This document shows, one piece after another, positions 1 through 37,301 of a stretch of DNA of 37,301 nucleotides. The position numbers and the translations under genes are program-made. Every line of letters starts with the position of its first letter. Within the stretch, counting starts at the first letter, position 1. The notes beneath the pieces were generated by a model, which saw only the letters and a list, made by a program, of their open reading frames with translations, had not been told where the DNA came from and ran no database searches. Location: positions 1-37,301 of the forward strand of contig CALGPN010000017.1 in the NCBI GenBank assembly GCA_937960435.1, read 5' to 3'. This DNA is from an uncultured Desulfosoma sp. (GTDB taxonomy: Bacteria; Desulfobacterota; Syntrophobacteria; Syntrophobacterales; DSM-9756).

Positions 1-626
1 TCGGCAGCAACCTGCCGGCAACATTGATTCTCTACTATGTTCAGTATGTCTTGGGATCCTCCAGAGCCGATGTCTACCTCATGATCTATTTCGTCACCGG
101 CATCGTGTTCCTTCCCGCGTGGATCCGCCTGGCGACGCGCAAGGGGAAAAAGGAAGCGTGGCTTGCGGCCATGGCGATCAATACGGGGGCCTTTGCGGGG
201 GTCTTTCCCCTCGGCCGAGGCGATGAAATGTTTTACGCCGTGCTCGTCTTCCTTTCCGGCGTCGGTTTCGGCGGGACGGTGGCTTTGCCTTCGGCCATGC
301 AGGCCGACGTAATCGATTACCATCGATGGCTCACCGGTGAACGGTTGGAAGGATTTTACATCGGAATCTGGTCCGTGGCGAAAAAGCTTGCGGCAGCCTT
401 GGGTGTGGGCGCGGCTCTGATGCTCCTGGGACAGGGCGGATACGAACCGAATGTGGAGCAGAGCGGACCGGTCGTGTTCCGGCTGCGCTTCTTGTATGCC
501 CTGGTGCCAAGTCTGTGCAACGCGGCGGCCATCGCCGTGGCATGGGCGTATCCTTTGGACCGACAGAAGCACGCGGCGCTGCGCCGCGCTTTGCTGGAAA
601 GGAGAAACACCCCATGGCGCCCGTAA
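1..626 (+). CDS. MFS transporter, MelB/GPH-like symporter, C-terminal part (5' partial)
   Basis: The frame is open to the left edge (first full codon at base 3), so the N-terminal half lies outside the window; 207 residues are visible. They contain several hydrophobic membrane segments and, around residues 105-125, a conserved-looking DYxxWxTGxRxEGxYxG pattern typical of the MFS_2 (glycoside-pentoside-hexuronide:cation symporter, MelB-like) family. Members sit in the inner membrane and couple solute uptake to H+ or Na+; the substrate cannot be told from sequence. The tail is basic, as expected for a cytoplasmic C-terminus. The stop overlaps the next gene by 13 bases, so the two are probably co-transcribed. 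Family call is fairly secure; function is inferred. Confidence 0.8.
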   Translation, partial: GSNLPATLILYYVQYVLGSSRADVYLMIYFVTGIVFLPAWIRLATRKGKKEAWLAAMAINTGAFAGVFPLGRGDEMFYAVLVFLSGVGFGGTVALPSAMQADVIDYHRWLTGERLEGFYIGIWSVAKKLAAALGVGAALMLLGQGGYEPNVEQSGPVVFRLRFLYALVPSLCNAAAIAVAWAYPLDRQKHAALRRALLERRNTPWRP

Positions 627-1456
627 CTCAGGTGATGAGCGCATCCCTTGCGGCGGCGTTCCTTCTCATGATCGGCCTGTGGCCCTTTACGGTAATGAAG
701 AAAAACGCCTCTCTGGCGGATCGCTTCTGGGGTTTGGGATTCGTTGCGGTGGCATGGATCGCGCTCTTTTTGGGGCCGGGCTTTTGGGTGCGTAAAGGGC
801 TTGTCGTCAGCCTCACGACCCTCTGGGGCCTTCGTTTGGCGGCCCATATCACCTACCGGAGCTGGGGCAAAGGGGAAGATCCGCGCTATCGGGCCATGAG
901 GGAAAAGCACGGCGCGGCCTTTCCCTGGGTGAGTCTTTTCACCGTCTTCGGCCTTCAGGCCGTCCTCCTCTGGGTCATCTCCCTGCCGGTCCAATGGGCG
1001 TGCATCGTCCCCTACCCGGCAAGGCTCATTGCGACGGACCTCATCGGCGGCGCCGTCGCCCTCGCCGGCATCGTGATCGAAAGCGCCGCCGATTATCAGC
1101 TGCTGCGGTTCAAAAAAAACCCGGCCCATGGAGGCCGGGTGATGAACGAGGGCCTTTGGGCCTACAGCCGCCATCCCAATTATTTTGGCGAAACCTTGGT
1201 CTGGTGGGGCATGTTTTTGGTCGCGCTTTCCGTCCCGGGCGGATTGTGGACCGTCATCTCCCCCGCTCTCATCACATTCCTGCTGCTGCGCGTCTCGGGC
1301 GTCACTCTGCTGGAACGGACCCTCACCGAAACCCGTCCCGAATACCGCGACTACACCCGGCGTACCTCGACCTTTATCCCCTGGTTTCCCAAGCGGTCGA
1401 CGGGTGAAGGGGCACAAAACGGAAAGAGTGCCGGAGCGCCAAAGACCGACGAATAG
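614..1456 (+). CDS. DUF1295 family integral membrane protein (steroid reductase/ICMT-like fold)
   Basis: A 280-residue protein with about six to seven hydrophobic segments. Near the C-terminus it carries YSRHPNYFGE followed by a hydrophobic stretch, the hallmark of DUF1295 and of the related isoprenylcysteine methyltransferase and steroid 5-alpha-reductase C-terminal domains, where this region binds the cofactor. The ATG at 614 is preferred because AAAGGAG lies nine bases upstream (598-604); the frame is open upstream but those codons lie inside the MFS gene. The 13-base overlap with that gene suggests translational coupling. The family is a predicted membrane oxidoreductase or methyltransferase; the reaction is not known here. 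Confidence 0.85.
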   Translation: MAPVTQVMSASLAAAFLLMIGLWPFTVMKKNASLADRFWGLGFVAVAWIALFLGPGFWVRKGLVVSLTTLWGLRLAAHITYRSWGKGEDPRYRAMREKHGAAFPWVSLFTVFGLQAVLLWVISLPVQWACIVPYPARLIATDLIGGAVALAGIVIESAADYQLLRFKKNPAHGGRVMNEGLWAYSRHPNYFGETLVWWGMFLVALSVPGGLWTVISPALITFLLLRVSGVTLLERTLTETRPEYRDYTRRTSTFIPWFPKRSTGEGAQNGKSAGAPKTDE

Positions 1457-1519
1457 GCCTTTTTCGAAGGCGCGAGCGGGATTGAACAGGCATCGGGGTT
1501 CCTGCGCCCTGTTCATGGA

Positions 1520-1547
1520 CCCGAGGGCGGTTTGAGCCGCCCACGGG
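1520..1547. terminator. Hairpin between convergent genes
   Basis: The stem is CCCG-A-GGGCGG, the loop TTTGAG, then CCGCCC-A-CGGG, a nearly perfect inverted repeat in the 135-base gap between the DUF1295 gene (plus) and the Old Yellow Enzyme gene (minus). There is no clear T-run on either side, so it may be a weak bidirectional terminator or just a stable hairpin. A second small CCCC-GAAA-GGGG hairpin follows at 1569-1580. Confidence 0.4.
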
Positions 1548-1591
1548 CACGCCTCCGGCGCTCATTCCCCCCGAAAGGGGAGCTCGAAGTT

Positions 1592-2704
1592 TTAGCGCAG
1601 GGTCTCCTGATATCGCGGAAAATCCGTGTATCCGGCGGCTCCGAAGTCATACCACACCCTGACGTCGGGTTCCGGGTTCAAGGGCCAGCCGTTGGCGAAC
1701 CGCTCCACCAGGTCCGGGTTGCTGAGGTACGGGCGGCCGAAGGAAATGAGATCGGCGTGTCCCGCGGCGATGGCGGCGTCGGCCGATTCCCGCGTGTAGC
1801 CGCAATTGCCCATGAGCGGCCCGTGGAAGACACTGCGGCATTCCTGAAGCGTGATGGGGTCGCCCAGCCCGTGAAAGCCGAAGGCCAGGCCGTCCACCAC
1901 ATGGAGGTAGGCGATTCCCAAGGCATCGAGCTGCTTGGCCGCATAGAGGAAGGTTTCCCGGAAATCCGGGGATCCCATGTCGTTGAAGACGCCGTTGGGG
2001 GAAAGACGCACGCCGACCCGCTCCGGCGGAAAAACCGTCGACACCGCTCGAACCACCTCGTCCAGGAAGCGGTAGCGATTTTCCACACTGCCGCCGTAAC
2101 GGTCCGTCCGGTGATTGGTCCGAGACTGGAGAAACTGGTCGATGAGGTACCCGTTGGCGCCGTGGATTTCCACGCCGTCAAACCCCGCGGCTTTGGCGCG
2201 TTCGGCCGCTTTCCGATAGTCTTTCACGATGAGCGGGATTTCTTCGGTTTCCAGGGCCCTCGGGGTTTCATAGGGTTGTTTGCCCATGGGGGTGCGAATG
2301 AAGTCGCCGTTGAGTTTGACGGGCGAAGGAGCGACCGGCAGCGCGCCGTTTTCCTGAAAGCTGCTGTGGGACGCGCGGCCGCAATGCCACAGTTGCAGAA
2401 AAATCGGCGTTCCATGGGCATGCACCGCTTCCGTCACCAGACGCCAGCTTTCCGCTTGCTCATCGGTATAGATCCCGGGGCTGTTCAGCCACCCGATGCC
2501 CTGTTTGGAAACGACCGTGGCTTCCGTGATGAGGAGCCCCGCGGAAGCGCGTTGGGCGTAATACTCGGCCATGAGCGCGTTGGCACGGCGCTCTTTTCCG
2601 GCCCGGGAGCGCGTCATGGGGGCCATGACCACCCGGTTTTTCAAAATGAGTCCGCGCATGGAAAAGGGTTCGAGCAATTTCCCCGTATATCCCTCACCCG
2701 GCAT
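1592..2704 (-). CDS. Old Yellow Enzyme family NADH:flavin oxidoreductase (NemA-like)
   Basis: A 370-residue single-domain FMN TIM barrel. Seen: N-terminal KNRVVMAPMTRSRA (22-35), LQLWHCGR (103-110), the active-site HGANGYL (181-187) whose His181 and Asn184 bind substrate and Tyr186 donates a proton in classical OYEs, LRSxTNHRTDxYGGSxENR-like segment (192-210), and the phosphate-binding FGRP near the C-terminus. The length and the absence of a C-terminal 4Fe-4S/FAD half place it with NemA/xenobiotic reductases rather than 2,4-dienoyl-CoA reductases. These enzymes reduce activated alkenes and nitro compounds with NAD(P)H. The start is supported by AAGGAGG six bases upstream. It follows the MBL-fold gene by 42 bases, so an operon is likely. 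The physiological substrate is unknown. Confidence 0.92.
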   Translation of the reverse strand: MPGEGYTGKLLEPFSMRGLILKNRVVMAPMTRSRAGKERRANALMAEYYAQRASAGLLITEATVVSKQGIGWLNSPGIYTDEQAESWRLVTEAVHAHGTPIFLQLWHCGRASHSSFQENGALPVAPSPVKLNGDFIRTPMGKQPYETPRALETEEIPLIVKDYRKAAERAKAAGFDGVEIHGANGYLIDQFLQSRTNHRTDRYGGSVENRYRFLDEVVRAVSTVFPPERVGVRLSPNGVFNDMGSPDFRETFLYAAKQLDALGIAYLHVVDGLAFGFHGLGDPITLQECRSVFHGPLMGNCGYTRESADAAIAAGHADLISFGRPYLSNPDLVERFANGWPLNPEPDVRVWYDFGAAGYTDFPRYQETLR

Positions 2705-2746
2705 CTTCGCCTCCTTTTTTTCTGCGAGTCATTTGATTCTAAGGGC

Positions 2747-3496
2747 TTACTTTTCGATGGGCAGGACGATGACCGGGACGGCGGCCTTGGCCTTGAACCG
2801 AGCGGCATCTTCCAATGTGCCGATCCCCTCGCCCACGTGCATGGGGACGGCCACTTTCGGACCGATGGACGCTGCGGCCTCCACGGCTTCTTCCGCAGTC
2901 ATCACGTAAGTGCCGCTCACGGGAAGGAGCGCCACATCCGGGGCAAGGCCCGCCATTTCCGGGATCGCGTCCGTATCCCCGGCGTGATAGATGCGCACGC
3001 CGTCCACCGTGATCACGTAACCTACATGGCCCGCTTCCTTCGGGTGAAAAGGCACCCCCGGGCTGCGGAATTTAGTCAGGTTATAGGCCGGAACCGCTCG
3101 GACGATGACACTTTTCACCGTGATCTCGTCGCCGGGTTTGACCGTTTTGACCTCCCCCGAAAGTTTGGGTGCGGCGGCCGCGGGGGCGACAATCACCGTC
3201 TCGGGTTTTCGAATCTTTTCCACATCGGCCGGGGAGGCGTGATCGGCGTGCTCATGGGTGATGAGGATCACGTCCGCGGGCGGGCCTCCTTTCAGTCGGT
3301 AAGGGTCGATATAAATTGTCGCCGCCTTGCCGTCGATGCGGAAGGCGTCATGTCCCAGCCAGTGAATGTTGGCCACAAGCTTTTGGAGCTCGACCGAATC
3401 CCCGGCGATGCCCGGCGCCCCCGTGAAAAAGAGCGCCATCACGGCCGTCACCGCGGCCGCGGCCCATGTCGGCCTTGATAAACGTGTGGTGTGCAT
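2747..3496 (-). CDS. Exported MBL-fold metallohydrolase (UlaG/UPF0173-like)
   Basis: A 249-residue protein with an N-terminal hydrophobic signal segment (about residues 12-31, GIAG-like cleavage region), so it is probably periplasmic. Metal-binding motifs of the metallo-beta-lactamase fold are visible: HEHADH (81-86), HAGDTD (171-176) and a C-terminal His in PMH (220). The spacing fits the compact UlaG/UPF0173 group, most of whose members are cytoplasmic, so the signal peptide is notable. The start ATG has AAGGAGGATG just upstream. It lies 42 bases ahead of the Old Yellow Enzyme gene on the same strand. Hydrolase activity is a family inference; the substrate cannot be predicted. Confidence 0.88.
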   Translation of the reverse strand: MHTTRLSRPTWAAAAVTAVMALFFTGAPGIAGDSVELQKLVANIHWLGHDAFRIDGKAATIYIDPYRLKGGPPADVILITHEHADHASPADVEKIRKPETVIVAPAAAAPKLSGEVKTVKPGDEITVKSVIVRAVPAYNLTKFRSPGVPFHPKEAGHVGYVITVDGVRIYHAGDTDAIPEMAGLAPDVALLPVSGTYVMTAEEAVEAAASIGPKVAVPMHVGEGIGTLEDAARFKAKAAVPVIVLPIEK

Positions 3497-3847
3497 CGTT
3501 CCATCCTCCTTTTAGCCGTGGAAATGATTATCTGGAAGTGAACCGTGGAACGGCCGGAGGGCCCGGTGAAAGAAAAGTGATGAAACTCACTTCATTTATC
3601 GAGACAGGGGGGGCGGGTCAAGCCCCTTTTAGAGGCAACGACACAGGGGGCGTTGTGGCTTCCGGCGGCCGACTTAACTAAAAGATCGGGGCTTTCCCAG
3701 ACAATGACCCCGATAGGCAGGGCGCAAAAGGTACCGCGCACTGCGCCGTTTGGGCGACGGCACGCTTCAGCCCGCCCAAACGCGCATTGTCCGGACGCCC
3801 ATTAACAAGGCGACGGCGATCCGGCGGATTGTGCCTTGCAGAACCTT
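3497..3847. other. Intergenic region with two hairpins
   Basis: No supportable gene. Two inverted repeats are present. ATCGGGG (3685-3691) pairs with CCCCGAT (3708-3714); read on the minus strand it is followed by CTTTT and could terminate the DsrE transcript. A stronger one pairs GCGC-GTTTGGGCG (3743-3756, one bulged C) with CGCCCAAAC-GCGC (3773-3785) across a 16-base loop. The left part (3497-3560) should hold the promoter of the MBL-fold gene, but I cannot assign clear hexamers. Confidence 0.4.
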
Positions 3848-4207
3848 CTAAAAGGTCAGCACTTTAAATTCGGGATCGCCCATCATCTTGACGAGGACAG
3901 GGGCCGGGGAGATGACGGCGCCTTCAATGAGATCTTCGGGGGCGATGAGACGCTTGTCCGCGCAGGCCTTGCACACGTGGATGGGGGTTTTTCGGGCGAT
4001 GAGGCTGTCCAAAAGGTCCTTCATGTGTTCACCCGTGGACGAGCGGATCCCTTCGGCCATACCGATCTGCGCCCAGTGGACCGCGTCGTCGATGAGAAAC
4101 ACTTCCACATGGTGGCCTTGCTCCGCCGCAAGACTCGCAAACTGCATGGCGCGCGTGGCACTGCCGGAACGCTCAAAGCCGATAGAGACCACAAAACACA
4201 ATTTCAT
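3848..4207 (-). CDS. DsrE family protein
   Basis: A 119-residue small alpha/beta protein. The N-terminus MKLCFVVSIG, the alternating hydrophobic strands, and a CKAC motif (Cys79, Cys82) in the region that holds the sulfur-carrying cysteine in DsrE/TusD proteins support the family. DsrE-type proteins receive and pass on persulfide sulfur or act as small accessory subunits. No dsr or tus partner is adjacent, so the role is open. Met18 of the longer open frame is chosen as start because AAAGGAG lies about seven bases before it, while the earlier codons have no ribosome site. It stands alone on the minus strand. Family assignment is moderate to good; sulfur transfer is inferred. Confidence 0.78.
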   Translation of the reverse strand: MKLCFVVSIGFERSGSATRAMQFASLAAEQGHHVEVFLIDDAVHWAQIGMAEGIRSSTGEHMKDLLDSLIARKTPIHVCKACADKRLIAPEDLIEGAVISPAPVLVKMMGDPEFKVLTF

Positions 4208-4576
4208 GTTTGTTCTCCTTTCTTGTTTGAGGCGATTGCGATGCGACCGGCACCCCACTGCCGGAGGGGCGCTCTTTCACAACAAACCATTTTTAAGAGA
4301 TGGTTAAACCCTTCCCGACAATCCGCACTCGCTTTCTCTTGGAACTTTTTAGCGCAAGGATGGATCAGAAATGCCCGGACGCTTCATCTGGGTCGCACGC
4401 CTCATTGGCAGGTTGGACGGAGCGACCGACCCATCGTCCCATCGAGGTGTTGAGACAGGTCATCGGGAAACAGTGCGAGTCGGTGAGGATTCTCGGAGTG
4501 AGTCGCGTCACGATCTGGAGCCTCACGAAGCGATTGGACTTCGGCGAGACAACCGTCACCGCGGGGACGTGACCCT
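4208..4576. other. Intergenic region without an intact gene
   Basis: Apart from the helix-turn-helix remnant at 4432-4545, I see no gene with a ribosome site and recognisable product. Short open frames exist on both strands but look like frame shadows. The promoter of the DsrE gene should lie at the left end. Confidence 0.5.
4432..4545 (+). pseudogene. Likely remnant of a Fis-type helix-turn-helix (sigma-54 regulator C-terminus)
   Basis: Plus-strand translation of this stretch reads like the last 35-40 residues of an NtrC-family activator: a degraded first helix, then RILGVSRVTIWSLTKRL, which closely follows the family pattern AARxLGVSRxTLWRxLKRL. Nothing upstream in any plus frame resembles the AAA+ or receiver domains, and the frame runs past the usual end. 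I read it as a leftover of a deleted regulator gene. A chance match is possible because the segment is short. Confidence 0.45.
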
Positions 4577-4912
4577 TCAGCGTGCGTGAAGTTCTCCGGG
4601 AAAATGGCCCACAGGCCGTTCGAACGTGAACGCGAAAGGGTCGCCCACAAGGCGCTGGGTGACTTCATCCATGTTGCCGGCAACGGCGGCGAAGGGGGCC
4701 GCCAGCACCGTCCCGAACAGCCCCACGAGGCAGGCCGCGAGGCCGATGGGGCGCGCCACAAGAATGTCGGCAAGCATAATCCCGCCGTCGGGGCTCTCCG
4801 GCCCCACCGTCTGTGGATGGGGGAGGGCGCCCCCTTCGGCCCGGCAGGGTGCACTCGCCGTCACGTTCGCTATAAACACCAAGGCCGCAAAAAATCGGCT
4901 GAAGCGTCTCAT
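4577..4912 (-). CDS. Small exported or membrane protein of unknown function
   Basis: A 111-residue protein. Residues 1-25 form a signal-peptide-like segment ending in an alanine/cysteine-rich stretch. The centre reads GGIMLADILVARPIGLA and then a hydrophobic, probably transmembrane stretch to about residue 80, followed by VTQRLVGDPFAFTFERPVG. This pattern (D-x-L-V-A-R-P-I-G, then a membrane segment, then LVxxPxxFTFxRPxG) recurs, from memory, in short uncharacterised proteins of proteobacteria, which is why I accept it as real. The ribosome site is weak. It lies 176 bases downstream of sufB on the same strand and may be separate. No function can be assigned. Confidence 0.65.
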   Translation of the reverse strand: MRRFSRFFAALVFIANVTASAPCRAEGGALPHPQTVGPESPDGGIMLADILVARPIGLAACLVGLFGTVLAAPFAAVAGNMDEVTQRLVGDPFAFTFERPVGHFPGELHAR

Positions 4913-5088
4913 CTTCGGCCCCCTTCTTCCTCGCCGTCACCAACCATCGCAAACACCATTGCCCCTTTCGCGGCACGCCCCACGGTCAAGGCAGACTGAG
5001 GGGCGGAAGTGGAAAACCGCCCCAATCGTCTTCATGATCTTGGGCGCTCCGGCCCTGAACTCTCGCGGTCGGCACCGACCCGTCCGGC

Positions 5089-6315
5089 TCACATGACGGT
5101 CTTGTCGCTTTGCTCCACGGCTCGGTCGATTTCCGCCTTGAGCTGCGGTGGCAGCCCGGGGATGTCCACACTGAGGAAGCCCCGAACGATGGTGGCCGTC
5201 GCCTCGTCCTCGCTCAAACCGCGGGACATGAGGTAAGCGATCTCTTCCGCCGCGATTTTTCCCACGGCCGCCTCGTGGCTCATCTCCACGCCGTCCACAC
5301 GGCCTTCCAATTCCGGGATGGCGTGGATGATCCCGCCGTTCAAGATAAGGCCCTTGCACTCGAGATGCGCTTTGATGTCCGGCACTTCGCCGATGAGGTG
5401 GCCTCGGGCGATGATCTTTCCGCCGTTGCTGATGGTTCGGGCCACGATTTCCGCCCGTGTGCCGACTTCCTTCAGATGGACGCGGCCGCCCACGTCGTAC
5501 TCGGATCCCGGGCTGCCCACGATGATGCTGTAGTAGCGAGCGACGGCGTTTTCCCCGACCAGGTGCGTCGTCGGGTACAACTGAAGAGTTCGCACCGGTT
5601 TCATGCAAATGTAATTATTGAGAAACAGTCCGCCCTCTTCCACACGCGCCACGGACCGAGGCCTGACGACCATGTCCTCGGCCCAATTATGAATCATGGT
5701 GAAGCTCAGCTTGGCGTTCTTTTTGACAAAAAATTCCGAGATGCCCAAGTGCGCTCCACGGGTCGTGTGAGGGGATGTGGAACACCCCGTGATGATGTGC
5801 AGCTCGGAATCTTCTTCGGCGATGATGATATTGTGGACGTTTTGCTGAAGATTAGGCTTGTCGATGTAAAGGCACGCCTGAACGGGGTAAACGGATTTGG
5901 CTCCCGGCAGAGCGCGGATCACATAGCCGTCATGCAGATTGAGTTCCACGGCGGCGGTGTATTTGTCCGCATCGACGGCCACGAGTTTCCAGTAATAATC
6001 CCAGATCCAGTCGTATTTTTCGAGAGCTTGTCGAATGGGGATGACCTCGATCCCTTCCTGTTTCGTGCCGCATCGCACCACGGACGTATCCATCTGGATG
6101 TAAGTGCCGCTGCGCTCCGATTCCGTCACATCGATGCCGGCCATCATGAGCCGTTGTTTTTCGATGGGGGGAAGGGACAAAAGTTCCTCTTTATCCATCG
6201 GGCGGCGTTCCACCGGGCTCAGGTCGAACTGAGCGAGATCGATGTCGGCCCCGAGGGCCGCCGGTTTATTCACCGCCTTGAGGGCGCGTTCTCTTAGTTG
6301 CTCGCGATTTGGCAT
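5089..6315 (-). CDS. sufB: SufB/SufD-family Fe-S cluster scaffold
   Basis: A 408-residue SufBD-family protein. The right-handed beta-helix core is recognisable from about residue 150 to 360 ([58 protein letters not shown]), with the C-terminal [21 protein letters not shown] signature in the last 70 residues. It is shorter than a classical SufB (about 480-495). With SufC it forms the ABC-ATPase-driven scaffold on which Fe-S clusters are built in the cytoplasm. The start at 6315 has GAGGAG about eight bases upstream and overlaps the end of sufC by 22 bases, so the two are coupled. A lone SufB/D partner matches the minimal two-gene SUF-like (SmsCB) arrangement of anaerobes. Confidence 0.92.
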
Positions 6316-7061
6316 CGTACACACTCCTCGTATCCCATTTGGCTGATACATTCCAAAATGCCGCGGGGATTGTCCGAACAGCTGAGCACCCCGTCGAAAA
6401 GAACTTGGCCTTTGTCCGCGTTGACATATTCCAAGATGTGGCCCGTGTGGGTGATGATGAGGCCCATCTTGGTCCGTTCCCGTTTGACCTGCAGCATGGA
6501 CTTGATATCCGTGGGGGTGCATTCCTTTTGAAGAAGCCGGGCGATGGTCTGCCCCACCAGGGCGATGTTCTCGATATCCACGCCCGATTCGGGTTCGTCG
6601 AAAAGCATAAGATCGGGGTCCTGGGCCATAAGCTGGAGCAATTCGGAGCGCTTGATTTCGCCTCCCGAAAATCCGACGTTTACGTCCCGATCCAAAAAGT
6701 CCTGGAAATTCACCCTGCGTGCCAGTTCCGTAACCTCCACGTCCCGGTCACGGGCACAGATTTTGACCATTTGATGCGTCTTCACCCCATGGATCGTCGG
6801 CGGCCTTTGATACGCCATGCCGATGCCCAACTCGGCCCGTTCATTGATGGGAAGATGCGTGATGTCCACACCCTTGAAGATGATTTTTCCCCCCGTGACC
6901 TTGTATTGGGGGTAGCCCATAATGGTCATGAGCAAGGAAGTTTTTCCGGACCCGTTGGGCCCGAAAAGGATGTGTGTCTCACCCGGCTTGATTTCCAGGT
7001 CGATGTGTTTGAGAAGCTTTTTTCCGGCCAATTCCACTTCCAAATCTTCAATGAGCAGCAT
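6294..7061 (-). CDS. sufC: Fe-S cluster assembly ATPase SufC
   Basis: A 255-residue ABC-type ATPase. Walker A GPNGSGKT (34-41), Q-loop region [10 protein letters not shown] (83-92), signature FSGGE (131-135), Walker [13 protein letters not shown] (151-162) and the switch His in ITHTGHIL are all intact. MAYQRPP and DEPESGVD are typical SufC variants. It powers cluster assembly on SufB. The start at 7061 is chosen because AAGGAG lies seven bases upstream; in-frame upstream Met codons (up to 7139) have no ribosome site. The C-terminus ends [13 protein letters not shown] with a CxxC pair, an extra that many SufC proteins lack. It is the first gene of the sufCB operon; no sufS, sufE or sufU is beside it. 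Confidence 0.95.
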
Positions 7062-7616
7062 AGGAGCACTCCTTTTTTTCAATGGCTGGGTTTCCGCCTG
7101 TTCCATCTTCACCGTAAGCATTGGGGCGCCGGCGATCAAGCGAAATCATCCCGGAATCTCCAAGCCGTACCCGAACCCAGTGGTTGAACGCGATGGTTTT
7201 TCAATAAACGGCTTAACCTTTTCCGCCACACGACTTTGAGTTTTTCCGTCCTGCACGGCGACGCGAGTCCCCAAAAACTCCCCGGCTCCATCTTCCGGGC
7301 TCGTTGGGGTGCCGTCCGGAGTCGCGTTCAACTCGAGGGATCTTTGAAAACCAAGTGTACACGGCCCACGTGCCCATGGGCGCCCAACCCCTTCGAAGGA
7401 AAACAGGACGATCCTTAACGCAGCGATCGGGCGCCCCTACCCCCGATGAAAACTTTTTGTGCCGGTGTTGTCGTCGATATCGAGAATATATTTTTGGCAA
7501 TTGAGAGTTTAAAAAAAAGAATTGGTCGGTAATGGCGAACCGGCTATTATCGAAAAAAACAGATAGACGGGCAAACAGGGGATCACCGTGCCCAAGGCGC
7601 CCCGAAGGAGTTCCCG
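7062..7616. other. 555-base intergenic region between divergent sufC and the DUF4239 gene
   Basis: I find no supportable gene on either strand. The right half is AT-richer than the surroundings (around 7470-7560) and holds a candidate promoter for the plus-strand gene. The left part must contain the sufC promoter and any Fe-S-responsive operator, but I see no convincing Rrf2/IscR-type palindrome. Confidence 0.5.
7522..7550 (+). promoter_or_regulatory. Candidate sigma-70 promoter of the DUF4239 gene
   Basis: TTGGTC (7522-7527) and TATTAT (7545-7550) are separated by exactly 17 bases. The -10 box matches five of six consensus positions, the -35 box only three. It lies 67 bases before the gene start in an AT-rich stretch. 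Confidence 0.35.
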
Positions 7617-8414
7617 GTGAAGTCCGAGTTACTCTATGAGCAGCCCTCAATGCTGATCGCTCTCGCCCTGCTGGCGCTTATGGTGATCGGGGCTGAGCTG
7701 GGATACAGGCTCGGCCGCAGGGGACGCCGGACACACAATGAACTGACGCATGTACAGATCACAAGCATACAAGCCGCTACCCTGGGTTTGCTCGCCCTCC
7801 TTCTTGGGTTTACTTTCGCCTTGGCGCTGTCCCGGTTCGAGTATCGAAAGCAGATGGTGGTTCAAGAATCTAACGCGATCGGTACCGCCGCCCTCCGTTC
7901 CGAGTTCCTACCAGTGTCTCATGATGATGAGGTGGACAGGTTGTTTCGCCGCTACGTCGAGATTCGGTTGGAGTCTGTTCTTCGAACCGGGCAGGGATCA
8001 TCAGAACGAGAGGGATTGGATCGCGAAGCGCGGCAAATCCAGCGTCGGTTATGGCACATTGCAAATGAAGCCGCAGAGGCGGATCCCCGATCGATCCCAT
8101 TAGGTTTGTTCACCCATGCAATGAACGAGCTCATCGACATCAAAACGAAGCGGGATATCGCTGTGGCCAATCATGTGCCGGAGAGCGCCTTGTTGCTCCT
8201 GCTGGGTTTCGCGGTGTTGGCCGCCGTCGTCCTCGGGTATGGGAATGGCCTCGCAGGCCGTCGCATTCCGGGTCTGACAGTGGCCTACTGTGTCGTTGTC
8301 GTCTTGGTCGTTGCACTCATCATGGACCTGGATCATCCCCAGCAAGGACTCGCTCGGGCGAGTCAGCAAAGCATGATCCAATTGCAGGAGATTATGGACG
8401 CCAAAGGACGATGA
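7617..8414 (+). CDS. DUF4239 (bestrophin-like) membrane protein
   Basis: A 265-residue protein with four predicted membrane segments in two hairpins: about 11-29 and 53-71, then 189-209 and 217-236. Between them is a soluble helical region rich in charged residues. The arrangement and the motif LGLLALLLGFTFALALSRFEYRKQMVVQESNAIGTA match DUF4239, distantly likened to bestrophin anion channels. The start is GTG with AAGGAG upstream. Function is not established; ion conductance is only a family-level guess. It is monocistronic or co-transcribed with the repeat protein 162 bases downstream. Confidence 0.85.
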   Translation: MKSELLYEQPSMLIALALLALMVIGAELGYRLGRRGRRTHNELTHVQITSIQAATLGLLALLLGFTFALALSRFEYRKQMVVQESNAIGTAALRSEFLPVSHDDEVDRLFRRYVEIRLESVLRTGQGSSEREGLDREARQIQRRLWHIANEAAEADPRSIPLGLFTHAMNELIDIKTKRDIAVANHVPESALLLLLGFAVLAAVVLGYGNGLAGRRIPGLTVAYCVVVVLVVALIMDLDHPQQGLARASQQSMIQLQEIMDAKGR

Positions 8415-8576
8415 GACGGCTTTCCTTGATTGCGCGATGGGTCTAAAAAGACAAAGTGAACAAGCAGACGCTGCCGCCCGATAACCGGTTGCGGCGGACG
8501 GCGTGCTGCCCCCGGTGAGGCTCAATTTTAGGCCTTTCGGCATGGCCGGCCGACCAAAAATTTATTGGAGGGAACC

Positions 8577-8915
8577 ATGAAAAAGATCGTCTGTGGATTG
8601 CTTTTGGTCGTTGCGTTTTTCCCGGTCGCGGTGTCGGCCCAAAGGATGACCATCGGCCCGAACGGCGAAATCTACATGCACACGCCCGGGGCGACTTTCG
8701 GGCCGAAGGGGCAAGTTTACATCCATACCCCGCGCGCCACTTTCGGGCCGAACGGGGAGATTTACCACCACACACCCGGCGCGACCTTCGGACCGAAGGG
8801 CGAAGTCTACATCCATACCCCGCACGCGACCTTCGGGCCCAACGGGGAGATCTACCATCATGTACCCGGCGCGACCTTCGGCCCCAACGGGCAAATCTGG
8901 ATTCATTCGGAATGA
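8577..8915 (+). CDS. Exported protein made of six 15-residue tandem repeats
   Basis: A 112-residue protein: a clear signal peptide (1-22, MKK...VSAQ) followed only by repeats. Six units of 15 residues (24-112) follow the pattern ATFGPxGxxYxHTPx, the last one cut short at HSE. Units alternate: odd ones read GPNGEIY(H/M)H, even ones GPKG(E/Q)VYIH, so there is a 30-residue higher-order period, except that the last unit departs from it. Gly-Pro turns, aromatic/beta-branched strand residues and a His in every unit suggest a regular extended or beta-solenoid structure with a face of imidazoles. The start has GGAGG seven bases upstream. I recognise no characterised family. It is probably periplasmic or secreted; a metal-binding or structural role is speculation. 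Confidence 0.85.
   Translation: MKKIVCGLLLVVAFFPVAVSAQRMTIGPNGEIYMHTPGATFGPKGQVYIHTPRATFGPNGEIYHHTPGATFGPKGEVYIHTPHATFGPNGEIYHHVPGATFGPNGQIWIHSE
8646..8912 (+). repeat. 45-bp in-frame tandem repeats (six units)
   Basis: Six direct repeats of 45 bases encode the 15-residue units of the exported protein. Adjacent units differ at several codons while next-but-one units are more alike, which points to duplication of a 90-base pair of units. Confidence 0.9.
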
Positions 8916-8949
8916 AAAACTTGGCACTTCGCTTCAGGGAACCGCCTCC

Positions 8950-8975
8950 GGCGGCGCTTCCCGCCGCCCTGTTTT
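8950..8975 (+). terminator. Candidate rho-independent terminator
   Basis: GGCGGC (8950-8955) pairs with GCCGCC (8963-8968) across a seven-base loop, followed by CTGTTTT. It lies 34 bases after the repeat-protein stop. The stem is short, the T-run is only four. Confidence 0.5.
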
Positions 8976-9275
8976 CATCTTATCGACGCAGGGAGCAAAG
9001 CAAAGCTGGTCAAGTATTGAAGTCTAAACTTAATTCATATCGTCCTCTATTCAAAAGGAGGATCATCCCTTGTTGCTGGGAATATTCCGTTGCTTTGCGC
9101 CCGTCGCCAACTGAGTCTTCGTCCTTGAGAGAAATCACCATGGAACCTCGTGAGTTCAAAAACATTGACACCATGGCCGTGGCAGGGTAGGGCTGCCGGC
9201 GCATCGAGGGCGATAAAACGACGCCGCTTTCCAAAAAGGGTGGGGCTGCCGGGATCGAAATGCCCGAGGGAAAAA
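8976..9275. other. 300-base region with an orphan ribosome site and a 16-codon ORF
   Basis: No full gene. An AT-rich patch (9010-9050) leads into a strong Shine-Dalgarno sequence AAAAGGAGG (9053-9061) that has no gene behind it. Further on, ATG at 9140 opens a 16-codon frame (MEPREFKNIDTMAVAG, stop 9188-9190). This looks either like the 5' remnant of a deleted gene or a leader peptide upstream of the nitroreductase gene. Confidence 0.4.
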
Positions 9276-10241
9276 ATGAAAACGGTAGGCGATGCCCACG
9301 GGCGAACGCTTGAGCTGATCCGCCAGGCCATCCTCGCCCCATCCAGTCACAACACACAGCCGTGGCTGTTTCGCGTCTGCGACGCCGTCATCGAGCTCCG
9401 TGCGGATCGCCGACGTGCACTGCCCGTCAACGACCCGGACGATCGGGAACTGACCGTGAGTTGCGGCTGTGCCTTGATGAATCTACGCATCGCCGCGGCA
9501 GCTTCCGGTTTTTCCCCGCACGTGCACCTGTTGCCCGATGCCGAGGATCCGGAGGTGCTCGCTCGGGTCACCATCACGCCCGCATGCGGTTCGCCTCCCC
9601 CCGAAGGGGATCTTTTGGAATTCATCGAGAAACGCCGCACTTACCGCAAAAGCTTCTTGCCTCGAAAGGTGGGTGCAGCAACGGTGGGTTCTCTTGTGGA
9701 AGCCGCCCGGTGTGAAGGCGCCGTGCTGCGTCCGCTTCTGAGCGTCGAGGAACGACAGGGGGCTGCGCGCCTCGTGGCCGAGGGTGACGCCGCTCAGTGG
9801 GCCGACCCGCGCTGGCGACGTGAACTCGCCGCATGGATGCGCCCCCGCCGCCGCGGAGACGGCCTTCCGGTTCCAACTCTCACTGCACCGGTCGTCCGAG
9901 CCGTGGTGCGCCTGTTCAACATGGGAGGCGGCGTCGGAAGCAAAGATCAGCGTGTGGCGGAGACTTCGCCGCTGCTTGCGGTGCTCGGGACCGAAGGCGA
10001 CACCGTGCGCGACTGGTTGACGGCCGGACAAGCCCTCCAGCGTGTTCTCCTTCTGGCCTGCCGGAACGGTTTGCAAGCATCCTATCTGAACCAGCCGATT
10101 CAGGTTGCGGCCTTGCGCCCCAAGCTTCAAAGCGTCGTTGGAGAAGGATTCCCCCAGATCCTGATGCGGTTGGGTTACCCCGTCGAGGCGTCGCCCGCCG
10201 TCCCTCGGCGGTCGCTGGAAGAGGTGACCCAAAAGGGATGA
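9276..10241 (+). CDS. Acg-like FMN-binding nitroreductase family protein
   Basis: A 321-residue protein. The N-terminal AILAPSSHNTQPW segment is the conserved flavin-contacting motif of nitroreductases; the length (over 300 rather than about 200) and the C-terminal LTAGQALQRVLLLACRNGLQASYLNQPIQ fit the Acg family (Rv2032-like), which has a two-lobed fold within one chain. The Acg subgroup often binds FMN but its reaction is poorly defined; some members may store flavin rather than reduce nitro compounds. The ATG at 9276 is chosen for the homology start; its ribosome site (GAGGGA) is mediocre. The stop overlaps the next start in an ATGA, so the two genes are translationally coupled. Confidence 0.82.
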   Translation: MKTVGDAHGRTLELIRQAILAPSSHNTQPWLFRVCDAVIELRADRRRALPVNDPDDRELTVSCGCALMNLRIAAAASGFSPHVHLLPDAEDPEVLARVTITPACGSPPPEGDLLEFIEKRRTYRKSFLPRKVGAATVGSLVEAARCEGAVLRPLLSVEERQGAARLVAEGDAAQWADPRWRRELAAWMRPRRRGDGLPVPTLTAPVVRAVVRLFNMGGGVGSKDQRVAETSPLLAVLGTEGDTVRDWLTAGQALQRVLLLACRNGLQASYLNQPIQVAALRPKLQSVVGEGFPQILMRLGYPVEASPAVPRRSLEEVTQKG

Positions 10242-11098
10242 GCGTGCTGAAGGCTGTCCTCATCGTCAGCCTGCTGGGTGTGGCCGCCTACGTGACCGCC
10301 GTGACTTACGGTCGAAAAAGCTGGGACGACGGCACACGACGACTGCGAGAGCGCCTCGAGAAGGCCCGAGGGCCGATCGCGCCGCGGGTTGTCGATTTCC
10401 GCGAACTCGAGGGGCTGCCGGAGCCGGTGCAACGCTACTTTCGCACCACACTCGAGGAAGGCCGGCCCATGGTGACCGGCGTGCGCATGAAGCACCAAGG
10501 TCTTTTGAACATGGGTGAAAAAACCGACCGCTGGCGGCCGTTTGTCTCGGACCAACGGGTGACCACACGGCCTCCGGGCTTCGATTGGGACGCTCGAGTC
10601 CGCATGATGCCCGGCCTGACGGTTCACGTGCACGATGCCTATGTGTCGGGTGAGGGAATTTTGTCCGCGGCCCTGCTCGGCCTGATGCGAGTCGCCGACC
10701 GGCGAGGGGCTGGGGATATCGCCGAAGGGGAACTGATGCGCTTTTTGGCCGAAGCCGCGTGGTACCCCACGGTGCTGCTCCCCAGCCAAGGCGTGCGATG
10801 GGAGGCCATGGATGCGCGCACCGCCCGCGCCACGCTCGCCGATGAAGCGACCGTGGTCACATTGGTTTTCACTTTTCATGACTTCGGCGGCATCGAAACC
10901 GTAAAGGCCGAAGCACGCGGGCGCACCGTGGGCACGAAGATCGTTCCCACCCCGTGGCAGGGGCGCTTTTGGAACTATCAGGAGCGAGGGGGAATGCGGG
11001 TGCCGCTGGAGGGCGAGGTGTCCTGGGTTTTTCCTGAAGGCCCCAAGCCCTATTGGCGCGGCCGTCTCACCGAGATCGACTATGAGTTTGCCGTCTGA
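10238..11098 (+). CDS. DUF6544-like protein with N-terminal membrane anchor
   Basis: A 286-residue protein. Residues 4-23 form one hydrophobic segment (LKAVLIVSLLGVAAYVTAV), then a soluble domain with LPEPVQRYFRTTL, MKHQG near the start, FDWDARVRMMPGLTVHVHDAYVSGEG in the middle and RGRLTEIDYEF at the end. This pattern (PxPVxRYF..., W-x-A, Y-x-x-G-G/E-G) matches a family of uncharacterised proteins annotated as DUF6544 or DUF6920, recalled from memory. The protein is probably tethered to the membrane. It overlaps the nitroreductase by four bases, suggesting a joint function. No activity is known. Confidence 0.75.
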   Translation: MSVLKAVLIVSLLGVAAYVTAVTYGRKSWDDGTRRLRERLEKARGPIAPRVVDFRELEGLPEPVQRYFRTTLEEGRPMVTGVRMKHQGLLNMGEKTDRWRPFVSDQRVTTRPPGFDWDARVRMMPGLTVHVHDAYVSGEGILSAALLGLMRVADRRGAGDIAEGELMRFLAEAAWYPTVLLPSQGVRWEAMDARTARATLADEATVVTLVFTFHDFGGIETVKAEARGRTVGTKIVPTPWQGRFWNYQERGGMRVPLEGEVSWVFPEGPKPYWRGRLTEIDYEFAV

Positions 11099-11264
11099 CG
11101 GTTTCCCCCCCCATGGGCTGGGAACCCCTCAGGCCTTTTCTTTGTGCCTCCCGGCTTTTTGAACGGGCCCCCCCCCGGCCTCGCCACCGGCCGCCCCGCG
11201 GTTCAGGGCATCGCCACCTTGCGGTTCGATCCCCATGGGCTTTCTCGGATGCGCGCCGGACGGC

Positions 11265-11293
11265 TTGACTTCAGCCGCCGCGGCGAATAAGAG
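11265..11293 (+). promoter_or_regulatory. Candidate promoter of the DUF6178 gene
   Basis: TTGACT (five of six to consensus) and TAAGAG are spaced 17 bases apart, 66 bases before the DUF6178 start, in the 260-base gap after the preceding operon. The -10 box is weak. Confidence 0.35.
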
Positions 11294-11358
11294 TCTATCC
11301 CTCGCGCGGCACTCTGCAGCCCGACAAAACCCGAGCCCATGAACCCTTTGAGAGGACC

Positions 11359-13053
11359 ATGGACAAAGACGTCATCGATTTCGAAGCCAAACGTTTGACC
11401 AAACTGCCCCCTAGGGCCATGGCCCGGTACCTAATGGCGCTTCCGGCCAAGGAGCGCATGGAAGCCATCATTGCCAGACCCGACGCGGAAGCCGTCGTGG
11501 CGGCCATGCCCGAGCAGGATTTTTACCTCACGGTGAAGGAAATGGGCGCCGAAGATGCGCTGCCCTTGCTGGCTCTGGCCACCGTGGACCAGGTCACCCA
11601 CGTGTTCGATCTGGAAATGTGGCGAAAGGACAAAATCCTCCCGGGTCCGGGCCTGCAATGGCTGGACAGGCTCTTTCGCGCCGACCCGAGGCGCCTTCTC
11701 GCATGGCTCTACGCCGCGGATTTCGAGCTGCTCGTCTCTCTTTTCAAGAAATGGGTCCGCGTGGCCCAGATGCCCGAGGAGACCGACCCCTTGGAAGCGC
11801 GGGATTTCCTTCCGAAAAACACGCTGGACGACCAGTACTTCTGGGAAACGTCCTATCCTCAATTCGAGGATCTGATCCGTGACGTATTGAGTTATCTCTT
11901 CGAAACCCATTACGGCTTTTACAAAGAACTCATGGACCATCTCCTGTGGGCCTTGGAACCGGAGATGGAAGAAGCGGCCTATCGGTTCCACCGTGGGCGT
12001 TTGGAAGACCGCGCCATCCCGGACTATTACGACACGTTGGAAATTTACCGCCCGATGCATGTGCGGGACGTCCCGTTTGAAAAAACGCTTCCTGTTTCGG
12101 CTTCGGACGAAGGGGAGCCCGCCTCGCCGGGTTTCGCGCTCACGGTGGTTCCACAAGGGGTGTTGCTCCAGCGGGTGCTTGCGGATCTCGACGATCCTCA
12201 CACGGCCGATGCGCTTCGCTGGGAAATGGCCGCTCTCGCCAACAAGATCGTGGTCGCCGACGGCTTGGCGCCCGATGCGCCGGAAGACCTCCACGAGGCG
12301 GCGGCGAAAGCGGCCGCCATGGTCAACCTGGGCTTGGATCTTCTCACCGCCGGGGATGAATCCTTGGCACACAGCGTCCTCCAGAACGTCTATCTGGAAC
12401 ACCTGTTCCGCGTGGCGCAGGGGAAAGTCTACGGCCTGCAAAGGAAGCTCAAGGCCCTCATCTCCGAAGGGTGGCTGTCCCGATGGCCCACAGGCCGGAC
12501 CCTCCTGGACAACCCATGGGCAGACAAGATCGGGGCCCTCTTGCAAAAAACCCCGAAGATCTGCCGCCTGCAAGGGGTGGAGCGGCCCCGGTGGGTGGAA
12601 ACTTTCGTCCATGACCGGCGTGAACTCCACGAAGCGCGCCAATGCGTCGCCGTCGTAGAATCCCTCGGCCCTCTTTTCCTGGCGCTTCCCGTTTCGGCGG
12701 ACAATCTTCGGGAAAACCTGTGGCCGGAAGGCCAAGTGCGCATTCTCGAAGAAGTGACCCTCGGCGTTTTACTTTTTACCGCAGCGGGGACGATGCTGCG
12801 GACCGGCTCCTGGGCCGTGCATCCGATCCCCGTCTCGCTCTGGTCCGAACTCTTCGGTGAAGCGACGCCTCAAAGGCTGGAAGCCGTGTTTCAGGACGAG
12901 GTGCGCCGGCGCATCGAGGACCCCGCCGCTCGACGGCTTGCCTGGATGTATGTGGCGTCCCTCCTCGAGCGTTACCGGGAAGAGACGGAAAACTTCACTG
13001 CGGAAAACCCTCCGGATCCTCGGCTCATGAGCTTCTTCCTCTTCCAGGAGTAG
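11359..13053 (+). CDS. DUF6178 family protein
   Basis: A 564-residue, mostly helical, acidic cytoplasmic protein with no signal peptide or membrane segment. The order of features matches DUF6178, which is found mainly in sulfate- and iron-reducing Thermodesulfobacteriota: an N-terminal LPPRAMARYLMALPAKER segment, EQDFYLTVKEMGAEDALPLLALATVDQ, a DLEMWRKDKI motif, a central ETHYGFYKELMDHLL region, and a C-terminal helical half. The start has GAGAGG close upstream. It is a single gene with its own probable promoter. I know of no biochemical function; the N-terminal part, which reads rather like magnesium-transporter (MgtE) N-domain helices, hints at a superhelical protein-binding scaffold, but that is speculation. 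Confidence 0.88.
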   Translation: MDKDVIDFEAKRLTKLPPRAMARYLMALPAKERMEAIIARPDAEAVVAAMPEQDFYLTVKEMGAEDALPLLALATVDQVTHVFDLEMWRKDKILPGPGLQWLDRLFRADPRRLLAWLYAADFELLVSLFKKWVRVAQMPEETDPLEARDFLPKNTLDDQYFWETSYPQFEDLIRDVLSYLFETHYGFYKELMDHLLWALEPEMEEAAYRFHRGRLEDRAIPDYYDTLEIYRPMHVRDVPFEKTLPVSASDEGEPASPGFALTVVPQGVLLQRVLADLDDPHTADALRWEMAALANKIVVADGLAPDAPEDLHEAAAKAAAMVNLGLDLLTAGDESLAHSVLQNVYLEHLFRVAQGKVYGLQRKLKALISEGWLSRWPTGRTLLDNPWADKIGALLQKTPKICRLQGVERPRWVETFVHDRRELHEARQCVAVVESLGPLFLALPVSADNLRENLWPEGQVRILEEVTLGVLLFTAAGTMLRTGSWAVHPIPVSLWSELFGEATPQRLEAVFQDEVRRRIEDPAARRLAWMYVASLLERYREETENFTAENPPDPRLMSFFLFQE

Positions 13054-13263
13054 GCGCAGGGCCGCACAAGCGCCAAGGTTCGCCTCCTGCACGGCCGCGG
13101 AAGCCGCAGCCGGTTGGAGCGGGCCGAAGAAATCGTCACGCCGTCGGGAGACGCCCTTTGGCTGCACGGCGGGCTGCACGATGGGAGAAAGGGGGGGCGG
13201 GTTGGCTGGCAGGAGAAGGGGGAGATCCGGGGCGGTCTTCCAACGTGCGTGCGGGAAAGCTTC

Positions 13264-14568
13264 TCAATCCACAGGCGTGCCCCAAAGACCGGCGTCGGTC
13301 ACCCGGTCGGCACGCACCCGCACGAGGCTCCCGGCGATGATCGGCCGTTTTGCCTCGAAAATCACCGTGAGGTAATTTTCCGACGTCCCGGTCCACTGTT
13401 TCGGTCCCACGGGGTTTTCGACCAAAACTTCCAACACCGCTCCCACGAAACGCTCTTGAAAGGTCCTTTTTTTTCGGCGGCCGAGATCGCGAAGCATTCG
13501 CGTTCTTTTTTTCAGGGTTTCTCCGACGATGCGCCCTTCCATGGCGGCGGCGCGCGTGCCGGGTCGCGGCGAATAAGGAAAGACGTGCAGATAACTCAAA
13601 GGCAGAGCTTCCACAAGCTGCACCGTGTGCGCGAAGTGCCGGTCCGTTTCCCCGGGGAATCCCACGATGACGTCGGCTCCGAGGGCGGCGCGGGGGAAAA
13701 GGCGACGGAGGGAAAGGACCGTTTCCGCGTAATGTTCCGGACCGTACGGCCGGTGCATGGCGGCGAGAATTTCGGGATCGCCGCTTTGCATGGGGATGTG
13801 GAAATGAGGGCAGAGCCACGAAAGGGCGCTTACAGCCTTCAGGAAATCTTCGGTCACTTCAGTGGATTCCATCGAGCTGAGGCGGATTCGCGGGGGGCGC
13901 ATGGCCTCATCGATCCTCATGAGCAGCCGGGCCAGAGTCGTCTGCGGGCGCAGATCCACCCCCCATTGCCCCAAGTGAATGCCGGTGAGGACCACTTCAC
14001 CGTAGCCCGAATGGGAGAAGGTTTCCAACTGCCGGATCGCGTGCTCGACTTCCAGGCTCCGGCTGCGCCCTCGACTGAAGGGCACGATGCAGTAGGCGCA
14101 AAAAGCGTCGCAACCGTCCTGGATCTTGAGGAAAGCGCGGCGGCGATCGTCCAACATCGTGGTCAGCGGCAGGGGTTCCAAGGGAGCCGCACTTCGCACA
14201 TCGCTCACGGCATAGCACGGGGCTTCCAGGGTTCCCGGCTCGTGAAGCCACCGGAGGAGATGAAATTTTTCCTGCGTGCCGAGGATATGGGTGGCGAGCC
14301 GCTCCCGGGCGATCCGTTCCCCATGGACCTGGGCGTCGCAGCCTAAGACGACGACCCGAGCGTCGGGGTTTCGCCGAAGCGCTCGGCGCAAAAGCTGGCG
14401 CGTCTGGTAAGCCGCTTTGTTGGTGACGGTACAGCTGTGCACCACATAAAGGTCGGCTTTCTGGGAAAACGGGACCACCCGCCAGCCCTCTTCGGCAAAG
14501 CTTTCCAGAAAAGCCGAACTTTCGTATTGGTTGACTTTGCAGCCCAGGGTCTCAAGCGCGACGCGCAT
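13264..14568 (-). CDS. mtaB: tRNA N6-threonylcarbamoyladenosine(37) methylthiotransferase MtaB-like
   Basis: A 434-residue MiaB-type radical SAM methylthiotransferase. All three cysteines of the UPF0004 domain are present (Cys10 in LGCKVNQ, Cys46 in HSCTVTN, Cys77 in LGCDAQ), as is the radical-SAM CxxxCxxC (Cys153, Cys157, Cys160). TLGCKVNQYES and SCTVTN favour the MtaB branch (ms2t6A formation at tRNA position 37) over MiaB or RimO. LGCDAQ instead of the common GCYAQ is a small oddity. The C-terminal TRAM-like region appears present. The start overlaps the end of mnmA by 17 bases, making this the last gene of a four-gene sulfur-transfer operon. The MtaB-versus-MiaB choice is from motifs, not alignment. 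Confidence 0.9.
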   Translation of the reverse strand: MRVALETLGCKVNQYESSAFLESFAEEGWRVVPFSQKADLYVVHSCTVTNKAAYQTRQLLRRALRRNPDARVVVLGCDAQVHGERIARERLATHILGTQEKFHLLRWLHEPGTLEAPCYAVSDVRSAAPLEPLPLTTMLDDRRRAFLKIQDGCDAFCAYCIVPFSRGRSRSLEVEHAIRQLETFSHSGYGEVVLTGIHLGQWGVDLRPQTTLARLLMRIDEAMRPPRIRLSSMESTEVTEDFLKAVSALSWLCPHFHIPMQSGDPEILAAMHRPYGPEHYAETVLSLRRLFPRAALGADVIVGFPGETDRHFAHTVQLVEALPLSYLHVFPYSPRPGTRAAAMEGRIVGETLKKRTRMLRDLGRRKKRTFQERFVGAVLEVLVENPVGPKQWTGTSENYLTVIFEAKRPIIAGSLVRVRADRVTDAGLWGTPVD

Positions 14569-15667
14569 GCGGTGTCGGCTCCATGGTTTTCTTTTGGAGC
14601 ACCCCGCCTCCCAAGACCACGTCGTCCCGATAAAAGACCGCTGCCTGCCCGGGCGTGACGGCGCGTTGAGGCGCCTCGAAACGCACCCGGGCGGTGCCGT
14701 CCGGAAGGGGGGTGACTTGGGCTGGCGCGGGTTGGTGCTGATGGCGAATGCGCACCGCGGCTCGAAAGGTTTCCCCGGGAGGCGCGATGGATACCCAATT
14801 CAGCCGGCCGACGACGGCTTCCGTCGTCAAAAGCTCGTGGGATCGGCCGACCCACAGGGTGTTGGTTCGGGGATCCAGCTCGAGGACGTAATAAGGCGCG
14901 CTGGAAGGGATATCGATGCCTCGCCGCTGCCCCACGGTATAGCGGAAAAGCCCCCTGTGGCGCCCGATTAGTGCCCCGCTGGTGTCCCGAATGGGCCCTT
15001 GCGGCCCGTCGGTGGCCTCCGGCGCATAATCCTGAAGAAACCGGCGGTAGTCCCCCGAGGGAATGAAACAAATTTCCTGGCTCTCTTCGGGGATGAGTTC
15101 ATCAAAGCCGTGGGCCAGAGCCCATGCCCGCGTCGATTCCTTGGTTTCGTCGCCGAGGGGAAACAAAGCCCGGGACAGTTGGTCCTGGCTGAGGCCGTAG
15201 AGGAAGTAGGATTGATCCTTTCGGGCGTCCGCGCCGCATCGAAGAAGGTAACGCCCTCGGGGACTTTCCGGATCCCTTTTCCGCACGTAGTGGCCCGTGG
15301 CGAGCTTTTCGGCCCCCATGGCCAGGGCTCTTTCCAGGAGAAAACCGAATTTGACGGCGGGGTTGCACAGAACGCACGGGTTGGGCGTCAACCCGTTGCG
15401 GTATGCTTCGATAAACGGGCGGATGACGCAGCGTTCAAAAACCTCCCGACAATCCACGATAAAAAGAGGGATACCCAGCCTGGAAGCCACGGCCTGCAGG
15501 CGGGATTCCCTGTCCTCGTCGGATTCACGACCCGTCGAATTCCCGGACGCGGGCACAGGAGAAAACAGCCGCATGTGGAGGGCCACGACGTCATGGCCGG
15601 CCTCTCTAAGAAGCCACGCGGCCCGAAGACTGTCCATCCCCCCGCTCAGGGCTATGGCAACACGCAT
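14552..15667 (-). CDS. mnmA: tRNA-specific 2-thiouridylase MnmA
   Basis: A 371-residue enzyme that activates U34 of tRNA-Lys/Glu/Gln with ATP and thiolates C2. The PP-loop SGGMDS (8-13), the NPCVLCNPAVKF region with Cys98 and Cys101, and the second catalytic cysteine Cys200 in SQEICFI are all seen, followed by GRHRGLFRYTVGQRRG and the C-terminal beta-barrel. A Cys-x-x-Cys at 98-101 also matches the pattern proposed for Fe-S-dependent MnmA/TtuA-like thiolases, although CVLCN is common in ordinary MnmA. The ATG at 15667 lies inside the preceding IscU gene: 62 bases overlap in another frame. Its neighbours (IscU scaffold, MtaB) agree with a tRNA-sulfur role. Confidence 0.96.
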   Translation of the reverse strand: MRVAIALSGGMDSLRAAWLLREAGHDVVALHMRLFSPVPASGNSTGRESDEDRESRLQAVASRLGIPLFIVDCREVFERCVIRPFIEAYRNGLTPNPCVLCNPAVKFGFLLERALAMGAEKLATGHYVRKRDPESPRGRYLLRCGADARKDQSYFLYGLSQDQLSRALFPLGDETKESTRAWALAHGFDELIPEESQEICFIPSGDYRRFLQDYAPEATDGPQGPIRDTSGALIGRHRGLFRYTVGQRRGIDIPSSAPYYVLELDPRTNTLWVGRSHELLTTEAVVGRLNWVSIAPPGETFRAAVRIRHQHQPAPAQVTPLPDGTARVRFEAPQRAVTPGQAAVFYRDDVVLGGGVLQKKTMEPTPHARRA

Positions 15668-16097
15668 GCGACTGGTCCGCTTCCTGCTCCAAATGCTCGT
15701 CTTCCAACGGCACCACCTTTTCCGGATGCCCGGTTTTCTTCCAATAATCGTTCACGGCGGCCTTCAGGGCATCCGTGCCCAGGTTCGAACAATGGAGCTT
15801 TTTTTCCGGGAGGCCGCCCAAAGCCCGAGCCACGTCGTCGCGGTTGATCTTGACGGCTTCCTCCAAAGTCCTCCCTTTGGCCATTTCCGTCACCATGGAA
15901 CTCACGGCGATGGCCGCCCCGCAGCCGAACGTCTTGAATTTGATGTCGGTGATGCGGTTGTCCTCGACCTTGATGGTCATGCGCATGATATCGCCGCAGT
16001 TGATGTTGCCGATTTGGCCGATGCCGTCCGGTTGTTCCACTTCGCCGACGTTTCTCGGGTTCATGAAATGATCCATGACCGTATCGCTATAGTTCAT
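15606..16097 (-). CDS. iscU: IscU/NifU N-terminal-type Fe-S cluster scaffold
   Basis: A 163-residue protein. The three cluster-binding cysteines of the IscU fold are present: Cys34 in NINCGD, Cys59 in FGCGAAIA and Cys103 in LHCSNL, with the regulatory Asp36 after the first. The start YSDTVMDHFMNPRNVG is typical. Length exceeds the usual 125-130: the last 35 residues form an extra hydrophilic tail containing a Cys-Cys-His, coded by the stretch shared with mnmA. It assembles [2Fe-2S] or [4Fe-4S] clusters on sulfur delivered by a cysteine desulfurase, which is not in this window. It lies 57 bases after the NIL-ferredoxin gene. Confidence 0.93.
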   Translation of the reverse strand: MNYSDTVMDHFMNPRNVGEVEQPDGIGQIGNINCGDIMRMTIKVEDNRITDIKFKTFGCGAAIAVSSMVTEMAKGRTLEEAVKINRDDVARALGGLPEKKLHCSNLGTDALKAAVNDYWKKTGHPEKVVPLEDEHLEQEADQSHACCHSPERGDGQSSGRVAS

Positions 16098-16154
16098 GGA
16101 GCGTGACCTCCTTGATTTTCATGACGAAACCCGCGCGAGGTCCCATCGGGCCGT

Positions 16155-16586
16155 TCAAACTTCCAGGGTCATCTTTTGGTCGAACAAGACGATCATGGCG
16201 CGTGCCGGGCACGTCTTGACACACAGTTCACAGGCGCTGCACCGTTCGGAATCGAAAAGCACTTCCATTTCCGGGCGCTTGATGTGTAAAGCTCCTGTCG
16301 GGCAAACCGCCGTGCAGGCGCCGCACTGATAACATTTTTCCTCATCGCGGCGGATGCCCTGGGCGATGGATTCCACAATCACGCCGATGTCTTTCAGGTA
16401 CTGAAGCCCGCGTTCATAATCCTTGCGGTTCCCTCGAAGCTCCATGACCATGAGGCCTTCTTTGCGCGGGTAGATTTGGGCCTTGAGGATGTTGAAAGAC
16501 AGGTTGTAATTGCGCACGAGGTTGGTCACGATGGGTTTGTCGACAATCTCTTTGGGAAAACGTAAAACAAGCATACGTGCATACAT
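16155..16586 (-). CDS. NIL domain plus 2[4Fe-4S] ferredoxin protein
   Basis: A 143-residue fusion. Residues 1-76 are a NIL domain (the small ferredoxin-like fold also found at the C-terminus of MetN methionine ABC transporters), with the characteristic NLSFNILKAQI. Residues 80-135 carry two cluster motifs: CxxCxxCxxxCP at Cys85-Cys95 and again at Cys116-Cys126. Proteins of this build are linked in methanogens and sulfate reducers to making homocysteine from aspartate semialdehyde with a DUF39 (COG1900) partner; that partner is not seen here. Here it heads an operon with IscU, MnmA and MtaB, so sulfur transfer is a second possibility. The start has a weak GGGGGTG ribosome site. Confidence 0.9.
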   Translation of the reverse strand: MYARMLVLRFPKEIVDKPIVTNLVRNYNLSFNILKAQIYPRKEGLMVMELRGNRKDYERGLQYLKDIGVIVESIAQGIRRDEEKCYQCGACTAVCPTGALHIKRPEMEVLFDSERCSACELCVKTCPARAMIVLFDQKMTLEV

Positions 16587-16701
16587 GAGCGCACCCCCGC
16601 CGCCCCGGTCCGTCGGGGAGGGGCATGAAATTGGAAAACGCCGAGCCCATTCTGCTTAATGGAGGTGGACGGTTCTGTCAAGACACCGGAAAGGAGAGCC
16701 C

Positions 16702-17811
16702 ATGGTTCCGAACCCCTTCGCCGGCCGATTGCACATGTTGAGAGAGAAAATGGAGGCTCTGGCCTTGGACGCCGTGCTCGTCACCGTGCCGGAAAACCGT
16801 TACTATTTGAGCGGGTTCGAGGCAGAGGACATGAACCTGACGGAAAGTTCCGGCCAGCTTCTTGTGGGGATCGACCGACAGGCCGTGCTCACCGATTTTC
16901 GCTATGAAGAGCAAGCCGCGCGGGAGGCTCCCGGCTTTGAATTGGTGGTGTACCGGGAAGGATGGACCCAGGTTCTGTCCGACGTGTTGCGGTCCTTCCG
17001 AATCCGCCGGTTGGGCGTCGAGGCCCATCACTTGACGGTGGAACGCTTCCGACAGGCGCAGCGGGCGCTCCATGAGGTGGCCCCGGAGGGCGAGCTGTGG
17101 GCTGAAGAACCCTTGGTGGAAGTTTTGCGCATGGTGAAGGATGCCTCGGAAATCGAAAAGATGCGTCACGCCCTGGCTCTGGCCGAATCGGTTTTCGAGA
17201 GGGTGTGGTGCGGGCTGCGCCCCGGGCTGAGCGAAAAAGAGGTAGCGTGGGCCATCGAAAAGGGCATTCGGGAATTGGGCGCGGAAGCCGTCTCCTTTCC
17301 GCCCATCGTCGCCTCCGGCCCCAACGGGGCTCTGCCCCACGCCGTGCCCACCGACCGGCGGATCACCCAAGAAGACGCTGTGATCCTGGACTTGGGCGCC
17401 CGGTGGCGCATGTACTGCTCGGATATGACCCGCACATGGCTCGGGGAGCGAGTTCCCTCGAAAATGCGGGAAATCTACCGCATCGTTCGGGAAGCGCAAC
17501 TGGCCGCCATGGACGCCATCCGCCCGGGTGTGGATTCCCATGCCGTGGACGGCGTCGCCAGAGGCATCATCGACAAAGCGGGCTACGGCCCGGCGTTCGG
17601 CCATGGGCTGGGGCACGGCATCGGGCTTGCGGTTCATGAAAAACCGGGGTACGGGAAAAAGACATCCGTGGTGCTCCAGGAAAACATGGTTCTGACGGTG
17701 GAGCCGGGGATCTACGTCTCGGGCCTGGGCGGCGTGCGACTGGAAAACATGGTGCGCGTCACGGCCGACGGGTGCGAATGCCTCAGTCGAAACGATTGGT
17801 ACGTGGAATAA
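16702..17811 (+). CDS. Xaa-Pro aminopeptidase/dipeptidase (peptidase family M24)
   Basis: A 369-residue M24B metallopeptidase. The N-terminal creatinase-like domain (about 1-140) is followed by the pita-bread catalytic domain with all five metal ligands: Asp230 (ILDLGA), Asp241 (CSDMTRT), His305 (GHGLGHGIGL), Glu334 (VEPGIY) and Glu348 (RLENM), and the catalytic His312 in AVHEKP. It is cytoplasmic, with no signal peptide, and trims peptides with proline in second position. AAGGAG sits six bases before the start. It opens a plus-strand cluster, divergent from the sulfur-transfer operon with 115 bases between. PepP and PepQ activities cannot be separated from sequence alone. Confidence 0.93.
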   Translation: MVPNPFAGRLHMLREKMEALALDAVLVTVPENRYYLSGFEAEDMNLTESSGQLLVGIDRQAVLTDFRYEEQAAREAPGFELVVYREGWTQVLSDVLRSFRIRRLGVEAHHLTVERFRQAQRALHEVAPEGELWAEEPLVEVLRMVKDASEIEKMRHALALAESVFERVWCGLRPGLSEKEVAWAIEKGIRELGAEAVSFPPIVASGPNGALPHAVPTDRRITQEDAVILDLGARWRMYCSDMTRTWLGERVPSKMREIYRIVREAQLAAMDAIRPGVDSHAVDGVARGIIDKAGYGPAFGHGLGHGIGLAVHEKPGYGKKTSVVLQENMVLTVEPGIYVSGLGGVRLENMVRVTADGCECLSRNDWYVE

Positions 17812-17851
17812 AACCCGTCTAACAAGCAAGTCGACGCAAAGGAGGTGCCTC

Positions 17852-18295
17852 ATGGCCGAATGTGAACTGCCTCTGGAAAACCTACCCGATCCGGAAATCA
17901 AGTCTCTTTTGGAATCGGCACGGACGGTGGCGGTGGTGGGCGTGTCCCACAAGGAGGATCGCGACAGCCACAAGGTGGCTCGATACCTCAAGGAACACGG
18001 CTATAAAATGATTCCCGTCAATCCCAAATATAAGGAAGTGCTTGGGGAGCCGTGCTACCCGGACCTCAAGTCCGTTCCCGTGCCCATCGATGTGGTGGAC
18101 ATCTTCCGCAACGTGGAGGCCATCCCGGGCATCGTGGACGAGGCTGTGGCGGTGGGCGCCAAAGCCGTGTGGATGCAGCTTGGGCTGTGTCACAACGAAT
18201 CCGCCGAAAAAGCCAGGAACGCGGGCATGAAGGTCGTCATGAACAAATGCATCAAAATCGAACACGGCAGGCTGTTGGCGTCGAAAGAAGGGTAG
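17852..18295 (+). CDS. CoA-binding domain protein (YccU-like)
   Basis: A 147-residue single Rossmann-type CoA-binding domain (CoA_binding_2). The dinucleotide-type loop VAVVGVSHKEDRDSHKV (26-42), the IPVNPKY segment, VDIFRNVE and the KAVWMQLGLCHNESAEKA region match YccU/YmdB-like CoA-binding proteins. A perfect AAAGGAGGTG ribosome site precedes the ATG. The family binds CoA or a similar nucleotide but its function is not defined. It sits 40 bases after the peptidase gene and three bases before the hexapeptide gene, so the genes are probably one transcript. Confidence 0.92.
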   Translation: MAECELPLENLPDPEIKSLLESARTVAVVGVSHKEDRDSHKVARYLKEHGYKMIPVNPKYKEVLGEPCYPDLKSVPVPIDVVDIFRNVEAIPGIVDEAVAVGAKAVWMQLGLCHNESAEKARNAGMKVVMNKCIKIEHGRLLASKEG

Positions 18296-18298
18296 GCC

Positions 18299-19108
18299 AT
18301 GGAAACCATCTCCGCCGCCATGCTTTTCGATCTTCAGGGCTTCGCCCATCGAGAGGTTTTCCCGATGGAGGCGCCCGTGTGGGAAACTCTTTCCGGCCTC
18401 AAAAGTTACCTGGAAAGCCGCCTGGTCTCCTCCGTCAAAGGCGTGGGCTTGTACGGGGAACCGCTTCCCAAGACGGTGGTCCTTTTCGGAGGCAAAGTGT
18501 GGTTCGACGGCTTTGAGATTCTCGGGGGAGACCCCACCAAAGGCACCTTTCGGGTGCGGGTGCGCGGCGAAGAGACCACGGAAGCGACGGTGCTCTATGC
18601 GGGCTGTGTCTTCATGGACGCGGCGGTGCAACTGGGCAAAGGGACCGTGGTGGAACCGGGCGCCTTGATCAAGGGGCCGACCCTTATCGGCAACGGCACC
18701 GAAGTGCGCCAGGGGGCCTACATTCGCGGCACGTGCCTCGTCGGGGACCGTTGCGTGGTGGGCCACACCACGGAACTCAAGAGCAGCATTTTCCTCAACG
18801 GGGCCAAGGCGGGACATTTCGCCTACGTGGGCGACAGCATCCTGGGAAACAATGTGAACTTGGGCGCCGGGACGAAACTGGCCAACCTGAAGATCAAAGG
18901 GAACACAATCCGGATCTGGACCGACGAGGGCGTGCTGGATACCGGCCGGCGAAAACTGGGGGCCATCATCGGGGACGGCACCGAAATCGGGTGCAATGCC
19001 GTGACCAACCCCGGGACGATTCTCGGCAAACGGTGTCTCGTTTTCCCGCTCGCCTCCGTGGCCGCCGGGGTCTACAAAGAGCGCAGCGTGGTCGGGGGAC
19101 GCAAATGA
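18299..19108 (+). CDS. Left-handed beta-helix (hexapeptide) protein, GlmU C-terminal-like
   Basis: A 269-residue protein without a nucleotidyltransferase domain. Residues 1-90 are a small N-terminal region; from about 100 to 255 hexapeptide repeats ([LIV]-G-x-x) build a left-handed beta helix, with AYIRGTCLVGDRCVVGHTTELK, the segment ILGNNVNLGAGTKLANLK and GDGTEIGCNAVTNPGT as in the acetyltransferase half of GlmU-like UDP-sugar enzymes. It could acylate an amino sugar or simply bind sugar nucleotides. The start is three bases after the previous stop. The end overlaps the methyltransferase start in an ATGA. Confidence 0.85.
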   Translation: METISAAMLFDLQGFAHREVFPMEAPVWETLSGLKSYLESRLVSSVKGVGLYGEPLPKTVVLFGGKVWFDGFEILGGDPTKGTFRVRVRGEETTEATVLYAGCVFMDAAVQLGKGTVVEPGALIKGPTLIGNGTEVRQGAYIRGTCLVGDRCVVGHTTELKSSIFLNGAKAGHFAYVGDSILGNNVNLGAGTKLANLKIKGNTIRIWTDEGVLDTGRRKLGAIIGDGTEIGCNAVTNPGTILGKRCLVFPLASVAAGVYKERSVVGGRK

Positions 19109-19674
19109 GCGCCCCCGATCGGGGTGGTCTTTCAGAGAGACTGCTTCGGCACTTTGCCGACCGACATCGTTGTGACGAACACATCGGCGGGCCCTACAAG
19201 ATGACGTCCCGCGGGGCTTGGGCGACGTCCCGACCGGAGGCCTTGCTCGTGTTTTTCCGCGAGTTGGGTCTGGAGCGCTACGACCTTTTTGGGGATCTGG
19301 GCTGCGGGGATGGGGTGGCCGTGTGCTGCGCGGCCCTTTTCACCCGAGCCGTCGGGATCGAAGCCGACCCCGAGCTGTGCCGAAAGGCGCTAGAAAACGC
19401 CCACACTTTGGGCCTCAGCCGTCGCACGGCCTTCGTCTGCGGCGATTTTCTCGACTTCCGGTTGGATCCCTTCGACGTCCTCTACATCTACCCGGACAAA
19501 CCTCTGGATCCTTTGATCGAAAAACTTTACGGTTGGTCGGGGATTTTCCTGGTCTACGGACCGCACTTCCCCCCCGAAGGTCTCAAGCCGCTGACCAGCC
19601 TCACCTGGCACCGGGAAACCCTCACCGTGTACCCGTGCGGGGATGAGAACGACAGGTTGGCGCGCCCTTGCTGA
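19105..19674 (+). CDS. Class I SAM-dependent methyltransferase
   Basis: A 189-residue cytoplasmic protein. The SAM-binding motif I is seen as FGDLGCGDG (62-70), followed by an acidic motif II position in VGIEAD, and FVCGDFLDF; then DVLYIYPDKPLDPLIEKL. This resembles small methyltransferases annotated as 50S L11-like or generic MT family, but the substrate is not predictable. It overlaps the hexapeptide gene by four bases, and GGGGGA precedes the start. About 150 bases of non-coding DNA follow before the aminotransferase. Confidence 0.83.
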   Translation: MSAPDRGGLSERLLRHFADRHRCDEHIGGPYKMTSRGAWATSRPEALLVFFRELGLERYDLFGDLGCGDGVAVCCAALFTRAVGIEADPELCRKALENAHTLGLSRRTAFVCGDFLDFRLDPFDVLYIYPDKPLDPLIEKLYGWSGIFLVYGPHFPPEGLKPLTSLTWHRETLTVYPCGDENDRLARPC

Positions 19675-19823
19675 AAAGGGCCAATTCTGTTAGGAGTTCG
19701 CCCGTGACGACACATCTTTGTCCGGGGCGGACCCGCTGAGGGAACGGGGGCGGGCTTGCGGGCAGCCGTCAATTGGAAGGGAAAAGCGGGTCCCGCCGCA
19801 TGGGTTACCGAAGGAGGGGGTTC

Positions 19824-21014
19824 ATGAGCATCTCGCACCAAATGCGTTCGTATATGGATCGGTCGTCCTGGATTCGCAAAATGTTCGAGGAAGGGGCGCG
19901 GCTTAAAAAAATCCATGGCGCCGAAAAAGTCTTCGACTTCAGCCTGGGCAACCCCAATGTGCCGCCGCCGCCTTCCGTAAAGCGGGCGCTTCTGAACATT
20001 ATCGAAAACGGCCGAGAGTCCCTTCATAGCTACATGCCCAACGCCGGGTTGCCGGAGACGAGGGAAAAACTCGCCGCATATCTCAGGCACGAACACGGCG
20101 TCCCCGTGACGGCGGATCATGTCGTGATGACCTGCGGCGCCGCCGGGGCCCTCAATGTCATCTTGAAAGCCCTGTTGGACCCCGGAGACGAGGTGGTCGT
20201 CCCGGCCCCGTTTTTTGTGGAATACGGTTTCTATGCGGAAAACCACGGCGGGACTCTGAGAACCGTTCCCACGACCGCTGATTTTTCCTTGGATCTGGAA
20301 GCCCTCGACAAGGCCGTCGGTCTCAAGACCAAGATCGTTCTGATCAATTCCCCGAACAACCCCACGGGCCAAGTCTACAGCGCCGCCGATCTCCAGGCGT
20401 TGGGCGAACTGCTTCGCCGAAAAAGCCGGACCGTGGGACACCCCATCTTTCTCGTCTCGGACGAACCCTACCGGAAGATCGTCTACACGGCCGAAAACCC
20501 CCCGTCAATTTTTCGATGCTACGAAAATGCACTCATTGCCACCTCTTTTTCCAAAGACCTCTCTCTTCCCGGAGAACGCATCGGTTACGCGGTCCTGCAC
20601 CCGCAGGCCGAAGACCAGGCCGCGATCCAAGGCGCGCTGGTCCTGGCCAACCGTATCTTGGGGTTCGTGAACGCGCCGGCGCTCATGCAATGGATCCTCC
20701 CGGATCTTCTCGAGGAATCGGTCGATGTCTCCGTTTACCGTGCGAAACGCGACAAGCTTTACAAGGGGCTGAAAAGCGCGGGCTATGAGTGTTTCGAGCC
20801 GCCCGGAGCGTTTTACCTTTTCCCCAAAAGCCCGATCCACGATGATGTGGCCTTCGTGCGCCTTTTGGTTGAAGAAAACATTTTGGCGGTACCCGGCAGC
20901 GGTTTCGGGGGTCCGGGGTATTTCCGACTGGCCTATTGCGTCGATGACCGCACCATCGAACGGGCGCTGCCAGGATTTGCCAGGGCTATGGATAAAGCCC
21001 GTTCATTGAGGTGA
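19824..21014 (+). CDS. Class I/II pyridoxal-phosphate aminotransferase
   Basis: A 396-residue fold-type I aminotransferase. FSLGNPNVPPP (39-49), HSYMPNAGLPETREKLA, TCGAAGALN, SPNNPTG (176-182), the SDEPY segment with Asp213 and Tyr216, and the PLP Schiff-base lysine Lys244 in TSFSKDLSLPGERIGY are all intact, as is the FRLAYC region near the end with the carboxylate-binding Arg. The nearest groups are aspartate/alanine-type aminotransferases common in anaerobes. The start at 19824 has AAGGAGGGGG just upstream, far better than an in-frame earlier Met at 19773. It is followed after four bases by the SPOR-domain gene. Confidence 0.93.
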   Translation: MSISHQMRSYMDRSSWIRKMFEEGARLKKIHGAEKVFDFSLGNPNVPPPPSVKRALLNIIENGRESLHSYMPNAGLPETREKLAAYLRHEHGVPVTADHVVMTCGAAGALNVILKALLDPGDEVVVPAPFFVEYGFYAENHGGTLRTVPTTADFSLDLEALDKAVGLKTKIVLINSPNNPTGQVYSAADLQALGELLRRKSRTVGHPIFLVSDEPYRKIVYTAENPPSIFRCYENALIATSFSKDLSLPGERIGYAVLHPQAEDQAAIQGALVLANRILGFVNAPALMQWILPDLLEESVDVSVYRAKRDKLYKGLKSAGYECFEPPGAFYLFPKSPIHDDVAFVRLLVEENILAVPGSGFGGPGYFRLAYCVDDRTIERALPGFARAMDKARSLR

Positions 21015-21018
21015 TTCC

Positions 21019-21855
21019 ATGGAAAGAAAGAAGATTTTTGTCCCGAAGGCGCGTGTTCAAAACAACAAGGAGGGGATCCCGAAGGCTCTTCTCGGGCGGG
21101 TTTTTGTGGCCCTGTCCATCGGCATCGTCTTTGTGCTCGTTTTGGCTCTCGTCTGGAAGCAAAAAGCCCAGCCGCCCATCGGGGACGGTGGCGACGCGGG
21201 AAAGCCCAAGCTCTACAGGGAAATTCCCAAGACAACCGTTCCCGAACCCCAAGTCTTGTCCTTGGATAAGGCCGGGCCGACGGCACCCAAAGACGCCGGT
21301 CTTTCGGACCGTGCACCGGCCCCCGCAAGCCCACCGGAAGGGCAAAGCCCCGCCCATCCCCTCGTCGCCTCCCCGACGGAAGGCACGCCTGAGACGACAC
21401 GCTCCCCGGCGGCCGACACCAAAAACGTGTCGCCCGCCGCAGGTCCCCGGACCCCGGCGGCATCGGCTTCCTCAGGGGTCCAGCCCCGGGCGGCGAAAGC
21501 CAGCCCAACCCCTTCGACGGCCCCCTCGGTAAAAACGGAATCCCCGGCGGGGACGACGGTAGCCTCTGCGCCGCAAAATTCTCCCGCCTCTGCGGCTTCT
21601 TCAGGATCCTGGGCTTACGCCGTTCAGGTGGGAGCGTATTCTCAAAAAGAAAACGCGCAACAGGCCCTGCAGAGACTGAAGAAATTGGGGTTTCAGCCGG
21701 AAATCACCCCATTTGACCATCCCAAGATGGGGCTGCTCTACGCCGTGCGCATCGCCCCGTTCGCTTCTCAAGCCGAGGCGCAAAAGGCGGCCGAAAAGAT
21801 CTCCGGATCGGAAAAGGATCAGCCCATTATCGTCAAGGTGCCGAAGGCGCGCTAG
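21019..21855 (+). CDS. SPOR-domain membrane-anchored protein
   Basis: A 278-residue protein with one membrane segment (about 26-47), a long Pro/Ala/Ser-rich linker (50-195) of low complexity, and a C-terminal SPOR domain (about 200-275: SWAYAVQVGAYSQKENAQQALQRL, FxxExTPFDHP, LYAVRIAPFASQAEAQKAAEKI). SPOR domains bind denuded peptidoglycan at the septum, so it is likely a division-site or cell-wall protein facing the periplasm (N-terminus inside). The ribosome site GAGGTGATT lies in the end of the aminotransferase gene. Its last 23 bases overlap the convergent Cys-rich gene. Linker sequence is not expected to be conserved. Confidence 0.9.
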   Translation: MERKKIFVPKARVQNNKEGIPKALLGRVFVALSIGIVFVLVLALVWKQKAQPPIGDGGDAGKPKLYREIPKTTVPEPQVLSLDKAGPTAPKDAGLSDRAPAPASPPEGQSPAHPLVASPTEGTPETTRSPAADTKNVSPAAGPRTPAASASSGVQPRAAKASPTPSTAPSVKTESPAGTTVASAPQNSPASAASSGSWAYAVQVGAYSQKENAQQALQRLKKLGFQPEITPFDHPKMGLLYAVRIAPFASQAEAQKAAEKISGSEKDQPIIVKVPKAR

Positions 21856-22108
21856 AAACATTTCCGGCGCTTGCGGCGTCCTTCCCGCCTTCACAAGCCG
21901 TCGCGTCGGCACAGGCGGCACGGCGGCGCTTTTTCACTTCACGGCGGCAGAGTTCCCAGATGACGCACGCGGTGCGGTGACGGCAGTAAAGTTCCGGATC
22001 CGTACACGCTCGGCAGGAGTCCACGCATTCCTGGCAGTAACCGTACTCGAACTTTTCACAGTGGACCACGGCGCTGCGTTCCGGGTGAAATCGGCAGGAC
22101 GAGGTCAT
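21833..22108 (-). CDS. Small Cys-rich (B-box-like zinc) protein
   Basis: A 91-residue protein whose first 55 residues hold regularly spaced Cys/His: Cys5, His8, Cys17, Cys25 and Cys28, Cys32 and Cys35, Cys42, Cys48, Cys54. CRFHPxxxAVVHCEKFxYGYCQECV is like B-box type zinc-binding segments and recurs in short proteins of this phylum. The C-terminal third is Ala/Ser-rich and low in complexity. GGAGGC precedes the ATG. It follows the ASKHA gene by 31 bases on the same strand, so the two are likely co-transcribed. Metal binding is probable; the biological role is unknown. Confidence 0.8.
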   Translation of the reverse strand: MTSSCRFHPERSAVVHCEKFEYGYCQECVDSCRACTDPELYCRHRTACVIWELCRREVKKRRRAACADATACEGGKDAASAGNVSSAPSAP

Positions 22109-22139
22109 CGTCGTGTGCCTCCAAGGGCTGAGCGGCTTC

Positions 22140-24092
22140 TTAGCGACCCGCTCGGGCCCGGCGTTGAGCCAGGTATGTTTTGACCGAGGGGAAAAGTTCC
22201 ATATCCGTGTGCGGCAGAAACAAGGCGGCGATAAATTCGCTCATGAAACCCGGGTGCACGGACAGCTCGAAGTAGGTCATCTGCCGGGCGATGGCGCCGG
22301 CCTTCCGGAAAGCATGGGTCGAAAGGAGGCACTGTCGGGCCCCGGCCACGGAGCTGTTGCCGATAAACTGGACGCGTTCCAACGGCACATCGGGGAGCAA
22401 GCCGATCCGAATGGATTTTTCGATATCCAAGTGGGCGCCGAAGCCCCCCGCCACGTAGATCCTTTCCAGATCACGGAAGGTGAGTCCCAAATTTTCCAGC
22501 AGGATCTTCATGGCGGCCAGCACCGCCGCCTTGCTCTTCATGAGGTTTCCGATGTCGTCTTGATTGATGACCACGGGATGCCCCGTCTCGCTCTCGTGGG
22601 GATGAGCCACCACAAATTCCGGCACACCGTCGACCACCTGAACCTGAGGATGATCCAGCCGGATGAACTTTCCGCTCTGATCGATAATGTCTTCGGCCAC
22701 CAGTTCCGCCATCAAATCGATGAGGCCCGAGCCGCAGATGCCTTTGGCCTTGCCGCCCCCGACGGTCTCATAGGTCACCTGAGGGCCTTGGATGCGCACC
22801 TTTTGGATTGCGCCCCTCGTAGCGCGCATGCCGCATTTGGTGCCTCCGCCTTCGAAGGCGGGGCCGGCCGACGCCGAGCAGCACACGAGCCACTCGTTGT
22901 TGCCGATGACGATTTCCCCGTTAGTGCCGATGTCGATGAGGGCGCTGAGCTCCGGCTTGTCGTTCATCCCACACGCGAGAACTCCCGCCGTAATGTCTCC
23001 CCCCACATAGCTGCTCACGCAGGGCATACAATGGAGCGTGGCTTCGGGATGCCCGATCAAGCCCACATCGGCGGCCCGCGCCCAGGGGAAGCGTGTGGCC
23101 GTGGGAATATAAGGCTCCAACCGGATCGTGCACGGCTCCAGTCCGAGCAGCAAGTGGGTCATGGTCGTGTTTCCGGCCGCCACAAAGGAAATGATATCCT
23201 GGTGGTTGATTCCCGCCGCCGCCACCAGGGAATTGACCAAAGAGTTGATGGTGGTGACTACGGCGTTCTTCAAGGGGTCCATACCGCCGCGGCCGCAGGC
23301 AAAGACCATGCGGGAAATCACATCCTCGCCGTAACGCGCCTGTTGGTTGTGACTGGCTTCCACGGCCCTGATTTGGCCTGTTTTGTGGTCGATGAGTTGG
23401 GTGACGATGGTGGTCGTTCCCACGTCGATGGCCACGCCGTAACTGCGCCCACTCGTGTCTCCCGGCTCTAGGGCCCGGACATGATAACAATGCGGGTCCA
23501 GCATGTGCGTGAGAGCCGTCACGCACCATTGGTTGTCCCGAAGGAGCCGGGCGAGATTTTTGAGGCAGGAAAAATCCGCTTCCCATTTCACGTCGGGGAA
23601 TTTTCTGTGAAGTTCCCTATAAATTCTCTCGAGGTCGGAAAGATTGTCCTGCAGCGAAGGTTCAGGAAGCTGCAAAAAGATCTTGCTGCACAGAGGGTTA
23701 TAGTAGGGGATGGGTAAGGAGCTTGGTTCTTTTTCCATCCGCTCAGGGGCCGTGTACTGGACGATGTGATCCACCATGAGGATTTGTTCTTCCTCCTGGC
23801 GGGATTCCGGAGGGATCCACACTTCCACGTCTTCGTCCCGCAGCGTGGCTTGACAGGCGAGCACGTACCCGGCGTCCACTTCCTTGCGGTCCAGAAACCC
23901 CACCCCCTTGCTGTTGAAATCCACCACTCCCTTGACGACCTTCAGACGGCATTTGCCGCACACCCCCTGGCCGCCGCATAGGCTATTGATATAGATTCCT
24001 GCGACGCCGGCCACATCCAGCAAAGATTCTCCGGATTCGGCGAGAACTGTTTTATTTTCAGGTTGAAAGGTCACGCGGATCGATGGGCTCAT
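22140..24092 (-). CDS. ASKHA-domain/[2Fe-2S] reductive activator (RamA/RACo-like)
   Basis: A 650-residue protein. The N-terminal [2Fe-2S] ferredoxin domain has Cys39, Cys45, Cys48 and Cys80 (SLCGGQGVCGKC and LACQA). A linker follows, then an ASKHA (actin-like ATPase) domain from about residue 215: YGVAIDVGTTTIVTQL, NNxQxRYGEDVISR, AGNTTMTHLLLGL, IDIGTNGEIV, CSASAGPAFEGGG. Such proteins use ATP to reactivate cob(II)alamin of corrinoid methyltransferases by low-potential electron transfer (RamA, RACo). No corrinoid protein or methyltransferase is in the window. The start at 24092 has GGGGAGG upstream. Identity of family is firm; the partner is unknown. Confidence 0.92.
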   Translation of the reverse strand: MSPSIRVTFQPENKTVLAESGESLLDVAGVAGIYINSLCGGQGVCGKCRLKVVKGVVDFNSKGVGFLDRKEVDAGYVLACQATLRDEDVEVWIPPESRQEEEQILMVDHIVQYTAPERMEKEPSSLPIPYYNPLCSKIFLQLPEPSLQDNLSDLERIYRELHRKFPDVKWEADFSCLKNLARLLRDNQWCVTALTHMLDPHCYHVRALEPGDTSGRSYGVAIDVGTTTIVTQLIDHKTGQIRAVEASHNQQARYGEDVISRMVFACGRGGMDPLKNAVVTTINSLVNSLVAAAGINHQDIISFVAAGNTTMTHLLLGLEPCTIRLEPYIPTATRFPWARAADVGLIGHPEATLHCMPCVSSYVGGDITAGVLACGMNDKPELSALIDIGTNGEIVIGNNEWLVCCSASAGPAFEGGGTKCGMRATRGAIQKVRIQGPQVTYETVGGGKAKGICGSGLIDLMAELVAEDIIDQSGKFIRLDHPQVQVVDGVPEFVVAHPHESETGHPVVINQDDIGNLMKSKAAVLAAMKILLENLGLTFRDLERIYVAGGFGAHLDIEKSIRIGLLPDVPLERVQFIGNSSVAGARQCLLSTHAFRKAGAIARQMTYFELSVHPGFMSEFIAALFLPHTDMELFPSVKTYLAQRRARAGR

Positions 24093-24255
24093 GGGGCCTC
24101 CCCTCCGTTGCCGAGAAGCATCGCCCTGGAAGACGACGGAAAAGAACTGATTGTCCGGCACAAGTGATTCGTCATTTCATCCGTGGAGACCTTATAAGTC
24201 GGCCCATGGGAGGTGGCAACCCTGTTTTGGTTCCTTTGTCAGCCTCGGCGATGCG

Positions 24256-24297
24256 TAGGTTGGGGTGAGCGCAGCGAACCCCAACACGAACGGGGTT
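24256..24297. repeat. Palindromic repeat with GTTGGGGT/ACCCCAAC stem
   Basis: GTTGGGGT (24259-24266) pairs perfectly with ACCCCAAC (24278-24285) around an 11-base loop GAGCGCAGCGA; AACCCC (24277-24282) can alternatively pair with GGGGTT (24292-24297). The core GTAGGTTGGGGTGAGCGCAG closely follows a widespread intergenic palindrome seen in many bacterial genomes (my recall, not searched). Confidence 0.75.
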
Positions 24298-24335
24298 GGC
24301 CTTCCCCGTAAGGATTTGCGGCCGGGCCCTGTAAA

Positions 24336-24410
24336 GGCACCCCTTGTGGGTGCCCCGTACCGGGCGGGCACAAGGCCCTCTGGTTTTCGGGCGGGCACAA
24401 GGCCCGCCCG
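24336..24410. repeat. Tandem palindromic elements with ACAAG/CTTGT loops
   Basis: First copy: GGCACCC (24336-24342) pairs with GGGTGCC (24348-24354), loop CTTGT. Second, incomplete copy follows at about 24361-24378. Third copy: CGGGCGGGC (24388-24396) pairs with GCCCGCCCG (24402-24410), loop ACAAG. Copies are linked by GTAC-like junctions. This looks like a clustered intergenic repeat family of the MITE/REP type. Confidence 0.75.
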
Positions 24411-24496
24411 TACAGGGGCGCTGTGCCGATCTTTAGGACGGCCGTTGGCGAATGAAATTCCGTTTCCAAGAAGCACGGGCCTGCACGGACCGAAAG

Positions 24497-24949
24497 ATGG
24501 AGCCAATAACCAAGATGGAACGCGACGAAAAAAACTGCCCGGAGGTCTTGGGGGTTCCTGTCGAACCTGTTTTGGACCTCCACACTTATGACCCCCGGGA
24601 ACTGAAACCCCTTCTCGACGACTACCTCAGCGAAGCGCAGGCTCAAGGCTTTGAAACCGTGCGGATCATCCACGGGAAGGGCAGGGGGGTGTTGCGCCGT
24701 CGGGTTCGCGCTCTCTTATCTCGCCATCCCTTGGTCTTCGCGTTTTATGATGCCTCGCCGGCTTCGGGATCCTGGGGAGCGACGGTGGTTCACCTCTCGT
24801 CCCGAAAGGGCGGGCAAGAAAACGTGGTCACTCTGAACACCGTGAACACAAAACCGAACCTCGCGCCGCCGCTTCGCCTGAAGCACTTGGGAATCGGTCT
24901 CCTTTTGGGCATCCTGATTGGGGCCATTCTCCTGTGGATGACGCACTAA
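24497..24949 (+). CDS. Smr-domain protein with C-terminal membrane anchor
   Basis: A 150-residue protein: a Smr (MutS2 C-terminal type) nuclease domain at about 24-105 with LDLHTYDP (26-33), IIHGKGRGVLRRRV (57-70) and WGATVVHL (93-100), and a single hydrophobic segment at 131-148 just before the C-terminus. Smr domains nick or cleave DNA or RNA, including stalled-ribosome mRNA in SmrB; a tail anchor is unusual. DLHT replaces the usual DLHG. The start is uncertain: ATG at 24497 is preferred to 24452 or 24515; none has a strong ribosome site. It converges on putA with nine bases between. Confidence 0.85.
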   Translation: MEPITKMERDEKNCPEVLGVPVEPVLDLHTYDPRELKPLLDDYLSEAQAQGFETVRIIHGKGRGVLRRRVRALLSRHPLVFAFYDASPASGSWGATVVHLSSRKGGQENVVTLNTVNTKPNLAPPLRLKHLGIGLLLGILIGAILLWMTH

Positions 24950-24958
24950 GCCGCCGGC

Positions 24959-27943
24959 TTACTCCGCAGGGGCGAAACCCCGCCGCAAGGTGTTTTCCGC
25001 CACGGTTCTCGGGACCATAAACTGAAGCAGGTAATCGGGTCCGCCCGCCTTGGAACCGATCCCCGACATCTTGAATCCGCCGAAGGGGTGCCGTTCCACA
25101 ACGGCTCCCGTACAGCCGCGATTGATGTACAGGTTTCCAACCCGAAAGGATTTTCGCGCTTTTTCGATATTTTCAGGGCTTCGGCTGAAAACCGCCCCGG
25201 TGAGGGCATAAGGGGTCCCATTGGCCACATCGAGCGCTTCGTCAAAGGTGCGCACTTTGATGACGCTCAGCACAGGGCCGAAGATTTCCTCCTGAGCCAG
25301 GCGATGGTGCGGCCGGATGTCCGTGAAAATGGTCAGGGGCACAAAATGGCCGTTTTCGCCGCCGAAAGATCTCTCGACAAGCACCGTGCCCTCTTTCTTG
25401 CCGATCTCGATGTAGCCCAAGATCTTTTTCTTGGCTTCGGCGTCAATGACGGCTCCCATCACATTTTTCGGGTCTTCCACGGGGCCAAGCTCCAGGCTTT
25501 CCGCCGCCGCCCGCAGCCGCACAATGAATTTGTCATAATTTTCTTCAAGGACGATCAGGCGGCTACACGCGGAACATTTCTGACCCTGATAGCCGAAAGC
25601 GGAGTGCAGCACTTGCACGACGGCTTCGTCCGGATCGGCGTCGGCGTCAATGATAATGGCGTTCTTGCCGCCCAGTTCCGCAATGACGTTTTTGATGCAC
25701 TGGGCGCCGGACGGCGTCTTCGCGGCCTGTTGGATGATGCGCAGCCCCACATCCTTGCTGCCCGTAAAGGCCACCAGGGCCACGTCCGGGTGGGCGACCA
25801 AGGCTTCGCCCACGAGAGAGCCCGGCCCCGGCACAAAATTCAGCACCCCCGCAGGCAGCCCCGCGTCCTCGAAAAGGCGCGCCACACAGAAGCCCACAAC
25901 CGGCGATTGGGACGCGGGCTTGTACACCACAGTGTTTCCGGTCACCAGAGCCGCCGAGGTCATCCCGACGGAAATGGCCAAGGGAAAATTCCACGGGGCG
26001 ATGACCACCGCGACGCCGCGGGGTTCATAAAAAAGGTGGCTGATTTCCCCCGGCACACGCCCCATGCGCCGCGGCGTGCCGAGCCGGATCATTTCGCGAC
26101 CGTAATATTCCAGAAAATCGATGGCTTCGCACACATCGGCGTCGGCTTCCTTCCAGCTTTTTCCCACCTCCAAAACCTGAAGGGCCGCCAGTTCGTAGCG
26201 TTGCGACCGCGCCGATGCGGCCGCCTTGAACAAAAACTCGGCCCGGTCCCGAGGGGGCGTGTCCCGCCATGCCGCAAAAGCGTCCTTGGCCGCTTGCACA
26301 GCCCGTTCGGCTTCCTCACGACCCGCCGACGCCGCGATCCCCACAATTTCTCTCGTGTCGTTGGGGTTGGTGGAAAGGAAGGTCTCCTTGGTCGAAATTT
26401 TTGAACCGGCGATCACCAAAGGAACTTTGACGGGGAAAGTCTTTCGGACCGCACCCAGCGATTTGTGGAAAGCGCGGCGCACCTCCGCCCGCGTCCAATC
26501 CCAGGGAGGCTCGTTACCTAAGGGTCCCTTGTCGCCGTATTCCGGGGCGGGCGGTTCCGCAAGTTCCGACACGGGGTGCTCGACGGCCAGTTCCACAGGA
26601 TTTCTCAGCAGGGTTTCTCGAGACACGCCTTCGGAAAAACTCAACCTCAGGAAAGACTCATTGCTCGTATTTTCGAGCAAACGCCTGACCAGATAGGCCA
26701 TGCCCGGAATGATCTCGCCGATGGGCGTGTAGAGTCGAAGGGGTAACCCCGCCTTCTGAAGGGCTGTGCGTACCGGTTCGGCCATGCCGTAAAGGATCTG
26801 ATATTCCAGGCGATCGGGCGGGACCTTGAGGTCCTTGGAAAGTTCCAACACGTAAGCGAGGCTGCGGATATTGTGGGATGCACAGGCACAGGCCACCACG
26901 GTATGGTTTTCCAGAAGGATTCGCGCCAACTTTTCGAAATTGGCGTCGGTCTCATACTTGTTCGTAAAGACGGGTATCGGCCAGTGATTCTGACGGGCCC
27001 ACACGACCTCCGCATCCCAATAGGCCCCCTTGACCAGACGCACAGTGCAAGGCGCGCCGCGTTTCTTCGCCCATGTGATGAATTGTCTCAGATCGTCCTC
27101 GCTGTCCCTTAAATAGGATTGAATGACCACCCCCGTGTGAGGATAGTCCCGAAACTCGGGCTCTTCCATGAGGCTCTTATAGAGCGCCAGGGTGATGTTT
27201 TTGAGGGCCGTGTGTTCCATATCCAGGCAGACAAAAGCCCCTGTGGCGACGGCCTTGCGAAAGATAGGTCGTAGACGCTCCTTGGCCCGGTCGACGGAAT
27301 AATCGAAGGCCACCGGATTCATTTGGGAATACAACGCGGAGGGCTTTAAAGAAACGTTCACCTTGGGGGCGAAACCCCAGTCCAAGTCTCCCGATCCGCC
27401 GCCCAGGGGCGGCCATGCCGTGGAGGCGTCGCCGAGAAAATCCAAGAGTTCCAGGTAACGACTGAGGTAGGCTTCTTCTTCGGAGCGGGACACCACGGCT
27501 TCGCCCAAAAGATCCACGGTGAACGCCATGCCCTGGCTTCTCAGGCCCTCCAAATTGCTCAGGGCTTCCTGGACGGTGGCGCCGGCAATGAACATGGCCC
27601 CCATGGACGCGATGTTCTTTGCCATGCTCTTTGCCACCATCTTGGACGCAAAGGATGTGGGCGACAGTTGCCGCAACCCCCACTGGAGCGCCGACGGGAA
27701 ACACTGGTCGGGGCGGCAAAAATATTCTTGGAGATGTTTCGCCACCGATTCCGGCCGGGTGAGATAAGGAAAAACGTCGATGAATCGAAACATCTCCACC
27801 TTGAATGCTTCGTTGTGCATGCACCAGTCCATGACCTTGCCCGTCCAGTAATCCTTACGAAAAATGGACGGCGTTTCGTCTTCGATGAGCTGGTAAAGCC
27901 AGAGTCCGGTCTGACGAATCCTTCGCTCCAAATCGTCGCTCAT
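24959..27943 (-). CDS. putA: Bifunctional proline dehydrogenase/glutamate-semialdehyde dehydrogenase
   Basis: A 994-residue fused enzyme that oxidises proline to glutamate through P5C with substrate channelling. The proline dehydrogenase barrel (about 130-450) shows KVNVSLKPSALYSQ, YLRDSEDDL, RLVKGAYWD, and LEYQILYGMAEPVR; the aldehyde dehydrogenase half (about 520-994) shows APWNFP, GPGSLVGEAL, catalytic Glu756 (IAELGGKN) and Cys790 (GQKCSACSR). There is no N-terminal DNA-binding domain as in E. coli PutA, so it is a non-regulatory type A-like PutA. The start at 27943 has GAGGAG upstream. It is divergent from the liv operon across 229 bases, suggesting joint control. The electron acceptor is probably the quinone pool. 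Confidence 0.95.
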   Translation of the reverse strand: MSDDLERRIRQTGLWLYQLIEDETPSIFRKDYWTGKVMDWCMHNEAFKVEMFRFIDVFPYLTRPESVAKHLQEYFCRPDQCFPSALQWGLRQLSPTSFASKMVAKSMAKNIASMGAMFIAGATVQEALSNLEGLRSQGMAFTVDLLGEAVVSRSEEEAYLSRYLELLDFLGDASTAWPPLGGGSGDLDWGFAPKVNVSLKPSALYSQMNPVAFDYSVDRAKERLRPIFRKAVATGAFVCLDMEHTALKNITLALYKSLMEEPEFRDYPHTGVVIQSYLRDSEDDLRQFITWAKKRGAPCTVRLVKGAYWDAEVVWARQNHWPIPVFTNKYETDANFEKLARILLENHTVVACACASHNIRSLAYVLELSKDLKVPPDRLEYQILYGMAEPVRTALQKAGLPLRLYTPIGEIIPGMAYLVRRLLENTSNESFLRLSFSEGVSRETLLRNPVELAVEHPVSELAEPPAPEYGDKGPLGNEPPWDWTRAEVRRAFHKSLGAVRKTFPVKVPLVIAGSKISTKETFLSTNPNDTREIVGIAASAGREEAERAVQAAKDAFAAWRDTPPRDRAEFLFKAAASARSQRYELAALQVLEVGKSWKEADADVCEAIDFLEYYGREMIRLGTPRRMGRVPGEISHLFYEPRGVAVVIAPWNFPLAISVGMTSAALVTGNTVVYKPASQSPVVGFCVARLFEDAGLPAGVLNFVPGPGSLVGEALVAHPDVALVAFTGSKDVGLRIIQQAAKTPSGAQCIKNVIAELGGKNAIIIDADADPDEAVVQVLHSAFGYQGQKCSACSRLIVLEENYDKFIVRLRAAAESLELGPVEDPKNVMGAVIDAEAKKKILGYIEIGKKEGTVLVERSFGGENGHFVPLTIFTDIRPHHRLAQEEIFGPVLSVIKVRTFDEALDVANGTPYALTGAVFSRSPENIEKARKSFRVGNLYINRGCTGAVVERHPFGGFKMSGIGSKAGGPDYLLQFMVPRTVAENTLRRGFAPAE

Positions 27944-28052
27944 GAGGCCCGCTCCTCTCTCGTCCATAGGTCCGTCATGGCTTTGCCTCGCCTCATTCCG
28001 AATAAACCGCATTCACTGAGCCTATTGAAGCAGAGCCCGTTTGCGGTTCGGT

Positions 28053-28089
28053 TGTCAAGTTGACAGGGTTCAATTTTTTTTGATATCTT
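28053..28089 (+). promoter_or_regulatory. livJ promoter overlapped by a palindromic operator
   Basis: TTGACA (28060-28065), a perfect -35 box, is 18 bases from TATCTT (28084-28089), which is preceded by TG and one base, as in an extended -10. The -35 box is also the right half of TGTCAA-G-TTGACA (28053-28065), a perfect 6-base inverted repeat, so a regulator bound here would block the promoter. It lies 83 bases before livJ, in the region shared with divergent putA. Confidence 0.6.
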
Positions 28090-28172
28090 CCGCGCACTTT
28101 TGCATGACGGTGCATGGAAAGAGCGGATGGGGATTCATGTCGGCACAAATTCCAGCAGACAAGGAGGGTTCC

Positions 28173-29297
28173 ATGAAGAAAGGGCTCATTGCATTGATGG
28201 CGCTGTGTCTTCTGGTCGGCGGAGCGATGGCGGCCATGGCGGACACCGTCAAGATCGGCCTCATGGGTCCCATGACCGGGCCATGGGCCAGTGAAGGGCA
28301 GGAAATGAAGCAGGTTCTGGACCTCCTTGCCGCGGATCTCAACGCCAAAGGCGGTGTCTTGGGTAAGAAAGTGGAAGTGATCGCCGACGACGACGGCGGG
28401 GATCCACGCACGGCGGCTCTGGCTGCCCAGCGCTTGGCAACTCAAGGCATCGTGGCCGTCATCGGCACCTATGGTTCCTCGGTCACGGAAGCCACGCAGA
28501 ACATCTACAACGAATCCAAGATTCTCCAGATCGCCAACGGTTCCACCGCCATTCGTCTTTCGGAAAAGGGGCTGAAATACTTCTTCCGCACCTGTCCTCG
28601 GGATGACGAGCAGGGCAGGGTGGCCGTGCAGGCCATTGAAAAGCTCGGATTCAAAACCGTCGCCATTCTGCACGACAACACGACCTACGCCAAAGGGCTT
28701 GCGGACGAAGCCAAAGGGCTCTTGGAAGGCAAAGGCATCAAGATCGTTTTCTTTGACGCGCTCACCCCCGGAGAACGCGACTATACCGCCATCCTGACCA
28801 AGCTCAAAGGGGCCAACCCCGACGTGGTGTTCTTCACGGGGTACTACCCGGAAGCCGGGTTGCTTTTGCGGCAGAAAAAAGAAATGAACTGGAACGTTCC
28901 GTTCATCGGCGGGGACGCCACCAACAACCCGGACCTGGTGAAAATCGCCGGGAAGGACGCGGCCCAGGGTTTTTACTTCTTGAGCGCACCTCTGCCCAAG
29001 GACTTGCCTTCTCCCGAAGCCAAGGCTTTCTTGGATGAGTTTACGAAAAAATACGGCAACGCGCCCAACTCCATCTACGCCGTGCTGGCGGGTGACGGCT
29101 TCCGCGTGATCACCGCCGCCATCCAAGCCACCCAGTCCACGGATCCCGACAAGCTGGCGGATTACTTGCACAAGGAGCTGAAGGAATTTGCCGGTCTGAC
29201 GGGAAAGATCGCCTTTAACGAAAAAGGCGACCGCGTCGGGGAGGTTTACCGCGTGTACAAGGTGGATGCAGAGGGGAACTTCATCCTGCAGCCGTAA
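28173..29297 (+). CDS. livJ: Branched-chain amino acid ABC transporter substrate-binding protein
   Basis: A 374-residue periplasmic binding protein. Residues 1-22 form a signal peptide (MKKGL...AMA), and the mature protein starts KIGLMGPMTGPWASEG, the classic LivJ-type Peripla_BP_6 opening; later VIGTYGSSVTEAT, FFRTCPRDDEQG and GFKTVAILHDNTTYAKG follow. AAGGAGGG precedes the ATG. It is the first gene of a complete livJHMGF operon and its product delivers ligand to LivHM. Placement beside putA makes an amino acid (branched-chain or perhaps proline-like) a reasonable ligand, but binding specificity is not readable here. Confidence 0.95.
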   Translation: MKKGLIALMALCLLVGGAMAAMADTVKIGLMGPMTGPWASEGQEMKQVLDLLAADLNAKGGVLGKKVEVIADDDGGDPRTAALAAQRLATQGIVAVIGTYGSSVTEATQNIYNESKILQIANGSTAIRLSEKGLKYFFRTCPRDDEQGRVAVQAIEKLGFKTVAILHDNTTYAKGLADEAKGLLEGKGIKIVFFDALTPGERDYTAILTKLKGANPDVVFFTGYYPEAGLLLRQKKEMNWNVPFIGGDATNNPDLVKIAGKDAAQGFYFLSAPLPKDLPSPEAKAFLDEFTKKYGNAPNSIYAVLAGDGFRVITAAIQATQSTDPDKLADYLHKELKEFAGLTGKIAFNEKGDRVGEVYRVYKVDAEGNFILQP

Positions 29298-29321
29298 AAC
29301 CACAGTCCCCCGCCTTCGTTT

Positions 29322-29370
29322 GGGAGAGCGGCACGCGAAGCCCGAGGCGACGGCCCCCGAGCCGCTCCCC
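29322..29370 (+). terminator. Candidate attenuator hairpin between livJ and livH
   Basis: GGGAGAGCGGC (29322-29332) pairs imperfectly with GCCGCTCCCC (29361-29370), and a T-run (29394-29400) lies 24 bases further on. Such intercistronic hairpins often keep binding-protein mRNA more abundant than permease mRNA. The T-run is not adjacent, so a partial terminator or mRNA-stabilising stem is equally possible. Confidence 0.35.
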
Positions 29371-29418
29371 CAACCATTTTGCAATTCGCTGCATTTTTTT
29401 GGATTGACTGTCAAACTC

Positions 29419-30324
29419 ATGGAAGAATTTTTTCAGCAACTGACCAACGGGCTCGCCGTAGGCGGCATATACGCCTTGATCGCCTTGGGCTACACCATGG
29501 TCTACGGCGTCCTCAAGCTCATCAATTTCGCCCACGGCGATTTGTTTACCATCGGGTCCTACTTGGGGCTGACCCTGCTCACTTCCCTTTTCTTGTCCGA
29601 TCGATTGGGGCCGGGGGCAGGGATTGTCGTCCTAGCCTTGATGGTCATGGGGCTCGTCGCGCTCGTCGGCGCGCTGCTGGAAAGAGTGGCCTACCGGCCG
29701 CTTCGGCATTCGCCCAGGCTTTCCGCCGTCGTTTCCGCCCTCGGGGCGTCCATCTTTTTTTCCAATACCCTCATGCTCATCTACGGCGCCCGATTCCAGG
29801 TCTACCCACAAGGCATCCTGCCCAAGACGGCCATCGACCTTTTCGGGCTTTACGTTCCGCTGGTGCGGGTACTCATCCTGGGCGCCTCCGTCGTAATGAT
29901 GATCGCCCTCTACGCATTCATCCAGAAGACGAAAATCGGCACGGCCATCCGCGCCGCCGCCATCGACCAAGATGCCGCGCGCCTCATGGGCATCGACGTC
30001 AACCGGGTCATCCTCATGGTCTTTCTCATCGGGCCGGCCCTTGGGGGAGCCGCAGGCCTGATGGTGGGGCTTCACTACGGCCAGATCAATTTCACCATGG
30101 GCTGGGTCTACGGTCTCAAGGCCTTTACGGCGGCCATCTTGGGGGGCATCGGCAACATCCCCGGAGCCATGGTGGGAGGGATACTCCTCGGAGTCATCGA
30201 GGCCCTAGGCGCCGCCTATCTCTCCATCGCCTGGAAGGACGCCATCGCTTTCGGCGTCCTCATCTTCATTCTCATTGTGCGCCCCACAGGGCTTTTGGGC
30301 GAACGGGTGGCTGAAAAGGTATGA
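29419..30324 (+). CDS. livH: Branched-chain amino acid ABC transporter permease LivH
   Basis: A 301-residue inner-membrane permease of the BPD_transp_2 family with about eight membrane segments. FFQQLTNGLAVGGIYALIALGYTMVYGVLKLINFAHGD is the typical LivH N-terminus, and AAAIDQDAARLMGIDVNRV is the coupling region that meets the ATPases. The ATG at 29419 is set by homology; no Shine-Dalgarno sequence is visible in front, so initiation may depend on other signals. The stop overlaps livM by four bases. It forms the channel with LivM. Confidence 0.94.
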   Translation: MEEFFQQLTNGLAVGGIYALIALGYTMVYGVLKLINFAHGDLFTIGSYLGLTLLTSLFLSDRLGPGAGIVVLALMVMGLVALVGALLERVAYRPLRHSPRLSAVVSALGASIFFSNTLMLIYGARFQVYPQGILPKTAIDLFGLYVPLVRVLILGASVVMMIALYAFIQKTKIGTAIRAAAIDQDAARLMGIDVNRVILMVFLIGPALGGAAGLMVGLHYGQINFTMGWVYGLKAFTAAILGGIGNIPGAMVGGILLGVIEALGAAYLSIAWKDAIAFGVLIFILIVRPTGLLGERVAEKV

Positions 30325-31280
30325 CGGAAAAACGCTTCCTGGTCTATGGGGGCGTGGCCGCCCTTTTGGCCGTGTGCCCTCTTTTCCTCAACGCCTACTG
30401 GACCGATGTGCTCAATAGCATTGGTCTTTATGCCGCTCTGGGTCTGAGCCTCAACCTCATTGTCGGCCATGCGGGCCTTTTCAACCTGGGACACGCCGCC
30501 TTCTATGCCGTGGGCGCCTACACGGCGGCCATCCTCAACACAAAGTTCCACATCCCCATCCTGGCGCTCATGCCCCTGTGCGGGCTCACGGCCGGCCTGT
30601 TCGCTCTTCTCATCGCCCGGCCCATCATCCATCTCAGAGGGGATTATTTGTGTATCGTCACCATCGGCGTCGGCGAAATCGTCCGCATCGCGCTCATCAA
30701 CAACGTCTTCGGCATTACCGGAGGCGCCAACGGCATCTTCGGCATCGCCCGGCCCAGTCTCATGGGCTGGGTCATTCGAAGGCCTCAGGAGTTCTTTTAT
30801 CTCATCTGGGCCTTCGTGGCCTTGACGGTTTTCTTGTTTCATCGGTTGGAAAACTCCCGTTTCGGCAGGGCCTTGAACTACCTTCGCGAGGACGAGACGG
30901 CCGCCGAGGGCAGCGGGATCGACACGGCCCACTACAAGCTCATGGCCTTCGTCCTGGGTGCCGCCTGGGCCGGCATGGTGGGCAACATCTATGCGGCCAA
31001 GATGACCATTATCGCCCCGGAATCGTTCAGCTTCTGGGAATCGGTGGTCATGTTCACCTTGATCATCCTGGGGGGTTCGGGAAGCATCCCCGGCGTTCTT
31101 CTCGGGGCCTTTCTCATCGTGGGGCTTCCCGAAGTGTTTCGAGGCTTCACCAACGCACGAATGATGGTCTTCGGCGCCGCCATGATCGCCATGATGATTT
31201 TCCGCACCGGCGGAATCCTGCCGGCGCGGCCGCGTCGCTATGAGCTGCTCAAGGAAGAGGCCGCGGAGGAATCGACATGA
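30321..31280 (+). CDS. livM: Branched-chain amino acid ABC transporter permease LivM
   Basis: A 319-residue inner-membrane permease with about eight to nine segments. LGLSLNLIVGHAGLFNLGHAAFYAVGAYTAA is the LivM signature, and LNYLREDETAAEGSGIDTAHYKL is the ATPase-contacting loop. It starts on the ATGA shared with livH and ends on the ATGA shared with livG, so translation is coupled. Partner of LivH in amino acid uptake. Confidence 0.94.
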   Translation: MTEKRFLVYGGVAALLAVCPLFLNAYWTDVLNSIGLYAALGLSLNLIVGHAGLFNLGHAAFYAVGAYTAAILNTKFHIPILALMPLCGLTAGLFALLIARPIIHLRGDYLCIVTIGVGEIVRIALINNVFGITGGANGIFGIARPSLMGWVIRRPQEFFYLIWAFVALTVFLFHRLENSRFGRALNYLREDETAAEGSGIDTAHYKLMAFVLGAAWAGMVGNIYAAKMTIIAPESFSFWESVVMFTLIILGGSGSIPGVLLGAFLIVGLPEVFRGFTNARMMVFGAAMIAMMIFRTGGILPARPRRYELLKEEAAEEST

Positions 31281-32041
31281 GTCTGCTCAGCCTGCGGCGC
31301 GTGACGAAATCCTTCGGCGGTCTAACGGCCGTGCACAGCGTCTCCTTTGAAGTGGATTCGGGGACCATCGTCGGTCTCATCGGGCCCAACGGCGCCGGAA
31401 AAACAACGGTTTTCAATCTCATCACGGGCATCTACCGGCCAGATCAAGGCGAAATCCTCTTCAACAACACTTCGCTGCTGCGGCTTCCCACACATCGGAT
31501 CATCGCCCTGGGGATCGGCCGAACGTTTCAAACCATCCGCCTCTTCCAAAACCTCACCGTATTGGAAAACGTGCTGGCGGGCTGTCACTGTCGGATGCGT
31601 TGCGGGGCTGTTTCGGCCATGCTGGGCCTCGCGCGACATCGCAAGGAAGAAAAGAAGGCCATCGAACAAGCCATGAACGCGCTCGCTTTCGTGGGCCTCG
31701 AAAAAAGCGCTCTGCAGCAGGCGAAAAATCTTTCCTACGGGAATCAGAGGCTTCTGGAAGTGGCCCGTGCCCTGGCCACGGAACCCAAGCTGCTCATTTT
31801 GGACGAACCCGCCGGCGGCATGAACGAACAGGAAACGGCGGCTTTGATCGACCTCATTCGCAAGATCCAGGAACAAGGGGTTACGGTGCTGCTCATCGAG
31901 CACGACATGAACCTGGTCATGCGCGTGTGCGAAAAGATCGTCGTTCTGGAATACGGATCCAAGATCGCCGAAGGGAGCCCGCCGGAAATCAAAGCCAATC
32001 CCCGGGTCATCGAGGCATACCTGGGGACGGAAGAAGACTGA
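31277..32041 (+). CDS. livG: Branched-chain amino acid ABC transporter ATPase LivG
   Basis: A 254-residue ATP-binding subunit. Walker A GPNGAGKTT (36-44), the signature LSYGNQRLLEVARAL, Walker B LLILDEPAGGMN and the switch His in LLIEHDMNLVM are present, as is the C-terminal LivG-type tail AEGSPPEIKANPRVIEAYLG. GGAGG lies seven bases before the ATG. Start overlaps livM by four bases; livF follows after one base. It energises LivHM together with LivF. Confidence 0.95.
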   Translation: MSLLSLRRVTKSFGGLTAVHSVSFEVDSGTIVGLIGPNGAGKTTVFNLITGIYRPDQGEILFNNTSLLRLPTHRIIALGIGRTFQTIRLFQNLTVLENVLAGCHCRMRCGAVSAMLGLARHRKEEKKAIEQAMNALAFVGLEKSALQQAKNLSYGNQRLLEVARALATEPKLLILDEPAGGMNEQETAALIDLIRKIQEQGVTVLLIEHDMNLVMRVCEKIVVLEYGSKIAEGSPPEIKANPRVIEAYLGTEED

Positions 32042-32042
32042 T

Positions 32043-32756
32043 ATGCTCCGGCTCGTGGATCTTCGCGTCAAATACGGCAATATCGAAGTCCTTCACGGCA
32101 TCCGTCTCACGGTCAAGCCGGGGGAGATCGTGACCATTCTTGGGGCCAACGGCGCGGGAAAATCCACCACGCTCCTCACCATCAGCGGGCTGGTCAAACC
32201 TTCCGGCGGCGCCGTCACCTTGGACGAAACCCCGCTCCACAAGCTGCCGCCGCACGAAATCGTGCGCCGGGGTGTGGCCCATGTGCCGGAAGGGCGCCGC
32301 ATTTTCGGCACCCTGACCGTTCAGGAAAACCTGAATCTGGGGGCCTTTACGCGCTCTGACACCGGTCAAATTTCAAAAACGCGGGAATGGATCTACGAAC
32401 TCTTCCCCATCCTCGCCGAGCGGCGCCGCCAGCTCGCCGGCACCCTGAGCGGTGGTGAACAGCAAATGCTGGCCATCGGTCGAGGTCTGATGAGTCGGCC
32501 CAGAATCCTCCTTTTGGACGAACCGAGCCTCGGTTTGGCGCCCCTTCTCGTCAAAACCATCTTCGAGACCATCAAGACCATCAACGCCTCGGGGGTCACC
32601 GTGGTCCTTGTGGAACAAAACGCTCGGGCGGCTCTCAAACTCGCCCACAGGGGCTATGTCATGGAACTCGGGCGCATCGCCCTGGAAGATGACGCCGCCA
32701 AGCTGCTGGCAAACCCCGATGTGCAAAAAGCCTATCTCGGCGGCGGTGCTGCGTGA
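32043..32756 (+). CDS. livF: Branched-chain amino acid ABC transporter ATPase LivF
   Basis: A 237-residue ATP-binding subunit. Walker A GANGAGKS (34-41), signature LSGGEQQML, Walker B LLLDEPSLGLAP and the glutamine-type switch VLVEQNARAAL, characteristic of LivF (Gln instead of His), are seen, plus the LivF marker VPEGRRIFGTLTVQENL. It ends the operon and abuts, base to base, the convergent KptA-like gene, so the two transcripts must overlap at their 3' ends. Confidence 0.95.
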   Translation: MLRLVDLRVKYGNIEVLHGIRLTVKPGEIVTILGANGAGKSTTLLTISGLVKPSGGAVTLDETPLHKLPPHEIVRRGVAHVPEGRRIFGTLTVQENLNLGAFTRSDTGQISKTREWIYELFPILAERRRQLAGTLSGGEQQMLAIGRGLMSRPRILLLDEPSLGLAPLLVKTIFETIKTINASGVTVVLVEQNARAALKLAHRGYVMELGRIALEDDAAKLLANPDVQKAYLGGGAA

Positions 32757-33554
32757 TCAGACTTCCCGTTTGCGCCGTTCCTTTCGGGCGGCGCGCTTCC
32801 AGCTGCTTTCCTTTTTCCCTTTGGAATCCGAAGGTTTCCTCTTGGGCTTCGGCTCCCCTTCGAAAGACCAATCCGGAAAAAGCCCTTTCATGTGCCGAGG
32901 CTCCATGGCAAAGGATCCCAACATGGCGTCGGGTTTTCCCCGTAGAGCCTTTTCGGGGGATCGAGCCGGCTTTTCGGATACTTTCTCGGCCTCATCGTCA
33001 GGGGCCTTCCATGGAAACACCAAATGGACGGCATCCACGGCCTTGGTGAGATAAAGACTCTCTCCCCCTTTGAAAAATCGAACTCCGGCGGCGTGGGCCT
33101 CTCGAGCGCGGATTTCCAACACCACAAAATCCGACCCCCGCCGGCGCGCCATGCGTTCCGCCGTGGTTTTGTCCGTCCACAGAGGGACGTAAGAGCGATG
33201 AAGGGCCCGAAGCCCTTCCGTGCGAACCGCGGGAAGCTGCCGTCGGCGGATCCCGGCGAAAAGAAGCGCCGGGGGCGGCGTGACTTCTTCGTAGAGGGTT
33301 CCGGGAGGCCTTTCCAAGAGCCGCAGGCGCGAGCCTTCCAGTGCAAAGGGGAGGGCATAGCCCAAAAGAGACAATTCCTTCAGGGTCGATTCCCGAACGA
33401 AACGCAGCCGCGGATCGTCCTGCAATGCCCAATAAAATTCCTTCCACGGCATCGTGCCGTCTTCATCCCAAAACAGGCCGTAGTCCCCGGGCAAGGTGCA
33501 GGCCATGGTCGTCAGCGTCTTGACCAAGGTCTTCGGCGGTATGGGCCCGCTCAT
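32757..33554 (-). CDS. Divergent KptA/Tpt1-like protein (RNA 2'-phosphotransferase fold)
   Basis: A 265-residue protein. Residues 10-80 resemble the KptA N-terminal winged-helix lobe (GLFWDEDGTMPWKEFYWALQ), and residues 94-180 resemble the ADP-ribosyltransferase lobe: LLFAGIRRRQLPAVRTEGL, RARRRGSDFVVLEIRARE-like, GVRFFKGGESLYLTKAV. However the family's catalytic Arg and His in LRH are Cys19 and Thr20, and the His of LYHGT is Ala100; the two later arginines appear kept (Arg105, Arg138 or 139). The 80-residue C-terminal tail is basic (KxKRK, KRAARKERRKRE), likely nucleic-acid-binding. GGGAGGG precedes the start, which overlaps the upstream deacetylase-fold gene by four bases. NAD-dependent 2'-phosphate removal is doubtful here. 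Confidence 0.7.
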   Translation of the reverse strand: MSGPIPPKTLVKTLTTMACTLPGDYGLFWDEDGTMPWKEFYWALQDDPRLRFVRESTLKELSLLGYALPFALEGSRLRLLERPPGTLYEEVTPPPALLFAGIRRRQLPAVRTEGLRALHRSYVPLWTDKTTAERMARRRGSDFVVLEIRAREAHAAGVRFFKGGESLYLTKAVDAVHLVFPWKAPDDEAEKVSEKPARSPEKALRGKPDAMLGSFAMEPRHMKGLFPDWSFEGEPKPKRKPSDSKGKKESSWKRAARKERRKREV

Positions 33555-34465
33555 GAACGCCCTCCCAAGATGGCGATAATAGGCGGAATGCAGTCGCGGG
33601 CGATGTCGCTTCGGGATCCACCGCCCAAAACCACTTCCAACCGGCCGTTGCAGACGGTTTCCGCCAGGTCTTTCATCATGTGCGCAAGGAGCAGATAGGC
33701 CTGACGGGTGAGGCCGAGGTCGCCGTAGTCGCCTCGATGCGTGTCGAAACCGAAGTACCAGAAAATCAGCTCCGGCGCAAAGCGCACACACCGATCGTAA
33801 AACGCCCGGCGCGCCGTTTCGTAATAACGCCGGTCCACATCCCGAGCCGATTCCGGCGCCTCGAGGCGTCGCCCCCAGGAAAAGGCGCGCCACGGGGAAG
33901 CCTCGAACGGGACCGGAACATCCACCTTGGTGCCGTCGGGGGACTCGTAGGCGCTGGTGCACAGGCACACATGCAAAACATCCGGATCGTCCCGTACGAG
34001 ATCCCGCGTGCCGTCCCCGTGGTGAGCGTCCGTGTCCAGGACGGCGAAACGCCGAACCCCGTGGCGTTCTCGAAGAACCGTCATGGCTAGGACCACATCG
34101 TTAAAACAACAGTAACCCCCGAAAAAATCCCGTCCGCTGTGATGGCCTCCGGCGCCGATGAAGGCGAAGGCGTTGCGGATCTCCCCCAGAACGATTTTTT
34201 CGGCCCCCAGGACGACGCCGCCGGCGGAATGCCACGCGGTGGAACACAACGGGTCGGCGTAGACACCTTCCAAGAGTTCGGGGGTGTGCACCTTGAGAAC
34301 CCAGATTTCGTCGATGGGGGGAGACTCGAAGAGCACGAAGCGGGGATCTTTGAGTAAAGGTTCGAGGATCTGGGGGAAGTCCTGGAGGCGGGAGCCTTGG
34401 GTGAGGTAACTGCGGCGGCTGAAACTGGGGTGATAGACGATGCCCGTGGTGATACCCTTGGTCAT
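33551..34465 (-). CDS. Histone deacetylase-fold (AcuC/HdaH-like) family protein
   Basis: A 304-residue arginase-deacetylase-fold protein. Seen: GAGGHHSGRDFFGGYCCFND with the His108-His109 charge-relay pair, DTDAHHGDGT with zinc ligands Asp146 and His148, and the third ligand Asp241 in FGFDTHRGDYG. The C-terminal glycine loop reads LGGGSRSDIAR; the usual catalytic tyrosine of GGGGYxxxxxAR is absent. Family members hydrolyse acyl-lysine, acetyl-polyamine or other amide/ester acyl groups. The start has AAAGGGG upstream and a plausible promoter (34490-34518). It is coupled by an ATGA to the KptA-like gene. Substrate and activity are open. Confidence 0.88.
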   Translation of the reverse strand: MTKGITTGIVYHPSFSRRSYLTQGSRLQDFPQILEPLLKDPRFVLFESPPIDEIWVLKVHTPELLEGVYADPLCSTAWHSAGGVVLGAEKIVLGEIRNAFAFIGAGGHHSGRDFFGGYCCFNDVVLAMTVLRERHGVRRFAVLDTDAHHGDGTRDLVRDDPDVLHVCLCTSAYESPDGTKVDVPVPFEASPWRAFSWGRRLEAPESARDVDRRYYETARRAFYDRCVRFAPELIFWYFGFDTHRGDYGDLGLTRQAYLLLAHMMKDLAETVCNGRLEVVLGGGSRSDIARDCIPPIIAILGGRS

Positions 34466-34489
34466 GAGGCGCCCCTTTATTTAATTTAC

Positions 34490-34518
34490 ATAATATATAT
34501 TATCGGACGTTAAGCCAA
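34490..34518 (-). promoter_or_regulatory. Candidate promoter of the deacetylase-fold operon with AT palindrome
   Basis: Read on the minus strand, TTGGCT (34518-34513) and TATTAT (34495-34490) are 17 bases apart; the -10 box matches five of six positions. It lies within an AT-rich patch that includes the perfect 14-base palindrome ATAATATATATTAT (34490-34503), conspicuous in this GC-rich DNA. The distance to the gene start is 24 bases, so the leader is very short. Confidence 0.5.
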
Positions 34519-34526
34519 ATTTTCCC

Positions 34527-34554
34527 TTGACTCCATCCGCCCACTCGGTTAAAT
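34527..34554 (+). promoter_or_regulatory. Candidate promoter of tRNA-Gly
   Basis: TTGACT (34527-34532) and TTAAAT (34549-34554) are separated by 16 bases, 15 bases before the mature tRNA. The following GC-rich stretch is like the discriminator of stable-RNA promoters. Confidence 0.5.
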
Positions 34555-34569
34555 AGCTCACCGAGCCGA

Positions 34570-34644
34570 GCGGGAATAACTCAGCGGTAGAGTGCGACCT
34601 TGCCAAGGTCGAAGTCGCGGGTTCGAATCCCGTTTCCCGCTCCA
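34570..34644 (+). tRNA. tRNA-Gly (anticodon GCC)
   Basis: Seventy-five bases fold into a complete cloverleaf. The acceptor GCGGGAA (34570-34576) pairs with TTCCCGC (34634-34640), followed by discriminator T and a genome-encoded CCA. The anticodon stem CGACC/GGTCG encloses the loop TTGCCAA with anticodon GCC, and the T-arm carries GGTTCGAATCC. It decodes glycine GGC/GGU. Confidence 0.97.
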
Positions 34645-34654
34645 TGAAAATCCC

Positions 34655-34681
34655 AAGGGGTGGTGCTTCCACCCCTTTTTT
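34655..34681 (+). terminator. Rho-independent terminator of tRNA-Gly
   Basis: AAGGGGTGG (34655-34663) pairs perfectly with CCACCCCTT (34669-34677) across loop TGCTT, with a T-run to 34681. It begins eleven bases after CCA, so the tRNA is a single-gene transcript. The early in-frame codons of the next gene around 34660 fall inside it and are not its start. Confidence 0.85.
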
Positions 34682-34716
34682 CGTCCATGTCCCCATTCGG
34701 GTCGGCACGACTCCCC

Positions 34717-35745
34717 ATGGCGCCAAACAAGCTGCCTTCTCCCGGTTCTTGCCCAGCATCCCTCCGGCCCCGTTCCAGGAAGGAAGCCCTCAGCCGCCTC
34801 TACAGCCTGGTCCACACCAAAGACCGCGTCCTCATCACCATCGACCCGGACCCCGATTCCATCGCTTCCGCTTTCGCCCTCAAAAGGCTCCTGTGGCGGC
34901 ACGTGTACTCGACCACCGTCGGGATCATTCGTCCCATCCGACGCCTGAACAATCTCACCATGGTGCGGTTGCTCAAACTCCCCATCGTCCTTCTTAAGGA
35001 CAAAAAGCTGGACGAATTCAACCGCTTTTTCCTTGTGGACGGGCAACCGGCCCATCACGAGTTCTTCCAAAAAATTTCCTATTCGCTTGTCATCGATCAT
35101 CACCCTGTCACCCCGTTGCCCGATATCCCGTTTTTGGACATCAGACCCGGTTACGGGGCCACATCCACTATCCTGACCGAATATTTGATGGCCGCCAAGA
35201 TTAAACCGTCTCGAACGCTGGCCACGGCGCTCATTTACGGCATCAAGACGGACACCCAAAACTTCGAACGCCAAAGCTGCGAAGAAGACGTGCGGGCGTT
35301 CCACTTTCTCTACGACAAGGTCTACCAGGGCATCCTTCGAAAGATCGAAATTTCGGACCTTTCCCTCAAAGACTTGAACTGCTTTTGCGAGGCCATCAAG
35401 AATAAGACGGTGGTCAGGGACCGGATTTACACCCACCTGCCCAAGGTCCCCTCCGCCGACATTTTGGTCATCCTGGCCGATTTTCTCCTCAAAGTGCACG
35501 ATATTTCATGGAGCATCGTGAGCGGCGTGGTGGATAAGGTGTTGGTGGTCATCGTCCGAAACGACGGATACCGGAAAAACGCGGGCCGCAGTGTTCAAAA
35601 GGCCTTCGGTCAATGGGGCAGCGCCGGGGGGCACCGCGCGGCGGCTCGGGCGGAAATCCCCTTGGAAAAGCTGAAAGACGTCGTGAAAAAAGACACCCCG
35701 CAGGCTTATGCCCGCTTTGTGCGCCGGTGCCTTCGCGCTTCTTGA
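34717..35745 (+). CDS. DHH/DHHA1 family phosphoesterase (NrnA/RecJ-like)
   Basis: A 342-residue protein. The DHH catalytic domain shows ITIDPDPDSIAS (40-51), FFLVDGQP, the DHH motif in VIDHHP (126-130), and ALIYGIKTDTQNF; the C-terminal DHHA1 domain has the substrate-binding GSAGGHRAAARA. The first motif starts with Asp rather than the usual His-x-x-PD, as in a subgroup I recall from this phylum. Such enzymes degrade nano-RNA or dephosphorylate pAp, or cut cyclic dinucleotides. The start at 34717 is the first ATG beyond the tRNA terminator that leaves a sensible N-terminus; its ribosome site is weak. RNase HI follows after 12 bases, hinting at RNA turnover or cleanup. Confidence 0.85.
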   Translation: MAPNKLPSPGSCPASLRPRSRKEALSRLYSLVHTKDRVLITIDPDPDSIASAFALKRLLWRHVYSTTVGIIRPIRRLNNLTMVRLLKLPIVLLKDKKLDEFNRFFLVDGQPAHHEFFQKISYSLVIDHHPVTPLPDIPFLDIRPGYGATSTILTEYLMAAKIKPSRTLATALIYGIKTDTQNFERQSCEEDVRAFHFLYDKVYQGILRKIEISDLSLKDLNCFCEAIKNKTVVRDRIYTHLPKVPSADILVILADFLLKVHDISWSIVSGVVDKVLVVIVRNDGYRKNAGRSVQKAFGQWGSAGGHRAAARAEIPLEKLKDVVKKDTPQAYARFVRRCLRAS

Positions 35746-35757
35746 GAAGAATCGGCC

Positions 35758-36225
35758 ATGGCGGAAAAAGCCCATGAAAAGACGGTTGAAATTTTTACCG
35801 ACGGGGCCTGTTCGGGCAATCCCGGTCCCGGGGGGTGGGCGGCGCTTCTGCGCTACCAAGACCACGAGAAAACCATTAGCGGCTCATCACCTAGGACCAC
35901 CAACAACCAAATGGAGCTGACCGCCGTCGTCGAGGCCCTCAAGGCCTTGAAGGAACCCTCCCGGGTCGTTCTGTATACGGACTCCCTGTACCTCCAAAAA
36001 GGCATGAGCGAGTGGATCCACAAGTGGAAAAAAAACGGCTGGAAAACAAGCGACAAGCGCCCGGTAAAAAACCGGGAACTGTGGGAGGCGCTGGATCGCT
36101 TGGCTCAGAGGCATCGCGTGGAATGGCGGTGGATCGAGGGTCATGCGGGCCATCGGGAAAATGAAATCTGCGATGCTTTGGCTCGAGCGGCCATCCCCAA
36201 GGGCGCTGGCCCTCCCGACGCCTAG
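35758..36225 (+). CDS. rnhA: Ribonuclease HI
   Basis: A 155-residue type 1 RNase H that cleaves RNA in RNA-DNA hybrids. The four acidic catalytic residues are visible: Asp in [14 protein letters not shown], Glu in NNQMELTAV, Asp in [11 protein letters not shown] and Asp in ENEICDALA, plus the basic-protrusion segment [24 protein letters not shown] and the catalytic-loop His in EGHAGHREN. Length is normal. It follows the DHH phosphoesterase by 12 bases and its last four bases overlap the convergent RseC-like gene. Confidence 0.97.
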
Positions 36226-36716
36226 ACGAGAACCTTTGAAGCCTCACATCCGGGGGGCGTGGACATGGCCGCCTGAGAGCCCTTGGCGAGACTCCGAACG
36301 ATCCTGGGAAGATAGCGATCGGCACCAAATTTTCTCCGATAGATGAGGAGACCCGCCGCAAAAGTCGCCCCCAACGCCAAAAATCCTGCCGCAGCCGCGG
36401 CCGCCGTCGCCGACCCCCCGAAGCCGGGTCCCCAAAACCATCCCACCACGGCCCCGACCACCATCGCCCCCCCTGGGATCGCAAGACAGAAAAGAATGCC
36501 CATCCACAGTGCGGTCGAAGAAAAGTGGATTTCGACGCGATCACCGCGCTGCACGCCGATGGGATCGATGACTTCGACGAAACGCTCCCGACGCGTCCCT
36601 GCTTCGGGGCGGCAGTTCCCGTGAGCGGCGCAGGCCCCGCAGGCTTGCCGTGTTTCCAGTTTCACCAGAGCTCGCCCCGGGAAAACCATCTCCACTCGGC
36701 CGCATTGCGGTATCAT
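36222..36716 (-). CDS. RseC/MucC-like SoxR-reducing system membrane protein
   Basis: A 164-residue protein of the RseC_MucC family. The N-terminal cytoplasmic part holds Cys5, and Cys26, Cys29 and Cys35 ([12 protein letters not shown]), a putative metal or cluster site; then come two membrane segments (about 75-97 and 101-125) and a basic C-terminal tail. In other bacteria relatives act with Rnf-type electron transport in keeping SoxR reduced or modulate RseB signalling; no rnf genes are here. The ATG at 36716 is chosen over 36725 because it shares an ATGA with the upstream stop and has GGAGG nine bases before it. It is coupled to the upstream unknown gene. Confidence 0.85.
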
Positions 36717-37108
36717 GGCGTACATCCTCCACGTGCGGGACCACGAACGGCATAGCGGAATGCCGGCACGCCGTCTTCGTGGGGATAAGGGGTTCGAGCG
36801 ATGACTTCCGGAGGAAGCCATGGGGTTTCACCGAAGACATCAAAGGCGAAGTAAAGGAGGTTCAGTTTGTGGGCATAGCGCTGGTCGAGGAGGAAAGCAT
36901 AGAGGGTTCGAATGGCGGAAGGCCGGTCCGGTTCTCTGAGAAATCGAGTTCTCAGGAGATCCGAGACGAAAGAAGGTTCGGGACGAATCAGGGCGGCTTC
37001 GAAGGCCTGTGAGGAGAACTGAAGCCATTCCGGGTCCGCTTCAAAGTCTTGGAATGCGGCCCGGAGGGACTCCCATGGGATTTTTCGCGCATCGGGTGTT
37101 GGAAGCAT
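36713..37108 (-). CDS. Unknown 131-residue protein upstream of rseC-like gene
   Basis: A hydrophilic, probably cytoplasmic protein with no recognisable domain. It contains WESLRAAFQDFEADPEWLQFSSQAFEAALI, DLLRTRFLREPDRPSAIRTLYAFL and YPHEDGVPAFRYAVRGPARGG, suggesting helical structure. The ribosome site is weak (AAGG), and the start at 37108 is the only upstream ATG. Four bases of its end overlap the start of the RseC-like gene (ATGA), good evidence that the frame is translated. It lies just downstream of the rRNA terminator. Function is unknown; a similarity to a family common in this phylum would need a search. Confidence 0.65.
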   Translation of the reverse strand: MLPTPDARKIPWESLRAAFQDFEADPEWLQFSSQAFEAALIRPEPSFVSDLLRTRFLREPDRPSAIRTLYAFLLDQRYAHKLNLLYFAFDVFGETPWLPPEVIARTPYPHEDGVPAFRYAVRGPARGGCTP

Positions 37109-37168
37109 AGGGTCAACCTTGGCGCCCGAGATGATTTTCCGGCTTGATCCGGGGCTTCGTGAAACGCC

Positions 37169-37195
37169 GACAGCCGGTCTTGGGGACCGGCTGTC
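37169..37195 (-). terminator. Hairpin downstream of 5S rRNA
   Basis: GACAGCCGGTC (37169-37179) pairs perfectly over 11 bases with GACCGGCTGTC (37185-37195), loop TTGGG. It lies 20 bases beyond the 5S end on the minus strand and most likely terminates the rRNA operon, although the T-run behind it is short. Confidence 0.65.
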
Positions 37196-37214
37196 TGGGG
37201 GGAAGGGGGGTTGG

Positions 37215-37301
37215 GCTGGCGGCGACCGACTCTTCCACGCGGCTACCCGCGCAGTACCATGGGCGCTGAGGAGCTTAACGGCCGTGTTCGGGATGGGAAC
37301 G
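37215..37301 (-). rRNA. rrf: 5S ribosomal RNA, 3' part (5' partial)
   Basis: The minus strand of the right edge reads as the conserved 3' two-thirds of 5S rRNA: CGTTCCCATCCCGAACACGG, then TTAAGCTCCTCAGCGCC, ATGGTACTGC, and GAGTCGGTCGCCGCC. The 5' part is beyond the window, so the operon (16S-23S-5S presumably) enters from the right. The mature 3' end at about 37215 is estimated because its pairing partner is not visible. Confidence 0.95.

Follow-up and report, generated by a model that had tools for sequence, protein, structure and literature searches.

A Tyr-less HDAC-fold protein and a degenerate Tpt1/KptA-like protein encoded by an inherited gene pair in Syntrophobacteria

On the minus strand of the window, by which we mean the whole stretch of 37,301 nucleotides analysed here, two overlapping genes encode a protein with a histone deacetylase (HDAC) fold, termed H, and a KptA/Tpt1-like protein, termed K. 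The locus raises the question of whether the two genes belong together and, if so, on what their products act. A sequence-only reading had proposed a possible new module acting on acylated or ADP-ribosylated RNA or nucleotides. Among the titles and beginnings of abstracts listed in a literature search, none describes an H–K pair or a GGGS deacylase.

The locus and its signals

The features of the locus are as follows.
33551 to 34465, minus strand (ATG 34465, stop 33551): H, HDAC-fold protein of a Tyr-less (GGGS) family, 304 aa (Pfam Hist_deacetyl, PF00850, E 2.4e-39)
32757 to 33554, minus strand (ATG 33554, stop 32757): K, KptA/Tpt1-like protein with a degenerate active site, 265 aa (Pfam PTS_2-RNA, PF01885, 28.1 bits)
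33551 to 33554, minus strand: ATGA stop-start overlap of H and K, from the ORF positions
34490 to 34518, minus strand: sigma-70-like promoter site upstream of H (TTGGCT, 17 nucleotides, TATTAT; 9 of 12 matches)
34570 to 34644, plus strand: tRNA-Gly(GCC), divergent from H and directly upstream of it (tRNA gene call)

The shared ATGA had already been noted from the sequence and is confirmed. The promoter that had been ascribed to the pair coincides with the sole sigma-70-like site in the 2.3 kb scanned; as shuffled sequences give 0.4 such sites (sd 0.7), it is plausible and statistically not significant. The sequence-only reading made no mention of the tRNA-Gly(GCC) gene, which is also present in 13 of the 20 other loci of families f1 to f4 (scanned around K or H); beyond it, upstream of H, lies a DHH-family gene. 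At the other end a convergent ORF, which we read as the final gene of a cluster for a liv-type ABC transporter, reaches to 32756, its stop abutting that of K.

Both genes are under purifying selection in four of the six genome pairs tried, with dN/dS values of 0.05–0.19 for H and 0.12–0.27 for K; synonymous sites were saturated in the remaining two pairs, for which no value could be computed. Pseudogene decay of H or K is made unlikely by these values. Two other candidate explanations were rejected: an anti-phage defence system, as no PADLOC-DB family matched at E 0.01, and a phage origin, as 50,697 phage records gave no K match.

Distribution and inheritance of the pair

Beyond the phylum, plasmids were searched for H, phages for K, and named genomes were scanned with K. 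The named-genome scan recovers close relatives only, namely six Syntrophobacteraceae, one Syntrophobacterales, two Desulfarculales, four Deltaproteobacteria and Desulfoferrobacter suflitae. In three of these 14 loci H is the gene immediately upstream of K, and identities between the window and these relatives are 36–43% for the 14 K and 53–69% for the three H. Plasmids yielded 146 records with relatives of H, each below 60% identity; the best 10 of the 146 show 26–33%, three of them annotated as histone deacetylase and seven unannotated.

Of the 55 genomes of the window's class, 54 have K, among them all 35 of high quality. The H profile matches 39 of the 55 (E 1e-30), seven of them at only about 107–120 bits, and these seven were taken as other HDACs and left out. 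Both genes then occur in 31 genomes, K alone in 23 and H alone in one, with the cut, partial or split H genes of G005, G028, G034 and G038 counted as present. Where both occur, H is adjacent to K (upstream, same strand) in 17 genomes, within 1 kb in two and unlinked in 12, the last comprising four genomes of f2 and eight of f5. In the two near cases an EVE-domain gene stands between H and K (by Pfam in G035, by tblastn at 74% in G034), which brings the 17 to 19. Adjacency spans four families (7/8 genomes in f1, 2/26 in f2, 5/5 in f3 and 3/3 in f4) and is therefore not peculiar to the genome of the window.

In a sample of 297 genomes of the phylum, K occurs in at least 101, H in at least 41 and both in at least 28; the scan scored up to nine K and seven H candidates per genome, and some matches may be missed. 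No K was found in 13 of the 41 H genomes. Outside the class, linkage of H and K was seen in 0 of the 18 sampled genomes with both, of which 17 carry them on different contigs of drafts and one 450 kb apart; many genomes are drafts, and contig breaks hide some links. K accompanies 18 of the 31 H genomes outside the class versus 71 of the 254 genomes lacking H (Fisher p 0.0016; 1.6e-6 with the class included; kinship ignored in both). Since such raw p values ignore kinship, we set co-occurrence aside as proof of a module.

Since 23 of the 54 K genomes of the class lack H, and H occurs without K in the phylum, a strict two-part module is unlikely: adjacency is conserved, joint presence and absence is not. 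Of the module that had been proposed, an inherited pair of the class thus survives and a strict unit does not; the two genes are repeatedly neighbours in the class and were not seen as such in the 18 sampled genomes outside it that have both.

To follow the inheritance of the pair, we inferred a tree from 65 K proteins, with two Tpt1 proteins as references, by a quick method that left several forks weak. The f1 to f4 rows form one clade of 41 (SH-aLRT 91), whose two deepest branches (f4 and f3) are adjacent throughout, and the adjacency state needs five changes among the class rows. In the H tree the K-adjacent rows are not one clade (five changes), a pattern compatible with inheritance followed by losses, or with relocation of H; long branches meet in this tree and it carries little weight.

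The main rival explanation is inherited synteny without function, according to which H landed between tRNA-Gly and K in an ancestor, rearrangement was slow and the proteins work apart. Besides H, K recurrently has tRNA-Gly, DHH and liv-type genes nearby; conserved gene order around K thus extends beyond H, and plain synteny may account for some of the adjacency. The occurrence of either gene without the other and the lack of linkage in the 18 genomes outside the class agree with this. However, part of f3 (L105–L107) keeps the pair intact and tight while the genes on both flanks differ. Six of the 17 adjacent pairs, the window's included, have a possible start of K at −4 relative to the stop of H; they belong to f1, f2 and f3, and the finding of this overlap in both f1 and f3 likewise speaks against plain synteny. 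Furthermore, K and H are strongly diverged, yet they stand together (EVE cases included) in 19 of the 23 f1 to f4 genomes with both. The pair of f4 (L097, L098) likewise has other genes directly next to it; DHH and tRNA-Gly lie at a distance of a few genes. We therefore regard synteny without function as somewhat unlikely. The evidence supports H and K as a real, inherited gene pair or two-gene operon of the window's class, presumably read as one transcript.

Catalytic residues lost and kept in H and K

H resembles the classical zinc deacylases (HDAC/AcuC/ApaH/HdaH, PF00850) in its arginase-deacetylase fold, zinc ligands and His-His pair. It differs from them in having GGGS for XGGY and another first loop, and no NCBIfam model matched H at E 1. 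The AF2 model of H (from four sequences, pLDDT 76.5) matches the HDAC 5ji5 in Foldseek with E 1.1e-16 and TM 0.74. Its active-site loops are partly below pLDDT 50 (105–116, 242–247), so the match speaks for the fold and not for the shape of the pocket. The place of the catalytic Tyr was located by alignment to HDAC6.
33614 to 33616, minus strand: codon of Ser284 of H, at the place of the HDAC catalytic Tyr (LEGGY versus LGGGS)

Residues were counted in 52 H rows of at least 200 bits, which include G035 twice (L035, L055), the contig-cut L039 and half of a split gene (L075); four rows below 200 bits were dropped and L154–L167 are not included. The Asp-His-Asp zinc site, the His-His pair and the relay Asp are kept in all 46 rows of at least 300 bits, and all 46 have Ser for the catalytic Tyr. 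In the six more distant rows this place is Ser in three and Ala in three, so that Tyr is found in 0 of 52. The lack of Tyr, which the sequence-only reading had pointed out in H, is thus borne out, and the other three HDAC-fold loci of the window's genome all read EGGY. The first loop of H carries a conserved SRRSYLT-like motif, with Arg17 in 45 of 46 rows (one gap), that was not seen in the other HDACs of the window's genome. Arg285 was considered as a general substitute for Tyr and rejected, as this position varies within the family (R, H, S, E, L or M), whereas Ser284 is fixed.

Three variants of H deserve mention. L131 (G282:C141, 4408–5250) belongs to a genome with two H-like genes and is the more diverged of them; with Leu and Asn at the places of the zinc ligands His148 and Asp241, it looks catalytically dead. 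In L146 (G038:C272:2154-3018) H is split and matched in two parts that lie in different frames, apparently through a frameshift or an assembly error, and most sampled members of its genus have no H match. The Tyr-less H of L117–L123 (f33/f92) is mostly GGGSH, with His instead of Arg after Ser, and the sampled genomes have no K match.

A survey of bacterial classical deacylases observed, in its treatment of the catalytic place, only Tyr, and class IIa HDACs, which have His there, are described in the same source as low in activity and poor deacetylases (PMC11532494). H is like the class IIa enzymes in that the catalytic Tyr is replaced, and unlike them in that the replacement is Ser, not His. 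H could hence be a pseudoenzyme or scaffold, or a protein or polyamine deacylase of low activity in the manner of class IIa HDACs, with K as its regulator; the loss of Tyr favours this view. However, all 46 rows retain the zinc ligands and the His-His pair, H is under purifying selection in the computable pairs, none of these rows has the His of class IIa, and the conserved first loop sets H apart from the other HDACs of the genome. On balance we consider such a role of H unlikely.

KptA removes the 2′-phosphate from tRNA, at U47 in archaea (PMC9095486), and the role of Tpt1/KptA in bacteria is described as not obvious in the passage of PMC6333775 that touches on it. According to the same source, Arg18, His19, Arg68 and Arg121 are essential in Clostridium thermocellum Tpt1, HGT 101–103 contacts and holds NAD+, and the N lobe is a winged helix with La as its best structural match (PMC6333775). 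K shares with Tpt1/KptA the two lobes (winged-helix N lobe and ART lobe) and the Arg121 equivalent, and differs in the remaining tetrad residues, the HGT motif and an extra basic tail.
33291 to 33554, minus strand: N-terminal RNA lobe of K (winged helix), residues 1–88, the most conserved part of K
33009 to 33290, minus strand: degenerate ART (NAD) lobe of K, residues 89–182, with AGI for HGT and Arg120 kept
32760 to 33008, minus strand: linker and basic tail of K, residues 183–265, with conserved GSF and WK..(R)K motifs and low model confidence

The PF01885 score of K is above the gathering cut-off of 26, and any match over this cut-off is found in 27 of 55 class genomes; K is far below the cut-offs of the NCBIfam KptA equivalog models (best 58.6 versus 239 bits). 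The AF2 model (pLDDT 80.7) has block values of at least 93 over nearly all of residues 11–180 (83 in 81–90) and of 45–60 in the tail. Tpt1 6ede is its first Foldseek match (E 7.6e-15, 25% identity) and confirms the two-lobe fold. The TM scores of 0.38 (query) and 0.54 (target) and the rmsd of 10.9 over both lobes suggest that the modelled lobes are set differently from 6ede, or are poorly superposed.

At the places of Arg18, His19, Arg68 and Arg121, the K of the window has C, T, P and R, keeping one of four, with Arg120 as the equivalent of Arg121. Among 65 non-identical homologues (45 from the class, 20 from outside; K genes of the 54 class genomes beyond these 45 were unfetched as loci or identical), neither the complete tetrad nor HGT occurs in any of the 45 class sequences. 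In the same sequences the Arg121 equivalent is invariant, Arg68 is replaced by Pro in 40 and Arg139 is kept in 39. The tetrad is complete in five of the 20 outside relatives, all five with a tail like that of K, indicating that the active site was lost within the K family. These five (L080, L083, L086, L090, L096) make up a tailed KptA subfamily of the Desulfobacterota that shares with K the C-terminal extension and the N-lobe Lys-Glu and Arg, and that, unlike K, keeps R-H-R-R and HGT or HAT. Its neighbours include a DSHCT-type RNA helicase (L086), YihA/YsxC (L083) and DUF1844 (L096). A canonical KptA is encoded elsewhere in two of the 55 class genomes (L168, L169; RH/GHS/HGT motifs, about 180 aa, tail-less); both genomes also carry K, which is therefore a separate family.

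With three of the four tetrad residues and HGT lost, neither the formation of ADP-ribose phosphates nor the ADP-ribosylation of RNA ends is to be expected of K. Judged by its residues, K is a former tRNA 2′-phosphotransferase without NAD chemistry. The sequence-only reading was thus right that K lacks the active-site His residues, and the ADP-ribose chemistry that it had attributed to K finds no support. Its suggestion that K performs ADP-ribose chemistry and H acyl removal on RNA or nucleotides bearing acyl or ADP-ribose groups has the right folds, the invariant Arg121 and the largely kept Arg139 in its favour, and is made very improbable by the lack of a complete tetrad and of HGT in every class sequence; what survives of it is that H may work near RNA. 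It is equally improbable that K, as an ART, has rebuilt its active site for a new NAD-dependent activity. The invariant Arg and the purifying selection on the ART lobe (dN/dS 0.17–0.26 in four pairs) would suit this, but the first residue at the HGT place varies (F in 19, Y in 11, H in 8 and A in 4 of the 45 sequences) and no new motif is fixed.

Selection on K is strongest in its N lobe, with dN/dS of 0.05–0.15 and values below those of the ART lobe in all four computable pairs. Mean column identity in the 45 class sequences is 0.63 for the N lobe and 0.51 for both the ART lobe and the tail. The tail has 24 Lys and Arg versus 15 Asp and Glu; the N lobe of the window's K is non-basic (10 versus 11). 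That K is present throughout the class and under selection although its chemistry is lost points to an RNA-binding role.

Transfer RNA genes stand beside K despite otherwise different surroundings, tRNA-Gly in the class and tRNA-Met or tRNA-Lys elsewhere: K of L078 (7407–8174) adjoins tRNA-Met (8190–8266) and K of L091 (6871–7644) adjoins tRNA-Lys (6700–6773). A tRNA gene within about 200 bases of K is found in two of the 20 outside loci.

Genomic context of H and a possible role in RNA or translation

The context of H without K was surveyed at 41 loci, covering 30 of the 31 H genomes outside the class (the partial H of G151 was left out), the second G282 locus, eight f5 genomes and two unlinked f2 genomes; the partial H of G005 was also left out. 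In f5, contigs end upstream of H in G004 and G012, and in all six readable genomes pcnB lies upstream of H on the same strand, with 9–343 bases between match ends; tRNA-Asp is in the fetched stretch in five of these six. The pcnB query is a polynucleotide adenylyltransferase by its best NCBIfam match, at 299.9 bits versus a cut-off of 305.65. All eight f12 genomes have H with at least one of gltX, fmt, prfA and prmC on the same strand, and fmt is upstream of H in one of three f56 genomes; the fmt query scores 175.7 versus an NCBIfam cut-off of 201.5. None of the tested RNA or translation genes was near H in f33/f92 (0/7), f62 (0/1), the unlinked f2 genomes (0/2) or the distant relatives (0/12 loci). 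As a control, ten neighbours of the canonical HDAC paralogues of the window's genome were scanned, a part of all their neighbours, and rlmN was directly beside one of the three. Such neighbours are thus not rare for HDACs, which weakens the argument from context: an RNA or translation context of H is present in several lineages and is too unspecific for proof.

The H–K pair probably acts on RNA or translation, and not through ADP-ribose chemistry. More specifically, we tentatively propose that K is a Tpt1-derived RNA-binding protein and H a Tyr-less hydrolase tied to tRNA or translation, joined in an inherited operon, an explanation that we hold to be quite possible, if short of probable. K would have been kept as an RNA-binding protein through its conserved winged-helix RNA lobe and basic tail. 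With its zinc site and a His-His general base, H is expected to remain capable of hydrolysing an acyl bond; lacking the Tyr that stabilises the oxyanion, it would be better suited to labile bonds such as esters than to the amides of acetyl-lysine. Class IIa HDACs prefer activated amides, and a preference of H for labile esters would suit by analogy with them. H may work in tRNA or RNA 3′-end or translation metabolism. In the four families K would be its co-transcribed RNA-binding partner, possibly in physical contact with H and sharing an RNA substrate, and elsewhere H would stand in line with other RNA or translation genes.

A bolder version of this proposal, which we think distinctly doubtful, makes H the founder of a group of Tyr-less, HDAC-fold, tRNA-linked ester hydrolases (acting, for example, on acyl- or formyl-aminoacyl-tRNA), with K as a dead Tpt1 that presents the tRNA. 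If it were true, the H family would be the first HDAC-fold enzymes acting on RNA-borne acyl groups. A family with a conserved Ser, set against a survey that, where it treats the catalytic place, observed only Tyr (PMC11532494), opens a testable gap: what does a Tyr-less HDAC fold hydrolyse?
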